DNA of 54,581 nt from a virus. Numbering within the stretch: the first letter of the stretch is position 1; each line of letters starts with the position of its first letter. The notes beneath the pieces are model-generated. The model was given only the letters and a program-made list of their open reading frames with translations, made no database searches and was not told the origin of the DNA. Location of the stretch: the IMG/VR virus record IMGVR_UViG_3300023093_000003, positions 1 to 54,581 of that record; one strand, 5' to 3'. Shown here in pieces: positions 1-54,581 of the stretch. A program made the position numbers and the translations under genes.

Positions 1-129
1 GAGCCTATGAGATCCGCACCGGCGAACGCTATCTGCATGGGCTGGAAGATGGCGAGATCCGTTGCTGGCCGGAATACCATCTCTTTATCATCGACGAGCG
101 CACCGGCTCCGTGATGATCGAAGGCGGCT
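1..129. repeat. Terminal direct repeat, left copy (assembly overlap of a circular genome)
   Basis: Bases 1-129 match 54453-54581 except for position 127 (G here, C at 54579). A coding frame runs straight across the junction, so the two ends are one locus and the contig represents a circular or terminally redundant molecule. A perfect overlap of about 126 bases is what a k-mer assembler leaves on a circular contig. I see no sign that it is a biological terminal repeat. Confidence 0.9.
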
Positions 130-638
130 ACGGCACGTTTTCCTATGGCTGGCCATCCGTCGCGCGCGGGCCGGAATCGCTGCATTCGTTCCTGTACGAT
201 CTCCACTTCGACTATTTCATGGGCAAGGCAGCGAAGCAGCCTCACCGCATCATCGACCACGATCGCACCGTTACCGAACTGAAGCGCCAACTCATCAAAA
301 CTAGGTGGGAAGATGGCCGCTGGAAGGGCACTATGTGGGACAAGGATCGTGTGCGATCGATGTGGGGCGATCTCACCTCGTGGGAGTGCGACTATCAAGG
401 CGAGAGCCTTGTCCGAAAGCTGTTTGAGGATCACGACTGGTACGCGTACCTCGACTGCTCCGATCCGTCGTACATGCAGGATCACCCCGGCATGCGGCGC
501 TTCTGGGATGAGGTGTGGTCGGTGTTCCGCGACCAGATCCTTCGCCCGCATTACCTCGAGCATATCAAGCAGAAGCCGATCAGACGCGGTCGAGCGCTGG
601 TGTCGATTGACGGGCAAGCCGATCGGATCGCGGCATGA
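3..638 (+). CDS. Conserved phage protein of unknown function (3' part; 5' end at 54398)
   Basis: The frame is open from base 3 and continues the gene that begins with ATG at 54398. Joined across the contig ends it encodes 230 residues. The protein is rich in Trp, Tyr and His, with a short aromatic stretch around GGYGTFSYGWPS, and has no signal peptide or membrane segment. I do not recognise a domain. The stop at 636-638 overlaps the ATG of the next gene (ATGA), so it belongs to the rightward early operon. An internal GTG/ATG at 111/114 is not the true start, because upstream codons are open and continuous with the right end. Confidence 0.8.
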   Translation, partial: AYEIRTGERYLHGLEDGEIRCWPEYHLFIIDERTGSVMIEGGYGTFSYGWPSVARGPESLHSFLYDLHFDYFMGKAAKQPHRIIDHDRTVTELKRQLIKTRWEDGRWKGTMWDKDRVRSMWGDLTSWECDYQGESLVRKLFEDHDWYAYLDCSDPSYMQDHPGMRRFWDEVWSVFRDQILRPHYLEHIKQKPIRRGRALVSIDGQADRIAA

Positions 639-1297
639 AGCCGGCCGCTTCCGCCCCGCCCCGAATGGAGCGCTATGAGCATCTCTCAAACCTTGAGGCG
701 CGGCTCTACGCAGCCGTTCCGCCGGTCGATCCCGAGCCGCTTCACTGGCTCTTTGACGACGCCAGCGCCTCGTATTGTTACGAGCATGCGCGTGAGGCCT
801 TGTTGAAGGCGAAGGGGCTATCGGAATGGCCTGTCAAGCCTACAGGCTATTCCTGGGAGCACACGCCCGAGCAAGAGGCGGCTATTGAACTGGCCGAGCA
901 GCTTGAGGACGGCATTGATGGCGGTGGCGATAGTTCGCCGAGCGATCATAGCGAGGCATGCGATACCTGCGGCTGCACGCTGCGGCATACGCTGACCGAT
1001 TACGGCGTCGAGCAAGAACTAGCGCACTTCGCGGAGAACCCCGGATTTGAGGTGCTCGACGCCGAGCAAAGCTATGTGGTCTCGCGCATCTGCATGAATC
1101 TGACTTGGCCCGGCGCGCCGGCCGAGCAGGTCGAAGCCGCGATCAAGATTGTGGAAGACGCGCTTGAGGCCGTGGAGGCCGGGCGTGTCGCATCTTCACC
1201 CCAGATCAGCCCGGCCTCGCAAGCCGAGCTGCGCGCGCCGGGGGCGGTTACTTCGCCGTCCGCGCCCGGCGCGCAACCTTCGGAGGCTGCACGATGA
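635..1297 (+). CDS. Hypothetical protein with a CDTCGC cysteine cluster
   Basis: A 220-residue acidic protein whose ATG overlaps the previous stop by 4 bp. A second possible start, MERYEH, lies at 665. The middle carries the cluster CDTCGCTLRH, which could bind a metal. The last 45 residues are rich in Ala, Pro and Ser and look disordered. No family is recognised. It is coupled to its neighbours in the rightward operon. Confidence 0.75.
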   Translation: MKPAASAPPRMERYEHLSNLEARLYAAVPPVDPEPLHWLFDDASASYCYEHAREALLKAKGLSEWPVKPTGYSWEHTPEQEAAIELAEQLEDGIDGGGDSSPSDHSEACDTCGCTLRHTLTDYGVEQELAHFAENPGFEVLDAEQSYVVSRICMNLTWPGAPAEQVEAAIKIVEDALEAVEAGRVASSPQISPASQAELRAPGAVTSPSAPGAQPSEAAR

Positions 1298-1977
1298 CCG
1301 CCTATCGATTCAACAGCCGCTTCATCAAGGGGGGGCCGTTCGCGACTGACGTGTCGAACGATGAGATCAAGAACGAGCCGATGTTCTTCAACAGTGACAT
1401 CGATTTCGCATACGAGAATGGCGGCCCGATCACACGATCATTCCTCCTCGCTATTCCTGATAGGTGGACGATCAGCCCTCTCGTGTTCGACAGCCGCGTC
1501 CATATGCTCATGCCCGGCTGGTATCCTGCTATTCCCGGCTATCACCATGACGACGTGCCTCGCCCGGAAATCCCGGTCGGCCAGCACTTCGCGACCGCCG
1601 GCCAACCAGATTACGATAGCCCGCGCTATCGCGCAGAGCATATCCTCGGCCTGGTAAATGCCCAGGTTGCCCCGACCGACTTCGCCGTCGGCGAGTGCGA
1701 GATGCCGCGCGTTCCAGACGGTGAACTGATCTATCGCGCGTGGCATCGCGAAGTTGAGCGGCTGCTTGCCGATGGCTCTATGCAGCGCGTCTCCGTGCCC
1801 GACCGCCAGCTCGTCCATTTCGACTGCGATGCCTTCCATACCGGCGTAAAAGCCGTCGCAGCTGGTTGGCGCTGGTTCGGACGCGTCAGCCGGAACACCG
1901 AGCGCGCCGACAAGGCGACCAACGAGATCCGCCAGCAGGCGCAGGTCTACCTTGAATTCCCGATGGAGGGCTGGTGA
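1294..1977 (+). CDS. Conserved phage protein, possible 2-oxoglutarate/Fe(II) oxygenase fold
   Basis: A 227-residue protein with ATGA overlap to the gene upstream. Two segments suggest a double-stranded beta-helix metal site. One is PGYHHDDVPRP near residues 85-95 (an HxD-type pair). The other is FHTGVKAVAAGWRWFGRVSR near residues 188-207, a distal His followed about ten residues later by GWR. This HxD...H...R order is that of 2OG-Fe(II) oxygenases and related cupins, but overall similarity is not obvious. The enzymatic role is inference; the gene itself is clear from its long open frame and tight spacing. Confidence 0.75.
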   Translation: MTAYRFNSRFIKGGPFATDVSNDEIKNEPMFFNSDIDFAYENGGPITRSFLLAIPDRWTISPLVFDSRVHMLMPGWYPAIPGYHHDDVPRPEIPVGQHFATAGQPDYDSPRYRAEHILGLVNAQVAPTDFAVGECEMPRVPDGELIYRAWHREVERLLADGSMQRVSVPDRQLVHFDCDAFHTGVKAVAAGWRWFGRVSRNTERADKATNEIRQQAQVYLEFPMEGW

Positions 1978-2261
1978 TGAACCGCTGCGCCAACTGCATG
2001 GAGCCGTATGCGCGGCACGTCATCCGCGCCGGAGCGGTGCCGATCTGCCCGGATTATATGAGCCGGTATCACGAGGCGACCGAAGAGCAGGTCGAGGGTG
2101 CATACTGGCTGAAGTTCCCGGGCGGACATGGGTCGGTCGACGTCGATCAAGCGGCTGCGGGAGATCCGGCAGCCCGCGTCCGCGACGTGCTCGGCGCCGA
2201 GGCGATGGAAGGCGATGGCCTGGCGGAGCTTGAGGCCCAGCTTCGGGATGCGTCGAAGTGA
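1977..2261 (+). CDS. Small CxxC zinc-ribbon-like protein
   Basis: Encodes 94 residues from ATG 1977, which overlaps the previous TGA by one base (TGATG). A GTG at 1974 is an alternative. The N-terminus CANCMEPY plus a later Cys (ICPDY) could form a metal site. The C-terminus is an Ala/Glu-rich helix. Function unknown. Confidence 0.7.
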   Translation: MNRCANCMEPYARHVIRAGAVPICPDYMSRYHEATEEQVEGAYWLKFPGGHGSVDVDQAAAGDPAARVRDVLGAEAMEGDGLAELEAQLRDASK

Positions 2262-2461
2262 AGCGGTACGGCACCCCATCGGTCGGAGAGCCGGGCTATC
2301 TTCCGTATTGCGGCAACTGCTTGGGACTTCATCGCATGTCGCGAAAGACGAGCTTCTTCAAATGCGGCGTCTGCGGGCTCGAAACCCGTCGGGTCAACGG
2401 CGAAGATATGTTCGACCGCACCGCGCCGATTACGGTTCCGGCGAACGGGGCCGCGCGATGA
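2258..2461 (+). CDS. Small four-cysteine zinc-ribbon protein
   Basis: Encodes 67 residues from a GTG start that overlaps the previous stop (GTGA). It has two Cys pairs, CGNC and CGVC, about 17 residues apart, the layout of a rubredoxin-like zinc ribbon. Likely a small nucleic-acid or protein-binding accessory protein; no specific role can be assigned. Confidence 0.7.
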   Translation: MKRYGTPSVGEPGYLPYCGNCLGLHRMSRKTSFFKCGVCGLETRRVNGEDMFDRTAPITVPANGAAR

Positions 2462-2643
2462 AGCGCATCTGCCGCCGCCGCACCTTCGACCAGATCCGCC
2501 GAGAGCAGGACGAGAGCCTCGCCCGCTACCTCGACGCGCATGCGGAGAAGCTGCGGGCAACCGATCAGCCGGACGAGGCGACGGCGCTCCGTAGCGTCGC
2601 AGGGATGATCCGGGCCGGGTTCGTGGAAGGTGAAAAGCGATGA
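2458..2643 (+). CDS. Small basic hypothetical protein
   Basis: Encodes 61 residues, starting MKRICRRRTFDQIRREQ. The ATG overlaps the upstream TGA and the stop overlaps the downstream ATG, so the gene sits exactly between coupled neighbours. The frame is open further upstream, but a start there would lie inside two other genes. Mostly helical with a basic N-terminus; function unknown. Confidence 0.7.
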   Translation: MKRICRRRTFDQIRREQDESLARYLDAHAEKLRATDQPDEATALRSVAGMIRAGFVEGEKR

Positions 2644-3173
2644 CCGATATCAACGCCGCGCCAGCCCGCGGAGAGAATTACATATCGGATTGGGATGAGG
2701 GGGCGTTCCCTTACGGGAAGCCCGTCAACTGCCCGTTCTGCAAGGCGGAGATCCGCTACACCGAATTCGAGTACAACGGCCATGGCCCGCCGCCCAGCTA
2801 TATGGTCATGTGCGGTACTTGCGGTGCGACAGGTCCGCATTCTTGCGGGCGCGAGCGCGATGACCACTTCGGTGCGCGCGAGGACGCAGTCCGCCAATGG
2901 AATAGGTGCGAGGAGCGGGCGGCGCCCACTCCTTCCAGCGATGCGGCACCTTTGTGCGTGCACTGCGATCACTTCATCGGCATGAACATGCAGCGCACCT
3001 GCGTCTTCTATGCAGCGTGGTCGCCCACGCTTGGCTGGCAAGCGAAGCCACGAGACGCTGACTTCGAGCGGGCACCGAGGTGGCTCGGGTTTGGCAAGAA
3101 CCGCTGCGGTCCAGAGGGCCGTCACTTCAAGCCAAATCGGGGTCTCGGCACCCCGCCGTGGCCAAGAAAATGA
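2640..3173 (+). CDS. Lar-like restriction-alleviation zinc-finger protein
   Basis: 177 residues. The N-terminal part has the Lar-family pattern: CPFC at residues 31-34, CGTCGATGP at 58-66, then A-x3-WN ending at residue 88. Lar of lambdoid phages modulates host type I restriction, and this zinc-ribbon family is common in phage early regions. The C-terminal half has two further Cys pairs (CVHC and later) of unknown role. Restriction alleviation is inferred from the family only. Confidence 0.7.
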   Translation: MTDINAAPARGENYISDWDEGAFPYGKPVNCPFCKAEIRYTEFEYNGHGPPPSYMVMCGTCGATGPHSCGRERDDHFGAREDAVRQWNRCEERAAPTPSSDAAPLCVHCDHFIGMNMQRTCVFYAAWSPTLGWQAKPRDADFERAPRWLGFGKNRCGPEGRHFKPNRGLGTPPWPRK

Positions 3174-3403
3174 CCATGCTCGCCAACCTGCCGGACTGGC
3201 CGGCCGCCATGAACCGCGAAGCGGCGCTCGCCTTCACCGGCGTCGCCGAGTCCCAACTCAAGCAGTGGGCGAAGGTCGGCAAGGTGCGCTTCCGCGCGCG
3301 CGGGCCGAACGGCCAACTGCTTGCGCTCAAGTCCGATCTCGAAGCCGCGCTCGTCGAGATGTTTACCGCCGCCGACGAAGAGGATCTCGACTTTGGCCAG
3401 TGA
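3170..3403 (+). CDS. Excisionase-like helix-turn-helix protein
   Basis: 77 residues from ATG 3170, which overlaps the previous TGA. A MerR/Xis-like winged HTH spans about residues 14-60: MNREAALAFTGVAESQLKQW, then a basic wing and a final helix. It lies directly upstream of the integrase, which overlaps its 3' end. Small HTH proteins in this position usually act as recombination directionality factors. An upstream start at 3080 would lie wholly inside the previous gene and is rejected. Confidence 0.7.
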   Translation: MTMLANLPDWPAAMNREAALAFTGVAESQLKQWAKVGKVRFRARGPNGQLLALKSDLEAALVEMFTAADEEDLDFGQ

Positions 3404-4613
3404 ACGGCTGCCCTCCTATGTCCAGGTGCGCAAGCTCTCAGGGGGCAAGCGGTATTTCTGGATTCGTCCGCAGTGGGCAAAGCCGCCGGCGATGCGGCAC
3501 GGCAAGACGTGCCCGGTGACATCCTCGCCGCTCGGCGATGACCTGGCGATTGCGATCACCCGGGCCAATGCGCTCAACGCCGCCTTCAAGGAATGGCGCG
3601 AGGGTGTCGACACGCGGATGGCGCCCGGTTCGGTCGAGTGGCTCTTCGCGTGGTTCCGCAAGCTGGAGAAGTTCACCGAGCTCCGGCACAACACCCGGGC
3701 CGGCTACTCGACCTGCATGGAGATGGTCTCCGCGATCGAGATGAAGGTCGGCCGATTCGGCACCCGCCAGGCGAAGGTGATCGACGCGACCGCCGCCGAC
3801 GCGCTCTACAAGAAGGCGAAGGCCAAGCACGGCGATCGCCAAGGCTCCTACATGATGCAGGTGTGCCGGCTGGTATGGAACCAGGCGGCGCGGCACGACA
3901 AGGTCACTGGCGTGAAGTCGAACCCGTTCGCGGGCATGGGCATCTCCAGCAGCAGCGGGAAGGGCAAGGGCAACGTCGCGGCCAGCCGGGCGCAGTATGA
4001 CGCCTACCGGGCCGCGGCGCGCGCTATGGGCCGTCAGAGCATGGCCACCGCGGCCGCGATCTGCTTCGAGGGCTGCCAGCGCGTGTTCGACGCCTTCGGC
4101 TTCACAGATCCCGACGGTCGCGTCACGCGCGGAGTGCGCTGGGGCGGATACAAGCCGGGTGAGAGCATCGGCCTCGTCCAGTCGAAGACCGGCAACGTCG
4201 TCGACATCCCCCTGGTCGACAAGGTCGATGGCGAGCTCGTCGCGTTCTACCCCGATCTCGAGGAAGAGATCGCCCGCCTCACGCGCGGCGCCGACGATGC
4301 CCTGATCGTCCTCGATGAGCGCACCGGCAAGGCCTACACCAAGGACTACATGAACAAGCTGCACCGGCGCATCCGCGACAAGGCGGGGCTGCCGGCTGAG
4401 ATCAAGTTCACCTCGTTCCGGCATGGCGGCATTACCGAGATCGGCGACAGCGGCACCGACGACGTCCGCGCCGTCAGCGGTCACAGCACGCTTGAGGTCA
4501 CCCGGATCTACAACAAGGCGAACCAGGAGAAGGCGAAGCGGATCGCCGCGCGCCGCCGCGAGCATATCGAGATGCTGACCGCCGGCGCAGCCGAAGCCGA
4601 GGAGGAAGCATGA
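3393..4613 (+). CDS. int: Tyrosine-type site-specific integrase
   Basis: 406 residues if translation starts at TTG 3393, which has an AGAGG-like site about 9 bases upstream and follows the overlap pattern of this operon. ATG 3321 is possible but lies deep in the upstream gene. There is an N-terminal arm-binding/SAM-like region and then the catalytic domain: Arg in GCQR (about 230), Lys in SKTGN, SFRHGG with Arg343, SGHS with His364, and nucleophile Tyr373 in RIYNK. The usual first His of the HxxR box appears to be Thr. It should recombine attP at 6213-6262 with a host tRNA-Asn gene. Confidence 0.93.
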   Translation: MASERLPSYVQVRKLSGGKRYFWIRPQWAKPPAMRHGKTCPVTSSPLGDDLAIAITRANALNAAFKEWREGVDTRMAPGSVEWLFAWFRKLEKFTELRHNTRAGYSTCMEMVSAIEMKVGRFGTRQAKVIDATAADALYKKAKAKHGDRQGSYMMQVCRLVWNQAARHDKVTGVKSNPFAGMGISSSSGKGKGNVAASRAQYDAYRAAARAMGRQSMATAAAICFEGCQRVFDAFGFTDPDGRVTRGVRWGGYKPGESIGLVQSKTGNVVDIPLVDKVDGELVAFYPDLEEEIARLTRGADDALIVLDERTGKAYTKDYMNKLHRRIRDKAGLPAEIKFTSFRHGGITEIGDSGTDDVRAVSGHSTLEVTRIYNKANQEKAKRIAARRREHIEMLTAGAAEAEEEA

Positions 4614-4614
4614 C

Positions 4615-5718
4615 ATGGCTCTACGTCCCTGGAACGTCCTCGAATTGTGCGCCGGAGCCGGAGGGTCGGCCTCGGTATCGAACTCGCCGTGCCCGGAGCG
4701 CGTGGTATCGCTTACGTGGAGAGGGAAGCAGCGGCCGCCGCGAAGCTGGTCCACCGCATGGAAACGCACGACCTGGCTCCGGCGCCTGTCTGGTCTGACC
4801 TTGCCACCTTCAACGCTCGCCCGTGGCGTGGACGCGTTCATTGCGTCGCTTCCGGAGATCCATGCCAAGGAAACAGCGTCGCCGGAAAGCGGCTTGGCGT
4901 CCTCGACGATCGCTTCCTCATCGACCAGGTTCTCCGCGTCGTCGATGAGTGCCGGCCTCTCCGTCTCTTCCGAGAGAACGTGCCGGGGAACACGGACGGC
5001 CAACTCGCCGCCCTCGTGGGGCCATTGGAGCGAATGGGCTATCGCGTTGAATGCGGAATATTTGGCTCGGGCGAAACCCGGAACAGTCACGGACGAAAGC
5101 GACTGTTCGTCATGGCCGACGCCATCAGCCCAGCAGTTCGAAGCCGACGATTTGGATCGGCTACTCGATCGACAGGCGGCGCAGGCGGAGAAGAACGGCA
5201 ACAACGGTTTCGGCATGACGCTGGCGAACGAGGTGCAGATCTGGTCGCGGCAGTGGCGGACACCGAACGCGATGATGGCGATGCATGGGCCGATGGACCC
5301 GGAATATCGTGCGCGCAAAGGGCAGACGGTATCGCTGGACGACCAGGCGTCGACTTGGGCTACGCCGACCGCGTGGATGACGAAAGGCGGCGGGGACGCG
5401 CTGACCCGGGCGGACGGGAAGAGCCGGCTCGACATGCTCGACTGGCAGGCGGAGGCGTGGTCCCGCTCGTCGTGCCCGGACCCGACGATCCCGCTTGGCG
5501 AGATATCATCGACCGATGGCCGCAACTCACTCCCGCAATCGACAAAGAGCAGGCTCAACGTCTTCTTCACGGAGGCTTTGATGCGTTGGCCGATCGGGTG
5601 GACCGACTTCGGCTGCTCGGAAACGGGGTCGACCCAGTGGCGGCAGGATATGCGTGGCTATCTCTGGATGCTCGTCACCGCGCGCATCGGGAGCGAGCGG
5701 CAGGGCGCTCTATTATGA
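4615..5718 (+). other. Long second open frame overlapping the cytosine methyltransferase
   Basis: This frame is open for 367 codons. Its first 17 residues (MALRPWNVLELCAGAGG) carry methyltransferase motif I. Beyond about 4665 the catalytic motifs continue in the neighbouring frame instead. The later part of this frame (from about 5113) has natural-looking composition, repeated W-x-TP motifs and RWPIGWTD. Similar WPTP proteins are annotated in many phages. Codons for LADADG-type repeats and for LGNGV read as WPTPT and TGS-type residues when shifted, so this may be a conserved shadow of the methyltransferase rather than a second protein. Confidence 0.45.
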
Positions 5719-5732
5719 AGGACGCAGCATGA
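4647..5732 (+). CDS. DNA (cytosine-5) methyltransferase, motif I in another frame
   Basis: This frame carries the C5-methyltransferase motifs in order: the SAM-binding continuation GLGIELAVPGAR, catalytic motif IV GDPCQGNS, motif VI REN(V), motif VIII (SHGRKRLFVMAD), and motif X LGNGVDPVAAGYAW near the end. Its stop overlaps the next ATG (ATGA), which supports this frame at the 3' end. The start is not convincing. Motif I (LELCAGAGG) lies in the frame beginning at ATG 4615, and joining the two needs a -1 step at GGAGGGT (4661-4666), equal to one missing G. It would protect phage DNA from host restriction or mark it. It could be a real frameshift, a slippage site or a sequence error. Confidence 0.75.
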   Translation: MRRSRRVGLGIELAVPGARGIAYVEREAAAAAKLVHRMETHDLAPAPVWSDLATFNARPWRGRVHCVASGDPCQGNSVAGKRLGVLDDRFLIDQVLRVVDECRPLRLFRENVPGNTDGQLAALVGPLERMGYRVECGIFGSGETRNSHGRKRLFVMADAISPAVRSRRFGSATRSTGGAGGEERQQRFRHDAGERGADLVAAVADTERDDGDAWADGPGISCAQRADGIAGRPGVDLGYADRVDDERRRGRADPGGREEPARHARLAGGGVVPLVVPGPDDPAWRDIIDRWPQLTPAIDKEQAQRLLHGGFDALADRVDRLRLLGNGVDPVAAGYAWLSLDARHRAHRERAAGRSIMKDAA

Positions 5733-6004
5733 ACGCGAAGAAACTCGACCGAGCATTGGCCGCAGAAGGCATTTCCATGCCTCAGGTTCTGGAGAAGGTC
5801 GCTGGCGGCAGCCGATCCGACGATCAAATTGCGCGAAATGGGGCGCGGGCAACCCTGAGCCAGATCGACAAGCTGCGTAATCAACTCGCCCAGGCAGAAC
5901 GGTGCTGCCAGCATGTTATATCGACCGGCACAGTCCGGCACGATGACGCCGCAGTCTGGCGTAGGGTTGAGCGCGCAGCCGATAAGCTCCTCGGGACATT
6001 CTGA
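5729..6004 (+). CDS. Hypothetical helical protein
   Basis: 91 residues from ATG 5729, overlapping the methyltransferase stop by 4 bp. Starts MNAKKLDRALAAEGISMPQV and is predicted mostly helical, with a possible HTH-like first third. It is the last gene before the attP region. No family recognised. Confidence 0.65.
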   Translation: MNAKKLDRALAAEGISMPQVLEKVAGGSRSDDQIARNGARATLSQIDKLRNQLAQAERCCQHVISTGTVRHDDAAVWRRVERAADKLLGTF

Positions 6005-6130
6005 CCATGCCGTGCGCAAAAATGCCGCGTCGAGTGCTACTCGCCAAAAAGACGGCTTCCGCCGCTCGACAAACGAATCGGAAAAGCGCGGTTCGCTGCG
6101 CCGTGGAACGGAACGGGAATGTCATAATGC

Positions 6131-6151
6131 GTGTAATAAAAGGTGTAATAA
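6131..6151. repeat. Tandem gtgtaataa repeats, candidate integrase arm sites
   Basis: The 9-mer gtgtaataa occurs at 6131-6139 and again at 6143-6151, 12 bases apart. They lie in a locally AT-rich patch about 60 bases from the tRNA-derived core. Directly repeated 9-10-mers in phase with the helix next to an attP core are typical arm-type sites of tyrosine integrases. Assignment rests on position only. Confidence 0.4.
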
Positions 6152-6180
6152 CGGCGCTTGGTTTAGCTGCCTCACGTAAG

Positions 6181-6212
6181 GCGGAAACTCACGCATTTCT
6201 GCGGGTTTCCGC
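6181..6212. other. Hairpin next to the attP core
   Basis: gcggaaac (6181-6188) pairs perfectly with gtttccgc (6205-6212). An inner cgca/tgcg stem with a tttc loop extends the structure. It abuts the CCA end of the tRNA fragment. It may be a factor-dependent terminator for the upstream plus-strand genes or part of the attachment site. There is no T-run on the plus strand. Confidence 0.5.
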
Positions 6213-6262
6213 TGGCTCCCTGAGTAGGATTCGAACCTACGGCCGCTCGATTAACAGTCGAG
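6213..6262 (-). other. attP core: 3' half of a tRNA-Asn gene
   Basis: Read on the minus strand this is the 3' part of a tRNA: anticodon arm CTCGA-CTGTTAA-TCGAG (anticodon GTT, Asn; bases 6253-6255), a variable loop, T arm GTAGG-TTCGAAT-CCTAC, acceptor strand TCAGGGA, G, and encoded CCA ending at 6213. No D arm or 5' acceptor strand precedes it, so it is not a functional tRNA. Phage attP cores of this kind rebuild the host tRNA 3' end on integration. The integrase lies 1.6 kb upstream. Confidence 0.88.
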
Positions 6263-6419
6263 TGGTTCCCGTGTGTTTTCAACGCGGTTTATCACTTTTT
6301 CTGCGTCTGTTCACCCACGGTATCCCGGCGAGTCGCGACGATTGTCATAACTGCGCGGCCGCGTTTTCAGCCGGCGCCGAGATCGCCCGCCTCACCCCCT
6401 CAAACGGGAGCGCATCGGC

Positions 6420-6605
6420 ATGAGCGGGGTGGACGAAGTAGCTCGGCTGCTGACGACGGCAGCGGCACGGGCCAAGCAAGCTGACCACCACGAGGCCGAA
6501 GCGCTGCGCTATTCGAAGTGCGATTGCGCTGGGTGTATCGCGCGCTCGGCCAATCATTTCACGATCGCCGCCGGTCTGCGCGGCCAAGCTAGGTTCCGGC
6601 AGTGA
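6420..6605 (+). CDS. Small cysteine-containing hypothetical protein
   Basis: 61 residues, first gene after attP. Contains CDCAGC near residues 34-39 and a helical N-terminus. Its stop overlaps the next ATG (TGATG). Function unknown. Confidence 0.65.
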   Translation: MSGVDEVARLLTTAAARAKQADHHEAEALRYSKCDCAGCIARSANHFTIAAGLRGQARFRQ

Positions 6606-7315
6606 TGGCGCTGGTGTACCACGGCACCCCCATGACGCCCCGAGAGGCCGCGCGCGAAGTGCTGCCGGGCCGGGCGGTCTGCGTCAGCTTCTATCGGCCC
6701 GACACCGTTGATATCGCCGAGGCGGTCGCGCCCTTCATCATGTATGACAACGGCGCATTCTCATTCTGGAAGCAGGCATTGCGCGCCGGCAAGGAATGGG
6801 ACGAGACGCAGCGCGATTGGTCGGCCTATTATGCATGGCTTGAAGGGCGCCTGTTCCAGCCCGGCCGCTGGGCCGTCATCCCCGATCAGCCCGGCGCGCC
6901 ATCCCAGCTCAACGATGCACTGTTGAATGATTGGCCGCATGGGACCGCCCGAGGTGCGCCGCTCTGGCACATGGACGCTTCGGTTGATCGCCTTGGGCGG
7001 CTGTGTGATCGCTACGATCGCGTCTGTCTCGGCTATGTCGGCCCTGAGAAGTCGGTCGATTGCCCTGCCTATCACCGCCGCATGGATGATGTCGCACGGT
7101 TCCTCGGCAACCGCTGGCCCACGCTTCACATGATGCGCGGAACCGCTGTTGCTGGCCGGTATCCGTTCGCCAGCGCTGACAGCACCTCTCTCGCGCAGAA
7201 CGGTCACCGCTACGACTGGCGCGACCACCAGCATGACATGCTGAGCAACGTCGTGCCTGCGCGCTGGAATGGTCGCCGGGCTTATGCCGATAATCTCGAA
7301 AGGATCGCCGCATGA
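6605..7315 (+). CDS. TGT/DpdA-like deazaguanine transglycosylase-related protein
   Basis: 236 residues from ATG 6605 (GTG 6602 possible). The layout resembles the short phage proteins related to tRNA-guanine transglycosylase and DpdA: YHGTPMT at the N-terminus, MYDNGAFSFW (46-55), VIPDQPG (91-97), PLWHM (119-123), HMMRG (175-179) and FASADST (188-194) near the end. In this fold one or two Asp residues attack the nucleotide; Asp94 and Asp192 are candidates here. DpdA inserts 7-deazaguanines into DNA. No preQ0 synthesis genes are present in this genome, so the base would come from the host, or the protein has another role. Family placement is from memory of motifs. Confidence 0.65.
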   Translation: MALVYHGTPMTPREAAREVLPGRAVCVSFYRPDTVDIAEAVAPFIMYDNGAFSFWKQALRAGKEWDETQRDWSAYYAWLEGRLFQPGRWAVIPDQPGAPSQLNDALLNDWPHGTARGAPLWHMDASVDRLGRLCDRYDRVCLGYVGPEKSVDCPAYHRRMDDVARFLGNRWPTLHMMRGTAVAGRYPFASADSTSLAQNGHRYDWRDHQHDMLSNVVPARWNGRRAYADNLERIAA

Positions 7316-7701
7316 CCGCCGAGTTGGAGGCGCTGGCGGTGAAGCCGTTCTACGTCGATGCCGATGGCTTCGGGCGCTACGTCTATTTCGCTCGTTCGCG
7401 CGGGCAAGCTTTTGCAAAGGCGTTCGGCGATTTCGGATCGTTGCGGGACGAGGCGACCTTCAAGGACTTCCTTCGCATCGCTCGGGTGCGGGGCTGTCCA
7501 GATCGCAGCGAGCGCTTCGGCGAGGCGATCACCGTCTGCGGCGAACCAGCGTTCTACGTCGATCACAACAGCCAGTACATCCAATTCGTTCGGCCCCACA
7601 GCGACGTGATTCTGAGCGCGCATCCTCTCGACGTTGAGCCGCCCCAGGCCCGTCGCGGCACACCATACGCTGAACCCACAACACCCCGAGGTGACGCATG
7701 A
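7312..7701 (+). CDS. Hypothetical protein
   Basis: 129 residues, ATGA overlap with the TGT-like gene. The core has two similar segments, FYVDADGFGRYVYFARS (residues 13-29) and FYVDHNSQYIQFVRP (about 80-94), which suggests an internal beta-hairpin repeat. The C-terminus is Pro-rich. No family recognised. Confidence 0.68.
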   Translation: MTAELEALAVKPFYVDADGFGRYVYFARSRGQAFAKAFGDFGSLRDEATFKDFLRIARVRGCPDRSERFGEAITVCGEPAFYVDHNSQYIQFVRPHSDVILSAHPLDVEPPQARRGTPYAEPTTPRGDA

Positions 7702-8117
7702 CACATGACTATGAGGCGCTGGCGGTGCGGGTTGATCGAGCGAGCGGACCGGACTTGGTTCTGGAACGCGATATTGCGCTCGCGGTATACCCGGGCGCGC
7801 AACCTCTTCACGGCAACGAGACACGGATTTCGGTCTGGGATGGCAACGGCCGAACGCAGCTAACTGTCAAACCTTACACCGCCTCGATCGACGCCGCGAT
7901 GACGCTGGTGCCGGAAGGGTGGTTCCTTACGCTTGACCGATACATCGTGTCGGATGATCCGGCGCAACGGGGAAGTTGGCGCGTCTGGCTGAAGTTTATT
8001 CATCCGACCGACCATATTGAGAAGCGCTTTGCCCGCGCCGACACACCGGCAACCGCCGTCCTCAGCGCCGCCCTCCGCGCTAGAGCCGCCACTGTGGTGA
8101 TTGGGGGTGGAGAGTGA
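7698..8117 (+). CDS. Phage ABA-sandwich domain protein
   Basis: 139 residues. The pattern YTASIDAAMTLVPEGWFLTL (about residues 59-78) followed by a final Ala-rich helix LSAALRARA is that of the small phage ABA-sandwich domain found in many alphaproteobacterial phage accessory operons. Its role is unknown. Coupled by 4-bp overlaps on both sides. Confidence 0.7.
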   Translation: MTHDYEALAVRVDRASGPDLVLERDIALAVYPGAQPLHGNETRISVWDGNGRTQLTVKPYTASIDAAMTLVPEGWFLTLDRYIVSDDPAQRGSWRVWLKFIHPTDHIEKRFARADTPATAVLSAALRARAATVVIGGGE

Positions 8118-8308
8118 CGCTACGGGGCAAAATCCTGTGCGCGCTCGGCTCGCACCCCTGTACCACGAATAGCGACGAAAGCGGCGTCTGGGGCGAGTGC
8201 GTCCGGTGCCATCGTCGCTTCGGATATGTCGATCGAGCAACGCTGCGTCGCTTTGCCGATGCTGAATATGCCGCCCGCTATGGTCAGAAAGGACCGCACA
8301 ATGGCTGA
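8114..8308 (+). CDS. Small zinc-ribbon-like protein
   Basis: 64 residues from GTG 8114 (GTGA overlap). Contains CVRCHRRFGY in the middle and an upstream His-Pro-Cys, which together could bind one zinc. Overlaps the next gene by 8 bp. Function unknown. Confidence 0.65.
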   Translation: MTLRGKILCALGSHPCTTNSDESGVWGECVRCHRRFGYVDRATLRRFADAEYAARYGQKGPHNG

Positions 8309-8483
8309 TACCGAATGGATCGAGTGGGCGGGCGGCGAATGTCCAGTGCGCCCGTTCGACACAAAGGTCGAATACAAGCTTCGTAACGGAGATGTATGCA
8401 TGCCCCACCGCGCATCGCTTTGCGACTGGTCGCACAATGGAGCGTGGAACGACATCATCGCCTACCGCGTGGTGCCCGCATGA
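8301..8483 (+). CDS. Small WIEWAGGECPV protein, copy 1
   Basis: 60 residues from ATG 8301. Starts MADTEWIEWAGGECPV and ends DIIAYRVVPA. It is a clear paralogue of the gene at 50095-50307, which shares both ends of the protein. This small domain recurs in phage accessory operons; its role is unknown. Upstream in-frame ATG 8226 lies inside the preceding gene and is rejected. Confidence 0.72.
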   Translation: MADTEWIEWAGGECPVRPFDTKVEYKLRNGDVCMPHRASLCDWSHNGAWNDIIAYRVVPA

Positions 8484-8857
8484 CCCCCGCCACAGACCCC
8501 CAGCCGGAAGTGCAGCAGGTGTTGTCAGTGGTGCAGAGCGACATCGAAATAGCGACCGACATCCTGAGCGGCATTCGCGGCTACAGGGTCAAGATCTACG
8601 CGAGCCACGCGATCTGCCAGCTTATCGCCGCATGCCGCATAAACTCGCATGAAGCCGGCCGGGTTGAAGGCGTGCGGGAGGGGGTCGACTATGCGGCCGA
8701 GAAGATGTGCGATGCTATCGCAAGCGGCTACCCGACACCCACCGATAAGCACGATCAGTGCCAACACGGTCAGTTCGGCTGGGAAGACTGCATCGCCTGC
8801 TACGATGAGGCATTGCTTGCCGCCATCCGCGCCCTCTCAAAGGAACCCACCAAGTGA
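8480..8857 (+). CDS. Hypothetical helical protein with C-terminal Cys/His cluster
   Basis: 125 residues from ATG 8480 (ATGA overlap). Helical N-terminal two thirds, then DQCQHGQFGWEDCIACYDE, a Cys/His cluster that may bind metal, and an ending SKEPTK that recurs in the next gene. No family assigned. Confidence 0.68.
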   Translation: MTPATDPQPEVQQVLSVVQSDIEIATDILSGIRGYRVKIYASHAICQLIAACRINSHEAGRVEGVREGVDYAAEKMCDAIASGYPTPTDKHDQCQHGQFGWEDCIACYDEALLAAIRALSKEPTK

Positions 8858-9096
8858 GCGCCGCGTCTTCCGCTTGCCCGATCTGCGGCAAGGATAGTCC
8901 GCACCAACACAGCGCGTCCGAGGTCAAGCAATGGCGTGATACCGAGTTGTGGGTCGAACGTAGCTGGCAGCAGTTTCAAGAGATGAACGCCGCTGCCCTT
9001 GCTGGCGACTTCAAACCGCCGCTCGACTGCGGCTGCGACAATGATCCGCATTGCCCATTCTGCGGGCACCCTGACTTACGGGAACCCACCAAGTGA
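8854..9096 (+). CDS. Small CxxC/CxxC protein
   Basis: 80 residues from GTG 8854. CPICGKD at the N-terminus and CPFCGHPD at the C-terminus make two Cys pairs about 60 residues apart. Ends REPTK; the DNA around its stop repeats the stop region of the previous gene. Function unknown. Confidence 0.65.
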   Translation: MSAASSACPICGKDSPHQHSASEVKQWRDTELWVERSWQQFQEMNAAALAGDFKPPLDCGCDNDPHCPFCGHPDLREPTK

Positions 9097-9311
9097 GCGG
9101 GGAGCCAATCGACATCACCACGCCAGCAACATGGGGCAGGCACTGGGCGGGTAGATTGCTTGGTACGCGGGCGATCTTCATTGTCGCCTTCTCACCAACA
9201 GCGCTCCTGCTCGGCATCGAGCTTATTCGAACTGGTGCAACAGGCGTAGGTGTCTGCCTTGGCCCGCTCTGGTTCGGGTTCGCTGTCGCACAGAAAGGCA
9301 CACCCAAGTGA
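9093..9311 (+). CDS. Small membrane protein
   Basis: 72 residues from GTG 9093. Two hydrophobic segments, about residues 27-45 and 51-66, predict an inner-membrane hairpin. Early position and small size fit an accessory membrane protein such as a superinfection or host-takeover factor, but nothing specific shows this. Confidence 0.62.
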   Translation: MSGEPIDITTPATWGRHWAGRLLGTRAIFIVAFSPTALLLGIELIRTGATGVGVCLGPLWFGFAVAQKGTPK

Positions 9312-9547
9312 GCGGGGATATCGCGGCCATCGCGGCTGGGTTGAGTGAGGCTCAGCAACGGGCTGTGATCGGCATGCGCGGAGAGGCGCGCTCGGTCAGC
9401 AATGCTTTTATCGCTCTGGCTGGGAAGGGATTGGCGCGCTGGTGTCGATCACAAAATCACACTGGCGGCGTGGCAAATTACTACGCCCTCACCCCGCTCG
9501 GCCTCGCCGTCAGAGCCTATCTAGAAGGACACAGCAATCATGAGTGA
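9308..9547 (+). CDS. Winged-helix-like small protein
   Basis: 79 residues from GTG 9308. The pattern LSEAQQRAVIGMRG...ALAGKGLARW...YYALTPLGLAVRAYL is like a winged-helix domain, with a recognition helix and a beta-wing ending YALTPLG. It may bind DNA. No close family is recognised. Confidence 0.62.
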   Translation: MSGDIAAIAAGLSEAQQRAVIGMRGEARSVSNAFIALAGKGLARWCRSQNHTGGVANYYALTPLGLAVRAYLEGHSNHE

Positions 9548-9680
9548 GAAAGAGCCGCGCGGCGAACTGGCGCGCTATGCCTTCGGATATTCCGACAAGA
9601 AGCCGGGCCTGTCGTGGTGGCTGATCCATGCCGGCATGGTCGCCTACGTCATCTACAATTTTGTGAGGATCGCACCATGA
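9540..9680 (+). CDS. Tiny membrane protein
   Basis: 46 residues from ATG 9540, overlapping the previous gene by 8 bp, with stop overlapping the next ATG (ATGA). Charged N-terminus, then one hydrophobic segment at about residues 25-42 (WWLIHAGMVAYVIYNFV). Called from exact coupling on both sides. Confidence 0.6.
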   Translation: MSEKEPRGELARYAFGYSDKKPGLSWWLIHAGMVAYVIYNFVRIAP

Positions 9681-10543
9681 CTGATACCCCCACCCTAGCG
9701 GCGCCGTCCAGCGACCTGTTTGATGCAGCAGCATTTGGTCGAGCGGTAGAGGCAAAGCTCAAGAATGATCGCATGAGCTATCGGGATGCCGCGCCATCTG
9801 TGCCGTGCAGCCCAGCAACGCTCAATCGTGTTGCCCGTGGCTTCCCGCCCGATGCCGAGAATTACTTGCGCATCACGCGCTGGCTGACCGGCGCTCCCAC
9901 CCCCGCACCCGCCCCCACCCTCGCGGCGCAGATTGAGGCGCTGGCACCCTGTCCGAAATGCACTGGCGTAGCGGAATTGCGCGTGTCGACCGATGGTGAA
10001 GCAGAGTGGGCGCGATGCACATCATGCGGCCACGAAGGACCGGTGCGCATGAGTTCCGCGGCTGCCATCGCCGCATGGAACACGCGCCCAGCCATCGTAA
10101 CCGCGCTCAGGCAGGGAGAAGGGCAGGCCCCACGCGACAAAGCCATCGCAGCAATGCGCGATTACGTCACCAGCGCGGGCGTTCCCGTAACCGAGTTCGA
10201 TCCCGAGTTCGTCGTCCGCATGATGGGCGCGATGATGGTCAGCTTCCATAAGTATGGGCGCGTGGCCGATGCCTACCCGCTCAAGATGGATGCAGCCGGC
10301 GACGTGCGCGCTCGCATGGCGAAGTACCGGCAGACCGGCAACAAGCACTACCTCGTGGACGCGGCAAACTTCGCGATGATCGAAGCGATGCATCCCGGTC
10401 GTGAGGCCGAATGGGGCGGCAACAGCGCGGGCGACAGTCCCGGCCGCACCACCGCCAGCGGGCATCGGCTGGTGCAAGAGGACAACGCAGGCAATCGGAT
10501 CATGGGCGAGACGATCCTGCATATTCCGGGGGATGAGGCATGA
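9677..10543 (+). CDS. Three-part protein: HTH, Lar-like zinc ribbon, C-terminal phage domain
   Basis: 288 residues from ATG 9677. Residues 17-70 look like an XRE-type HTH (YRDAAPSVPCSPATLNRVAR). Residues 91-135 have the Lar-like pattern CPKC at 92-95, CTSCGHEGP at 114-122 and AAWN ending at 135. The C-terminus (about 155-245) has the phage motif RMAKYRQTGNKHYLVDAANF followed by MHP, found as a free-standing phage domain and resembling DUF5664-like or nucleotide-hydrolase-like modules. The three pieces are joined by Pro/Ala linkers. A regulator or an anti-restriction fusion are both possible. Confidence 0.7.
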   Translation: MTDTPTLAAPSSDLFDAAAFGRAVEAKLKNDRMSYRDAAPSVPCSPATLNRVARGFPPDAENYLRITRWLTGAPTPAPAPTLAAQIEALAPCPKCTGVAELRVSTDGEAEWARCTSCGHEGPVRMSSAAAIAAWNTRPAIVTALRQGEGQAPRDKAIAAMRDYVTSAGVPVTEFDPEFVVRMMGAMMVSFHKYGRVADAYPLKMDAAGDVRARMAKYRQTGNKHYLVDAANFAMIEAMHPGREAEWGGNSAGDSPGRTTASGHRLVQEDNAGNRIMGETILHIPGDEA

Positions 10544-11055
10544 ACGATTTAGACTATTGCACCTGCCGAAATGCTCCTCGCGAGTTTGACGGGAGCGAAC
10601 CGGGAGCGTGTGAATATTGCGAGCGTCTTGCTCATGAGGAACGATGCGGCGTAACCGCGCTCAGGCAGGCAGAGGGGGCAAGCGAAGTCTCCGACGAGAT
10701 GCAGCGCGATGCGTGGTCGGAGTTCGAGGACGATTATCTTACGGATGGCAACGACGGATGGTTGCCGGCCAAGGTCGTCAGCGCGTGCCGTAAAGCGTTC
10801 TACACAGCATGGCCGAAAGGTCGCAGCGAGGCGTTTGCCGCTGCGCTCGCTTGTATCCCCAATCCGCAGGCAGAGGCCGCGCCGGGGGTGGTGGAGGCGG
10901 CAATCAAAGGACCGTTGCGGTTCGTTGATGAGGGGCATCCTTTGGGGCTGGTTTGCTATGACAGGGACGGGAAAGCTGTATCGCTCCACCCGGCAATCAT
11001 GGGCGCGGTGTTCCAAGCCCTCGCCCGCCAGCATGGGGCGCGGGAACATGAGTAA
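10540..11055 (+). CDS. Hypothetical protein with N-terminal Cys motif
   Basis: 171 residues, ATGA overlap. The N-terminus has YCTC and CEYC, a possible zinc ribbon. A short segment VTALRQAEG matches the previous protein and is encoded by an 18-bp direct repeat (10097-10114 and 10651-10668). The rest is unfamiliar. Confidence 0.65.
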   Translation: MNDLDYCTCRNAPREFDGSEPGACEYCERLAHEERCGVTALRQAEGASEVSDEMQRDAWSEFEDDYLTDGNDGWLPAKVVSACRKAFYTAWPKGRSEAFAAALACIPNPQAEAAPGVVEAAIKGPLRFVDEGHPLGLVCYDRDGKAVSLHPAIMGAVFQALARQHGAREHE

Positions 11056-11499
11056 GTCCGTCTGGGCCGGCATGATGGACCGATGCTACAACCCTAAGAG
11101 CCAGAGATATCATCGCTATGGCGGTCGCGGCATAACGGTTTGCGAACGATGGAAGGATTGCGAAACTTCCTCGCGGACATGGGCGAAAAGCCTGAAGGGC
11201 TGTCACTCAACCGTATTGATAACGACGGCAACTATACGCCAGAAAATTGTGAATGGGCCGATTACACGGTGCAGGCGCAGAACCGAAACAACAACAATAA
11301 TCTGACCTTGGGAGGCAAAACCTTGTGCCTTGAAAAGTGGGCAAGGGAGATTGGCATAGCGCCCAGCACAATCAGAAAACGATTGAAACTAGGGTGGAGT
11401 GTGAGGCGAGTGCTAAAAGAGGCGCCTTGTAATGGTCGGAACCAGTACATGTGGAAGCTCCCCGCCGCCCCGGCAACCGATGAAGGGGAGGCGAAGTGA
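11048..11499 (+). pseudogene. HNH-like / homing-endonuclease-type protein split by a frameshift
   Basis: ATG 11048 starts a frame with WAGMMDRCYNPKSQRYHRYG, GGRGITVCERW. It matches the widespread phage family whose next part, NFLADMGEKPEGLSLNRIDN, DGNYTPENCEW, lies in the -1 frame (open from about 11140 to 11499). Inserting one A in the AAA at 11163-11165 restores one continuous protein with a C-terminal HTH (LEKWAREIGIAPSTIRKRLK). The second frame may still be translated from an internal start near 11149. Either a genuine one-base deletion or a sequence error; the exact family function (HNH-like nuclease) is from memory. Confidence 0.7.
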
Positions 11500-11744
11500 G
11501 CATTGATGATGTCCGTGAGCTTTTGCTTGCCGAGGCTCGTAAATGCGAACCGCAACCGTGGAGGTCCACCGGGATTGCCAAATGGTGCACGAAGCATGGT
11601 GTTAATCGCGGGCACGTCAGCGAGTTCATGAACGGCAAACGCGCCCCGACAAGCGATGTTCTTGAAGCGCTTGGTCTTGAATGGCGCATTGAGAGCAAGG
11701 GTAATGGCTTTCCGGCCACCCGCATTGAAAGTGAGCCGCAATGA
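11496..11744 (+). CDS. XRE-like HTH protein
   Basis: 82 residues from GTG 11496. Residues about 25-65 form a helix-turn-helix (IAKWCTKHGVNRGHVSEFMN, GKRAPTSDVLEALGL), the fold of phage Cro and XRE proteins. Possibly a local regulator of the accessory operon. Confidence 0.7.
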   Translation: MSIDDVRELLLAEARKCEPQPWRSTGIAKWCTKHGVNRGHVSEFMNGKRAPTSDVLEALGLEWRIESKGNGFPATRIESEPQ

Positions 11745-12082
11745 CCACCACGGAACACGACGCAGCGGTAGAGGCGGTTGCTCGGGCGATCCAGCAGGCG
11801 CACTACCATGTCGGACGCGCTATTGCGCCACCTTGGCCTGACGATCGCTTCGAGCAGGAAAGATGGCGCGGGATGGCACGCGCCGCCCTCTCAGCAACCC
11901 CAGCAGTGCGGGATGACAGCGGGGAAGTGGCGCGGTTGCGTGAGGAACTGGCATGGTACGGCGAACAGGCGCGGCTTGCCCGGCTGATCCACTCGGAAGG
12001 CGATGCCGGGCGTAATGAATTGGCGGCAGACGGGGGTAAGCGCGCCCGAGCCGCCCTAGAACCTCGGAAGGGAGGGGAGTGA
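11741..12082 (+). CDS. Hypothetical helical protein
   Basis: 113 residues, ATGA overlap. The N-terminal half (AVEAVARAIQQAHY...ERWRGMARAAL) is typical of small phage proteins with no known role; a helix LREELAWYGEQARL follows. Soluble, charged. Confidence 0.65.
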   Translation: MTTTEHDAAVEAVARAIQQAHYHVGRAIAPPWPDDRFEQERWRGMARAALSATPAVRDDSGEVARLREELAWYGEQARLARLIHSEGDAGRNELAADGGKRARAALEPRKGGE

Positions 12083-12264
12083 TGCCGATCAATCATGAAT
12101 CGTGGTCGTGCAAGGACTGCCATAAGCGGTATTCATTCTACGACGAGGCGCGGCAATGTGAGATAGACCACATCACCGCAGCATCTGTCGCTCGCGTTTC
12201 TCAGGCGATCCGTGACAGCTTCGAACAGTCACGCACGATGAAGGCCAAGCTACGTCGTGACTAA
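12082..12264 (+). CDS. Small Cys/His protein, last gene of the early operon
   Basis: 60 residues from ATG 12082 (TGATG overlap). CKDCHKRYSFYDEARQCEID resembles a C2HC-type zinc knuckle. It is the last tightly coupled gene; about 120 bases without a gene follow (12265-12386), in which I see no clear terminator. Confidence 0.62.
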   Translation: MPINHESWSCKDCHKRYSFYDEARQCEIDHITAASVARVSQAIRDSFEQSRTMKAKLRRD

Positions 12265-12386
12265 CCCCGAAACCCTGCTGGCGTTGGCGGGGGTAGAGCG
12301 ATAGGATTGCTATGGGCGGCACCTGCCCTCTGGAAGCGGGAGCCGGTACGGGTTCACCTCGTGACGTAGCTTGTTAGGATTGAGTT

Positions 12387-12578
12387 ATGTGGGTAAATGT
12401 AACACCGGCAGATTTCTTTCAACTGCAAGAACTCGCAACAGATTTTGTAGACACAGAATATATGGTAAGAGATACCAAACGTATTCTAGAATACTGCGCA
12501 AAGGAATACGGCGGTGAATATAGTTACCATAAACATATTCGCGGGGAAAGTGTTGAAATCAAAGTGGTATATAAATGA
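12387..12578 (+). CDS. AT-rich orphan protein
   Basis: 63 residues from ATG 12387. Codons are strongly A/T-ending (AAT, ATA, AAA, GTA), unlike every neighbour, and the flanks 12372-12590 share this low G+C content. The protein is acidic and aromatic with no known motif. It ends 3 bp before the end of the leftward lysis genes. Looks recently acquired, from a donor of different base composition. Confidence 0.65.
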   Translation: MWVNVTPADFFQLQELATDFVDTEYMVRDTKRILEYCAKEYGGEYSYHKHIRGESVEIKVVYK

Positions 12579-12581
12579 TAA

Positions 12582-12887
12582 TCAGTAAGTAGCCGCACAA
12601 TACCCCGCCGGTACCGCGAGCTTCATATCAACCGCCCACTGGCACACGCGGCGGTTCTGTGCCCAGCCGGTGCGGCCCCAGGTCAGAACCTTGTCGTGCC
12701 ATGCTGCCTCGGCTCGCGCGCCAGCCTCGCCCGGTTCAAGCGCCTCGATCGGATAGGCCGGCTCCGGGATCTGCCGAAGGTCAGCGACAGGCGGCAATGC
12801 GGGACGTATCTCGACCCTGCTGGCTGAGCACGACACAACCGCGAGCGCGCCGAGCATCATCAACGCCTGAGGTGTTTTCCACAGCAT
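12582..12887 (-). CDS. Rz1: Rz1-like outer-membrane spanin lipoprotein
   Basis: 101 residues. An N-terminal signal (MLWKTPQALMMLGALAVVSC) has a lipobox ending at Cys20 and is followed by a Pro-rich stretch typical of Rz1. The C-terminal half with WHDKVLTWGRTGW and two Cys is longer than classical Rz1. It overlaps the 3' end of the Rz-like gene by 107 bp in another frame. In the spanin complex it would sit in the outer membrane and join Rz to fuse the membranes at lysis. Confidence 0.78.
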   Translation of the reverse strand: MLWKTPQALMMLGALAVVSCSASRVEIRPALPPVADLRQIPEPAYPIEALEPGEAGARAEAAWHDKVLTWGRTGWAQNRRVCQWAVDMKLAVPAGYCAATY

Positions 12888-13140
12888 CTTCGATTTCCCT
12901 TTGCTGGTTGGCGATCTTCACGGTGTCACCGACCCGTGCATCCGCCGCGTTGCCATCGGCCGCGATCACCTGCGCCTGCACCTTGATCGTGCCGTCCTGC
13001 GACTTGATCGTCTCGCCAGCACCGCCTGCGCAGTAGGAGAGCGTGCAGAGCGCGATGACAGCGAGGATGATCGCGGCGTAGATCAGGAGCGAGCGGTTGG
13101 CCTCCAAGAAATCAGAGACCGGATTGGGGATGAGGCTCAT
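12781..13140 (-). CDS. Rz: Rz-like inner-membrane spanin
   Basis: 119 residues from ATG 13140. One transmembrane segment (about residues 18-38, LLIYAAIILAVIALCTLSYC) is followed by a periplasmic part with polar helices. The type II topology and the overlapping lipoprotein gene identify a spanin pair. Upstream in-frame codons extend into the previous gene and are rejected. Confidence 0.75.
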   Translation of the reverse strand: MSLIPNPVSDFLEANRSLLIYAAIILAVIALCTLSYCAGGAGETIKSQDGTIKVQAQVIAADGNAADARVGDTVKIANQQREIEDAVENTSGVDDARRARGCVVLSQQGRDTSRIAACR

Positions 13141-13415
13141 TGCTTCACCACCGCGACCGCATCCGGCACGCGCCTGTCGTTCGCGATCACCGAAAGCTGC
13201 TTGGCCCGCTCGCGCGTCTTGATCTGCCCGGCCACGATCGGCCATAGGATGCCGCCAGCGACGCCCAGAACGACGGCGAGGTCATCCGGCACCCAATGGC
13301 GCCCGAGCGCGAATGCCATCACTGGCGGGGCGATCTGGCGCACTGCCGCCCATAGCTGATCGGGCAGCGGGGAATCGTTGACCTGGATGGGCTGGGTTTC
13401 GGTTTCATCGGTCAT
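13137..13415 (-). CDS. Holin-like membrane protein
   Basis: 92 residues from ATG 13415, which has an AAAGGAA ribosome site; a TTG 15 bp upstream is less likely. Two hydrophobic segments (VMAFALGRHW; LAVVLGVAGGILWPIVAG) and a basic C-terminus. Its place between endolysin and spanin genes suggests a holin or antiholin. Two other small membrane proteins just upstream are rival candidates. Confidence 0.62.
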   Translation of the reverse strand: MTDETETQPIQVNDSPLPDQLWAAVRQIAPPVMAFALGRHWVPDDLAVVLGVAGGILWPIVAGQIKTRERAKQLSVIANDRRVPDAVAVVKQ

Positions 13416-13426
13416 ATCGTTTCCTT

Positions 13427-14062
13427 TCAAATCAGAATGAGACGCGCCCGCGCCGTCGCGACCTGCCGCTCGGCCAGCCCGTTCGGCATCTTGGTCGAGC
13501 GCGGATTGCCGCGGTTGATCGCGCGGCTCATCGTCAGCACGTCGTCAGCGTCAGCCCATTGCGCGAGCTTGTTGACGCCCCAATAATCGCAGGCGCTCAG
13601 CACCGCGTTGTGCGGCTCCTCGATCAGCTCGGGGTGCGCGACGACATCGACGCCGATCCGGGTGGCGAGGTCTTCGTAATTCCCACGCCCCGTCGTCTGA
13701 AAAATGCCTCGGCCGCGATACCGGAAGCCATCGCCCGGTTGCGTGTTGCCGAGGTCGCGCCGGCCCTCGTAGCCCTTCTGCGCCGGGGTGGGGTCCCAAA
13801 GCTCGCGCAGGGTCTGAAAACCCTGCGTCTCGTGCGCGCCTTGCCCCAACCAGTGCGCCAGACGCAGCGGCGTGGTGATGCCGGCAGGTCCGAGGTACTG
13901 CGCCATGCCCTCGCCGAGCGCGATGCCTTTGTCGCCGAGCTTGCGCTGTCCGACCCATTCGAGCAGCGCCGCATAGGTCTTCGGCCCAATCGAGCCATCG
14001 ACCTTCAGCCCCGCGCCGCGTGCGTTGAGGCGGCTCTGTATCTGGATGCCGTTGAGGGTCAT
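13427..14062 (-). CDS. Endolysin: GH19 glycosidase with N-terminal peptidoglycan-binding segment
   Basis: 211 residues. Residues 5-40 have a peptidoglycan-binding pattern (IQSRLNARGAG...GSIGPKTYAALLEW). The rest is a GH19 chitinase-like muramidase: catalytic Glu78 in GAHETQGF, then GFRYRGRGIFQTTGRGNY at 112-129. Cleaves the glycan backbone of peptidoglycan. No signal peptide, so release depends on a holin. Confidence 0.92.
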   Translation of the reverse strand: MTLNGIQIQSRLNARGAGLKVDGSIGPKTYAALLEWVGQRKLGDKGIALGEGMAQYLGPAGITTPLRLAHWLGQGAHETQGFQTLRELWDPTPAQKGYEGRRDLGNTQPGDGFRYRGRGIFQTTGRGNYEDLATRIGVDVVAHPELIEEPHNAVLSACDYWGVNKLAQWADADDVLTMSRAINRGNPRSTKMPNGLAERQVATARARLILI

Positions 14063-14472
14063 GGATTCGCTCCTGGTCGAATGGCATCCGCCGGCGTCCT
14101 CACCTCACGCGGCGCCGGATAGGACACGTTGAGAAGCTCCTGCGCCTGCCGCAGAATGATGTTGCTCGGATCGAGTTTCAGAAGCTCGCTAGCGATCAGC
14201 CGGTACGCGGCGAGCGCGGAAATCAGCTTCATTTCGGCTTGATGGGCAGTTTGCGTTGCCGCTTCCACCTTGCCTTCCAAGGCGGTTACGCGTTCACGCA
14301 TATCGTCTACATCATCTCGTTTTTCAGATCGGAGTTGCTCGCGTGCCTTGATCGCCTGCGCAGACATTTGCGGCCACGCCTTGATGACGGCGAGAATGAC
14401 GGTGGCGAGGAGCGCCCACCCCCAAGGGGCGCGCTGTAGGCTCCCTGTCAGGACTGCGGCGATGGTATCCAT
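14059..14472 (-). CDS. Membrane-anchored coiled-coil protein (lysis cassette)
   Basis: 137 residues from ATG 14472; an ATG 30 bp upstream would overlap the previous gene. One hydrophobic segment (WGWALLATVILAVIKAWP) is followed by a coiled coil (ERVTALEGKVEAATQTAHQA). Its stop overlaps the endolysin start. Topology resembles a one-segment holin or an Rz-like spanin; role uncertain. Confidence 0.62.
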   Translation of the reverse strand: MDTIAAVLTGSLQRAPWGWALLATVILAVIKAWPQMSAQAIKAREQLRSEKRDDVDDMRERVTALEGKVEAATQTAHQAEMKLISALAAYRLIASELLKLDPSNIILRQAQELLNVSYPAPREVRTPADAIRPGANP

Positions 14473-14479
14473 GCCGGTC

Positions 14480-14761
14480 TCAGAGCCTGCTGCCACGGCC
14501 ATAGCTCCACGCTGCTTTGATGGTCAGGACGGCCACTGTTGCGCTGAGCAGGTACAGCACGACATAAGCCTGGTTGCTGGAGGCGGCGACCAGCCAGCGC
14601 GCCGAGAAACCGATCGCCATGAGCGCGTAAGCGAAGAACACCAGCCGATAGGGATCACCTGCACGCGCTTGGCCGCGCACGATGCTCCACACAGCCGGCG
14701 CCATCATGATGAGGACGGCCGACCATGCGATGAGGTTGAGGACGCGGAGGGCGGTCAACAT
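14480..14761 (-). CDS. Three-segment membrane protein, holin candidate
   Basis: 93 residues from ATG 14761, overlapping the upstream stop. Three hydrophobic segments at about 6-26, 41-60 and 65-85, a short polar linker and a basic tail make a class I holin-like topology. Located between tail fibre and endolysin genes. Confidence 0.62.
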   Translation of the reverse strand: MLTALRVLNLIAWSAVLIMMAPAVWSIVRGQARAGDPYRLVFFAYALMAIGFSARWLVAASSNQAYVVLYLLSATVAVLTIKAAWSYGRGSRL

Positions 14762-15552
14762 CAAAGCGACAGGCTGTAATATTCGCCGAGATACCCCGCG
14801 ATGAGCGCTCTCAGGTCAGCATTGGCGGTCGCAAGAATATCGACGTTGCCGATGATTACCTGCGCAACATCGCCTCCCCAATATAGCGCGGGTACTGACG
14901 CCCGCTTCCCGATAAAGGCTGCTGACCCAGCCGCTACCGCACCGCCAGAACCGGCCACCGAGGATACAGCGCCGCTCGAACCGGACGCGCCCTTAACGTT
15001 GACTCCGTCCCAGCTGCCGAAAATCAGTTTCGGCGTCGCATCCGGCGAAGCGTTCCCAGGATTGACGTTTACGCCATTGGTGTTTCGAAAAACCTGAAAG
15101 ACGCTGCCAGATGCGGGTGCCGCGATAAGAACCTGGTTTGTTACGCCAGTCCAAAACAGGGCGTCCCCGTTTGCGGCGTCTACGCTCGCTCGCCGCGCTA
15201 GAACGGCGACGAACCACGCCGAACCGGAAAGGTCGATCGCTGGCAACGAGATGCTTCGATCCGCCCCGGCGGTAAACTGCACGGCCTTACGAGCGCCATA
15301 GGCAGCGAGTGATGCCATAACTGGCCTCGTCGCGTCGGTCGCCAGCGCCGATCCGTTGCCGGCTACCTTGCGGTCGATCATTGTGGCGATTTTGGTCGCG
15401 TCCGTACCCGATACGGTGACATCCCCATCGCGAGCAGCGAACCAACGGGTGATGCGGCTATCGGCGAGCAATTGCGACTTTTTGCTGACGACGGGCGTGA
15501 AGTCGGGGTCGTTCGAAGTCACGCCCACGATCGCGATTTGCGGAATAGCCAT
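14761..15552 (-). CDS. Tail-tip/fibre protein with lectin-like beta fold
   Basis: 263 residues. The C-terminal two thirds is beta-rich with alternating Gly/Ser/Ala (SGSSGAVSSVAGSGGAVAAG) and FIGKRA...YWGGDVAQVIIG, reminiscent of LamG/concanavalin-like domains of phage tails that end in a jelly-roll strand pattern. Directly downstream of the large esterase-like tail protein, so probably part of the adsorption apparatus. Confidence 0.65.
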   Translation of the reverse strand: MAIPQIAIVGVTSNDPDFTPVVSKKSQLLADSRITRWFAARDGDVTVSGTDATKIATMIDRKVAGNGSALATDATRPVMASLAAYGARKAVQFTAGADRSISLPAIDLSGSAWFVAVLARRASVDAANGDALFWTGVTNQVLIAAPASGSVFQVFRNTNGVNVNPGNASPDATPKLIFGSWDGVNVKGASGSSGAVSSVAGSGGAVAAGSAAFIGKRASVPALYWGGDVAQVIIGNVDILATANADLRALIAGYLGEYYSLSL

Positions 15553-17771
15553 CAGAAAGTCTCCTGCAAGCGGGGAAGATAGTTGCGGACGGTGCGCGTG
15601 CCGTATCCTCCCAACACGTAGGCGGACGCCTCGACTCCGCTATCGTTGTAAATCTGGCCTCGCGTCGCAGCCCAGTTCGTGCCGGTCGCCCCGCCAGCGA
15701 GAATAAAGGGGGCCGCGCAATTTTCAGCGGCATAGCCGAGCACTTTCGCTCCGGTTGGCGAACCCGACAACGTGAGCGTCGCGATGTCGTTGGATACGGT
15801 TACGCTAGTTATCGTCGCCCCTGATGCGTCAGCCCACGTAAAGCCGTAGGCTACCCCAACACTTGGGACCCAATCAGTATCGATCTTGACCGGCCTATTG
15901 AACCGCACGGAGACGGTACTGCCGCTGATCGTCACGTCGAGCGTGCCATCTTCGATTTTCGTGACAGTCAAGGTCGTACCGGCGATGTAACCCCAGAAAA
16001 CGGCACCAAATGCCACCATTTTTACCGGCGCGGCCGACGATCCCACTGTCTGTGAATTGTTGACAGTATATGTGCCGAGATCTCCCGTCCCGCTGCCGAG
16101 CGCCGTGATTTGCGTAGCTACTGAAAGCCCGACACCACGCAGTCCTTGGTTCGCAGCGAGCGCCGCCGCCGACTTCCGGGTTATATCGAGAGGCGTGAAG
16201 CTTCCCCGAGCGGCGATCTCACGATGCACGTAGTTCACTAAATCACCGTGCATCAGCCGGCCGGTCGTATCGCTGTGGATATTGGCCGAACTGGCCTCGG
16301 CCGCCATCGCGAATTGATACATTGGGCCAGCCAGAGCCACGCGCGAGCCGCGTCGACGGCGCGTCTCGGCAAGATGGGCCATCGCTCCTTGCTTCTGCGA
16401 ATTGGTCCCGTCAGCAAGTCCGTTGGTTTGCAGGATCACGAAGGACGAAAGCGCGCGCCCAATATCGGTGATGCTATCGGCAGTGTGCGCATCAATGATG
16501 TTGTTCGATAGATAGGTCTGGTATTGATCGGTGGCTACGGTAGGATCTTCGCCCTGCACGAACACAATTCGATATTCGAGATCGAGACCGTACAGCTTCG
16601 TCAGCGCGAGCGCTGCAATGCGGCTCTGCTGCGCGTTGGCGTAGAAGTAATAACCGGCCGCGCCCTTGATGAGCTGTGTGATAGGAATGCCGCCGTTGGA
16701 GTCGGCCCGGCAGAGATATGCAGGTGCCTGTTCGCCGCGCGCCCGCGCCCAATATTGTGCGAGATAGGCCACCATCGTCATCGGATACGCTGGGTTCCCG
16801 GCGTCATCGGCATAGGGCGCCAGATCGTTGAGCGTTGCCGGATCGACAGCAGCATTGATCGGCCCGTTGCGCCCGGCGACAAATTTCATGACGTGGAAGG
16901 GGAAGCGAATCGTACTGAAAATCGTCGGGTTGCTATTCCCCGACGTGATCGAATTGGACTGTCCGATGTAATGCAGCATCACCAGTTTTGATACGGAGCT
17001 CGCTAGCACCGTTGTGTAGCTGGCCGCGCGGGGCAAGGAGATACGCCCGTACCAATTTGGCGTGGTCGTCGCGTCTTCGATCAGCGCGGTCATCACCGTA
17101 TCGCCAACGCGGCGCTCCATTGCGGCCGATGGTCCCCGCCACAGCACCTTCAGGCCCATGCCCAGCGCCGTGGCAATCAGCGCAACCGCCCGGTCCTGTA
17201 GCTTGATAAAGAATTTCCACTCTCCGTCCGCCTGAAGTGGCATCTTGCCGTCCGAAAGCATGACGCCCCATTGCGCCGAGGTGTCGTCGTCCTGAGGCTG
17301 CGCCATGTAGATGAACGCGAATGTCTTGGCGGCGAATCCTCCATCGCGCATCACAAAGGAACGTGCACGCTTCGTGAGTTTTTCGACGAAGGCGTAAAGC
17401 GCAGGAACCGGTAGCGTCGGCGCGATGCTGTCGTCGTCAGGCGCTGTTGCATCGGCGGTGTCGAGGATCATTAGGTCCGTCTTGGAGACAGCACTTGTCG
17501 ATTTCGCCGCGGTAGCGTCGATTTCGCCCTGCGTGGAAAGGCCGGTCCATGTCGTCAGGTCCGAGCCAAGCACATAGACGCGCCCCGTCACGCCGGTTCC
17601 ATCATCTCCCAGGACCGGAACGCGCATGCCGGCCGCGCGGAACGAAGCCGGGATGGCGTCCCGATCCGCCAGCGTGGCCACGCCGCTCTTGAACCCGCCG
17701 ATGACATCCTTTGCATCGATCAGCGGGAACGGCCCCTGCGCCTTGAGCTGCGATGAGATTGGGGTCGTCAT
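15552..17771 (-). CDS. Receptor-binding tail protein with SGNH/sialate-esterase-like domain
   Basis: 739 residues. The N-terminal 130 residues resemble a tail-attachment domain. From about 262 an SGNH-type hydrolase pattern appears: block I GQSNS at 270-274, FVQGEDPT at 405-411, and NIHSD near 497-501 with His508, which may supply the Asp/His of the catalytic triad. The C-terminal 200 residues are beta-rich. Such esterases on tail spikes deacetylate capsule or O-antigen during adsorption. Esterase activity is inferred from motif order. Confidence 0.75.
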   Translation of the reverse strand: MTTPISSQLKAQGPFPLIDAKDVIGGFKSGVATLADRDAIPASFRAAGMRVPVLGDDGTGVTGRVYVLGSDLTTWTGLSTQGEIDATAAKSTSAVSKTDLMILDTADATAPDDDSIAPTLPVPALYAFVEKLTKRARSFVMRDGGFAAKTFAFIYMAQPQDDDTSAQWGVMLSDGKMPLQADGEWKFFIKLQDRAVALIATALGMGLKVLWRGPSAAMERRVGDTVMTALIEDATTTPNWYGRISLPRAASYTTVLASSVSKLVMLHYIGQSNSITSGNSNPTIFSTIRFPFHVMKFVAGRNGPINAAVDPATLNDLAPYADDAGNPAYPMTMVAYLAQYWARARGEQAPAYLCRADSNGGIPITQLIKGAAGYYFYANAQQSRIAALALTKLYGLDLEYRIVFVQGEDPTVATDQYQTYLSNNIIDAHTADSITDIGRALSSFVILQTNGLADGTNSQKQGAMAHLAETRRRRGSRVALAGPMYQFAMAAEASSANIHSDTTGRLMHGDLVNYVHREIAARGSFTPLDITRKSAAALAANQGLRGVGLSVATQITALGSGTGDLGTYTVNNSQTVGSSAAPVKMVAFGAVFWGYIAGTTLTVTKIEDGTLDVTISGSTVSVRFNRPVKIDTDWVPSVGVAYGFTWADASGATITSVTVSNDIATLTLSGSPTGAKVLGYAAENCAAPFILAGGATGTNWAATRGQIYNDSGVEASAYVLGGYGTRTVRNYLPRLQETF

Positions 17772-18553
17772 GCGAACACCTCAAGAACGATGGCTGCGCC
17801 GGGCGACAAAATGTCGCTAAGCAGGAAATCTTTGTAGAAAGCGGTTTGTCCGGTCGCAGTCGTGTGCGCGCGGGTCGTCTTGGTCGCCGTCACCACGAAA
17901 CCGTTGATTTTGAACGTCGTTGGATCTGCTTGGGATGCGGGTTGCGAATACCAGACACGTCCATCGGCAGTCGTGGTGAATGTCAGCGTGCGGCTGATGC
18001 TGTCCGCGAACCACGACTGCGACATTCCGTTGACATCGGCGCTCGTCAGGGTCGCGCCATCCGCCTTGTTGATCGTGCCGGCATGGCCTTTATTGAGGAA
18101 GGCGATGGAAACCGTTTTGGTGTCTGATGTCGCCCCACCCGGCGCCGCAGCATCGGTAGCAACTAGCGTATAGTTGGTGTTTGCAGTCACGTTCGAATAG
18201 GTTTTACTGCGTGCGTTAACTTGGTCTGACAACGCGACGCCGTTGATCGTCTGCCCAGTCGGCGCGTGGTTTAGTGCCCACGTGAGTGTGACAGTAGGGA
18301 CGGTCGATCCGATCTCCGCCTGGGATGGCGTGGCAGCTAGGCCGATGATCGACATCGCAAGCCCGCCGAGGGAATAATTTATAAGGTCAAGCTGCTGTTG
18401 GACCGTCCAGCCGTTGTAGGCGATCCCTGAGGCATTGCTCAAAATGGCCAATTCTTGCGCAACAGTCCCTCCGTCGAAGCCATAGGAGATGTGCTCAGCA
18501 TCGCTCGGGCCGCGCAAGCCTCGCACGTCCGCAGTGAAGGCGGTTTCAGTCAT
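17768..18553 (-). CDS. Tail fibre-type protein with Ig-like repeats
   Basis: 261 residues from ATG 18553, which overlaps the upstream stop by 8 bp. Central stretch TVTLTWALNHAPTGQTINGV...NVTANTNYTLVATD is like a fibronectin/Ig-like strand pattern. The C-terminal part repeats a similar segment ending in AIVLEVFA. Likely part of the tail tip or side fibre. Confidence 0.68.
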   Translation of the reverse strand: MTETAFTADVRGLRGPSDAEHISYGFDGGTVAQELAILSNASGIAYNGWTVQQQLDLINYSLGGLAMSIIGLAATPSQAEIGSTVPTVTLTWALNHAPTGQTINGVALSDQVNARSKTYSNVTANTNYTLVATDAAAPGGATSDTKTVSIAFLNKGHAGTINKADGATLTSADVNGMSQSWFADSISRTLTFTTTADGRVWYSQPASQADPTTFKINGFVVTATKTTRAHTTATGQTAFYKDFLLSDILSPGAAIVLEVFA

Positions 18554-18950
18554 CTTCGGTAACCCCCGGCTCAAGGTAGAAATATCCGGCCGCCGGGCGA
18601 TCAGCCGCAGCATCGGCATAGGTGATGACGATGTCGTAAGAGAACCGGTCGGCCTCTCCGGGTTCTGGATTGTTCAGCCCGGTCGGGAACGATGCCAGCG
18701 CGACCTTTGCCGCCGTCGGGAAGAGGCGAAGTATGCGGCGCGATGCGTCGCGGTCGCTAGGTGCGGCAACGTCATCGAATTCTATGCCGGACAAATTCAG
18801 TAGCGGCGCACCCGCTGCGCCTGGGTAAAGCCGCACCTGCAGGGTAACCGATGCGCCATCGAGAGGCAGCGCGCCACCGGAATAGGCAAGGTCGATCGTC
18901 GGCGCCCACGGCACGTTGCGCGCCGCGACGAGGTCGAGATTGGCGGGCAT
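18546..18950 (-). CDS. Small tail protein
   Basis: 134 residues from ATG 18950 with a GGAG site just upstream. Starts MPANLDLVAARNVPWAP and has a beta-rich body (VTLQVRLYPGAAGAP). Similar short proteins follow the hub gene in many siphophages. Exact role unknown. Confidence 0.68.
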   Translation of the reverse strand: MPANLDLVAARNVPWAPTIDLAYSGGALPLDGASVTLQVRLYPGAAGAPLLNLSGIEFDDVAAPSDRDASRRILRLFPTAAKVALASFPTGLNNPEPGEADRFSYDIVITYADAAADRPAAGYFYLEPGVTEDD

Positions 18951-18966
18951 AGGCGCTCCGATCGGT

Positions 18967-19155
18967 TTATATGGTAGGTGGTGCGAAAATCGGAATAACC
19001 ACGCCATCAACGACACGGTGCGCCATGTCGAAACCGATGGGCGGTCGTTCGGCAAGCTCGACGAAGGGCAGGGGGTCGGCTTCGAGTGAGGCGCGATCTC
19101 CCGATACGGTGCGAGCAATTTTGCCGGTCGATGGGTCGTAATAGGCGACGTGCAT
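18967..19155 (-). CDS. Small tail-associated protein
   Basis: 62 residues from ATG 19155, two bases downstream of the hub gene stop. Starts MHVAYYDPSTGKIARTVSGD. The pattern is like the small tail-fibre-region proteins that contain a YDP/G turn; function unknown. Confidence 0.65.
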   Translation of the reverse strand: MHVAYYDPSTGKIARTVSGDRASLEADPLPFVELAERPPIGFDMAHRVVDGVVIPIFAPPTI

Positions 19156-19157
19156 CG

Positions 19158-21467
19158 CTACTCTCCGTAGAACCTGAGGATGGTGACGAAGCGATTGGCG
19201 GCCGACACCGATGAGTCTGTCGCGGACTGGAGTTCGACCAGATACGTCCCTGACGGGAGATCGAGCTCCCCACTCAATGCAACCGAATCTGCGGTCTTCT
19301 GGCCGCCACTCCCGCAAACCTCGACGCCGTCGATGAGAAGCCGGGCCTTCCAATCCTTGTCGCCATCTGGGAAGCTTTGTTGCAAAGTCGCAATTGCGTG
19401 AAGCGACCCGTCCCCGATGAGAATTGCGGATTGAGACCACAGGGTTTTCCATGTGGTCAGGCCGCCGCCGCCGATAGGGGCGGATGCTGTCCCGCTGATC
19501 GGCAGGCTGATCGAGTTCGGCGCGCCAGGCTTGATCGGCGCTTCAAACACGCCCGCCGTCACCGGCCCCAGGATCAGCCGGTTGGTCGGTACGCCGCCGA
19601 TCACATAGCTGACCGCGCCTTCGTACTGCGTCTCGGCCTTGAGGCTCGAGACATCCCGACGGCGCACCGAAGGCGCCGCGGTTCCGGCATCGGCCCAGCC
19701 GGTATCACCCGACCCGGGCAACCGATATTCGAAGCGGACCTGTTCCACGTAATCTGTCGCCACGCTGCCGGTGAAGACGATCGCGGGCTGTGAGCCATTG
19801 GGCCCGGTAAGCGTCTCTCCGTTGAGCGACCATTCGGACGGGCTGGGGGCATACCATGTCGGGTTGTTCTGCTGCTCAGCGACTGAGCCGGGCAGGGCTT
19901 CATCGACCGCCGGGTTCCAGTCGAAGCAGCTTGCGACGATCTCTTCGTTCGCGAGGGTGTTGCGCCAGCTTTCCGCTAGGCTGTAGCTGTTCACCCGGAA
20001 GATGCCGCGCTGCCCTTTGAGGTGGCGCTTCGATGTCCATGCAATCCAGTCGCCGTCTTCCAGATGAGCGAACCGCGGGCCGAGTGTGTAGGTCGAGGAC
20101 TTCTCAAGCCTATCTTGCCGTCGCCTGATTTCGCCGCAGCGCTGCGCCTGAGTGATTGAGGTGACCGCCGTCAGCGTCAGCGTGTCCTCGCGCGGGCCTT
20201 CGTCCTCTATCAGATCGGCAATCACCCGGCGCACAGGCGCGGCATGGTCCGCCCACTTTTGCGATGGCTCGATATAGCGCGGGATCACGGTATTGATCCG
20301 CTGTGTGTCGGGCTTGAAGGCGTTGAACGTCACCGTCTCACCAACGATAAAATCGTCGTCGGTGATCTCGGCCACGATGCTCCGAGCCGAGCCGGGTTCG
20401 ATCTCGACGCTGCCTTCACGCTGGATGATGATGCCCGCGCACGCCGCGGCGAACATCTCCTCGGTTTCGATGTACGTGTCGCTCGTCTTGACGACGAGGT
20501 TGCACCGATAGCGGGGCTCCGTTCCGCCTGATTTTAGAGCGACCGGCTCATCACAGGTGTTGGCATAGGCGAAGGTGCGCTCGGGGGGCGCCTCAACATC
20601 CGTCAGCCCGCGACCGACCAGCAGCATGCCCGGCTGATCGATCCGATCGCAGGCATAGATGCCGCGCACCCAATTGTACCGGCAGTCGATGAGGTTGTTG
20701 GTCCATTCCCAAGTTGAGGGATTGTTCCAGCGATGCGGACCCGAGCCGCCGATGCTCGAATCCTTGCGCGGAATGTAGCAGAGCTTGCCGTTGACAACCC
20801 ATAGAAAATTGGGGCGGCCCGCGGTCCAGACCGGGTTCTTGGAGTCCGGTTTGTCGGCCTTGTAAGCGACCACGACGCATGCGCAGCCGGCAAGATTGCT
20901 GCTGCCATCCCATCCGCCATAGCTCGTGACGATCGCGGGCATCGTCTGGCCGAGGGTGCCCTCAAGCCAGTATACCTCAAGCTGACCGCCATAGCCGGAG
21001 ACCACTCCGCTCCCTGTGAACTCGACATAGACGTCGCCGACATAGAAGCCCGCGAGCGAGTGGCAGCGGTGATCCGCCACGACGATGATCAGCACCTCCC
21101 AGTCCGTGCCGTCGGTGCCGCCGTAGTTGAAACCGTCTGACAGCGAGCCAGCGGTCGCCACGGTGCCGAACAGGGCCTCGCGCGGCGTCTCGCCGATATC
21201 AATCGTCGCGATTGATGCCTGCCGGTCCTGGGCATTATTCTTCGGGCCGAACAGCTTGTTGATCCCGAACGAGATAGCTGTCGTTATTGCAAACGTGAGG
21301 ACCGCCGTGGCGATCGTCGCAGTCAATCCGGTCAGGCCTATGGCAGCGATGATTGAGGCTGAAATCGGGTCAGCTTGCGCCGGCGTGGGCGTCATGAGCA
21401 GGGCGTTCGCGACGGACGCATAAACGCGCAGCCGCAGCGAAATCACGGGCCTCACAGCGCGCGCCAA
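19158..21467 (-). CDS. Central tail hub / host-specificity protein (gpJ-like)
   Basis: 769 residues. A hydrophobic N-terminal segment (about 35-72) is followed by the conserved siphophage tail-tip module FGTVATAGSLSDGFNYGG, a phage-tail-3-type hub (about 290-480, with EMFAACAGIIIQREG-like strands) and C-terminal fibronectin-like segments ending in LRFYGE. gpJ-like proteins cap the tail tube and engage receptors. Overlaps the upstream gene by 16 bp. Confidence 0.85.
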   Translation of the reverse strand: MARAVRPVISLRLRVYASVANALLMTPTPAQADPISASIIAAIGLTGLTATIATAVLTFAITTAISFGINKLFGPKNNAQDRQASIATIDIGETPREALFGTVATAGSLSDGFNYGGTDGTDWEVLIIVVADHRCHSLAGFYVGDVYVEFTGSGVVSGYGGQLEVYWLEGTLGQTMPAIVTSYGGWDGSSNLAGCACVVVAYKADKPDSKNPVWTAGRPNFLWVVNGKLCYIPRKDSSIGGSGPHRWNNPSTWEWTNNLIDCRYNWVRGIYACDRIDQPGMLLVGRGLTDVEAPPERTFAYANTCDEPVALKSGGTEPRYRCNLVVKTSDTYIETEEMFAAACAGIIIQREGSVEIEPGSARSIVAEITDDDFIVGETVTFNAFKPDTQRINTVIPRYIEPSQKWADHAAPVRRVIADLIEDEGPREDTLTLTAVTSITQAQRCGEIRRRQDRLEKSSTYTLGPRFAHLEDGDWIAWTSKRHLKGQRGIFRVNSYSLAESWRNTLANEEIVASCFDWNPAVDEALPGSVAEQQNNPTWYAPSPSEWSLNGETLTGPNGSQPAIVFTGSVATDYVEQVRFEYRLPGSGDTGWADAGTAAPSVRRRDVSSLKAETQYEGAVSYVIGGVPTNRLILGPVTAGVFEAPIKPGAPNSISLPISGTASAPIGGGGLTTWKTLWSQSAILIGDGSLHAIATLQQSFPDGDKDWKARLLIDGVEVCGSGGQKTADSVALSGELDLPSGTYLVELQSATDSSVSAANRFVTILRFYGE

Positions 21468-21844
21468 GCCCGCACCATGAGTTTTCGAGGCAACCGGCGC
21501 AGACCCCTTTCCCCGGGGCCGGCGAGCGTATCACCCTCCACCACGACAAGGATCATTCGATTGCCCGCCATGATAGCGCCGATGTCGCCACGTTGCGCGA
21601 ACGCTGGCGCGATCGGCTCACCGAGCTTTGCAGTCAGCGCCGTCTCAACCCCGCCAGCCGCTTCAATTGCGGCTTCCGCCTCTTCCTCTGTCGACCATCG
21701 CAGGCCGGCGAGATGGTCTTCGCCACCCTGCGCGATGACCGCCGCGGCCGCCGCGCTGATGCAGTCGTTCGCGTGATCACCCCAGGAGAAAGGCATGGTC
21801 TGCCGTTCCGCCAGATGGCGGTGAAGTCCCTCAAGGTCACGCAT
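21452..21844 (-). CDS. DUF6950/NlpC-P60-like tail-tip protein
   Basis: 130 residues from ATG 21844. Contains PFSWGDHANDCISAAAAAV, where Cys after WG..H is the expected nucleophile position of NlpC/P60-related phage proteins. It sits between hub and tail-assembly genes as in lambda K and GTA gp14. Likely hydrolyses peptidoglycan locally or is a structural relic. An upstream extension to 21967 lies in another gene. Confidence 0.78.
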   Translation of the reverse strand: MRDLEGLHRHLAERQTMPFSWGDHANDCISAAAAAVIAQGGEDHLAGLRWSTEEEAEAAIEAAGGVETALTAKLGEPIAPAFAQRGDIGAIMAGNRMILVVVEGDTLAGPGERGLRRLPRKLMVRAWRAL

Positions 21845-21845
21845 G

Positions 21846-22487
21846 TCAGAATTCCGATCGCGCGTTGTTCTTGTAGCCAGGTGACGTGCTGGCGCCGCCA
21901 CCGGTGAGCGCATTCGCGGCAGTCGCCGGCTTTTTGCCGCCCCAGTAGAGGTTCTTTTGGCCAGCATAGGCGATCGCCTTGAAGCCGCCGTCGGTCGCCT
22001 TGATCAGCCGCTGATCGGCATCGGTACGCATCCGGCCGCCGCGCCGCCCCAGTCCCCGCGCCGCAGTCTCCACCGATGCGGTGATCGTCGACGTCCCGCC
22101 CGGCGTTTCCTCAACCGGAATCTGGTCCAGGCGGCCGCGGGTGAATACCTCCGAGTGAAGAAGCTGTGTCCCCGAGCTGTCAAAGATCAGCCGGCGCACC
22201 ACCGTGATTGCCCGGCGCAGAAGTGCTGCGTTGAACGTTTCCAAAACGTCCGGCTCGACGCCCGATAGTGAGAGCGTGATATTCTGCTCTGCGCCGCCGA
22301 TCGCGCTACCGGACACAGAGGCCAACCCGCGATCGCCGATCCCGTCGAAGTCCTCACCGTCAATCGTGATCGTTCCATATCCGCCCCACACGCGGATCGG
22401 AGGATCGCATAGAATCTCGACCGCGCCGGCGGTGATCGCATCGCCCCGCTCGATCGCCGCTTTTGCCTCATCTGAAAACAGCTTCAT
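21846..22487 (-). CDS. Minor tail protein
   Basis: 213 residues. Pattern ITLSLSGVEPDVLETFNAALLRRA and ITASVETAARGLGRR is like the minor tail proteins encoded upstream of the NlpC/P60 gene in siphophages (lambda L or GTA gp13 position). The last 30 residues are Gly/Asn-rich. Precise role unknown. Confidence 0.72.
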   Translation of the reverse strand: MKLFSDEAKAAIERGDAITAGAVEILCDPPIRVWGGYGTITIDGEDFDGIGDRGLASVSGSAIGGAEQNITLSLSGVEPDVLETFNAALLRRAITVVRRLIFDSSGTQLLHSEVFTRGRLDQIPVEETPGGTSTITASVETAARGLGRRGGRMRTDADQRLIKATDGGFKAIAYAGQKNLYWGGKKPATAANALTGGGASTSPGYKNNARSEF

Positions 22488-22586
22488 GCAGAGACCTCAG
22501 CGGCGTGAGTTGCGAGAAAACTTGCGCGGGTTGACCATCGCTGAAGCTGGCCTCAGACCATGCCCCGCAGAAATGGGGGAAACGTC

Positions 22587-22922
22587 ATGAAAATCGGAAT
22601 CGCAGTCGTCTCGGCTTTGGCTCTTGCAGGATGTTCAACCGTGGCGACGCGGAGAGACGATCCTGCCAACTTGGACGTCACGACGAAGAAGAGCTTTGCG
22701 GAGTTTCAGAGCTGTTTCGCAGATGCCACGGCGAGGGGCGACACTCCGACGTTCCTGCCTAAGGCGAACGGCGGCACGTACACGATGACGGTTAGCGGGT
22801 ACGTTCTTTGGGTGGTCGACGTATCAGACGAGGGTGTCGACCGACGGATTGTCGTACACGAGATCAGTTCAATGTGGGGCAAGGGCAAGCACGCAAGCAA
22901 ATTGGTCCAGACCTGCCTCTAG
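22587..22922 (+). CDS. Lipoprotein encoded against the tail operon (moron candidate)
   Basis: 111 residues from ATG 22587 with a GGGGGA ribosome site (the upstream ATG 22560 is weaker). Signal peptide MKIGIAVVSALALAGC has lipobox LAGC with Cys16. The mature part has two Cys (QSC, QTC) that may pair. It is the only plus-strand gene in 27 kb of leftward late genes, placed between two tail genes and ending 4 bp before the next. Such lone genes are often expressed in the lysogen (superinfection exclusion, envelope change). Function not shown. Confidence 0.78.
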   Translation: MKIGIAVVSALALAGCSTVATRRDDPANLDVTTKKSFAEFQSCFADATARGDTPTFLPKANGGTYTMTVSGYVLWVVDVSDEGVDRRIVVHEISSMWGKGKHASKLVQTCL

Positions 22923-22926
22923 GTTA

Positions 22927-23601
22927 TTAGGGCAACAGATCCTGCACCGCCTCGATCGCACCGCCTGACACGGTGTACCCGCCCACCACCTGCTCGCCGA
23001 GCTGCGTCGACCCGGTGACGAGGCGCATCAGGCAGGCAGGGGCGTCAAGGTGCGCCTTCGCCCCTACGGGCACGATATTGTGGACAGCCGGTTCGACCGT
23101 CATTGATGCCGTGCCATCCGCGGCGACGATCGCGCGCTCGCATGCCCGCACCAGCGCACGGCGCCCGTAGGTGCCTGCCGCCGCGCCGGCCGCATCCCAT
23201 TTGAACCCGATATAGTCGACGTTTGAAATGACCGATCCCGGCTGGAGGCCGGCGAGGTGCAGGACCGCATCGCCTTCCGAGGTGATCGTTTGCGACCACG
23301 CCGTCGGCTGCGGGCCGAACGGAATGCCGTTCGCGTGGAAGCGCGGGCCTGGGCGAGACAGATCGCGTCCGAGTAGCAGGCGCCGCGGGCCGCGCATCGT
23401 GGCGAGCCATGACCGCCACTCGTCAGCGTCCTCGACCGCCATGTTGTTCAGCGAAATCCGCATGCGCCAAAGCGTCCAGCCCGCTGCGACTGCCCCGATC
23501 CGCGCGCCGGTCTCGGGGCTCATATAATCGATGCCCGACGGCTCGAAGGATACCGACATCCCGCCGACTGCAGGAATTGGGCGCGGATAGACGATCGCCA
23601 T
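22927..23601 (-). CDS. Minor tail protein
   Basis: 224 residues directly downstream of the tape measure (ATG overlaps its stop). Conserved beginning MAIVYPRPIPAVGGMSVSFEP and a beta-rich body (LRVSL-like strands, RGPRRLLLGRDLSRP). The position is that of lambda gpM/distal tail protein. Likely joins tape measure and hub. Confidence 0.75.
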   Translation of the reverse strand: MAIVYPRPIPAVGGMSVSFEPSGIDYMSPETGARIGAVAAGWTLWRMRISLNNMAVEDADEWRSWLATMRGPRRLLLGRDLSRPGPRFHANGIPFGPQPTAWSQTITSEGDAVLHLAGLQPGSVISNVDYIGFKWDAAGAAAGTYGRRALVRACERAIVAADGTASMTVEPAVHNIVPVGAKAHLDAPACLMRLVTGSTQLGEQVVGGYTVSGGAIEAVQDLLP

Positions 23602-26600
23602 CAGCGAATGATCCGCCGCGCCTTGGCATCCGCCACCGCAGAGACCGAGCGACCCTCGATGCTGCTGTCGAGCCGCTTCAGAGCCGCCTCGATACGTGGC
23701 ACGGCCGCCGCGTCGGCGCCGCGGAAGTCGTTGTGCATGATGACCCCGCTGCCGTTGCCGCCGTTATCGTTCCCGGGCCGGGTGATATCGACCATTTCAC
23801 CGCGCGAGGCACGGAAGGCGACGAGGTTGCGATCGATGCCCGACATGCCGCCAACCTTGAACGAGCCGCCAGTCGCGAAACCCTGAAGGCTCATCATGCC
23901 TTCGGGGTTCATGCTACCGCCCCAACCTTCGGTCCTCATGCTGATGCCCGAAAGATCGACGTTCGGGTTCTTGATCCCGCCGCCGCCGAAGGCGCTGCCA
24001 ATGCCGCCAATTAGCGAACCGAGAAGGCCGCCCAAGCCCCCGCCGCCGCCAGATCCTGACCCGATACCCGAGAAAAGCTTGAAGATCAGGTCAGACAGCG
24101 AGTTAATCGCCTGCTCCATCCCCTTGGCGACACGATCTTTCCACCAGTTCTTGAACCAGTCGCCCAGATTGCCGTCGAGCGCCGCACGGAAGCCGCCGCG
24201 GATCGTGTCTCGCCAAATCCCCTGCTGCGTTGCCTGCTGCATCTGCAGGGCCTCGGTCGCGGCCTTTGCGTCGGCTTCTGCCTTGTCCATCGGCGCTTGG
24301 CCGTTGGCGCCGGCCTGCAACTCCTGCGACCGACGCTCAATATCGAGCTTGCGCTCCATCGCTTGGACTTGAGCGTCTGTGTCGCCGCGAGCTTTGGCAA
24401 GGTCGATCTGTCGTTGCTGTTCAGCCTGCTCGGCCTCACGTTGGCGCGCGGCCGCGATAGCTCCATCCAGCCGCGTTTGCTCGGCCGTAGAGATGGCTGT
24501 CGCCTCGGCCAAATCCTTGCCGTTCTTGCGCCAGAACACAATGCGCTCTTGTAGATATTCCTGCTTTTTCAAGCTCTCTTCGAGCTTGCCGTTGCCCGCA
24601 ATCTCCGCAACCTTGATATCGAAAGAGCGCTGATCATCCGCGATCTGGCGAGCGGTCTGGACCGCCCGAGCGTCAGTGATCAGCTTTATGTCGCGGTTCG
24701 CAGCAGCCGTGGCGTCAACCAACGACATCCCGGTGCGCTGATAGGCCTCGATCTGTTTCTCAAGCGCTAGGCGCGCCTCGATGGATCGCACAAGATCTTC
24801 GTCGCCCCGAAGGCGAGCCGCCTGCAACTGAGCTTGCATTTCGAGCTCGGCTCGGTTTGCAGCGTCATATTTGGTATTCCGGCCCTTCTTCTCTTTCTTT
24901 GGCTTCTCTAGATCGACGGTCCGTTTCGGCGAATCAACTACTACGGGCTTTGGTGCAGATGGCGCTTGCGGCTCCTTGGTAGGCGTAGCCGCTCCAAGGC
25001 CCAGCGTCTCCTTCATGGCCCCGTAGGTGTCGGCGATGAATTTCGCGGCTCCCTTGATCCAGTCAAGTAGCCAGCCGAACTTATCGACCAGCCAGCCCTT
25101 CACCCCCTCATACACCGCCTTCGCAGCCGCGACGACGCCAGGGAACGCAGATGCAATATAGTTGACCATGTTGGCGACGGCCGTGCTGAGCCAGTTGCCG
25201 ATCTCCGTGAATCCATCGGCCAGCCACTGCTTCGCAATCGTGTAGGCTTCCCTCAAAGGCGCACCGAGCCCCGGCCCCAGCGCATCGACGGCGTTAATCA
25301 CTGCATTGCAGGCAGCATCTACAATATCGCCGGCGTCGCCCCAGGCGGCCGAAAAGTCGCCGCGCAACAAGTCGCTGATGAGAGTGACCATGCCGCTCAC
25401 GACGTCCAGGAATCCGTTGATCAGCGCCACCGCTGCGCCAAGGACACTGACGATCACATCCCCAGCGCCCGCTACCGCGCCGGCCAGTAAAGTACCGATC
25501 ACGTCCGCCACGACAGCGACGGCACTCCCTAGCCAGGATAGAGCCGAACCGATCGGGCCGCTGGTGATCTTTGCGAAGATATCCTGCACCTTCTGCATCA
25601 TCGCCTCCAGCGGAGGACCGAGCGTGGTGGTTAGTTTGTTCCAGATCTGCTCCAAAACCGGAATCAAGCTGTCTTTGAACAGCAGGAATGCTGTGATTGC
25701 CCAGCCGATCGGGCCGGCGATCTTCAAGAAGGCTTGACCGATTGAACCCAGCACAAAGCGCAGAGCCGAAGTGCCGGCGAAGTCGATGAATAGCTTCAGC
25801 AGTGTGTCGAGCGGCGCGAACACAAAAGAAATGGCGCGCCCGATAAGGCCGAAACCGGCGGCGAAGCGCACCGCGATGAACGTGCCTACGGTGCCAAGGA
25901 GGAAGACCAAGGGACCAAGAAGAGCGGAGAGGCCCGCAAAGGCGGCGCCGACCTTTAGCACCCAAGGCGGCGCGCCCGCGATTGATTCCAGCAAAGATGC
26001 AAAGGCATTCTTAATTGATGTAATTATCTCGAGCAGGCCGGTCTCACCGATCGCGATTTTCACGCTTTCCCACGCGACCGCGATACGATTGGCTGCCGCA
26101 ACGTCGCCTTCCATGCGCTTGGCGATTTTACCGCCAACGTCGCCCTTCTCGATTGTCGCCTGTAGATTCTCAAAACCTTGACGTCCCTGCTCCATCAGGC
26201 CGATCGCGGTACGCGCGGCGTCAGAGCCGAAGATGGTCTTTAGCGCATCCGTCTTAGAAACGTCGGACAGGTCGCCTAGCTTGTCGCGGAGGATTTGGGC
26301 CTGCACCGCGAGCGGCTTCATGCGACCGCGCGCATCGAAGAACGAAATTCCGAGTTTATTCATCGCGTATTTGGCATCGTCGCTGTTGCCAACTAGCGAC
26401 TGGATATATGTCTTGAATGACGTTCCAGCGTCCGAGCCGCTACTGAACTGCGAGCTGGTAGCAGCGACAGCCGTGGCGAAATCTTTGAAACTAATCCCAG
26501 CAGAAGCGGCAACGCCGCCGCCTTGAGATACTGCGAGCTGGAAATCCTGAAATCCGAACTTGCTCGCGTCGAGGGCGCCGACGACGTTTTTGACAACGTC

Positions 26601-27116
26601 AGGGAGATCGGCGGCAGTCTTATGGAACTGCCCGAACACGTCGGTCACCAGCGATGCTGAGACCGACGTATCGACCATGCCAGCCGCCGCGAGATCGAGC
26701 GTCGCCTTGAGCCCGCCGCCAAGAATGTCGGTCGTGCTGACGCCGGCTAGGCCAAGCGCTTCAATGCCTGACGCAGCCTCGGTCGCACCTTTGCCGACCG
26801 CCGGGCCGAGGCTGCGCGCCTGATCCGACAAATCCTTCAACTGCTTGCCCGTGACGCCATCGAGCGCAGCTTCCACGCGATTCATTTGCGCTTCGAAGGC
26901 GCCGGCGCCTTGATCGACCGCGCGCACCATGCCCGCAAAAGGCAGAGTGATTCCGGCGGTGATACCAGCGCCGATGATGCGGAGACGATTCTCCACATCG
27001 GCGAACTTGTCCATCAGCCGGCCAAGTGCGCCCTCAACGCCCTTTTCCTTGGCATCGAAATCACTGGTGTCTGCGCCGAATACGATCCGGGCTGCGCCAA
27101 CCACTGCACTATTCAT
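23601..27116 (-). CDS. Tape measure protein
   Basis: 1171 residues, the longest gene. N-terminal helical region, then the phage-tail tape-measure core (about 85-330: AASGIEALGLAGVSTTDILG, GGVAASAGISFKDFATAVAA), several hydrophobic stretches (380-620), and long charged coiled coils (740-960) before a Gly-rich C-terminus. Sets tail length and is threaded through the tube during DNA injection. Start ATG 27116 has GGAGG 7 bases upstream. Confidence 0.95.
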   Translation of the reverse strand: MNSAVVGAARIVFGADTSDFDAKEKGVEGALGRLMDKFADVENRLRIIGAGITAGITLPFAGMVRAVDQGAGAFEAQMNRVEAALDGVTGKQLKDLSDQARSLGPAVGKGATEAASGIEALGLAGVSTTDILGGGLKATLDLAAAGMVDTSVSASLVTDVFGQFHKTAADLPDVVKNVVGALDASKFGFQDFQLAVSQGGGVAASAGISFKDFATAVAATSSQFSSGSDAGTSFKTYIQSLVGNSDDAKYAMNKLGISFFDARGRMKPLAVQAQILRDKLGDLSDVSKTDALKTIFGSDAARTAIGLMEQGRQGFENLQATIEKGDVGGKIAKRMEGDVAAANRIAVAWESVKIAIGETGLLEIITSIKNAFASLLESIAGAPPWVLKVGAAFAGLSALLGPLVFLLGTVGTFIAVRFAAGFGLIGRAISFVFAPLDTLLKLFIDFAGTSALRFVLGSIGQAFLKIAGPIGWAITAFLLFKDSLIPVLEQIWNKLTTTLGPPLEAMMQKVQDIFAKITSGPIGSALSWLGSAVAVVADVIGTLLAGAVAGAGDVIVSVLGAAVALINGFLDVVSGMVTLISDLLRGDFSAAWGDAGDIVDAACNAVINAVDALGPGLGAPLREAYTIAKQWLADGFTEIGNWLSTAVANMVNYIASAFPGVVAAAKAVYEGVKGWLVDKFGWLLDWIKGAAKFIADTYGAMKETLGLGAATPTKEPQAPSAPKPVVVDSPKRTVDLEKPKKEKKGRNTKYDAANRAELEMQAQLQAARLRGDEDLVRSIEARLALEKQIEAYQRTGMSLVDATAAANRDIKLITDARAVQTARQIADDQRSFDIKVAEIAGNGKLEESLKKQEYLQERIVFWRKNGKDLAEATAISTAEQTRLDGAIAAARQREAEQAEQQRQIDLAKARGDTDAQVQAMERKLDIERRSQELQAGANGQAPMDKAEADAKAATEALQMQQATQQGIWRDTIRGGFRAALDGNLGDWFKNWWKDRVAKGMEQAINSLSDLIFKLFSGIGSGSGGGGGLGGLLGSLIGGIGSAFGGGGIKNPNVDLSGISMRTEGWGGSMNPEGMMSLQGFATGGSFKVGGMSGIDRNLVAFRASRGEMVDITRPGNDNGGNGSGVIMHNDFRGADAAAVPRIEAALKRLDSSIEGRSVSAVADAKARRIIR

Positions 27117-27131
27117 GTGGCGCCTCCATGC

Positions 27132-27153
27132 AAAAAGCCCCGCCGAAGCAGGG
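27132..27153 (-). terminator. Rho-independent terminator with UUCG tetraloop
   Basis: On the minus strand CCCTGC-TTCG-GCGGGG forms a six-pair stem (one G-T pair) with the very stable UUCG loop, followed by CTTTTTG. It lies between the DUF3862 gene and the tape measure, 15 bases before the tape-measure start, so it would limit readthrough into the tail genes unless an antiterminator acts. Confidence 0.7.
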
Positions 27154-27176
27154 TGTATTGTTTTAGATCGGAAAGA

Positions 27177-27203
27177 GCAGGGCGGCTTGTTCTGCCGCCC
27201 TGC
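27177..27203 (-). terminator. Ten-pair hairpin after the DUF3862 gene
   Basis: gcagggcggc (27177-27186) and gccgccctgc (27194-27203) form a perfect 10-bp stem with a 7-base loop. It starts 10 bases beyond the stop of the leftward gene at 27213. The short TCTTTCC tail on the minus strand makes it a weak or assisted terminator, in tandem with the next one. Confidence 0.6.
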
Positions 27204-27212
27204 GGCGGTCAG

Positions 27213-27710
27213 CTACCGCAGGCCGAACTGCGCCTTGGTGACCATCCGCCCGTTCTGGAACATGGCATTCATATTGCTGCCATCAGCATTCTTCCAAGCC
27301 ACCATGACCGTTTGGTAGCCGGCGAGGTCGGAGCTGGACATTTCCTCGCCCTCGAAGCCGACGATTTTGGCGGCCTGCTTGTAAGACATTCCCGTGCGAA
27401 GCTGCTCGTATTCAGCAGCGGTCACCGTGTCATCGACTTCTGCGGTCTCTGGCTCGGCGGCATCAGCCGTCGCTGAGACTGACTGCGCCGACGGCGCTTG
27501 GCCGATGCGCGGCGAGGGGCCGTGCCTTCCCGTACCGAAAAAGGCGAGCAGCGTGAAAATCAGCCACGCAAAGCTGACCACTCTTGCTCGTGTCGAGTAC
27601 CCCTCGCGCAGCGTGAACCAAGCGAAGATGACTGGGATCAGAAGTATGCCGATCCCGAGCCCTAGGCCAACGCGGCGTGTCGACTGTTCTGCGTTTGCGG
27701 ACGTAGCCAT
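27213..27710 (-). CDS. Membrane protein with DUF3862/SmpA-like domain (moron candidate)
   Basis: 165 residues. Two hydrophobic segments at about 14-33 and 43-60, a disordered linker, then residues 98-165 with the BLIP/SmpA-like pattern EYEQLRTGMSYKQAAKIVGF, GEEMSSSDL and SNMNAMFQNGRMVTKAQFGL (DUF3862). Such domains occur in envelope proteins of bacteria, not in tails. It lies between tail chaperone and tape measure and has two hairpins behind it, so it is probably a moron acting at the cell envelope. Confidence 0.78.
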   Translation of the reverse strand: MATSANAEQSTRRVGLGLGIGILLIPVIFAWFTLREGYSTRARVVSFAWLIFTLLAFFGTGRHGPSPRIGQAPSAQSVSATADAAEPETAEVDDTVTAAEYEQLRTGMSYKQAAKIVGFEGEEMSSSDLAGYQTVMVAWKNADGSNMNAMFQNGRMVTKAQFGLR

Positions 27711-27715
27711 AGAAT

Positions 27716-27736
27716 CTCCCCTGTTCCCAGGGGAGA
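27716..27736 (-). promoter_or_regulatory. Hairpin covering the ribosome site of the DUF3862 gene
   Basis: tctccctg (27716-27723) pairs with caggggaga (27728-27736, one bulged G) around a 4-base loop. On the minus strand the 3' arm contains GGGAGA, the likely Shine-Dalgarno for ATG 27710. Folding would hide it and may reduce translation from a long readthrough transcript, or the hairpin may end the upstream transcript. Confidence 0.5.
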
Positions 27737-27741
27737 CTGCC

Positions 27742-27939
27742 TCATGCTGAGCCTGCCGTCGAGCCTGCCCATGCTTCCGCGACCGACAGCATCTTCCTCC
27801 AGTCCGTCGGCTTCGATTTGAGGGGCTTCTTGCGCGAGAGAAGTTCGTCGAGCCTGGGCGGCTTTTTCACCCGGCCAAGCACTGCGGTGAGATAGGCAAC
27901 TTCGATGCGGCGGTCGTGCTCGGCCTTTGCCGCTTCCAC
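27742..27939 (-). CDS. Tail assembly chaperone, second (T-like) frame
   Basis: 65 residues from GTG 27939. The frame stays open upstream to a stop near 28082, overlapping the end of the previous gene (stop 28029) in the -1 frame. This upstream stretch reads as sensible protein (EKALKSWLELGLGTDPAAFF). This matches the lambda G/GT arrangement, where a -1 ribosomal shift makes a longer fusion. No canonical slippery heptamer is visible, so independent initiation at GTG is possible. Confidence 0.65.
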   Translation of the reverse strand: MEAAKAEHDRRIEVAYLTAVLGRVKKPPRLDELLSRKKPLKSKPTDWRKMLSVAEAWAGSTAGSA

Positions 27940-28028
27940 TCGCCCGGCGATTGCGAGATCGAGGAGGCGAGGGGTAAGCCGGAAGAAAGCTGCGGGGTCC
28001 GTGCCGAGCCCGAGTTCCAGCCAGCTTT

Positions 28029-28394
28029 TTAGGGCCTTTTCGATGTCCCAGCCGGCTTCTTCGCCGGCGTCTTGGGAGGGTTATCGGTGCCCTTGGCCGC
28101 CTCCGGGAATGCAGCGGTCAGCGCCTCAGCGAGCAGCTCAGCAGCGCGCTGCGGGCCAATCTCGCCAATGATGCGCCCTGCTTCGAGGTCGGTCATCGTG
28201 CCATGTTTGGCCTCGAGGCCGATGCGGAAGACGGATCGGATCGTCGGCGCGCTACCCGCGAGTTTCTCCCCGATCTGATCGATGCCGATGCCGAGTTCGG
28301 AATCGATCGAGCATATCGCGTTGAAATCCATCACCAGCGTGAACGGAGTCTCGAAGGCGGTGAAGGCCACCTCGCCCTTCATACGGTTCGCCAT
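28029..28394 (-). CDS. Tail assembly chaperone (GTA gp10 / G-like)
   Basis: 121 residues. Pattern MKGEVAFTAFETPFTLVMDF, NAICSIDSELG and an acidic helical end is that of the GTA-gp10 family tail chaperones that follow the tail tube gene and bind the tape measure. Ends in a Lys/Pro-rich tail over which the second frame opens. Confidence 0.82.
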   Translation of the reverse strand: MANRMKGEVAFTAFETPFTLVMDFNAICSIDSELGIGIDQIGEKLAGSAPTIRSVFRIGLEAKHGTMTDLEAGRIIGEIGPQRAAELLAEALTAAFPEAAKGTDNPPKTPAKKPAGTSKRP

Positions 28395-28396
28395 AA

Positions 28397-28825
28397 TCAG
28401 GCGGCCGGCGTCAGAACGGGCTTGCCGCTGATCTTGAAGGTTGCCGAGCCGGTCATTTTGTCATCCATCGGCGTCGCATGGCCGTGCTTGGTGGCGAAGC
28501 CGGTGAAGTCGAGCTTCGCGCCGTTCGGGAACACGATTCGCCATGTCTCCACGGTGTTCGTGGCAAGGTGGGTCGCGATGACCAGGTCATCCGCCAAGCC
28601 GGGCACGAGATTGTAGGTCACGGAGACCTCGCCAGCATCGGCGAGGCCGGGCTTGAACTCGCGATAGCGATCGGGGCTGCCGAAGTGCGTGAAATCGACC
28701 GAATCGCGCGAAAGCTCGGGCGAGCTCAAATCGGTCACCTCGGCGAGCGCCGTATAGGTGTTGCTGACGACCTTGCCGAAGGTGGTGGCGAAACCGATGT
28801 CGGTCGCCGCTACTGTTGCTGCCAT
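28397..28825 (-). CDS. Major tail tube protein
   Basis: 142 residues. Typical short siphophage tube protein: TALAEVTDLSSPELSRDSVD, FTHFGSPDRYREFKPGLADA, GEVSVTYNLVPG, then a Phe-rich beta end (WRIVFPNGAKLDFTGFATKH). Polymerises as hexamer rings to form the tail. A GGAGG site precedes the start. Confidence 0.9.
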   Translation of the reverse strand: MAATVAATDIGFATTFGKVVSNTYTALAEVTDLSSPELSRDSVDFTHFGSPDRYREFKPGLADAGEVSVTYNLVPGLADDLVIATHLATNTVETWRIVFPNGAKLDFTGFATKHGHATPMDDKMTGSATFKISGKPVLTPAA

Positions 28826-28860
28826 TGTTTCCTCCTATGCGGCCACGCTTCGGCCGGGGT

Positions 28861-29055
28861 TCACTTGTCGGTGTTGTCGGCTTCTGTGCTCGACGACTGA
28901 GCATCGGCCGCAGGCGAGATCTCGACTGCGAGGCCGAGGTCACAGAGTTCTCTGCCGCGGTCAGCGGTGACGGTCAGCTTCGCCCCGGCTTCGACGCGCT
29001 GGTCGTCTTCAGGCTTGGTCAGATCGTCGAAAGTGGTGGTGATCTCGATACGCAT
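28861..29055 (-). CDS. Small acidic structural-region protein
   Basis: 64 residues between tail terminator and tail tube genes. Starts MRIEITTTFDDLTKPEDDQR; the beta-rich body with VEAGAKLTVTADRG is like small DUF7210-type phage proteins in the same place. Acidic Ser-rich tail. Role unknown. Confidence 0.65.
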   Translation of the reverse strand: MRIEITTTFDDLTKPEDDQRVEAGAKLTVTADRGRELCDLGLAVEISPAADAQSSSTEADNTDK

Positions 29056-29061
29056 TTTGAC

Positions 29062-29493
29062 TCACTCCGTGATGGCGCGCGCGTGCCAGACGAGCGCGTC
29101 GAGACTTGTTCTATGGACCGGGCCACCGGCATCACTTCCGCCCAGCGTACTGGGCAGGGTGTCCGTGTCGCTGCGCCGAGCCATGATGAAGGTTCGCATT
29201 CGGAAGCCGCCAACGGTCTCGCGCCAGCCGGTGAGGACTCCGTTCTCTCCGCCCACGAGGTCAGCGAGGTCTTTGGCTTCCTTGAAAGTTCGGCCCCAGT
29301 GCTCGATTTGCACGCGCGATCGCGACCATCCGTCTGGCCCGGCGTATGTCATTCCGGGCACGCCGCTCGCCAATTCCAGAACGATTGCTGGCAAAGGCTT
29401 GCCTTGTGGCCGAATTCCCCAATCGACCCGAGTGCCGACGATTGCAGCCACGGACGCCGTGCCCAACAGCTTAGCGCGCAGCACCTCTTCCAT
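29062..29493 (-). CDS. Tail terminator protein (DUF3168-like)
   Basis: 143 residues. Begins MEEVLRAKLLGTASVAAIVG and has RVQIEHWGRTFKEAKDLADLV, the DUF3168/gpU pattern of proteins that cap the tail tube and join it to the head. Position directly after the gp10-like gene supports this. Confidence 0.82.
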   Translation of the reverse strand: MEEVLRAKLLGTASVAAIVGTRVDWGIRPQGKPLPAIVLELASGVPGMTYAGPDGWSRSRVQIEHWGRTFKEAKDLADLVGGENGVLTGWRETVGGFRMRTFIMARRSDTDTLPSTLGGSDAGGPVHRTSLDALVWHARAITE

Positions 29494-29496
29494 GTT

Positions 29497-29910
29497 TTAG
29501 CCCTTCGTCGCGGCGCTCAAGATCGCATCGACGCCATCCTGTTCGATCCCGGCCATCGCTTGCCGGACATTGGCGTCGAAGCCCGGCCGGATGAACGGGT
29601 GTGGGCTCTCGCGATAGTTGCCGAACTCTTCTTGGATGGCCTCGGGAAGAGGCCCAGGGCCGGCAAAGACCTCGATATCGGCGATCGGCTCGTTCACCGC
29701 CGCCTGGTGCGGCGACAATTGCGTGCTGACGGTGACGCTGTCCGCCATTCGACCGCTGCGGCGACGTGCGTGGCTGCGCATGTCGTCCGCCATCGGCTGC
29801 AGATGCTCTTCCATGATCGGCACCAGCGTTTCGCGGGTCAGGGCGGCGCCCATCGCCCGCACCTTGCGCTGGATCGCGTCGATGCCGGTCACTCGGATTG
29901 TTGGCCGCAT
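29497..29910 (-). CDS. HK97 gp10-like neck protein
   Basis: 137 residues from ATG 29910; an upstream extension lies in the adaptor gene. Pattern GIDAIQRKVRAMG...MADDMRSHARRRSGRMADSV and FGNYRESPHPFIRPGFDANV is that of HK97 gp10 family head-tail proteins. Likely the neck ring. Confidence 0.85.
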   Translation of the reverse strand: MRPTIRVTGIDAIQRKVRAMGAALTRETLVPIMEEHLQPMADDMRSHARRRSGRMADSVTVSTQLSPHQAAVNEPIADIEVFAGPGPLPEAIQEEFGNYRESPHPFIRPGFDANVRQAMAGIEQDGVDAILSAATKG

Positions 29911-30239
29911 CAGATGCTCCGAATTGCCGTGACGTCCATGCCCGCATTGAACTCTTTGGACGGGACGACTGAGACAATGTTCCAGAACGATCCGTCGAAA
30001 CTGATACGGTCGGTGACGGTCAAGGCAGCAGTCTTGCTGTTGCGGAGCACCTTGAACGTCGCGGCCACGCTGGCCTGCTCTTGGGCCGCCGCGCGCCGCT
30101 CCTGACCGGTGCCGAACGTAACCTCGGCCCATTCGACACAGTAGTCTGCGAAGCTGCCCGGCACCGTCGCCGTGCCATCGTCGACGTCCGCTCCGAGCCG
30201 CTGGAAGACGACCTTCCGGTTCCGCTTCCGGCTATCCAT
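29910..30239 (-). CDS. Head-tail adaptor (head closure) protein
   Basis: 109 residues. Ends with the phage head-tail joining pattern ALTVTDRISFDGSFWNIVSV and starts with a basic segment followed by RLGADVDDGTATVPGSFADY. Closes the portal channel after packaging. Confidence 0.83.
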   Translation of the reverse strand: MDSRKRNRKVVFQRLGADVDDGTATVPGSFADYCVEWAEVTFGTGQERRAAAQEQASVAATFKVLRNSKTAALTVTDRISFDGSFWNIVSVVPSKEFNAGMDVTAIRSI

Positions 30240-30703
30240 CAGCGCGCCTCGTCAAGCAGCGTGAGCGCACGGGCTTTCAGCCCAAGCCAATCCACGTCCC
30301 CAATAATTGGCCGCTCTCCGCCGCGCACCCAGCGCTGGACAGTCTGAACCATCATTTCCTCGCGCGCTGCTGCCGGCAGGTCGATCGGCTCCCCGTGTGC
30401 CAGTTTCCAGATCACGTTGTCGTGACCGAACCCGAACCAGTCGGCGCAGATCAGGTGCATCGCATCGTGCTCGCGACAAAACGCCAAGGTGTCGGAACCA
30501 TAGCCGCACCTCAGAGCCACCTCCCGGTAATCGTCCGTGTCGTGCGGCTGTGCGGCGTAGCTCGTGCCGTCTTGGTAGGCGGTGAACGCCCCTTCCGGGT
30601 AATAGGTGACGGTCGCGGTGCCGATCGGATCATGCGAGCGCCGGATCGCGATAGCGATGCAGGATGCGGATGATCGCGTCGTCGAGCGGATCGGCCGCGG
30701 CAT
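30239..30703 (-). CDS. Hypothetical neck-region protein
   Basis: 154 residues if it starts at ATG 30703, which overlaps the connector gene by 74 bp. No ATG, GTG or TTG occurs between there and the end of the overlap, so either this start or a rare ATC is used. Contains a conserved-looking FCREHDAMHLICADWFGFGH. The domain is not recognised. Its place between connector and adaptor suggests a structural or assembly role. Confidence 0.65.
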   Translation of the reverse strand: MPRPIRSTTRSSASCIAIAIRRSHDPIGTATVTYYPEGAFTAYQDGTSYAAQPHDTDDYREVALRCGYGSDTLAFCREHDAMHLICADWFGFGHDNVIWKLAHGEPIDLPAAAREEMMVQTVQRWVRGGERPIIGDVDWLGLKARALTLLDEAR

Positions 30704-30911
30704 CGTCGAACAAACTTCGCACCATCAACAGCGTCGCTGCTTTGACCAAGGGGGGGGCGTCGCCCTCCGTCCAAGGCGCGTCCGGTCGCTTGATATAGTC
30801 GAGCAGGATCTCGCTCGCGGCGTTCACCTTGAGCTGGATGTCGGCATCTTCATCGTCGCCGAGAACTCGGAGATGCCCCTTGGCCTCCTGCATCGTCACG
30901 AGCGCGGGCAT
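30630..30911 (-). CDS. Head-tail connector (gp6-like)
   Basis: 93 residues. LVTMQEAKGHLRVLGDDEDADI, QLKVNAASEILLDYI is the gp6/gp15 helical connector pattern of HK97-like phages. Forms the ring under the portal. Confidence 0.85.
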   Translation of the reverse strand: MPALVTMQEAKGHLRVLGDDEDADIQLKVNAASEILLDYIKRPDAPWTEGDAPPLVKAATLLMVRSLFDDAAADPLDDAIIRILHRYRDPALA

Positions 30912-32020
30912 CAGGCCACCTTATCCTTGCCGTCGCGGCCGCGCTTCACGGAAAGGCGCCAGCCGTCGCCAGCGTCCGGCTTCGCTTCGGTCTCCTTTTG
31001 CGCGATCCAGATCGAGCCCGCCCAGGTGACCGCATCGCCCTGCTCGTACTTCTGACCGTCGCGATAGACGCCGCGGTCAATCACAACCGGGAACGGCAGG
31101 TGATAGGCACGCTGCTCGCCGCCAGCGGTCATCGCAAACCGGATGGTGCGCCCATCGTCCAAGACGCTCGCCTCGAAGTCCTCGAGCTGGAAGGCGTCGC
31201 GCCCGTCGTTGCCGTCTTTCGGCACCGGGATCGCAGCGACCTTTTCCGTAATAGCTTTGTCGATAGCGGCCATGTCCGCATCCCTGCCGACCACCTCGCC
31301 GAGCGCGCGCGCCTCGCCGTTAGTGAGCGTGACAACGAGATTTCCGCCGCGATCGATCAGCGCGCCAGCGAGCCCGATGCCATCCTTCGGCGCCGGGATA
31401 GCCGAAACCGCCTTTGAAACGGCGTCGTCGACGAGCGGCCGGACGTCATCGAGCGTGACGCTGACACCATCCTTTGGCGGGGGTAGCGCGGCGACGTACT
31501 CGCGCACGATCGGGGCGAGCAGCGATCGCACCTCATCGGGGTCCGGCGCATAGGGCGCCGCATCCTTGCCGTCCTTGGGAACGGGCAGGGCTGCCACGGC
31601 ATCGGCCACGGCCGCCTTTATTGCCTCTGGGTCGGCGTCATGGCCGTCGCGCGGTGTCGGCAAGGCTGCGACCGCATCGGCAACCATGCTCTTGATCGTC
31701 TCCGGGTCCGCGTCGCGTCCGTCTTTCGGGGCAGGGAGCGCGGCTACTGCCTCGACGATCCACGCTTTGACGGCATCGGGGTCCACATCCTTGCCGTCCT
31801 TCGGCGCAGGCAGCGCCGCGACCGCATCGGCAACCATGCGCTCGATCAGCGCCGGATCAGCGTCCTTGCCTGGCTCACCCTTGTCAGGCGCACGACGTTC
31901 AAGCGCGTCGAGGCGGGCCTTAAGCTCGCCATTCTCGGCAATCAGCGGCGCCACGTGCTTCTGGAAATACTCGCGCACGACCAGCGCTGTCGCTTCGGCC
32001 AGCGCTTTCGTGTCAAGCAT
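30911..32020 (-). CDS. Repeat-rich structural protein with C-terminal carbohydrate-binding-like module
   Basis: 369 residues between portal and connector. Residues about 55-200 contain degenerate repeats of roughly 28 residues with core AALPAPKDGKDADP followed by an amphipathic helix. Further KDG motifs run to about 265. The last 95 residues (EQGDAVTWAGSIWIAQKETE) look like a chitin-binding-type module with the W-x-I-W pattern. The KDG/collagen-like loops suggest a trimeric stalk. It may decorate head or neck and bind surfaces. Confidence 0.75.
   Translation of the reverse strand: MLDTKALAEATALVVREYFQKHVAPLIAENGELKARLDALERRAPDKGEPGKDADPALIERMVADAVAALPAPKDGKDVDPDAVKAWIVEAVAALPAPKDGRDADPETIKSMVADAVAALPTPRDGHDADPEAIKAAVADAVAALPVPKDGKDAAPYAPDPDEVRSLLAPIVREYVAALPPPKDGVSVTLDDVRPLVDDAVSKAVSAIPAPKDGIGLAGALIDRGGNLVVTLTNGEARALGEVVGRDADMAAIDKAITEKVAAIPVPKDGNDGRDAFQLEDFEASVLDDGRTIRFAMTAGGEQRAYHLPFPVVIDRGVYRDGQKYEQGDAVTWAGSIWIAQKETEAKPDAGDGWRLSVKRGRDGKDKVA
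31540..31880 (-). repeat. Degenerate ~84-bp tandem repeats in the decoration-like gene
   Basis: At least four units encode VADAVAALPAPKDG-type segments about 28-29 codons apart. Units differ mostly at silent or conservative positions, which points to old duplication under selection. Confidence 0.7.
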
Positions 32021-33380
32021 TCACAGCCTCCCGAAATTCTTTTTCGAACAGCGCGGCAGCGGCGCGAGCCTGCTGCGCCCGCTCCTCAGCATTGTCGTTC
32101 GCGGCTGGGTCCGTGGTCGGCGCCGGCGCGGACGTCTTGCCGAAGGGGTCCGCCAGCGCATCGCGCTTGGCCAGAGCGGCGATGCTATAGTTCTGCTGCT
32201 GAACGTATACGGCGTCACCACCCTCGGTCGGCTTCTTGTCCAGCTTCGCCCGCATCTCGTTGACCTTGAGGATGCCAGCGCCCTCTTTCAGCACCTGCAT
32301 CTGGGTCACGCTGTCCATGCGGAGCAGATTGTCGACGTCGAATTCCGTGCCCAGCTTCTCTCCGATCCCGAGCCCCTCATCGAGGCACAGTTCGATCGCT
32401 TCGATCAGCACCTGCAGGCACTGGGAATAATACTCGGTATTGAGCGCCTGGACGTTGTTGTAGGACGGCGCCTGCCCGATCCCGATCTTGTAGGGCGGGA
32501 CGTGGTAGGTCGAGCAGACCACATCTGCGGTCCACTTTAACTGCTCGATCAACTGCGCGTCAGTCGCCTTCACCGCCATCGCGTCGTAGTGCAGGCCGTC
32601 TCCGAGGACGGCGACGCGCCCGACATTCTTACCTGAGAAATTCTCCTCCCAATGCGCCTTGAGGCGCGTGGCAGTCGCATCACTGATCACACCGGGCGCT
32701 GTCAGGACGCCGCCTGGCTGGGAATTGTTGCCGAAGAACCGCGTCGAGTTGTTCTGGATCGACAGGCCCTGCGTTGCCGCGAGGCCATTGGCGAACACCG
32801 GAGACAGGCCGACCAGCGGATGGAAGAAGCAGTTGAACCTATCGTGGATGACCTCGCTTGCCGGCACAATTGTACATTCGTCGAGGCCGGCAAGCTGATC
32901 CGTGTTGAGCTCGTAGAACACGCTACCGTCCGGAGCCACGAGCGGCTTAACGCGGCCGGGATCGAGAACGAACAGCTTCGTTACCACCTGACGCGCATCG
33001 CGCTGCTTCAGGATATAAGCGTTGCCGGACTGGAGCTTGCTCAGCACCCAGTTTTCAAAGAACTGAATTCGGTTCTGAAAGTCGTTCGGCTTGCGCAGTA
33101 CCGGCCAGTGCGCGGTGTTCCGGGTCTCCGACCAGATACCGTCAGAATCCAGTGTGACGAGCTTGACGCGAAGCTTGGCGATGTCGGAGGCGATCAACGT
33201 CTGACATGCGAAGACGGCATGGAAGCTGAGAACACTGTCGAGCTTGACCTCGACGTTCTGTTGCCACGCCCCCGTGAACGATTCCTTGATCAGAGGCCAC
33301 CAACCTCCGCGGCCCGAAGGCGGGGACAACTGCCCCTGCGCCGCCTTCTCGCGGGTGATGGTGAGGCCGAAGGCGCGCAT
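32013..33380 (-). CDS. Portal protein (HK97 type)
   Basis: 455 residues. Signature HK97-portal segments: SVLSFHAVFACQTLIASDIA, LQSGNAYILKQRDA, EVIHDRFNCFFHPLVGLSP, RFFGNNSQPGGVLTAPG, and VPPYKIGIGQAPSYNNVQAL. Dodecameric ring at the packaging vertex; binds TerL. The C-terminus is Ala-rich and disordered. Confidence 0.95.
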   Translation of the reverse strand: MRAFGLTITREKAAQGQLSPPSGRGGWWPLIKESFTGAWQQNVEVKLDSVLSFHAVFACQTLIASDIAKLRVKLVTLDSDGIWSETRNTAHWPVLRKPNDFQNRIQFFENWVLSKLQSGNAYILKQRDARQVVTKLFVLDPGRVKPLVAPDGSVFYELNTDQLAGLDECTIVPASEVIHDRFNCFFHPLVGLSPVFANGLAATQGLSIQNNSTRFFGNNSQPGGVLTAPGVISDATATRLKAHWEENFSGKNVGRVAVLGDGLHYDAMAVKATDAQLIEQLKWTADVVCSTYHVPPYKIGIGQAPSYNNVQALNTEYYSQCLQVLIEAIELCLDEGLGIGEKLGTEFDVDNLLRMDSVTQMQVLKEGAGILKVNEMRAKLDKKPTEGGDAVYVQQQNYSIAALAKRDALADPFGKTSAPAPTTDPAANDNAEERAQQARAAAALFEKEFREAVNA

Positions 33381-33643
33381 CAGGCGTGCGGGCGCGCTTC
33401 GGCGATCTTGGTGCGCAGCGTTTCGGCGTCCCAGCCCGGGAACGGCCTCTTGCCGACGGCCGTCTCATAGGCGGCGCGCAGCGCAGGCACATCATCCACA
33501 GGCGCGGGCGCGGGCGCGGGCTCGATCTCGACATCATCGGCCGCGACCAGATCGGTCGTGCGATAGCCGAGCTTGTCGAAGATGCGGGCGAAGCGCGGGT
33601 CTTTCGCCTTCAAAGCCCGCGTGAAATAGGCTTGGTGCTTCAT
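33380..33643 (-). CDS. Small protein with HeH/LEM-like C-terminus
   Basis: 87 residues, between capsid and portal. The C-terminal 35 residues (LRAAYETAVGKRPFPGWDAE, TLRTKIAEA) have the helix-extension-helix pattern seen in small phage structural-cassette proteins. An Ala/Pro hinge precedes it. Function unknown; stop overlaps the portal ATG. Confidence 0.7.
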   Translation of the reverse strand: MKHQAYFTRALKAKDPRFARIFDKLGYRTTDLVAADDVEIEPAPAPAPVDDVPALRAAYETAVGKRPFPGWDAETLRTKIAEARPHA

Positions 33644-33666
33644 GCCAGCACTCCTTTCGAGGAAGA

Positions 33667-33690
33667 GGGGCGACCCTCGCGGGCCGCCCC
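33667..33690 (-). terminator. GC-rich hairpin after the major capsid gene
   Basis: ggggcg (33667-33672) pairs with cgcccc (33685-33690); an inner ccc/ggg stem with tcgc loop stacks inside after one mismatch. It follows the capsid stop on the minus strand and has no T-run, so it may be an attenuator or an mRNA-end stabiliser rather than a full terminator. Confidence 0.45.
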
Positions 33691-33700
33691 AGCCGGCACT

Positions 33701-35086
33701 TTACTTGTACGCGGTGCCGGTGATGTACTGGACGGCGCCGGCGCGGCGCTTGCCCCAGTTGATGTAGCGCTCGGCGCGGATGCCGATCATGTTCATCTGC
33801 CAGAGCGAGACGAACACGGTCGTCGCCGTGGCAGGCGCGTCCGGCGCCGAGTCCATCTGCAGCGACGCCTCGCTGCTGACGTCGAGCATCGTCTGGCCAT
33901 CGTCGGCGAGAAGGATCTCGCTCGCCTTGGCGAGGATGATGCGCGAGCCCGCCGGGATGGCGGGCGGGCCGGTGACCGCAGCCTGCGTCGGAATATTCTC
34001 CGACGTGATGACCGGCAGGCCGAGCAGCGTACCGCCACCAGTCGAGTTCATGCCGGGGAATTCAGCCTGACCCAGCGGGTTGAGCATCAGCGCCAGACCA
34101 AGCGCCTGCGTCTCGGTCATGATCCACACCGCGCCGGCAAGCGACATATTCGCGGCGATGAACGACGCCATCAGTGCGGACGCGTCGGCGCGGAAGGCGT
34201 CGGCATCGGTGCCCGAGGCGGTGGTTGCGGTCACCCCGTTGGTGATTGACGCCGGCGAGACGCCAGCCGAGGCCGCGACGGTCGGGTCGACGAACTGCCG
34301 ATCAAGGAACTGCGCGGTCTGGTCGATCAGATCCTGACGAACGACTTCCTCGGCCGCCGGGCTGGACGAACGCGCCAGCTCGTCGGTGATGACGACGATG
34401 CCAGCCGTCTTCGCCGTGCCGAGAGAGATTTGGTCGAACGCGAGCGCGCTGACCGGCTTCGGCTTGCCTTCGCCGACCCAGCCGACGGTCGAACCGCCCG
34501 TCTGACGCGGGATCTTGATGTTGAACGGCACGCGACGCAGACCGGGGATGCGGCCGATGATCGTGGCCGGGCGCAGCAGCTCGGCGAACTCGGAGGCCAT
34601 GTTCTGGTATTCGACCAGCGGCTTCGCCCAGTTGGTATCGGTCGTGGTGCCGGCCGCGACCGCCGCCTTGAGGATCGTCTCGACCTCGGGCGTGCTGTCG
34701 TGCCAGCCTTTGGCGATCTCGGCCGCCTGCATCAGGTTGCCCTTGGAGCGACCGAGCGCCATCGCATAGCGGGTGAACGCGGTACCCTTGGGGAGGTTGG
34801 TGCCCTTGACCTCGATGCGGTGACCGCCGCGCGATTCGCTGCCGGCCTTGGTGCCGGTGCCGTCAATCGGTGCAGCGGAGCCGGCGAGCGACTTCTCGAG
34901 GCTATTGAGCCGCTTGATGTGGCCGTCGATCTGCTCGATGTCCTGATCGAGGCCATCATATTCCTGCTGCTCGGCCTGGTCGAGGGTGGTGCCTTCGCCC
35001 GCCGCCTTGGTCATGATTTCGGTCATACGGGCCTGCGAGGACGAGCGCTTCGCCTCGAAAGCCGCGATCTGTGCGCGGATGTCCAT
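33701..35086 (-). CDS. Major capsid protein (HK97 fold)
   Basis: 461 residues. The first 110 form a charged coiled-coil delta domain (scaffold) that the protease removes. The mature part has TNWAKPLVEYQNMASEFAEL and GLRRVPFNIKIPRQTGGSTV and ends in EASLQMDSAPDAPAT...RAERYINWGKRRAGA. Forms the icosahedral head. AGGA ribosome site upstream. Confidence 0.95.
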   Translation of the reverse strand: MDIRAQIAAFEAKRSSSQARMTEIMTKAAGEGTTLDQAEQQEYDGLDQDIEQIDGHIKRLNSLEKSLAGSAAPIDGTGTKAGSESRGGHRIEVKGTNLPKGTAFTRYAMALGRSKGNLMQAAEIAKGWHDSTPEVETILKAAVAAGTTTDTNWAKPLVEYQNMASEFAELLRPATIIGRIPGLRRVPFNIKIPRQTGGSTVGWVGEGKPKPVSALAFDQISLGTAKTAGIVVITDELARSSSPAAEEVVRQDLIDQTAQFLDRQFVDPTVAASAGVSPASITNGVTATTASGTDADAFRADASALMASFIAANMSLAGAVWIMTETQALGLALMLNPLGQAEFPGMNSTGGGTLLGLPVITSENIPTQAAVTGPPAIPAGSRIILAKASEILLADDGQTMLDVSSEASLQMDSAPDAPATATTVFVSLWQMNMIGIRAERYINWGKRRAGAVQYITGTAYK

Positions 35087-35135
35087 GTCGATTTTCCTGT
35101 GATCGGGCGGGCGCAGCGCGCCGCAGCCGTGGAGA

Positions 35136-35768
35136 TTACTTCGCCGACGCGATCCGCTTGATCGAGTTGATGACGAAGGGTGCAGCCCGATCGCGGGCGG
35201 GGTCGCCGAGCCTCACCACGCGGACGCTCTTGCCTGACGCGGCGTTGTCCGTGGGTTTGGCTGGGGTATCGGTGCCGGCCGCCGAGACGGTCGTGAATTC
35301 TTGGTCGAGAGCGTAACTCTTGGTGCCTGTGATACGGGCGTTTGCCTGCGCTGGCACCCCCACAGCGCTGAGCTCAAACCATTCCCAGCTAGTGAACTTC
35401 AACCCGCCGCTAGGCAGGCCTTCCATCTCCAATGGACGAAAGCCAATTGAGACTGCACGGCGGAGGCCATTTTTGACCAGCGCCCATGCCTTGTCGCACA
35501 GGTCTTTGACTTCGCCAGGTTCGGCGATCTTTTTGATGTGCGCCCAGAACTTGATGCCGCTGTCGGACACCTCCACCTTATCCACCTCCCCAACGACCAA
35601 CTCATGGTCGTGATCAAGCAGGAAGGGGAGCGGCAACTCGAACTTAGCGCCGCGGGGCATCACAATGTCGCCCATCCGATCTTCATCAGGCGTGGACGCC
35701 CAGCCCTCAATGGTACGAGCGTCATCGTCCAGCGCCTTGATGTGCAAGGCGACAAAAGCTCTGTTCAT
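35136..35768 (-). CDS. Prohead maturation protease (HK97 S78 family)
   Basis: 210 residues. Conserved IEGWASTPDEDRMGDIVMPR, catalytic His in FLLDHDHELVVG, catalytic Ser in RRAVSIGFRPLE, and WEWFELSAVGVPAQANA near the C-terminus of the domain. Cleaves the capsid delta domain and itself. Separated from TerL by a homing endonuclease gene. Confidence 0.92.
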   Translation of the reverse strand: MNRAFVALHIKALDDDARTIEGWASTPDEDRMGDIVMPRGAKFELPLPFLLDHDHELVVGEVDKVEVSDSGIKFWAHIKKIAEPGEVKDLCDKAWALVKNGLRRAVSIGFRPLEMEGLPSGGLKFTSWEWFELSAVGVPAQANARITGTKSYALDQEFTTVSAAGTDTPAKPTDNAASGKSVRVVRLGDPARDRAAPFVINSIKRIASAK

Positions 35769-35779
35769 TTTGATATCTC

Positions 35780-36682
35780 CTAGGCGGAGGTGGCGGCCCG
35801 CTTGTAAGGGCCACGCTTTTTGCCCCGCTGAGCAGCGCTTTGGTTCGCGCGGTGCTCTGGCGACGCCTTGCGACCGCGGAGCGTTTCCGCAATTTTCGCT
35901 CTATACTCGGGAGGGCGCTCGCGGCTGCGAGTGCCGTTCTCGTATGCCTTCCGAAGCGCTTCAGACTTAGCTGCGCGCTGCTCGGGAGTGTCTTTGTGCG
36001 CTAGGCGGCCTGCTTGAAGCGCGGCCATGTGCTCCGGCGGTACAATTCTGCCTTTGTTGGCCGCAGATAGGTTTGCCCTGTGCTCATCAGATCGAGGCGG
36101 CCGTTTTCGGCCCGTCATCTTCGCCGATAATTTGGCCCTAGTCTCATCAGACCGCTTCATACCGCGATGCGCTGCAGCCGTTTTTTCGACCGCATCAGCC
36201 GATCTCGCTTTTCCCTTCATCGGGGAAGTTCTCCCCTTCGCTGCAGCCGACCTTTTGGCTCTGACTTCGGGGTCTGCGGAAATTCGTCTCTGCTGCTCCC
36301 TCAGTTTTTCGAGGTGGTCGGGATTGTCCAACATCCGCTGTTTTGCCCGCTCGCTCGCACGCTGGCGCTGCTCAGGCGTAGCGCGAACGCCTAGGCAGGA
36401 GCCGGCAACAGGTGCAATATTGTACTCTGGCCGGAGCGTGTCGAAGTAATGCTGCTCTCTCTCAATCAGAGCGCTTTTAACCACAACGGTCTCTAGTACT
36501 CGGAACTCGAAAAATTCCGGGCCGTGCTTGGTCCATGAACTTTGCAAATGTCGAGAGTGGTGCGAGCCATGCTTAAGATGATGCCGATGGAGCTTCCACC
36601 TGGCCTCCAAATTGACTGCGCTGCCAATGTAGCGCTTGCCGTTCACAAGATTGACGATCTCGTATATGCCCGAGTCAGCCAT
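35780..36682 (-). CDS. GIY-YIG homing endonuclease with NUMOD3 repeats
   Basis: 300 residues from ATG 36682; a longer frame to 36760 exists. N-terminal GIY-YIG domain (GIYEIVNLVNGKRYIGSAVN, catalytic Arg/His/Glu region EREQHYFDTLRPEYNIAP). It is followed by repeated NUMOD3 DNA-binding motifs of the form S-x-E-x-R-x2-(M/L)S-x2-KG (from about 130). Free-standing gene between TerL and the protease, an insertion typical of mobile homing nucleases that cut empty alleles. Confidence 0.92.
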   Translation of the reverse strand: MADSGIYEIVNLVNGKRYIGSAVNLEARWKLHRHHLKHGSHHSRHLQSSWTKHGPEFFEFRVLETVVVKSALIEREQHYFDTLRPEYNIAPVAGSCLGVRATPEQRQRASERAKQRMLDNPDHLEKLREQQRRISADPEVRAKRSAAAKGRTSPMKGKARSADAVEKTAAAHRGMKRSDETRAKLSAKMTGRKRPPRSDEHRANLSAANKGRIVPPEHMAALQAGRLAHKDTPEQRAAKSEALRKAYENGTRSRERPPEYRAKIAETLRGRKASPEHRANQSAAQRGKKRGPYKRAATSA

Positions 36683-36764
36683 GCGGTGCACCTCAACTGC
36701 ATTCGTGGTTAGGGTCGGGATCGGTGCTCCAACACCATCTCGACCCGATTTGCTTATCACATCC

Positions 36765-38615
36765 TCAAAGGATCAGCATCTGAAATTGGCCGCCGGTATT
36801 AGGCGGCACAGAGAGCAGCACGCCCACGGCCATGATGGCCGCAATCGCAGCATCGATTTTGTTCACCGCCCGCTCCTTTGCGAGCCAATAATTGCCCCAG
36901 CGGTCCTCGTCGGTGACGGCCGACATGATGGCCGAGATGAGAACCGGGTTCATCAGGAGGCGGAGGCGGTCTTCCATCAGCATCGTCTCGAACAGCTTCA
37001 CCGAGGCCGGCATCCAGAGCCCCTCCGGCTCCTTGCCCGCGGCCTTGGCTTCTCGGATCATCGCCTCGGTCGGCTTACCCTTCTTGGTCCCGCCCTGGGG
37101 GTGCTCCACCTGGTCGATGCTTAAACCGATCGCATTCAGTTCCGGCTCGAGGCTCGACCGGTAGGCGTACCGGTCATATCCGAGCGCCAGCACGTCGAAG
37201 TTGTGATCGTATTCGGCAACTGCCTGGGCGACGTGGCGGTAGGCGATAATCTCGCCCTTGGGGGCGTGTAGGAATTTTTGGCGGACCCATGTTTGATACG
37301 GCGCCTTGTCCCGCATCGCTCGCGCGTCGATCGTGTCGCCGGGCGTCCAAGCCTCGACCCAGACATCGACGATCGGTTTCCCAGCATGCGGACCTTGCTC
37401 GACCACTCCGGACTGCACCGCGCACCCGAGGGCGGTGATATCCTTCGTCTGCGAGAGATCGACGCCGAGCCCGGCGCGCTTGCCGTAATGGTCCTTTGGG
37501 TCGAACGTGACGAGGGCGCGCTCAAGGACTTCGCGCGACATCCAAGCGGATGCGGCGTCGGTCCAAACGCAAAAGTGAAGGCGGAGAATGCCGTTCATCG
37601 CGCCAGGCATCTGCTTTGCCTGCTTCACGACTTCGGCGAGGTACTCTTCCGTGATTGTAATGCCGAGAAGCGGGTTTGCCTTCGACCAGCAGGAAGGATC
37701 GTTAAGGGGGTCGTCGCCGACGTCCAGCGAACAAACGAAACTGAAGGTCGTGTCGTCGATCGGCTCGCCGAGGTATTGCGGATCTTCGTCCTTCGCCTCG
37801 ATGTTTCCCGCCGCGACCCTGACCGCGTGCTCGTGCTGCTCCCAGCAGAAACTATTCCGGTTCGATCCGCTGTTCGTGATCATCACCAGCAGCGGCTGTC
37901 GGCGAAATTTGAAACCGCGCTCGAGCATCTCCGCGATGCTGCGATCGGCCATCTCGTGGACTTCGTCGCAGAGCGCGAAGTGGGGACGGGGGCCTGACCC
38001 TGTCTTGCCCGCCTCACGACTGATCGGCCGGAAAAACGATCCCTTGGCGAGGAATGCGAGGTTGTGCTCTTTGCCGTCGCCGCCGCTCGGCGTGATTCTC
38101 TTTTTGAGATCCGGCGACTGCTTCATCATCTTCACGGCGTCGCGGAAGAGGACTTGCGCCTGATCCTTCTTTGATGCGGCGGCGTAGATCTCTGCCCCAG
38201 GCTCACCGTCTGCGGTGAGGCCCATCAGCCCTAGGCCGGCAACCCACGGACTTTTCCCGTTCCCCTTGCCTTCCTCGATGTAGGCGCGTCGGAACCGCCT
38301 AGTTCCGTCTGCGCGCTTCCATCCGGCGATCGATCCAGTTTTGAAGGCTTGGCTGGGGTGCAGCTTGAAGGGGCGGCCCTCGAATTGACCGTCGCTGAGC
38401 TTCAGCCTCTCCTCATAGAAACGGATGGCCTTGGCAGCGGCCTCCGGGTCGTAGTGGAGACCCCTGGCTTTCCCCTTCTTCAGGTCGTCGAGATGCCGCC
38501 GGCAGGCGTTCCTGATATGCGGACCAGCTACCGTCTTCCCCGATACCACGCTCTTGGCATATGCGGTCGCGCGGTCAGTCGTCGAAGAACTCGTCCCGCT
38601 CTTCCTTGTCTGCAT
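36765..38615 (-). CDS. terL: Terminase large subunit
   Basis: 616 residues. Terminase_1 type: Walker A EEGKGNGKS (114-122), Walker B PHFALCDE (211-218), coupling motif VMITNSGS, nuclease Asp in GLGVDLSQTKDITALG and a downstream acidic cluster. Translocates DNA into the prohead and cuts it. The ATG overlaps the small subunit gene by 41 bp. Confidence 0.95.
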   Translation of the reverse strand: MQTRKSGTSSSTTDRATAYAKSVVSGKTVAGPHIRNACRRHLDDLKKGKARGLHYDPEAAAKAIRFYEERLKLSDGQFEGRPFKLHPSQAFKTGSIAGWKRADGTRRFRRAYIEEGKGNGKSPWVAGLGLMGLTADGEPGAEIYAAASKKDQAQVLFRDAVKMMKQSPDLKKRITPSGGDGKEHNLAFLAKGSFFRPISREAGKTGSGPRPHFALCDEVHEMADRSIAEMLERGFKFRRQPLLVMITNSGSNRNSFCWEQHEHAVRVAAGNIEAKDEDPQYLGEPIDDTTFSFVCSLDVGDDPLNDPSCWSKANPLLGITITEEYLAEVVKQAKQMPGAMNGILRLHFCVWTDAASAWMSREVLERALVTFDPKDHYGKRAGLGVDLSQTKDITALGCAVQSGVVEQGPHAGKPIVDVWVEAWTPGDTIDARAMRDKAPYQTWVRQKFLHAPKGEIIAYRHVAQAVAEYDHNFDVLALGYDRYAYRSSLEPELNAIGLSIDQVEHPQGGTKKGKPTEAMIREAKAAGKEPEGLWMPASVKLFETMLMEDRLRLLMNPVLISAIMSAVTDEDRWGNYWLAKERAVNKIDAAIAAIMAVGVLLSVPPNTGGQFQMLIL

Positions 38616-38973
38616 CGCCAGCCCGGTTCCGTTCGTCGGTCAGGCCGAGCTCGCTCATGTAGGCGCGCATCTGGCCGTGCTTCGCTGAGGGAAAACGAAC
38701 CGGCGATTCTCGGAACTCTTTCCAGAGCTCGCAGAATGCGATCGCCGCCGGCTCACGCGATGCGTCGAGCCAGGCGGCCGGTTCGATGTACTGCTTCCAC
38801 GCCACTGCGGCGATACCGCGAACCCATGAAGGCTTGACCAGCTTGCCGAAGGACGCCGCGGCTTCTTCGACCTGCTGCTTGACCTTCCCCGCGTCGCCGT
38901 GGCGGGTCGCATTGTGGGTGCCGTCGACAAGCCGAAGGCGCGCCGGCTTCGGCTTCGCTCCTCGCGTTGCCAT
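38575..38973 (-). CDS. terS: Terminase small subunit (P27-like)
   Basis: 132 residues from ATG 38973. MATRGAKPKPARLRLVDGTH and a helical WRKYIEP-like middle match the P27 terminase small subunit family. Binds the packaging site and recruits TerL. Upstream extension to 39030 is rejected for lack of a ribosome site. Confidence 0.88.
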   Translation of the reverse strand: MATRGAKPKPARLRLVDGTHNATRHGDAGKVKQQVEEAAASFGKLVKPSWVRGIAAVAWKQYIEPAAWLDASREPAAIAFCELWKEFRESPVRFPSAKHGQMRAYMSELGLTDERNRAGDADKEERDEFFDD

Positions 38974-39098
38974 GCTGGAATCTCCGCCAAACGCCTTGCA
39001 GATTGGCCATTTTGAAACATCAATGTGCAAATGCGCAAATTTCAGAATGCCGTCGGTCTAGAGGCAAACCGGTTTTGAGTCTGGACCTCCCCGCCCCC
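38974..39098. other. Intergenic packaging-site candidate (cos region)
   Basis: 125 bases without a gene between the HNH nuclease and TerS. HNH-terS-terL phages usually have cos here. It contains an AT-richer patch with repeated gcaaat (39027-39046 area). No cleavage site can be read from sequence alone. Confidence 0.4.
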
Positions 39099-39410
39099 TC
39101 ATGGTTGCGGCCAGCCATCGTCTCCGATCGCTGCGATGATCCTACCACTCTTTTCGGCCCGCTGTTTGTCGCTATCGTGACATGGCTTGCACAGCGACTG
39201 GAATGGGCCAGACCAGAACTTTACCTCGTCGCCCTTATGGCGCTCGATGTGGTCGCACACCGTTGCGACGACCACCATGCCGCGGGCTTCATGCATCACG
39301 CAGAGTGGATGTTCAGCGAGCTGGCGCGCGCGAAGGGCTTGCCATCGCGCCGTCTTGTACCAGCGCTTGTAGGCCGGCTCGTCGGCTCGGTTCGGGTAGC
39401 GCTCAGCCAC
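39099..39410 (-). CDS. HNH endonuclease of the packaging cluster
   Basis: 103 residues from GTG 39410 (overlapping the previous stop as GTGGCTGA; GTG 39428 also possible). YKRWYKTARWQALRARQLAE, HPLC, CDHIERHKGD and SLCKPCHDSDKQ give the H-N-H metal finger with CxxC pairs. In HK97-like phages this protein works with terminase for specific cos cleavage. Confidence 0.88.
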   Translation of the reverse strand: MAERYPNRADEPAYKRWYKTARWQALRARQLAEHPLCVMHEARGMVVVATVCDHIERHKGDEVKFWSGPFQSLCKPCHDSDKQRAEKSGRIIAAIGDDGWPQP

Positions 39411-39582
39411 GACCACGGAACACAGCACGCACCCGGCTGGCTATGCGCTCACCCTCGGCGATACGCTTCTCGACCTGGGCGATGCACTTGCAAGGCTCAG
39501 CCACATCGAACGCAAGCGCGTGGAGATCCCCGGCCAACTGCTCAAGCTCACGTGCGCTGGCGAGGTGGGCAGGCTGGGCCAT
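39403..39582 (-). CDS. Small helical protein at the head of the packaging operon
   Basis: 59 residues from ATG 39582 with a strong GGGGGAG site. Sequence MAQPAHLASARELEQLAGDL, then VEKRIAEGERIASRV forms helices. Stop lies in the start of the HNH gene (8-bp overlap). First gene of the late operon downstream of a large hairpin. Function unknown. Confidence 0.65.
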   Translation of the reverse strand: MAQPAHLASARELEQLAGDLHALAFDVAEPCKCIAQVEKRIAEGERIASRVRAVFRGRG

Positions 39583-39597
39583 TGCGCTCCCCCAAAC

Positions 39598-39635
39598 AGA
39601 TAGAGCCGCAGTCCCTTTCGGGCGCGGCTCTATCT
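39598..39635. other. Perfect 12-bp inverted repeat before the packaging genes
   Basis: agatagagccgc (39598-39609) and gcggctctatct (39624-39635) are exact complements around a 14-base loop that itself contains ccc-tttc-ggg. On the minus strand it precedes the ribosome site of the 39582 start by about 10 bases. No T-run follows on either strand, so it may be an antitermination or RNA-processing element. Confidence 0.65.
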
Positions 39636-39645
39636 CTTACAGGGA

Positions 39646-39673
39646 TACATACACTTAGGTGCGCACAGGTCAA
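39646..39673 (-). promoter_or_regulatory. Candidate late promoter
   Basis: On the minus strand TTGACC (39673-39668) and TATGTA (39651-39646) are 16 bases apart, with the palindrome GTGCGCAC inside the spacer. It points into the packaging and structural operon. The -10 match is weak (3 of 6), so this is a guess. Confidence 0.3.
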
Positions 39674-39930
39674 CCGCTATTTACGTCATCCTGCCGTGTG
39701 GGCTTCACATAAATTGCAAGGGTGTGGACCGGGTCTCCGGTGTGGGTGTTGGGCGTCCATTTGGTTGAGACCCAATGCGCCACCTCGTTCACGATGAAGC
39801 TCGACGAGCCATGCCGATCAATCACATCTTGGTCGGCCACCCAGATGTATTCTCCAACCCTCGGCGAGCACCTCAGATATACCGAGCAGACCTCGGTATC
39901 ATCCTCGAGCATGATCCTTGCGCCGATCAT
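39670..39930 (-). CDS. Hypothetical protein
   Basis: 86 residues, ATGA overlap with the gene upstream. Beta-rich (VCSVYLRCSPRVGEYIWVAD, FIVNEVAHWVSTKW). Similar short proteins occur in phage early regions but I cannot name the family. Ends just before the late-operon hairpin. Confidence 0.68.
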   Translation of the reverse strand: MIGARIMLEDDTEVCSVYLRCSPRVGEYIWVADQDVIDRHGSSSFIVNEVAHWVSTKWTPNTHTGDPVHTLAIYVKPTRQDDVNSG

Positions 39931-40205
39931 GTGGGAGGGCTATCCGCTGCAAGCTCCGCGTCGATCGCCCCACGATAAGCATCCCGCAGCGATCCTTTTC
40001 CGCCACCCTGATATTCGTCGTACATGGCGTCTATCATCGCAGCGGTCGGCTCACGCATGGCCGCGATGACGCTCCGGGATATCTCCCGCCACATCTCTCT
40101 ATCATGCTCGCCCGTATTGGGCTTCTCCTTCTCGGGAAGGGTGGCCCAGTCATGGCCATAAGCAGATGCAGCAGCGATGGCGCCGCGTTCAATCATCGTC
40201 GTCAT
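39927..40205 (-). CDS. Hypothetical helical protein
   Basis: 92 residues from ATG 40205. MIERGAIAAASAYGHDWATL...MWREISRSVIAAMREPTAAM is a common pattern of small phage proteins annotated only as hypothetical; the last third is DAMYDEYQGGG...AYRGAIDAEL. Unknown role. Confidence 0.68.
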   Translation of the reverse strand: MTTMIERGAIAAASAYGHDWATLPEKEKPNTGEHDREMWREISRSVIAAMREPTAAMIDAMYDEYQGGGKGSLRDAYRGAIDAELAADSPPT

Positions 40206-40210
40206 GAAAT

Positions 40211-40414
40211 TTACTCGTGCAAACCGTTGCTCTCGAAGTCGACGATGAAGGCGTTGATGGCACCCTCCGCCTCGCGCCACCTTACTCTGCGATGCTCGTC
40301 TTCGGGGGCGTGTGGGGAGCACTGCCCTTCGACCGCAACCATAGCGCGCAGCTTCCCCTTTGCCTGTTCCCAGAGGGATGCCTTCGCAACTCCAATGGCT
40401 TCGGATTTCGTCAT
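40211..40414 (-). CDS. Hypothetical small protein
   Basis: 67 residues from ATG 40414, three bases from the stop of the upstream gene; GTG 40432 is an alternative. Ends in an amphipathic helix (REAEGAINAFIVDFESNGLHE). No family recognised. Confidence 0.62.
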   Translation of the reverse strand: MTKSEAIGVAKASLWEQAKGKLRAMVAVEGQCSPHAPEDEHRRVRWREAEGAINAFIVDFESNGLHE

Positions 40415-40416
40415 GG

Positions 40417-40989
40417 TCACAGCCGCCTCCACATCGCTATCAAGCTCGCAGTGAATGCGACCGTTGTTTTCGCGGCGTCAACCGCAGACCGGCTGTTGCT
40501 CGCGATGCGCGACCCGGCAATGCCAGCCTCCTCATCGAAGCGGCAGACGTTTTCGTAAACGTCCCAGTATGGCCGAGGTGTGCGGCCCTTGAGCCATTGC
40601 AGTTCATCGAGCGCCTCTTGCTGAGACATGCCCTCGACCTGGTTGTCGACGACATCACGCGCGCAGTCCACAGCCCGCAGGTTGCCGTCCGCTCGAATCC
40701 ACAGGCTTTGCGTATAGCGGATCGCCCGCTGCTGCCCTTCTTCGAACATGCCGCGCTTGTCGTTCGCGATCCAGCGATCGACCGCTGTGCCGCCTCGGTT
40801 GATGAGCACCGTCAAGATTTTGCCCTTCTCACCCAACTCGCCGACCAGGTCGACGACCTTGCCGATCGCGAGGTGGGATATCTGCGCCTCGGGCACGCCG
40901 ATGTCGCGCGCCAGCGTCGCAACCTTGTCCCGCTCGGTCGGGAGCGGGCGCCGGATTCTCGTCGTCTTCTTTGTCTTCGCCCGCGCCAT
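40417..40989 (-). CDS. Conserved phage protein, late-regulator candidate
   Basis: 190 residues. Basic N-terminus (MARAKTKKTTRIRRP), then an HTH-like region (TLARDIGVPEAQISHLAIGKVVDL). The C-terminal segment EALDELQWLKGRTPRPYWDV, YENVCRFDEEAGIAGSRIAS is a pattern I associate with conserved alphaproteobacterial phage proteins. It is the last larger gene of the leftward early arm, before the late operon, the place of Q-like or RinA-like regulators. That role is inference. Confidence 0.68.
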   Translation of the reverse strand: MARAKTKKTTRIRRPLPTERDKVATLARDIGVPEAQISHLAIGKVVDLVGELGEKGKILTVLINRGGTAVDRWIANDKRGMFEEGQQRAIRYTQSLWIRADGNLRAVDCARDVVDNQVEGMSQQEALDELQWLKGRTPRPYWDVYENVCRFDEEAGIAGSRIASNSRSAVDAAKTTVAFTASLIAMWRRL

Positions 40990-41057
40990 GATGGAGCCAC
41001 TCCCTTATCTGTAGAACATAATCAGAACGATGATGGTTGTCACCGACACATCATGAA

Positions 41058-41681
41058 TTACGCGACATCGGTTTCGCGCTGGGGTTCGTACCGGATCTCA
41101 TAGCCGCCATCCTTGGCGTACCTGAGATACCCCTTCTCGACTGCAATGCGACGCCATTGGTCGGGCGCGGCGTCGATCTCGACCATCGACACTTCCCTTG
41201 CGCGCAGCCGATCCATGAACGTTTCGAACTGTTGCTGGGCATATTGATGGAGCAGTGCCCGAGCATGGCCTCGCTCGGTGCCGGGCTGCCGGTACTCCCG
41301 TAGGATGTCCAAGCACTGCCGAGGCGTCGGGAACCAGTCGAGCGTGGCGCAAGCTCGGCGAGACATGAAAGACAGCGCGTCGTTGGTGAACTCGCCGAGG
41401 AGGCGCGAGTAAACGGCGACCCGCATCTTCCCGCTTTCCGCGTCCTGCGACCGGCTCGGCAACGTCGCTGCAATGAACTCGAGGTGCCGCGAAATCTCTT
41501 GCACTGTCGCGGGCTGTCGTTGCGGTTCCGGCGTATCCGCCCATGCAGCGAGCGAGCGCGCCTCTTCCGCTGTGGTCGGAAGCCGAATTTCGGGCTTAGC
41601 GACTAGCGACGTCTCGAAGGGCTGCGGTGAATCCGTCCACTCGTTGACCACTCTGAGCACCGTTTTTCCGATCGTTTCCAC
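41058..41681 (-). CDS. Replication-associated protein, helicase-loader-like
   Basis: 207 residues, overlapping the initiator gene by 86 bp. Pattern EISRHLEFIAATLPSRSQDA, SGKMRVAVYSRLLGEFTNDA, FMSRRACATLDWFPTPRQCL is typical of the protein that follows O-like initiators in alphaproteobacterial phages, where lambda has P. Probably helps load the host helicase. No ATPase motif. Confidence 0.68.
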   Translation of the reverse strand: METIGKTVLRVVNEWTDSPQPFETSLVAKPEIRLPTTAEEARSLAAWADTPEPQRQPATVQEISRHLEFIAATLPSRSQDAESGKMRVAVYSRLLGEFTNDALSFMSRRACATLDWFPTPRQCLDILREYRQPGTERGHARALLHQYAQQQFETFMDRLRAREVSMVEIDAAPDQWRRIAVEKGYLRYAKDGGYEIRYEPQRETDVA

Positions 41682-42354
41682 GTGGTGTCCAATCCCTGTC
41701 CGCTCGATTGATCCAATTGGCCCAAGCCAAATTCCAGTTGAGCTTTCGGCCCTTGCCGTCTTCGTCCTTCGCGTTCGCGGCCCAGCCTCGGAAGTCGCTC
41801 AGCTCATCCGCAAGCTTGCCGGGTGGCCACTTCGCTACCTTCGCTTGGGTGATGTCGGAGAGCGGTTCAGGCTCCCAATTGTCGGGCAAACGATGGAATC
41901 CCAACTTGGACGCTTTCGCGCGGCCCCTCGGAGAAGGCGAAGCCTTCGGAGAGGTATTGGTAGTTACTGGTAGTTTGGGTGCCTGTGTGGCGGGTGTTAA
42001 CGACTGGCTGTCGGGCGTCTCAATGTCGGGCGTCTCACAGTCACCCGTCTCACTGACGCCCGTCTGTGTGGCGGGTGTTAAATCAGTATCCACGGGATGT
42101 ACGGTATAGACGACACCGTGCCGTAGCTGCCGCCTGCTCAGGTGGCCAAGATGCACTAAGCGCTGCACTGCGCGCTGCACTGCGCGTTCCGACAAGACGC
42201 ATTTCGTCGTGAGTCCAGTTTCGCCCAGCACGGGCGGCCACGCCTGCGCGTCCTCGTTCGCCATGACCGAAAGCACGAGCAACACAGTTCGCTCAGGACT
42301 GGTAACACCAGGCACGGACATAGCCGCACGCACAAGATCGAACCCAGTGAGCAT
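41596..42354 (-). CDS. Lambda-O-like replication initiator with winged helix
   Basis: 252 residues from ATG 42354. The N-terminal winged-helix domain (SPERTVLLVLSVMANEDAQA, WPPVLGETGL...ERAVQRAVQRLVHLGHLSRR) resembles O-type and helix_turn_helix_36 initiators. A central Thr/Pro-rich linker is encoded by tandem repeats, and the C-terminal domain DFRGWAANAKDEDGKGRKLN, WNLAWANWINR is the typical replication-protein tail. Likely binds its own internal repeats to open the origin. Confidence 0.83.
   Translation of the reverse strand: MLTGFDLVRAAMSVPGVTSPERTVLLVLSVMANEDAQAWPPVLGETGLTTKCVLSERAVQRAVQRLVHLGHLSRRQLRHGVVYTVHPVDTDLTPATQTGVSETGDCETPDIETPDSQSLTPATQAPKLPVTTNTSPKASPSPRGRAKASKLGFHRLPDNWEPEPLSDITQAKVAKWPPGKLADELSDFRGWAANAKDEDGKGRKLNWNLAWANWINRADRDWTPRGNDRKNGAQSGQRVDGFTAALRDVASR
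41984..42082. other. Iteron-like repeats inside the initiator gene (candidate origin)
   Basis: An 18-mer, ctgtgtggcgggtgttaa, occurs at 41984-42001 and exactly again at 42065-42082. Between them are four units in a 15-bp period starting at 42011, 42026, 42041 and 42056 (gtcgggcgtctca twice, then two variants). Placement inside an O-like gene mirrors lambda ori. Confidence 0.65.
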
Positions 42355-42671
42355 CAATTGGGTGCCCCGATCTCGTATCGATCGCGATGAATTGCGGTGC
42401 GCTCTTTTCCGCGCGGCCCAATGCACGATTGCCGCGGAAACGCACCGCAGACCGGACAGTGTACTGCCATAGCTTCGATCCGCAGCCGTCGGCGCGGCGG
42501 TGCTTTATCAACCCATCTATCACGCGATCGCTTTCGGGCTTGTCGAGCTCTGTCAGCAGCGCGACGCGCCTCTAGCGCGCTTTCATCCAACGCAAACTTG
42601 ACCGTCGAAGCGATCGCCTCATCACTGGCTCCAGCGGCTATCATAGCCCGTATGATGGCCACGAGACTCAC
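42354..42671 (-). CDS. Zinc-finger protein with CPVCGA motif
   Basis: 105 residues from GTG 42671. Helical basic N-terminus (RRAADRARQARKRSRDRWVD), then HCPVCGAFPRQSCIGPRGKE and HRDRYE, a small zinc finger often found next to phage replication genes. Overlaps neighbours at both ends. Confidence 0.72.
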   Translation of the reverse strand: MSLVAIIRAMIAAGASDEAIASTVKFALDESALEARRAADRARQARKRSRDRWVDKAPPRRRLRIEAMAVHCPVCGAFPRQSCIGPRGKERTAIHRDRYEIGAPN

Positions 42672-42958
42672 GCGCCGCCGCTCTCCGGCGCCATCTCAGC
42701 GCGGAGCTTGCGCGCATGGTCAGCCAGCCGCTCCGCGCGCGCCTCCAGTGCCCAAACCGCGAGCTTCAGGTCGACATCGGACACGCCGCGGTCGGCCGTC
42801 ACCTTGTACCGCAGCGTGCGTTGGTCGATGTTCATGGCCTCGGCGAGCTTCTTTTGCCCGAGCAACTCGCCGGCCGTCTGCAGGGCGATCATCCGCCACG
42901 CAGCACGTGGGAATCTTCTCCGTTCCTGCATCGAGGAACACTGTGCAGCATCGGCCAT
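42668..42958 (-). CDS. CII-like HTH regulator candidate
   Basis: 96 residues from ATG 42958. ALQTAGELLGQKKLAEAMNI, DQRTLRYKVTADRGVSDVDL and the downstream helix LAVWALEARAERLADHARKL are laid out like lambda CII or Cro-type HTH proteins. Encoded just upstream of the replication initiator as cII is in lambda. Could control lysogeny genes. Confidence 0.65.
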   Translation of the reverse strand: MADAAQCSSMQERRRFPRAAWRMIALQTAGELLGQKKLAEAMNIDQRTLRYKVTADRGVSDVDLKLAVWALEARAERLADHARKLRAEMAPESGGA

Positions 42959-43197
42959 CACGCGAGCCCAAGCGCCTGCTTGTAGGTCTCGAGTAGCATC
43001 TCCGCCTCGTCGCGGTGGTGCTTCTCCATCTTGCGCAGGCGGACGACGGTTTTGATCGTCTTCACGTCAAATCCGGTGCCCTTCGCCTCCCCGTAGACGT
43101 CCTTGATGTCGTCGGCGATGCCCTGCTTCTCGGCTTCGAGACGCTCTATGCGCTCAATCAACAATCTTAATTGATCGGCGGCGATGGTCTCGCTCAT
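42958..43197 (-). CDS. GapR-family protein (DUF2312)
   Basis: 79 residues from ATG 43197. Near full-length match to the DUF2312 pattern: [60 protein letters not shown]. Caulobacter GapR is an essential protein that binds overtwisted DNA ahead of forks and helps topoisomerases. A phage copy next to the origin may assist phage replication or compete with the host protein. Confidence 0.9.
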
Positions 43198-43388
43198 GCT
43201 GCGGCACGCTTGGCTGCGTAAAGCGCCTGCCCTATCCACTCGGTAACATCGCTGTCGCGCTTGAAGAGCAGCCTCAGTTCAACCAAGGCATCGTCGGAGC
43301 GGCCGCCGACGATCGCCTGAACGATCGGGATAATGTCAGTGCGGGCGACCGTGCTGCGCTCGCGATCTTCGGTCACGATGTCGATCAT
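43194..43388 (-). CDS. Small hypothetical protein between clamp and GapR
   Basis: 64 residues from ATG 43388, ATGA overlaps at both ends. [20 protein letters not shown] then helical. The longer frame to 43646 lies in the clamp gene. Unknown role; its placement suggests co-expression with replication proteins. Confidence 0.65.
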
Positions 43389-44512
43389 GCGGCAATCCTC
43401 TCTTCGTGGAATTTCGGGATGAAGGGCGCGACCAGCGCGCGAACGTCGCCGCGGCCGGGCGAGGTGATCGCGGTCGGCTCCAGGGGGGCGCCCATTGACC
43501 ACGCGATCGTCTCGGAGCCGAACAGCGCCAGGGCATCGCGAACCGGACGCAGCGCGAAGGTGATGTCCATCGGCGTGCCGTTCCATTGCGCCACCAACTC
43601 GCATTGACCGTGGTCGCTGTTCTGCGCGCGGGCGCTGGCGAAGCATGTGCTGCCGAGCGAAAGGCGGAAGTCGCGATCGCGGCTGTCGGCGACCGCCGCA
43701 ACGAGCTCGATATCCGCGAGCAGGAAGTCTGCGCGGGCGGTGAGGGTGTTGGGCATCGCTGCATCGAACTCTTGCGACGTCGGCGGGTACGCGGCGTCGA
43801 TGAGCGGAGAGGCAATCCGCGTGCCGGCGAAATCGAACGCGATGCTGCGGTCGTCGATCGTGATGCCGACCGGCTCCGTGCCATTGGGGAGCACGGCGAG
43901 CAGTAGACGTGCCGTGCCATTGGGGAGCACGGCTTGGACGTCGTCTTGCGCGGCCGAAGTCATTTCGTGGATGCGGCTGGAATCGGTCGCGATGAAACCG
44001 AGCTGGTCGGCGCTGCCATGCAGCAGCACCGCGCCGAGATACGGCTTCACGAGATCGTCCTTCGGGACCGCTGCGACAGCCTCAAGGCCAGCGCGCAACA
44101 GGTCCGCCCGCGCCGTCAGCACCGCGCCTTGCGGGTCACGGGCTGGATACAGCGGCTTGTCGAAGTTCGGCAGCGATGCGCGCGACCGGCCGGCCGCGAG
44201 CGATACGGTCATCCCGTTGTCGGTCATTTCGACGCGCGCGCCCTTGGACGCCTTCTCCACCCAGCGCGACAGTGCAACGAACGGAACCGTTACGGCGAGA
44301 CTGATACCCTCGACGGCAACGCGGGTGCTGATCGAGCGATCAGTGTTGGCGCTGGTGATCGTGGCCAAGCCGTCGGCGGCCACGATGCGGATTAGCCCGA
44401 GGGGTGCCGACGATGGCGTCGACACGGACCAGGGTGGCGCCCAAGGCGGAACGCTGCCCGCGATGGCGAGAGCAGCGACGAACGCCTCTCGCTCGACGGT
44501 GATCGTCGTCAT
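43385..44512 (-). CDS. dnaN: DNA polymerase III beta sliding clamp homologue
   Basis: 375 residues from ATG 44512, about the length of bacterial DnaN. Three related domains: SLAAGRSRASLPNFDKPLYP (domain 1 end), GAVLLHGSADQLGFIATDSS and RIHEMTS (domain 2, like the LRGVL..ATDGHRL box), and DFLLADIELVAAVADSRDRD and NGTPMDITFALRPVRDALAL (domain 3, near the partner pocket). The usual C-terminal M-P-x-R/L-end is changed to [13 protein letters not shown]. Would tether polymerase to phage DNA, or divert the host replisome. Confidence 0.9.
   Translation of the reverse strand: MTTITVEREAFVAALAIAGSVPPWAPPWSVSTPSSAPLGLIRIVAADGLATITSANTDRSISTRVAVEGISLAVTVPFVALSRWVEKASKGARVEMTDNGMTVSLAAGRSRASLPNFDKPLYPARDPQGAVLTARADLLRAGLEAVAAVPKDDLVKPYLGAVLLHGSADQLGFIATDSSRIHEMTSAAQDDVQAVLPNGTARLLLAVLPNGTEPVGITIDDRSIAFDFAGTRIASPLIDAAYPPTSQEFDAAMPNTLTARADFLLADIELVAAVADSRDRDFRLSLGSTCFASARAQNSDHGQCELVAQWNGTPMDITFALRPVRDALALFGSETIAWSMGAPLEPTAITSPGRGDVRALVAPFIPKFHEERIAA
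43876..43933. repeat. Local 22-bp direct repeat in the clamp gene
   Basis: Bases 43876-43897 recur exactly at 43912-43933 (period 36 bp, twelve codons). They encode the doubled segment AVLPNGTARLLLAVLPNGTE. An in-frame slippage duplication or inherited loop repeat. Confidence 0.8.
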
Positions 44513-45072
44513 GCTCGTGCTCCTTCGGTGTGTGTGGTGGGAATCCGCTTCCACGCGTCGGCGTCGAAGCCCTTGAACTCGGCGCGCTCGATGATGTCGG
44601 CGTCGGTGAGAGGGTAGGCGTTTCCGCGCCGCCAGAACTTGCCTTTGGGGTTCTGTCGCCCTGTTCCTTCGCAGCGGAACACCGGCCCGAATCGCTGGAG
44701 GAACTCGGCCGCCTGCCCGGCGCGGGTCATGTCGCGCTGGGTATCGGTGACCTTGCTGCGGCGCTGGCCCGACAGGATCGTGGCCGTCTTGCGGAACTTG
44801 ACGCCGTGCTCAGCCGCCCAGCGCTGGACGACCTTTTCGCCGCGACCAAAGAAGGCCTGGGCCTCGTGCCGTGTCATTGTCGGCGCCAGAGCGGCGAAGT
44901 TGGCGGGCGCAGGGGCGGCGGTGTTCGTTATCCTAGCCGGAATCCCGCATATCCGACGCCAGCGCGCTATGCAGCCCGGCCATGAGCCGTAGTGGACAGC
45001 GAGATCCTTGCTGGACATGATCGCAGCGTGCTGCGGGAAATCCGCCGGCATGGGATATTGAGCGCGGGGCAT
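44509..45072 (-). CDS. Hypothetical protein with two HTH-like segments
   Basis: 187 residues from ATG 45072 (TGATG overlap). Two similar helix-turn-helix-like stretches: SSKDLAVHYGSWPGCIARWR and TRHEAQAFFGRGEKVVQRWA. The C-terminal half is basic with a final DADIIERAEFKGFDADAWKR. May bind DNA at two half sites. No family name. Confidence 0.68.
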   Translation of the reverse strand: MPRAQYPMPADFPQHAAIMSSKDLAVHYGSWPGCIARWRRICGIPARITNTAAPAPANFAALAPTMTRHEAQAFFGRGEKVVQRWAAEHGVKFRKTATILSGQRRSKVTDTQRDMTRAGQAAEFLQRFGPVFRCEGTGRQNPKGKFWRRGNAYPLTDADIIERAEFKGFDADAWKRIPTTHTEGARA

Positions 45073-45602
45073 CAGTATGCCTGCGCTTTCTCGCGAGCGA
45101 CGCGCAGGCGCTGGGCGAGTTTGACGTTGGCGATCGAGCGGCGGGCATGCTCGAGCGTGCCGGCGATGTCCGCCTCGATGATCTTGCGCGCCTCGGCAGC
45201 CGGGATGCCCTTGCGGATCACGAGCGCTCGGTATTGGTCGCGAAGCTCCGGCGGGCACCAGCCAAGTACCGTCTCTGTCCGCGCGCGACCGGCCTTGGCC
45301 TTCACCTCCGGCGAATTGGTGAGCTCGCGCACTTCGGGGCGCGACAGCACCTCTGCTGCCAGTCGGCGGCCGTTGGCGCGTCGGCGCTCGCGCTCCTCGT
45401 CGGGCATCGTCTCAATCCAGCGGCGCAGCGCGTCCGTGCGCATCTGCTTCGCGCCGGGGGTGGCGAAGTGCGCGCTCACCGAAGCGCGCCGGCGGGCGTT
45501 GATCTCGGGATCGGTGTTCATGCGGATGGCCGAGCAGCTCCGGCAGCGACCCTTTGAATTTCGGCTGATCGGCTTTGGACAGTCGATGCAGGTGCGTGTC
45601 AT
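45072..45602 (-). CDS. Zinc-finger/NUMOD-like DNA-binding protein
   Basis: 176 residues. N-terminal CIDCPKPISRNSKGRCRSC is a four-Cys zinc finger. The middle has repeated basic helices (RRRANGRRLAAEV). The C-terminal third IRKGIPAAEARKIIEADIAG, LEHARRSI is helical. Similar proteins accompany sphingomonad phage methyltransferases. Probably binds DNA. Confidence 0.7.
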   Translation of the reverse strand: MTRTCIDCPKPISRNSKGRCRSCSAIRMNTDPEINARRRASVSAHFATPGAKQMRTDALRRWIETMPDEERERRRANGRRLAAEVLSRPEVRELTNSPEVKAKAGRARTETVLGWCPPELRDQYRALVIRKGIPAAEARKIIEADIAGTLEHARRSIANVKLAQRLRVAREKAQAY

Positions 45603-46873
45603 GCTGCTGCTCCGAATAGGTCGCTCTGCGCCGCTGCTTCGACAGCCGCTTTCGCCTCTTCCGCCACGCGCGATTCCGCTGCGGCGATGCGAGCGCGGGC
45701 GATCGGCACATATTCTGCCGTCATCTCGGCGCCGATGAAGTCGTAACCTTCCAGGACCGCCGCCTTGCCGGTCGAGCCGCTACCCGTGAACGGATCAAGG
45801 ATCAGGCCGCCGGGCGGGGTGATGAGGCGGCACAGCCAGCGCATCAGCGCCTCTGGCTTCACCGTCGGGTGGGTGTTCCGGTACTGAGTCTCTCGGCCTT
45901 CGCTGAGGCTCGACGCCTTGCCGCTTTCGCCGTTGCCGGTCTGGAACTGGACGAAGGATTGCGGGTCGAACTGGTCGAGTCCCTCGTCGCGATCAGCCTT
46001 CGTTGCCTTGGCACAATAATAAAAACGCGCCGCGCTGCCGCTATCGCCTCGCGCTGGGTGATCCAACGCCGGGCGCATCCCTCCAAAAATGCCGTTTGGA
46101 GATTGGCGGCATTTCGCGTGGTTCCGCAGGTCGCCTTGCTGGCCGGGAGCGTCAGGAAACGCTGCGAGCACCTCATCGCTGCCGTCATGCGCGATGTTGG
46201 CAGGCCAGCGGCCACCGGTGTTCGGGTTTCTCTCTCCCGACCCGTCCTTGAGCGAATAGCTGCTGGAACCTGCATCGGACGCGTTGCCGTTGGCATAGCC
46301 AGCAAGCTTTCGGTGCAGCGGATTCGTTGCCGGGTTCGTATCAGCCATATCGTAGCCGATGCGGCAGGCGTCGATATTAAGCGCCCCGGTGCCGAACCGT
46401 TCCTCATTCGCGGACACCGAGCCGATGAGAGGCTTGCGCGCGAGAACGATCGGCTCATGAGCCGGCTTGAGGCAGGTGCCCTTGCCGTCGCGGTTGCCGC
46501 CCTTGGGGAAGCCCGAGCCGTACAGCCAATCGACCATGTCACGGACTTCGAAGCCAGCGAGGCGGATCGCGATCGTGCCGAGATCGTATGTGCGCGTGCC
46601 GAAGAAGGCGAGCAGCCAGCCGCCCGGCTTGAGGACGCGATACGCCTCCTTCCAAGTGAGCGGGCCGGGGACGAAGCTATCCCAGCTATTGCCCATGAAG
46701 CCGTTGCCGGGATGCGCGTAGTCATCGCCGGCGAGCCAGTGCGTCAGAACCTCCGCGACGTTCGGCTCTTTCGACAGCCCATAGGGCGGATCGGTGCAGA
46801 CGCTGTCGACCGAGTTCTCCGGCATCGCCGCCATGACGACGCGACAATCCCCATGATGCACGACCGCGCTCAT
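45599..46873 (-). CDS. DNA methyltransferase (DPPY type, N4-cytosine/N6-adenine)
   Basis: 424 residues from ATG 46873. Catalytic DPPY at residues 28-31 (SVCTDPPYGLS) precedes the SAM-binding DPFTGSGSTG at 360-369, the beta-class order. KEAYRVLKPGGWLLAFFGTR follows the catalytic motif. A central variable region is the target-recognition part. Protects phage DNA against restriction or alters host gene control. Coupled by overlaps on both sides. Confidence 0.92.
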   Translation of the reverse strand: MSAVVHHGDCRVVMAAMPENSVDSVCTDPPYGLSKEPNVAEVLTHWLAGDDYAHPGNGFMGNSWDSFVPGPLTWKEAYRVLKPGGWLLAFFGTRTYDLGTIAIRLAGFEVRDMVDWLYGSGFPKGGNRDGKGTCLKPAHEPIVLARKPLIGSVSANEERFGTGALNIDACRIGYDMADTNPATNPLHRKLAGYANGNASDAGSSSYSLKDGSGERNPNTGGRWPANIAHDGSDEVLAAFPDAPGQQGDLRNHAKCRQSPNGIFGGMRPALDHPARGDSGSAARFYYCAKATKADRDEGLDQFDPQSFVQFQTGNGESGKASSLSEGRETQYRNTHPTVKPEALMRWLCRLITPPGGLILDPFTGSGSTGKAAVLEGYDFIGAEMTAEYVPIARARIAAAESRVAEEAKAAVEAAAQSDLFGAAA

Positions 46874-47058
46874 CGGATCGCCTTCGCGCGCCGGTCGCGG
46901 CACGGTGCGCACCAGCCATTGACGAGGCGCGGGCTATGGTCGCCGCATTCATCGCACTCACCCGGCTGGCCGACCGGGATCGGCTGGCGCGCAGCGGCGA
47001 GGCTACACGCAAGGTGGTGCTCGGTCAGCACCTGGGCGTCGTCGCAGATGTCAGCCAC
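46870..47058 (-). CDS. Small DksA/TraR-like zinc-finger protein
   Basis: 62 residues from GTG 47058. C-terminal CDECGDHSPRLVNGWCAPCR resembles the C4 zinc finger of short TraR/DksA proteins, but lacks the acidic coiled-coil tip motif. Its start overlaps the upstream stop as GTGGCTGA. Confidence 0.68.
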   Translation of the reverse strand: MADICDDAQVLTEHHLACSLAAARQPIPVGQPGECDECGDHSPRLVNGWCAPCRDRRAKAIR

Positions 47059-47206
47059 GGGCAGAGGCCCAGTACGCGAGACGCGCGTTCCAGTTCGGGG
47101 TGACCGGCGTGGGAACGGGGCAAAGCAGAAGACGCTTTCCGCCAAGATGCAGTTCGGCGTTCGCGGAACCACTGCGAAGTGGCTCCCCGGGGTTGCTGAC
47201 GTTCAT
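47051..47206 (-). CDS. Tiny hypothetical protein
   Basis: 51 residues from ATG 47206, with AGGAG about 11 bases upstream. Sequence MNVSNPGEPLRSGSANAELH, LGGKRLLLCPVPTP; stop overlaps the next GTG by 8 bp. Supported by coupling and ribosome site only. Confidence 0.55.
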   Translation of the reverse strand: MNVSNPGEPLRSGSANAELHLGGKRLLLCPVPTPVTPNWNARLAYWASARG

Positions 47207-47250
47207 GGTTCACTCACTCCTAGGGGCCGGCTGGGCCGGTCGTTAGAACC

Positions 47251-47733
47251 TTATGCGGGGACGGCGCGCGGAGATCGCAGCGCCGTGATGTCGTTGATCC
47301 ATTGCGCGGTGAGCGCGTGGACCCTGCGAATGTCGGGCTCCATCGCGAGCAACTCGGCGTGCGTCTTCGCGACGCCACCATCGCTCTCGGGCGATTCCGC
47401 CTCGGCAACCTTGGCGAGCAGAGACGCGAGCGGCACCGTGCCGGCAGCGTCCAGCGGATCGCTGGCGATCTTGACCAGTTGGAAGCCGTAGAGCGCGGCG
47501 ATGTCGTCCAGCGCCGTTGGGCACGCGCGCGTCGCGTCGAACAGGCGCTTGGGGCCGGGCATCGCGTCGCGGAGAAGGATGTTCTCGAGCCCCTTGCTGC
47601 TCAGATCCATCTCAGCAGCGAGCGCGCGGCGCCCGGCAGAGGCGTGGGCACAGCGCGAAAGGCCGCGAAGCATGGCCGCACGGAACTCTGCTTCCGTCGG
47701 AGGCTCATTTTGTGGAACGACACTATCAAGCAT
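47251..47733 (-). CDS. HTH-type phage regulatory protein
   Basis: 160 residues from ATG 47733. EAEFRAAMLRGLSRCAHASA, GRRALAAEMDLSSKGLENIL and RDAMPGPKRLFDA form a helical DNA-binding pattern (XRE-like, as in phage regulators with atypical HTH). The C-terminal part is an acidic helix. Overlaps the cupin-like gene by 8 bp. Confidence 0.68.
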   Translation of the reverse strand: MLDSVVPQNEPPTEAEFRAAMLRGLSRCAHASAGRRALAAEMDLSSKGLENILLRDAMPGPKRLFDATRACPTALDDIAALYGFQLVKIASDPLDAAGTVPLASLLAKVAEAESPESDGGVAKTHAELLAMEPDIRRVHALTAQWINDITALRSPRAVPA

Positions 47734-48385
47734 TATGCTGCACCTGCTTCGTATGAACAGAGACACTCTCCACACGGCGCCAAAAGCTCTCAGGCTCGCG
47801 ATAGGGCGAGAATTGGTGCGGCGCAGCGCCGTCCGGCCCGACACTGGGGAGGCTGTCGGGCCGGGGCTGCAGCGCTGGCGCTTCAAGGACACCAGCGCGA
47901 GGGGAAATATCGTGCTCACCGCAACCGCGACCGACCAGCTCGCCGTTCGCACCAGCGGTGAAGTCGCGCCAGTGGACCCAGCCGGAATCACAATGGAACC
48001 CCCATTCACGGACCTTCGGGCCGGTGAAGAACAGCGAGACGAAGGGCTCTCCGTCGATAAGCTCGAGGCGGTGCGAATCCGTCGCGTCCCGCGTGACGAG
48101 CGAACCGGCCTCGCGGATAAAGACACCGCTTGGCGTGATCTCGCGGTAGCGGCCGCGCAGCAGGAGCGATTGATTGTCCCACGGGTGGTCGTGCAGGGCG
48201 CGGTCGTCATCGTCGCGCAAGCCCTGGTGGAGATAGACGTTCTTCGCGTGGTTCTTGGGGATGACCCACCAGCGCCGCAGATACGGATCGATCTTGCCGC
48301 CTATCTCCAAGTCGGGGGCGCGCTCCATCACCTCTCCGGCCCATTCGGCCATGTCGGTGACCGTGGCGTAGCTGATCGGGCTCAT
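47726..48385 (-). CDS. Cupin-like phage protein
   Basis: 219 residues from ATG 48385. ALHDHPWDNQSLLLRGRYRE is the first cupin motif, with two His and a Gly turn, and later THRLEL-like and WGFHCDSGWVHW give a second metal-binding strand pair. This HDHPW family is frequent in phages of alphaproteobacteria. Enzymatic role unknown. Confidence 0.8.
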   Translation of the reverse strand: MSPISYATVTDMAEWAGEVMERAPDLEIGGKIDPYLRRWWVIPKNHAKNVYLHQGLRDDDDRALHDHPWDNQSLLLRGRYREITPSGVFIREAGSLVTRDATDSHRLELIDGEPFVSLFFTGPKVREWGFHCDSGWVHWRDFTAGANGELVGRGCGEHDISPRAGVLEAPALQPRPDSLPSVGPDGAAPHQFSPYREPESFWRRVESVSVHTKQVQHNA

Positions 48386-48492
48386 CGCAGCACCGCCAAC
48401 GCGGCAGGCGCCAGCATGATGGCGATCGTAAGCACCCATGCTGCAATGTCGCCGACGGAGAACTCGAACTGCGCGAGCGTGGCCGCGAACAT
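48382..48492 (-). CDS. Tiny membrane protein
   Basis: 36 residues from ATG 48492; stop overlaps the cupin ATG (ATGA). One membrane segment (AAWVLTIAIMLAPAALAVL). Longer upstream frame to 49071 is antisense to two plus-strand genes and rejected. Confidence 0.5.
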   Translation of the reverse strand: MFAATLAQFEFSVGDIAAWVLTIAIMLAPAALAVLR

Positions 48493-48633
48493 TTCGCGAG
48501 ACGCTGGAGTATGCCGAAAAGACGCGCCCGGTCTACGACTACGTAGATTCCCTAGTGCTCTTGTGCTCGCCCTGAAAATCGTAGCAGGGGTGCGGATGGG
48601 GGCGCTAACATTGCGCTGGGGAGAGGAAAAACT
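48493..48633. promoter_or_regulatory. Divergent intergenic region
   Basis: 141 bases between a leftward and a rightward gene. Contains the palindrome ctacgtag (48539-48546) next to another ctacga, and a good ribosome site (GGAGAGG) for the rightward gene. No convincing -35/-10 pair found by eye. Confidence 0.4.
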
Positions 48634-48855
48634 ATGGCATCGAGTCGCGGCGTCACGCCCGTCGAAAGCGTGGGCGAAATCGAGATCCGGCACGGAATGG
48701 TGTTCTACACCGCCATCTCCGACGGACATGTCGAGGACAGAAGCATGCGCGTTGCCGAATGGCTCGACGCCCAGCTTCGCTTCGAGAATGTCTACCGCAG
48801 CTATCTGCGGGGTTGCGCCAAAGTCGCCCCGCTCTTCATCGCCAAGAGAGTCTGA
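48634..48855 (+). CDS. Small hypothetical protein, opposite to the left early operon
   Basis: 73 residues from ATG 48634 with GGAGAGG. Pattern SVGEIEIRHGMVFYTAISDG and a basic helical end. It lies antisense to leftward transcription from PL and 4 bp before another plus-strand gene. Unknown function; possibly expressed in the lysogen. Confidence 0.68.
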   Translation: MASSRGVTPVESVGEIEIRHGMVFYTAISDGHVEDRSMRVAEWLDAQLRFENVYRSYLRGCAKVAPLFIAKRV

Positions 48856-48858
48856 GCT

Positions 48859-49077
48859 ATGCGTTTCAACGGACGCTTTTTCACCGAGCAGCCGCCCGAG
48901 TTCTCCATTGACGAACACGATGTCGTTACCATTCGGTTTACCGATGGCGAGATGGCGCTGGAAATCCTGTGTTCGCCCAACACCTTTTTTAAGGGGCAGG
49001 CCAGCGCCAAGCACGTCACGGAGGAATGGCTTGGGCGGAGGCGAGATGCTCGCTTCATTCCCGAAGATCATAGCTGA
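48859..49077 (+). CDS. Small hypothetical beta-rich protein
   Basis: 72 residues, three bases after the previous stop. MRFNGRFFTEQPPEFSIDEH and VVTIRFTDGEMALEILCSPN are beta-strand rich. Ends by overlapping the 3' end of the Cro-like gene on the other strand by 10 bp. Confidence 0.65.
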   Translation: MRFNGRFFTEQPPEFSIDEHDVVTIRFTDGEMALEILCSPNTFFKGQASAKHVTEEWLGRRRDARFIPEDHS

Positions 49078-49283
49078 CCTCCCGCCGCGTTACCGCGCTT
49101 GCGCGCCGGGTAAGAAGCCATGAACGTCCGCACCCGATCCACAGTCGCGCGGCGCGGTTCGCGCTGCAAACGAAGCTGCCGGACAAAATGGCGATCGCGC
49201 AACGCGGCATCGCCAAACGTGGACTCGCTCATGCCATGCTGAGCGATAAAGTCCTCAATAGCGGGGAGCAGGTCATCCATCAT
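49068..49283 (-). CDS. Cro-like small DNA-binding protein
   Basis: 71 residues from ATG 49283 (or 49280). IEDFIAQHGMSESTFGDAAL, RDRHFVRQLRLQREPRRATV is an HTH pattern common in alphaproteobacterial phages. It is the first gene from PL, divergent from the repressor. The start codon lies just where transcription from PL should begin, so the mRNA may be leaderless. Upstream ATG 49292 falls in the -10 box and is unlikely. Confidence 0.72.
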   Translation of the reverse strand: MMDDLLPAIEDFIAQHGMSESTFGDAALRDRHFVRQLRLQREPRRATVDRVRTFMASYPARKRGNAAGGQL

Positions 49284-49290
49284 GGGTCGC

Positions 49291-49319
49291 ATGATATGTG
49301 GGATATTTCCCACGGTCAA
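49291..49319 (-). promoter_or_regulatory. PL: leftward early promoter with operator in the spacer
   Basis: On the minus strand TTGACC (49319-49314), a 17-base spacer and TATCAT (49296-49291) match the sigma-70 consensus at 5 of 6 positions each. The spacer is operator O1 plus one base. Transcription would start near 49284, at the Cro-like start codon. Confidence 0.85.
49298..49313. promoter_or_regulatory. Repressor operator O1
   Basis: GTGGGATATTTCCCAC: perfect inverted half sites GTGGGA/TCCCAC with a TATT centre. Fills the PL spacer, so bound repressor would block polymerase. Confidence 0.85.
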
Positions 49320-49329
49320 GCCCAGCGGC

Positions 49330-49345
49330 GTGGGATATTTCGTCA
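49330..49345. promoter_or_regulatory. Repressor operator O2
   Basis: GTGGGATATTTCGTCA: left half site perfect, right half degenerate. Lies 32 bp from O1 (three helical turns), which would allow cooperative binding. Confidence 0.7.
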
Positions 49346-49366
49346 CTCCCTCAGCGCAGCACGGAC

Positions 49367-49382
49367 GTGCGATATTTCCCAC
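49367..49382. promoter_or_regulatory. Repressor operator O3, adjoining the repressor start codon
   Basis: GTGCGATATTTCCCAC ends at the base before ATG 49383. It occupies the place of a ribosome site, which is absent, so the repressor mRNA may be leaderless and autorepressed by binding here. Spacing to O2 is 37 bp. Confidence 0.75.
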
Positions 49383-49976
49383 ATGGCAACCTCACTCAAC
49401 ATCCAGCTCATCCGCGACCGCATCGAAGCCGAAATGGAGCGGAAGGGTTTTAGCCGCCGGAAGCTCTCAATCCAGGCGGGCGTTGGAGTCACCGCGATCC
49501 GCGATCTATTGGAGCGCACCGAGAATCCGGGGATCGGCACTTTGCACAAGGTTGCCGAAGCGCTTGATGTGACATTCGAGCAGATCAGCGGGCCGGACGC
49601 CGTTCCATTGTTGGGCGAGATCGGTGCTGGCGGCAGGATTGCGTTCTTCAAGGACGATCACGAATACGAGACGGTCCCGCGCCCGCCTCTGGCCCCCGGG
49701 CCGCTAATGGCCCTCAAGGTGTCTGGCGACTCGATGCTGCCGAAGTATGAGCCGGGAGACATAATCTACGTGCGCCGGGACCATGACGGGGTTCTCGCCG
49801 AATATCTCGGGCAATATTGCGCCATCAACTGCGGAGATGGCGGAACATATTTGAAGCGCCTCACCGCAGGGACCGAGCCAGATCGGTATACGCTACTATC
49901 GCTCAATGCTGCGGATATGCCGAATATGGAGGTCATATGGGCCGCGCCTGTCTTATTCATTATGCCGCGTCGTTGA
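49383..49976 (+). CDS. cI: CI/LexA-like prophage repressor (XRE HTH plus S24 peptidase)
   Basis: 197 residues. HTH at about 23-62 (FSRRKLSIQAGVGVTAIRDL). Peptidase domain has cleavage-type Ala-Gly at 82-83 (GEIGAGGRI), Ser117 in VSGDSMLPKYEPGD and Lys158 in TYLKRL, the LexA/CI self-cleavage pair. So it should be inactivated through RecA on DNA damage. Flanked by five operators; no Shine-Dalgarno before its ATG. A longer frame from 49188 crosses operators and is rejected. Confidence 0.93.
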   Translation: MATSLNIQLIRDRIEAEMERKGFSRRKLSIQAGVGVTAIRDLLERTENPGIGTLHKVAEALDVTFEQISGPDAVPLLGEIGAGGRIAFFKDDHEYETVPRPPLAPGPLMALKVSGDSMLPKYEPGDIIYVRRDHDGVLAEYLGQYCAINCGDGGTYLKRLTAGTEPDRYTLLSLNAADMPNMEVIWAAPVLFIMPRR

Positions 49977-50007
49977 TCGAGATGCCGACGCCGACCGGAA
50001 AATAAGA

Positions 50008-50023
50008 ATGGGATATTTCACAG
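50008..50023. promoter_or_regulatory. Repressor operator O4
   Basis: ATGGGATATTTCACAG: central GGGATATTTC conserved, outer bases degenerate. Lies just upstream of the -35 of PR, 31 bp from O5 (three helical turns). Confidence 0.7.
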
Positions 50024-50030
50024 GTCCCGC

Positions 50031-50059
50031 TTGACGCCGTGTGAAATATCCCACATAAC
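50031..50059 (+). promoter_or_regulatory. PR: rightward early promoter with operator in the spacer
   Basis: TTGACG (50031-50036), 17-base spacer, CATAAC (50054-50059). The -35 matches 5 of 6, the -10 4 of 6. Operator O5 fills the spacer. Drives the rightward early operon starting at 50095. Confidence 0.78.
50039..50054. promoter_or_regulatory. Repressor operator O5
   Basis: GTGTGAAATATCCCAC, the operator in inverted orientation, lies within the PR spacer and the first -10 base, mirroring O1 in PL. Confidence 0.8.
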
Positions 50060-50094
50060 ACCTCCAACGCCACATGGCGACGGAGGCACGGTAC

Positions 50095-50307
50095 ATGGCG
50101 CAGGCCAGCACAGATTGGATCGAGTGGGCCGGCGGTGAATGTCCGGTTCATCCCAATGATTTTTTGCAGGTCCAGTTTCGCTGCGAGAGCCGTGAAAAAG
50201 CCTCGCAGGATGAGCCTGAAATTGCCGATGACGGGCGATTTCGGTTCATTTGGACCCACGATCTCGGCAGTCACGACATCATCGCCTACCGCGTGGTGTC
50301 CGCATGA
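50095..50307 (+). CDS. Small WIEWAGGECPV protein, copy 2
   Basis: 70 residues from ATG 50095 with GGAGG about 8 bases upstream (ATG 50074 also in frame). Shares DWIEWAGGECPV and HDIIAYRVVSA with the gene at 8301-8483. First gene under PR. Role unknown. Confidence 0.75.
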   Translation: MAQASTDWIEWAGGECPVHPNDFLQVQFRCESREKASQDEPEIADDGRFRFIWTHDLGSHDIIAYRVVSA

Positions 50308-50708
50308 GCCGGTTGCCGCGATCAGCGTTCCAGACCCGCAAGCCGCCCCGCGCCGGTCGCCCGGCATGGAAGTGCGCCGAGGAATTCAAGCGCTGGCTGC
50401 GCAAACTGCCGTGTGCGTGCTGCTCGGCGCCGGCTGGCGAGATCGAGAACCCGATCGTGGCGGCGCACGTCGACCACGCAGGCGGCAAGGGCGTCGCCAC
50501 GAAGGTCGCCGATCAGCATTGCATCCCGCTTTGCGATGACTGCCACAAGCAGCAGCACAATGTCGGCTGGCTGACTTTCGAAAAGGCGCTGCCGATGGCG
50601 GACGCCGTCGCGCTGGCCTCGGTCTACTGGGTCGAATGGCCGGGCCGGGCCGCGTGGGAGCGTGATCTGTCCGCCAATGCGGAACATCAGCGCGGGGCGG
50701 TCGCATGA
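50304..50708 (+). CDS. HNH/DUF968-type recombination nuclease
   Basis: 134 residues from ATG 50304 (ATGA overlap). CACCSAPAGEIENPIVAAHV, DHAGGKGVATKVADQHCIPL, CDDCHKQQHNVG is the Cys/His pattern of DUF968 and Ref-like HNH nucleases. Related phage proteins act with RecA or Holliday-junction processing. Substrate unknown. Confidence 0.8.
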   Translation: MSRLPRSAFQTRKPPRAGRPAWKCAEEFKRWLRKLPCACCSAPAGEIENPIVAAHVDHAGGKGVATKVADQHCIPLCDDCHKQQHNVGWLTFEKALPMADAVALASVYWVEWPGRAAWERDLSANAEHQRGAVA

Positions 50709-51136
50709 TCCGCAACGATCCCGATCTTCAGCAGGCGCTTGCCGACCTCGCTCCGGCATTCGAGGCGTACCGCGCCGCCAAGCGCGACAGTGGGCGCCTC
50801 GACAAGGTGCTCAAGTTCGACGCCTATAACGCGGCGCGCGCGCAGATGCTCGACCAGCTTTCGATCATCCACGGCCGCGCCGCGAAGCTCGCGATCGACG
50901 GGAATGGCCTCGTCGTGCTCCTCTCGGCACAATCGACGTTGCGCGCGAAGCTCCGGCGCCGGCCCTCTTCGGTCCAGATGTCCAAGGCGCTCGGCGAAGA
51001 GTGTGCCGCCACGGCATCCAAGGCCGAGGCCGCAGCCAAGGCGCTCGAGAAGGCCCAGCAGATCGCCGCGCGCGCCGTGCGTGACGCCGCAGCCGCCCAG
51101 GCGGCCAGTCTCCTCTACACAGGATATTCGGCATGA
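50705..51136 (+). CDS. Hypothetical coiled-coil protein
   Basis: 143 residues, coupled. Helical throughout, with an Ala/Lys/Glu coiled coil at the C-terminus (SKAEAAAKALEKAQQIAARA). Could be a partner for the HNH protein. No family recognised. Confidence 0.68.
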   Translation: MIRNDPDLQQALADLAPAFEAYRAAKRDSGRLDKVLKFDAYNAARAQMLDQLSIIHGRAAKLAIDGNGLVVLLSAQSTLRAKLRRRPSSVQMSKALGEECAATASKAEAAAKALEKAQQIAARAVRDAAAAQAASLLYTGYSA

Positions 51137-51249
51137 ATCCGTATCGTGGAACGACCGTGTACGTTTGGGCTTGGCGCGTGATCGCCGTCTACGCGACCGT
51201 GTTCTGGCTCGGCGTGGCTGCGGTCACCATCAAGGTTCTTGCGCAGTGA
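51133..51249 (+). CDS. Tiny membrane protein
   Basis: 38 residues from ATG 51133, ATGA and GTGA overlaps at its ends. One membrane segment (VIAVYATVFWLGVAAVTI). Confidence 0.6.
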   Translation: MNPYRGTTVYVWAWRVIAVYATVFWLGVAAVTIKVLAQ

Positions 51250-51626
51250 CCTGCGAGCCGCGCCCTCCGGTGCTGCAACCGGCCGCATTTCGCGTCACGC
51301 CGTCGAAGCCAATGAGCCCGTGGATCGGCTCATGGGGCGAGGGCGCGCGCTACTCTGACGCGCAGCTCTACGAGATGGTCGTACGCGGGCTGAGCCCCGA
51401 CACGGCAGAGGCCATCCGGGTGATGCGCCCCGCTTCTCGCGATGAGACGTGGTGGGGCGTCGATTTGCCCGCACCGATCCATGAATACGATTGCCCCGTC
51501 CTCGGGCGACGCGCCGACGGTCGCATCAAGATCCTGGCCCCGGCCGGCATCGCGAAACTCGTCCTCGCCGATGGATGGACGCACCACCCGAAGAAAGCCC
51601 GTGGATGGGGAAGGGTTCAAGCGTGA
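51246..51626 (+). CDS. Hypothetical protein
   Basis: 126 residues from GTG 51246. Contains GSWGEGARYSDAQLYEMVVR and DETWWGVDLPAP, then a His-rich end (WTHHPKKARG). Unknown role. The larger frame from 50739 overlaps other genes and is rejected. Confidence 0.66.
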   Translation: MTCEPRPPVLQPAAFRVTPSKPMSPWIGSWGEGARYSDAQLYEMVVRGLSPDTAEAIRVMRPASRDETWWGVDLPAPIHEYDCPVLGRRADGRIKILAPAGIAKLVLADGWTHHPKKARGWGRVQA

Positions 51627-51748
51627 TGGATTACCGTGACAAGATCGCCGAAGCCGTCCGGCATTCGAATGAATCGTGGCTCGTGTCGACGCTCCTGTGG
51701 GCGGGGATCGCGTTGGAGTTTGCCGCTCCTTGGTATTATTTCTCGTGA
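51626..51748 (+). CDS. Tiny membrane protein
   Basis: 40 residues from ATG 51626 (TGATG overlap). Short helix, then one membrane segment (LLWAGIALEFAAPWYYF). Second such protein in 600 bp. Confidence 0.6.
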   Translation: MDYRDKIAEAVRHSNESWLVSTLLWAGIALEFAAPWYYFS

Positions 51749-51987
51749 GCTGCGGATGCATCGAGCAGGTCAACACCATGTTGGCCGAGCACAATACACG
51801 CATTACGCTCCCGCTCATGCTCGGCGAAGACCAGCGCGAGCGGGCCATGATCGCTACCGAGCGTGTCAAAACCTTCCGTGACGGCAAGGCCGCGCTCGCG
51901 CTGTTCGCCAGCTTCTGCCCGTTCTGCGGCTCCCCGTATGCGGAGCATCTGGGAGTCGGGCCGAACTGCAGGCCGATCGGGCGCTGA
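51745..51987 (+). CDS. Small CPFCG zinc protein
   Basis: 80 residues from GTG 51745. CGCIEQVNTMLAEHNTRI at the start is a pattern seen in several phage small proteins, and FCPFCGSPYAEH at the end gives a Cys pair. Function unknown. Confidence 0.7.
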   Translation: MSCGCIEQVNTMLAEHNTRITLPLMLGEDQRERAMIATERVKTFRDGKAALALFASFCPFCGSPYAEHLGVGPNCRPIGR

Positions 51988-52044
51988 TCGCGGCCAACCC
52001 TTCATCAACCCCGGCACCAGCCGGTTTCAGCAGGAGAAATACCC

Positions 52045-52473
52045 ATGTCCGACCACCGCACCCATATCCTTGGCCTCACGGCTGGCATCGTTGGCGGGTG
52101 CATCAGCAGCAACCTCGTGACGACCACGGACCTGCCGGGCCTGATCGCGAGCGTTTACGAGGCGCTCGAACGCGCCGGCGCGCAGCCTGCCGCAGGCGGT
52201 GTCGCGCAAGCCTCGCCCGCGGGCGCGCCAGTCCGCGCCTTCACTGGATCGGTGAGATCGTCGATCAAGCCGGCCGGCATCATCAGCGCGATCGATGGCA
52301 AGCCGTACAAGATGCTGCGTCGGCACATCGGCCTGCACGGCTATACCCCGGAGAGCTACCGGGTCGCTTTCGACCTGCCTTCGGACTATCCGATGGTAGC
52401 TCCTGAGTATGCGGCGACGCGGCGCGCTCTTGCGCTCAAGAGCGGCTTGGGCCGCAAGCGCGAGGCGGCGTGA
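52045..52473 (+). CDS. MucR/Ros-family regulator lacking the zinc cysteines
   Basis: 142 residues from ATG 52045 with AGGAG. C-terminal SIKPAGIISAIDGKPYKMLR, RHIGLHGYTPESYRVAFDLP, SDYPMVAPEYAATRR is the Ros/MucR domain. The Cys that normally precede the DGK motif are replaced (IISAID), so it belongs with zinc-free members. MucR proteins bind AT-rich promoters in alphaproteobacteria and link to CcrM/GcrA control. May reset host or phage transcription. Confidence 0.88.
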   Translation: MSDHRTHILGLTAGIVGGCISSNLVTTTDLPGLIASVYEALERAGAQPAAGGVAQASPAGAPVRAFTGSVRSSIKPAGIISAIDGKPYKMLRRHIGLHGYTPESYRVAFDLPSDYPMVAPEYAATRRALALKSGLGRKREAA

Positions 52474-52787
52474 TGCCGGGCGCCGGCGTCATCTTCTTCC
52501 GCGCGGATCATGACCTGATCGGGCGTGTGCTGGCGGAAAAGTTGCGCCGGCGCGCCGATCCAAGCCGTCTCGATGACGGCTTCCGCATCCTTCCCCAATC
52601 CGTGAGGCCATCCATGCCCAGCGAAAAGCGGCGCGTCCTGGTCGCGACCGGCCACTATGTCGAAGCCCGCAGGCTGGCGCGCGTCGCGCCGCGCGATGGC
52701 AAGGTGCTTCTCTCCGTCAACTCGCACCGTCCGCCGATCGAGGTGGATGAGGCGCGCTGGAACGCTGCGGAGGTGCTCCGTGGCTGA
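52473..52787 (+). CDS. Hypothetical protein
   Basis: 104 residues from ATG 52473 (TGATG overlap). Internal ATG 52614 gives a shorter option. The C-terminal half VLVATGHYVEARRLARVAPR looks folded. Stop overlaps the next GTG as GTGGCTGA. Confidence 0.62.
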   Translation: MPGAGVIFFRADHDLIGRVLAEKLRRRADPSRLDDGFRILPQSVRPSMPSEKRRVLVATGHYVEARRLARVAPRDGKVLLSVNSHRPPIEVDEARWNAAEVLRG

Positions 52788-53268
52788 GAAAGCATCGCAC
52801 ATCGCCGCGCGAGCGCTGATGCCCGTGTTCCGGTCAATGCAGCGTCAAGCGCAGGAATCGATCGACGCAGTCATTGCCGAAATGCGCAATGTCCTGCGCG
52901 TGCGGTACGATGCGGGCGCCGCGCGGCTACCGCAAGGGTTGCCGGCACCACGCCTTCAACTCCGCTGGGAGAACGGCGATGAACGGTACGAGTGGGCGTG
53001 CTCGTATGAACTCGTCCTGCCATTGCGCGAGTTCGATATCCGCAACGACGCCAAGACCGGGCATGCCGTCATTGAACTCGGCCGCACGAGGGTGGGTGGA
53101 AGCGGCGCGCCGCCGTGGCGGCACAGCGAGCCGCGCTCGTGCACGCCCTATCGGGATGGAGCACATGCCCTTTGGGACTCCGCCGTTCTAGGCGGCCTTC
53201 CGGTATACGTCGTGGCCCCGGATGGCGGCACGAAATTGGTGCCAGCCGAGGAGAACGACCGTGGCTGA
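52780..53268 (+). CDS. Hypothetical protein
   Basis: 162 residues from GTG 52780. Helical N-terminus (MPVFRSMQRQAQESIDAVIA), then a beta-rich part (YEWACSYELVLPLREFDIRN, VIELGRTRVGG) with PPWRH. Common type of uncharacterised phage protein. Overlaps neighbours by 8 bp each. Confidence 0.68.
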   Translation: MAEKASHIAARALMPVFRSMQRQAQESIDAVIAEMRNVLRVRYDAGAARLPQGLPAPRLQLRWENGDERYEWACSYELVLPLREFDIRNDAKTGHAVIELGRTRVGGSGAPPWRHSEPRSCTPYRDGAHALWDSAVLGGLPVYVVAPDGGTKLVPAEENDRG

Positions 53269-53494
53269 GACCAGCGCAATGGTTCGGATCGAAGACGCTT
53301 GGCTGCGCGCAGCCGACGTCTCGCACATGAAATGGGATCGGGGTCACAGCTACACGAAGCTGCGGATCACGATGCGCGACGGCACGGTCTACGAGGTGAA
53401 GGACTGGAACGGCAGTGCTTATGCCGCAGAGCGAGCCCTCCTGTCGGCGATCGATCAAACCGAGGCGCGGCGCGCGGAGGTGGCTTGTGGCTGA
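53261..53494 (+). CDS. Small hypothetical protein
   Basis: 77 residues from GTG 53261. RIEDAWLRAADVSHMKWDRG, LRITMRDGTVYEVKDWNGSA is a beta-hairpin plus helix pattern. Overlaps the next GTG by 8 bp. Confidence 0.65.
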   Translation: MAETSAMVRIEDAWLRAADVSHMKWDRGHSYTKLRITMRDGTVYEVKDWNGSAYAAERALLSAIDQTEARRAEVACG

Positions 53495-54401
53495 GAATAG
53501 CGCGATCGAATGGACCGACAGCACCGTTAATTTTTGGTGGGGCTGCACCAAGGTCGGCCCCGGCTGCGACCATTGCTACGCCGAGGCGTGGGCAAAGCGC
53601 ACCGGGCTGGCTTGGGGCCTTGGCACCGCACGCCGCCAGATCAAGAGCGCGGTCAAGCTGCTCTACAAGCTCCACAACGGGGCATCGTGGTGGGCAGCCG
53701 ACCACTATATCGGCAAGTTCGTAGCGACACCGCGCCGACGGGTCTTCATTCAATCTATGTCTGACCTGTTCGACACCGAAGTTCCGATCGAATGGCTGTC
53801 GGAGGCGTGGCAACATATCTGCGCCTGCGACGCGCTGGCGATACAGATCGTCACGAAGCGCATCTCAGTCGTCGAGAAGCGGTTGGCGTCGATCAACGCG
53901 GCGTGGCCGGCTCACGCGGGCCTGATGGTCTCCATCGTCGATCAATCGGAAGCCGATCGAGATATTCCTCGCCTGATCGCACTCAAGAAGGCCATTGGCA
54001 TTCCGTGGATTGGCCTGTCGATGGAGCCGCTGCTTGGCGCTGTCGTGCTTCGCGACGAATGGCTCGCCGCGCTAGACTGGATCATCGTTGGCGGTGAGAG
54101 CGGCGCACACGCGCGGCCGATGCACCCTGACTGGGCGCGGAGCCTGCGCGATCAGTGCGCCGCTGCCAGCGTGCCGTTCCTGTTCAAGCAATGGGGCGAA
54201 TACGCGCCATACGACGGCGGCGCGCGCGATGGTGCGTGGCTTGACCCAGACGGGCATTTCTATGGTGGCCCGACGAATTGGCCACCTGAAGCCGGCGAGC
54301 GATGTCGCTTCATGTGTCGGGTCGGCAAGAAAGCCGCCGGTCGCCTGCTCGACGGCGTGCAGCACGACGGGATTCCGAAAACGACAGAGGTGGCGCGATG
54401 A
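53487..54401 (+). CDS. Phage Gp37/Gp68-family protein (DUF5131), radical-SAM-like
   Basis: 304 residues from GTG 53487. The N-terminal signature IEWTDSTVNFWWGCTKVGPG followed by CDHCYAEAWAKR has Cys20, Cys27 and Cys30 (Cx6CxxC), then RVFIQSMSDLF, LVTKR-like and WIIVGGESG, all classical for this family. The Cys arrangement resembles an iron-sulfur radical SAM site on a TIM barrel. The reaction is unknown. Widespread in phage early regions. Confidence 0.88.
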   Translation: MAENSAIEWTDSTVNFWWGCTKVGPGCDHCYAEAWAKRTGLAWGLGTARRQIKSAVKLLYKLHNGASWWAADHYIGKFVATPRRRVFIQSMSDLFDTEVPIEWLSEAWQHICACDALAIQIVTKRISVVEKRLASINAAWPAHAGLMVSIVDQSEADRDIPRLIALKKAIGIPWIGLSMEPLLGAVVLRDEWLAALDWIIVGGESGAHARPMHPDWARSLRDQCAAASVPFLFKQWGEYAPYDGGARDGAWLDPDGHFYGGPTNWPPEAGERCRFMCRVGKKAAGRLLDGVQHDGIPKTTEVAR

Positions 54402-54581
54402 GTGGCTTAAAGATCGGTCGATACGACCGCGCCGTCGAGGTCCAAGGGCCGCGAGCCTATGAGATCCGCACCGGCGAACGCTATCTGCATGGGCTGGAAG
54501 ATGGCGAGATCCGTTGCTGGCCGGAATACCATCTCTTTATCATCGACGAGCGCACCGGCTCCGTGATGATCGAAGGCGCCT
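54398..54581 (+). CDS. Conserved phage protein (5' part; continues at base 3)
   Basis: ATG 54398 overlaps the previous TGA. The frame encodes MSGLKIGRYDRAVEVQGPRA and onward, and continues without a break into bases 3-638 once the repeated 129 bases are merged. The mismatch at 54579 would change one Gly codon to Ala. Confidence 0.85.
   Translation, partial: MSGLKIGRYDRAVEVQGPRAYEIRTGERYLHGLEDGEIRCWPEYHLFIIDERTGSVMIEGA
54453..54581. repeat. Terminal direct repeat, right copy
   Basis: Same sequence as 1-129 with one mismatch (54579). Marks the circular join. Confidence 0.9.

Follow-up and report, generated by a model that had tools for sequence, protein, structure and literature searches.

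The repressor region of the window, by which we mean the whole 54.6-kb viral contig that was analysed, is best explained as the lambda-type immunity switch of a temperate caudovirus, and to this explanation as a whole we give a probability of about 0.72. The minus strand of the window encodes the terminase, portal, capsid and tail proteins, and the regulatory module lies at 49.07-50.31 kb. The host of the phage is probably an alphaproteobacterium; a search of genome contigs with the single repressor sequence found only ~30% identical proteins, nearly all of them from Bradyrhizobium. The left part of the module and the operators are composed of the following features.

49068-49283, minus strand: Cro-like gene, 71 aa from the ATG at 49283 or 70 aa from a second ATG at 49280
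49291-49319, minus strand: promoter PL, -35 TTGACC (49319-49314), 17-bp spacer with O1, -10 TATCAT (49296-49291)
49298-49313: operator O1, GTGGGATATTTCCCAC, inside the PL spacer
49330-49345: operator O2, GTGGGATATTTCGTCA, one half-site conserved and the other degenerate, 13/16
49367-49382: operator O3, GTGCGATATTTCCCAC, last base directly before the repressor ATG
49368-49376, plus strand: putative extended -10 of the repressor promoter PRM, TGcGATATT inside O3, predicted start at 49383, the A of the ATG
49383-49976, plus strand: repressor gene, 197 aa, HTH and Peptidase S24
50008-50023: operator O4, ATGGGATATTTCACAG
50031-50059, plus strand: promoter PR, -35 TTGACG (50031-50036), 17-bp spacer with O5, -10 CATAAC (50054-50059), predicted start ~50066
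50039-50054: operator O5, GTGTGAAATATCCCAC, inside the PR spacer

Homologous loci were collected by profile searches of IMG/VR; the search with the repressor gave 15 close relatives (44-80% identity), and that with the Cro-like protein gave 18 further loci. We also included L313, a plasmid region of Sphingomonas parapaucimobilis YK209 (NZ_CP155750.1) that resembles a prophage. L313 resembles the window in that the operator is present in the PL spacer, the Cro-like ATG follows the -10 by 7 nt and O3 abuts the repressor ATG, whereas it differs in having a repressor of another group and a HIRAN gene convergent with it. Matches of the Cro-like profile in 385 alphaproteobacterial genomes were mostly diverged homologues whose upstream regions showed no operator-filled promoter of the kind seen here, and these were excluded. 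A raw scan of IMG/VR with the operator pattern returned mostly single chance matches and was left out of the analysis.

The five operators that flank the repressor gene have the form GTG(G/T)GA..TC(C/A)CAC. When the window was scanned with GTGGGATATTTCCCAC allowing up to three mismatches, seven strand-matches were obtained against 0.22 expected, all of them within 49298-50054, and none of 100 shuffled sequences reached seven; no site of the GTG(G/T)GA type was found elsewhere in the 54.6-kb window. The original prediction had placed five operators around the repressor, with O1 and O5 each filling the 17-bp spacer of an outward promoter and O3 ending at the base before the repressor ATG. All five sites were recovered, and the coordinates bear out the positions of O1, O5 and O3 (end at 49382, ATG at 49383-49385). 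The layout recurs throughout 31 homologous loci, with some degenerate O2 and O3 sites in L230 and L274, and the assignment of an immunity switch with five operators and outward promoters is backed by the sequence together with ~34 homologous loci. The letters of the operators diverge widely (GTGGGATATTTCCCAC in the window, GTGTGTAACAACACAC in L265, GTTGGATTAATCCAAC in L230), and the left and right operators covary across the loci, as in L230 (GTTGGATTAATCCAAC / GTTGGATTAGTCCAAC). Such a concerted change is expected if all sites are read by one protein.

The operators are separated by 32 bp (O1-O2), 37 bp (O2-O3) and 31 bp (O4-O5) in the window. Across the loci, the O1-O2 distance is 31-32 or 21-23 bp and the O4-O5 distance 29-33 bp, and in nearly all of them O2 and O3 start at -53 and -16 relative to the repressor start, a fixed interval of 37 bp. 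At 10.5 bp per turn, O1/O2 and O4/O5 are each on about the same face of the helix and O3 is off-face, a phasing that would permit cooperative binding within the pairs O1-O2 and O4-O5.

The repressor appears from its sequence to be of the self-cleaving type. Pfam searches detected S24 (PF00717, E 4.8e-13) and HTH (PF13443/PF01381, E 2.4e-5) domains, the PHROG match was the transcriptional repressor family PHROG_4, a G-A-G-G cleavage motif is present at residues 81-84, and S117 and K158 are invariant among the relatives. Of 34 distinct loci, 30 have a 16-bp operator whose last base directly adjoins the start codon of the repressor gene, including loci with altered operator letters; in two others it ends at a distance of 2 nt, and L230 and L274 show no clear site. 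The start codon is ATG in most loci and GTG in L260, L271 and L277. Within O3, TGnGATA at -15 to -9 is kept in most of 33 loci; no consensus -35 was recognisable for PRM. Positions -43 to -32 relative to the repressor start (window 49340-49351) are kept as well, as TTTCGcgA.TCCC or, in the loci of set 2 (see below), as CTATCCC. This block spans the degenerate half of O2 and extends further, and its spacing is not that of a normal -35.

The gene adjoining the three-operator cluster, divergent from the repressor gene, is predicted by structural modelling to encode a small HTH protein like Cro. Its AlphaFold2 model (pLDDT 82) is a small all-helical HTH fold of four helices, and the top Foldseek matches were mainly Cro/C1-type HTH proteins (SinR, C.Esp1396I, the 434 repressor DNA-binding domain and HipB); these matches had TM ~0.6 and none reached E <= 0.001, so that the assignment goes by TM-score, with E-values that are not significant. 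Pfam and PHROG searches with the protein gave no match. The ATG that aligns with the relatives in a 16-member alignment is the second one (49280). PL agrees with the consensus at 10 of 12 positions (TTGACC - 17 bp - TATCAT), and its predicted start (~49283) coincides with the Cro-like ATG, which lies 7 nt past the -10; a palindrome-filled PL spacer and a Cro-like ATG 7-8 nt after the -10 were found in 35 of 35 loci. The position of the -10 implies a leader of 0-2 nt for the Cro-like mRNA.

No Shine-Dalgarno (SD) sequence was found upstream of either the repressor or the Cro-like start, and there is no room for one before the repressor because O3 occupies -16 to -1 in 30 of 34 loci. It is therefore likely that both proteins are made from leaderless mRNA, since the Cro-like ATG spacing and the abutment of O3 are conserved across homologous switches, the ATG spacing being maintained even where repressor identity is down to 45%. 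Several points of the original prediction can be judged here. The repressor ATG indeed has no ribosome site, and a PL start at the Cro-like ATG fits a normal start point 7 nt after the -10. The reading that both regulators have leaderless mRNAs gains from a promoter geometry conserved in ~34 homologous loci and remains a prediction. The word strong, applied to both outward promoters, suits PL more than PR, because the -10 of PR matches the E. coli consensus at only 4 of 6 positions and PR was absent from a strict promoter scan. Leaderless mRNAs are not rare in alphaproteobacteria, as 119 leaderless TSS-gene pairs were mapped in Zymomonas mobilis (PMC7566282). Nor is a leaderless cI and cro pair new in kind; by RACE, cI and cro in the immB region of the telomere phage PY54 each gave a single leaderless mRNA (Hammerl et al. 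2015, PMC4488713). The window locus shares with PY54 the divergent cI and cro genes, both leaderless (here by prediction), whereas PY54 Cro recognises one operator only (OR3) and is apparently without control of its own promoter, and the host of PY54 is an enterobacterium (PMC4488713).

Two features go beyond the original prediction, namely a covarying anti-SD/SD hairpin at PR and a remnant of a gene in the rex position. They involve the following elements.

49937-50005, plus strand: remnant ORF of 22 codons (MGRACLIHYAASLIEMPTPTGK and a stop), the stop 2 bp before O4
50061-50065, plus strand: anti-SD arm CCTCC, 3' of the PR -10 and 5' of the predicted +1
50082-50086, plus strand: Shine-Dalgarno GGAGG of the first rightward gene, predicted to pair with 50061-50065 in read-through RNA
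50095-50307, plus strand: first rightward early gene, 70 aa, PHROG_9174, function unknown

Relatives of the window carry a gene that overlaps the 3' end of the repressor gene and lies between it and O4, that is, in the rex position. In five of them (L217, L218, L220, L227 and L228) this gene encodes a Rap1a-family protein; the five proteins have N-terminal signal-peptide-like sequences, and their genes are likely to be lysogenic-conversion genes. The repressor operon is aimed at PR, and a terminator-like site between the repressor and PR is absent in 28 of 31 loci. Several loci of set 2 have a convergent gene in this interval, where read-through would thus first run antisense to that gene.

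The start of the first rightward gene was set at 50095 on the basis of a well-placed SD (13 nt upstream) and the start style of the relatives; an alternative start at 50074 was dropped. The PR start is uncertain by 1-2 nt owing to the weak -10 by the E. coli consensus. A C/T-rich arm directly follows the PR -10 in every locus, with some degree of complementarity to the first gene's SD. Since any anti-SD sequence fits any SD somewhat, the arms were tested on their own SDs and on those of other loci. The fit to the own SD was better than to swapped SDs both in set 1 (16 loci, z -5.4) and in the independent set 2 (15 loci, z -5.0), and the arm-SD covariation signal peaked near the -10/+1 interval, with none in stretches further upstream. 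The arm thus appears to be held complementary to the SD by covariation. The first rightward genes encode largely different proteins between loci, which suggests that the arm travels with the promoter. Their start codons lie 22 to 82 nt after the PR -10.

In 31 loci, the PR start was predicted from the position of the -10 to lie downstream of the 5' arm. We compared predicted folds of the read-through RNA with those of the PR-start RNA, which was modelled as starting 7 nt after the -10. The mean unpaired fraction of the SD was 0.05 in read-through RNA versus 0.47 in PR-start RNA in set 1 (paired test, p 3e-5), and 0.12 versus 0.31 in set 2 (p 0.007), the difference being smaller in set 2 and reversed in L270, L271 and L282. 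For the window, the fold z-score was -2.9 to -3.0 with the arm (read-through) and -0.8 without it (PR start).

From the computed site positions and their conservation, the covariation of operators and of arm and SD, and the lack of intrinsic terminators, we infer how binding, transcription starts and translation could be connected. A self-cleavable repressor would bind O1-O3 and O4-O5. Since O1 and O5 sit within the PL and PR spacers, its binding there would shut both outward operons, the leftward one with the Cro-like gene and the rightward one with accessory genes. The spacing of O1 and O2 by a nearly integral number of helical turns would suit cooperative binding, and the overlap of O3 with the extended -10 of the repressor's own promoter would allow autoregulation. 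The repressor and Cro-like mRNAs would begin at their AUGs. In a lysogen, RNA of the repressor operon, which has no terminator before PR, would enter the rightward early genes. In this RNA the CCUCC arm would pair with the SD of the first gene and block its translation; we propose such a lock because the hairpin should form only in RNA that has read through from the repressor operon. Once the repressor is cleaved in the SOS response, transcripts of PR would start past the arm, leaving the SD open for synthesis of early proteins, and leaderless Cro-like mRNA would be made from PL. More generally, it is probable, if far from certain, that a widespread temperate phage group, with at least some members in Sphingomonadales, carries a translation lock of this sort in a repressor-controlled early promoter, in which an anti-SD arm of 5-9 nt sits in the -10/+1 interval, coexists with leaderless regulators and moves with the promoter rather than with the downstream gene.

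The switch could be as described and the hairpin at PR nevertheless belong to the normal PR transcript, acting as a constant damper of translation or as protection of the message. Some arms reach nt 8-10 after the -10, the PR start is a predicted one, and the leader of B. subtilis sigG itself contains an RBS hairpin (PMC5942855). However, the core of the arm in the group of the window lies at nt 2-6 after the -10, nearer than polymerase usually starts (~7), the start implied for PL is 7-8 nt after its -10, and, with no terminator in between, silencing of the read-through RNA would serve a purpose. We therefore consider a hairpin in the PR transcript rather unlikely and prefer the read-through lock.

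It is still less probable that both regulators have ordinary leaders, with a repressor promoter further upstream, O3 serving as an operator only, and a PL start upstream of the -10 in use. PRM indeed has no consensus -35, and the conserved block at -43 to -32 could be part of another promoter, but the O3 site at -16 to -1 in 30 of 34 loci excludes an SD before the repressor, and an ordinary leader would not fix the Cro-like ATG at 7-8 nt in 35 of 35 loci. We regard as very improbable that the Cro-like protein is the main ligand of the GTG(G/T)GA sites, or that another protein binds the inverted repeat at PR as DNA. Cro-like proteins do usually share operators with the repressor. A DNA-binding dyad at PR is nonetheless disfavoured by the variable length of the loop, the start codons being 22-82 nt after the -10, and the fact that the 3' arm is always the SD, with arms that differ by locus, fits pairing in RNA.

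In phage lambda, OL and OR flank cI-rexAB; N lies beyond one cluster and cro, O and P beyond the other, and the cI mRNA from pRM is leaderless. The contrast with lambda drawn in the original prediction, that here the operator clusters bracket the repressor with all early genes outside, is thus mistaken, because the same is true of lambda. The window locus is the lambda plan in mirror image, rex position included. Both have the repressor gene between two operator clusters (here of two and three sites), repressor and Cro genes divergent at the three-site cluster, outward early promoters with operators in their spacers and, in relatives of the window, genes in the rex position between the repressor and the far cluster. 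Besides its mirrored orientation, the window locus differs from lambda in an unrelated operator sequence, in its spacing (31-32 or 21-23 bp for O1-O2 and 37 bp for O2-O3), in a far cluster of two operators instead of three, in a Cro-like mRNA that is predicted to be leaderless as well, in the lack of a recognised N-like gene, in a repressor operon that ends without a terminator, and in having an anti-SD hairpin at the far promoter. The Sinorhizobium phage 16-3 is likewise known to have operators flanking its repressor gene.

Fold-back inhibition in IS10 is one precedent for the proposed lock. The closest are the RBS-sequestering hairpins of T4 I-TevI, e and soc (reviewed in PMC2988022) and the long RBS hairpin of B. 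subtilis sigG (PMC5942855). The arrangement predicted here shares with the T4 and sigG cases an SD that is masked only in RNA derived from upstream and is freed when a proximal promoter starts inside the hairpin. Those hairpins act in long transcripts, where late or sporulation genes are silenced, whereas here the arm sits in the -10/+1 interval of an early promoter under repressor control in a temperate phage and persists while the downstream gene changes. In a search limited to open-licence papers, no published translation lock of this sort in a temperate phage switch was found. On the lambda plan lysogeny needs insulation, since the repressor operon points at one of the phage's own lytic operons. 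If the lock is real, these phages insulate at the level of translation with a promoter-embedded RNA arm in place of a terminator, a compact design that the sequence by itself suffices to recognise and that may be of use in synthetic circuits. If both regulators have fixed leaderless starts, the choice between lysis and lysogeny would be tied to the condition of the ribosome pool.

The leaderless starts probably also cause many annotation errors. In L313 (NZ_CP155750.1, 678991-679779), the annotation of the repressor, WP_347091694.1, begins too far upstream, at a GTG, and overlaps a Cro-like gene that was left unannotated; it is the ATG abutting O3 that is conserved as the start. Having no SD to use, gene callers are likely to extend the repressor gene at its 5' end and to overlook the Cro-like gene, as happened in YK209. 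In the alphaproteobacterial genome locus L291, GTGGGAAATATCCCAC, the same palindrome as in the phage operators, was found upstream of a diverged homologue of the Cro-like protein that is part of a long reading frame.

No LexA box (GAACN7GAAC) was found near the switch of the window, which contains two matches far off, about the number expected by chance. In L254, L265, L268, L270, L271, L272 and L313, GAACN7GAAC, the form of the alphaproteobacterial LexA box, is present ~65 bp before O5, where it precedes a small gene convergent with the repressor gene (encoding a HIRAN-domain protein in L313; L270 has a similar ORF). These relatives may thus place a host-SOS-controlled gene within the immunity region.

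Other genes on the minus strand of the window include a homologue of the DNA polymerase III beta-clamp in the leftward operon (43385-44554; PHROG_947, E 1.7e-45). Among the early leftward genes, that at 47726-48439 matched PHROG_4786, annotated as 'cysteine dioxygenase' (E 6.3e-57), with no match in Pfam. A homing-endonuclease-like gene (35780-36760; PHROG_314, E 1.1e-36) adjoins the large terminase gene.
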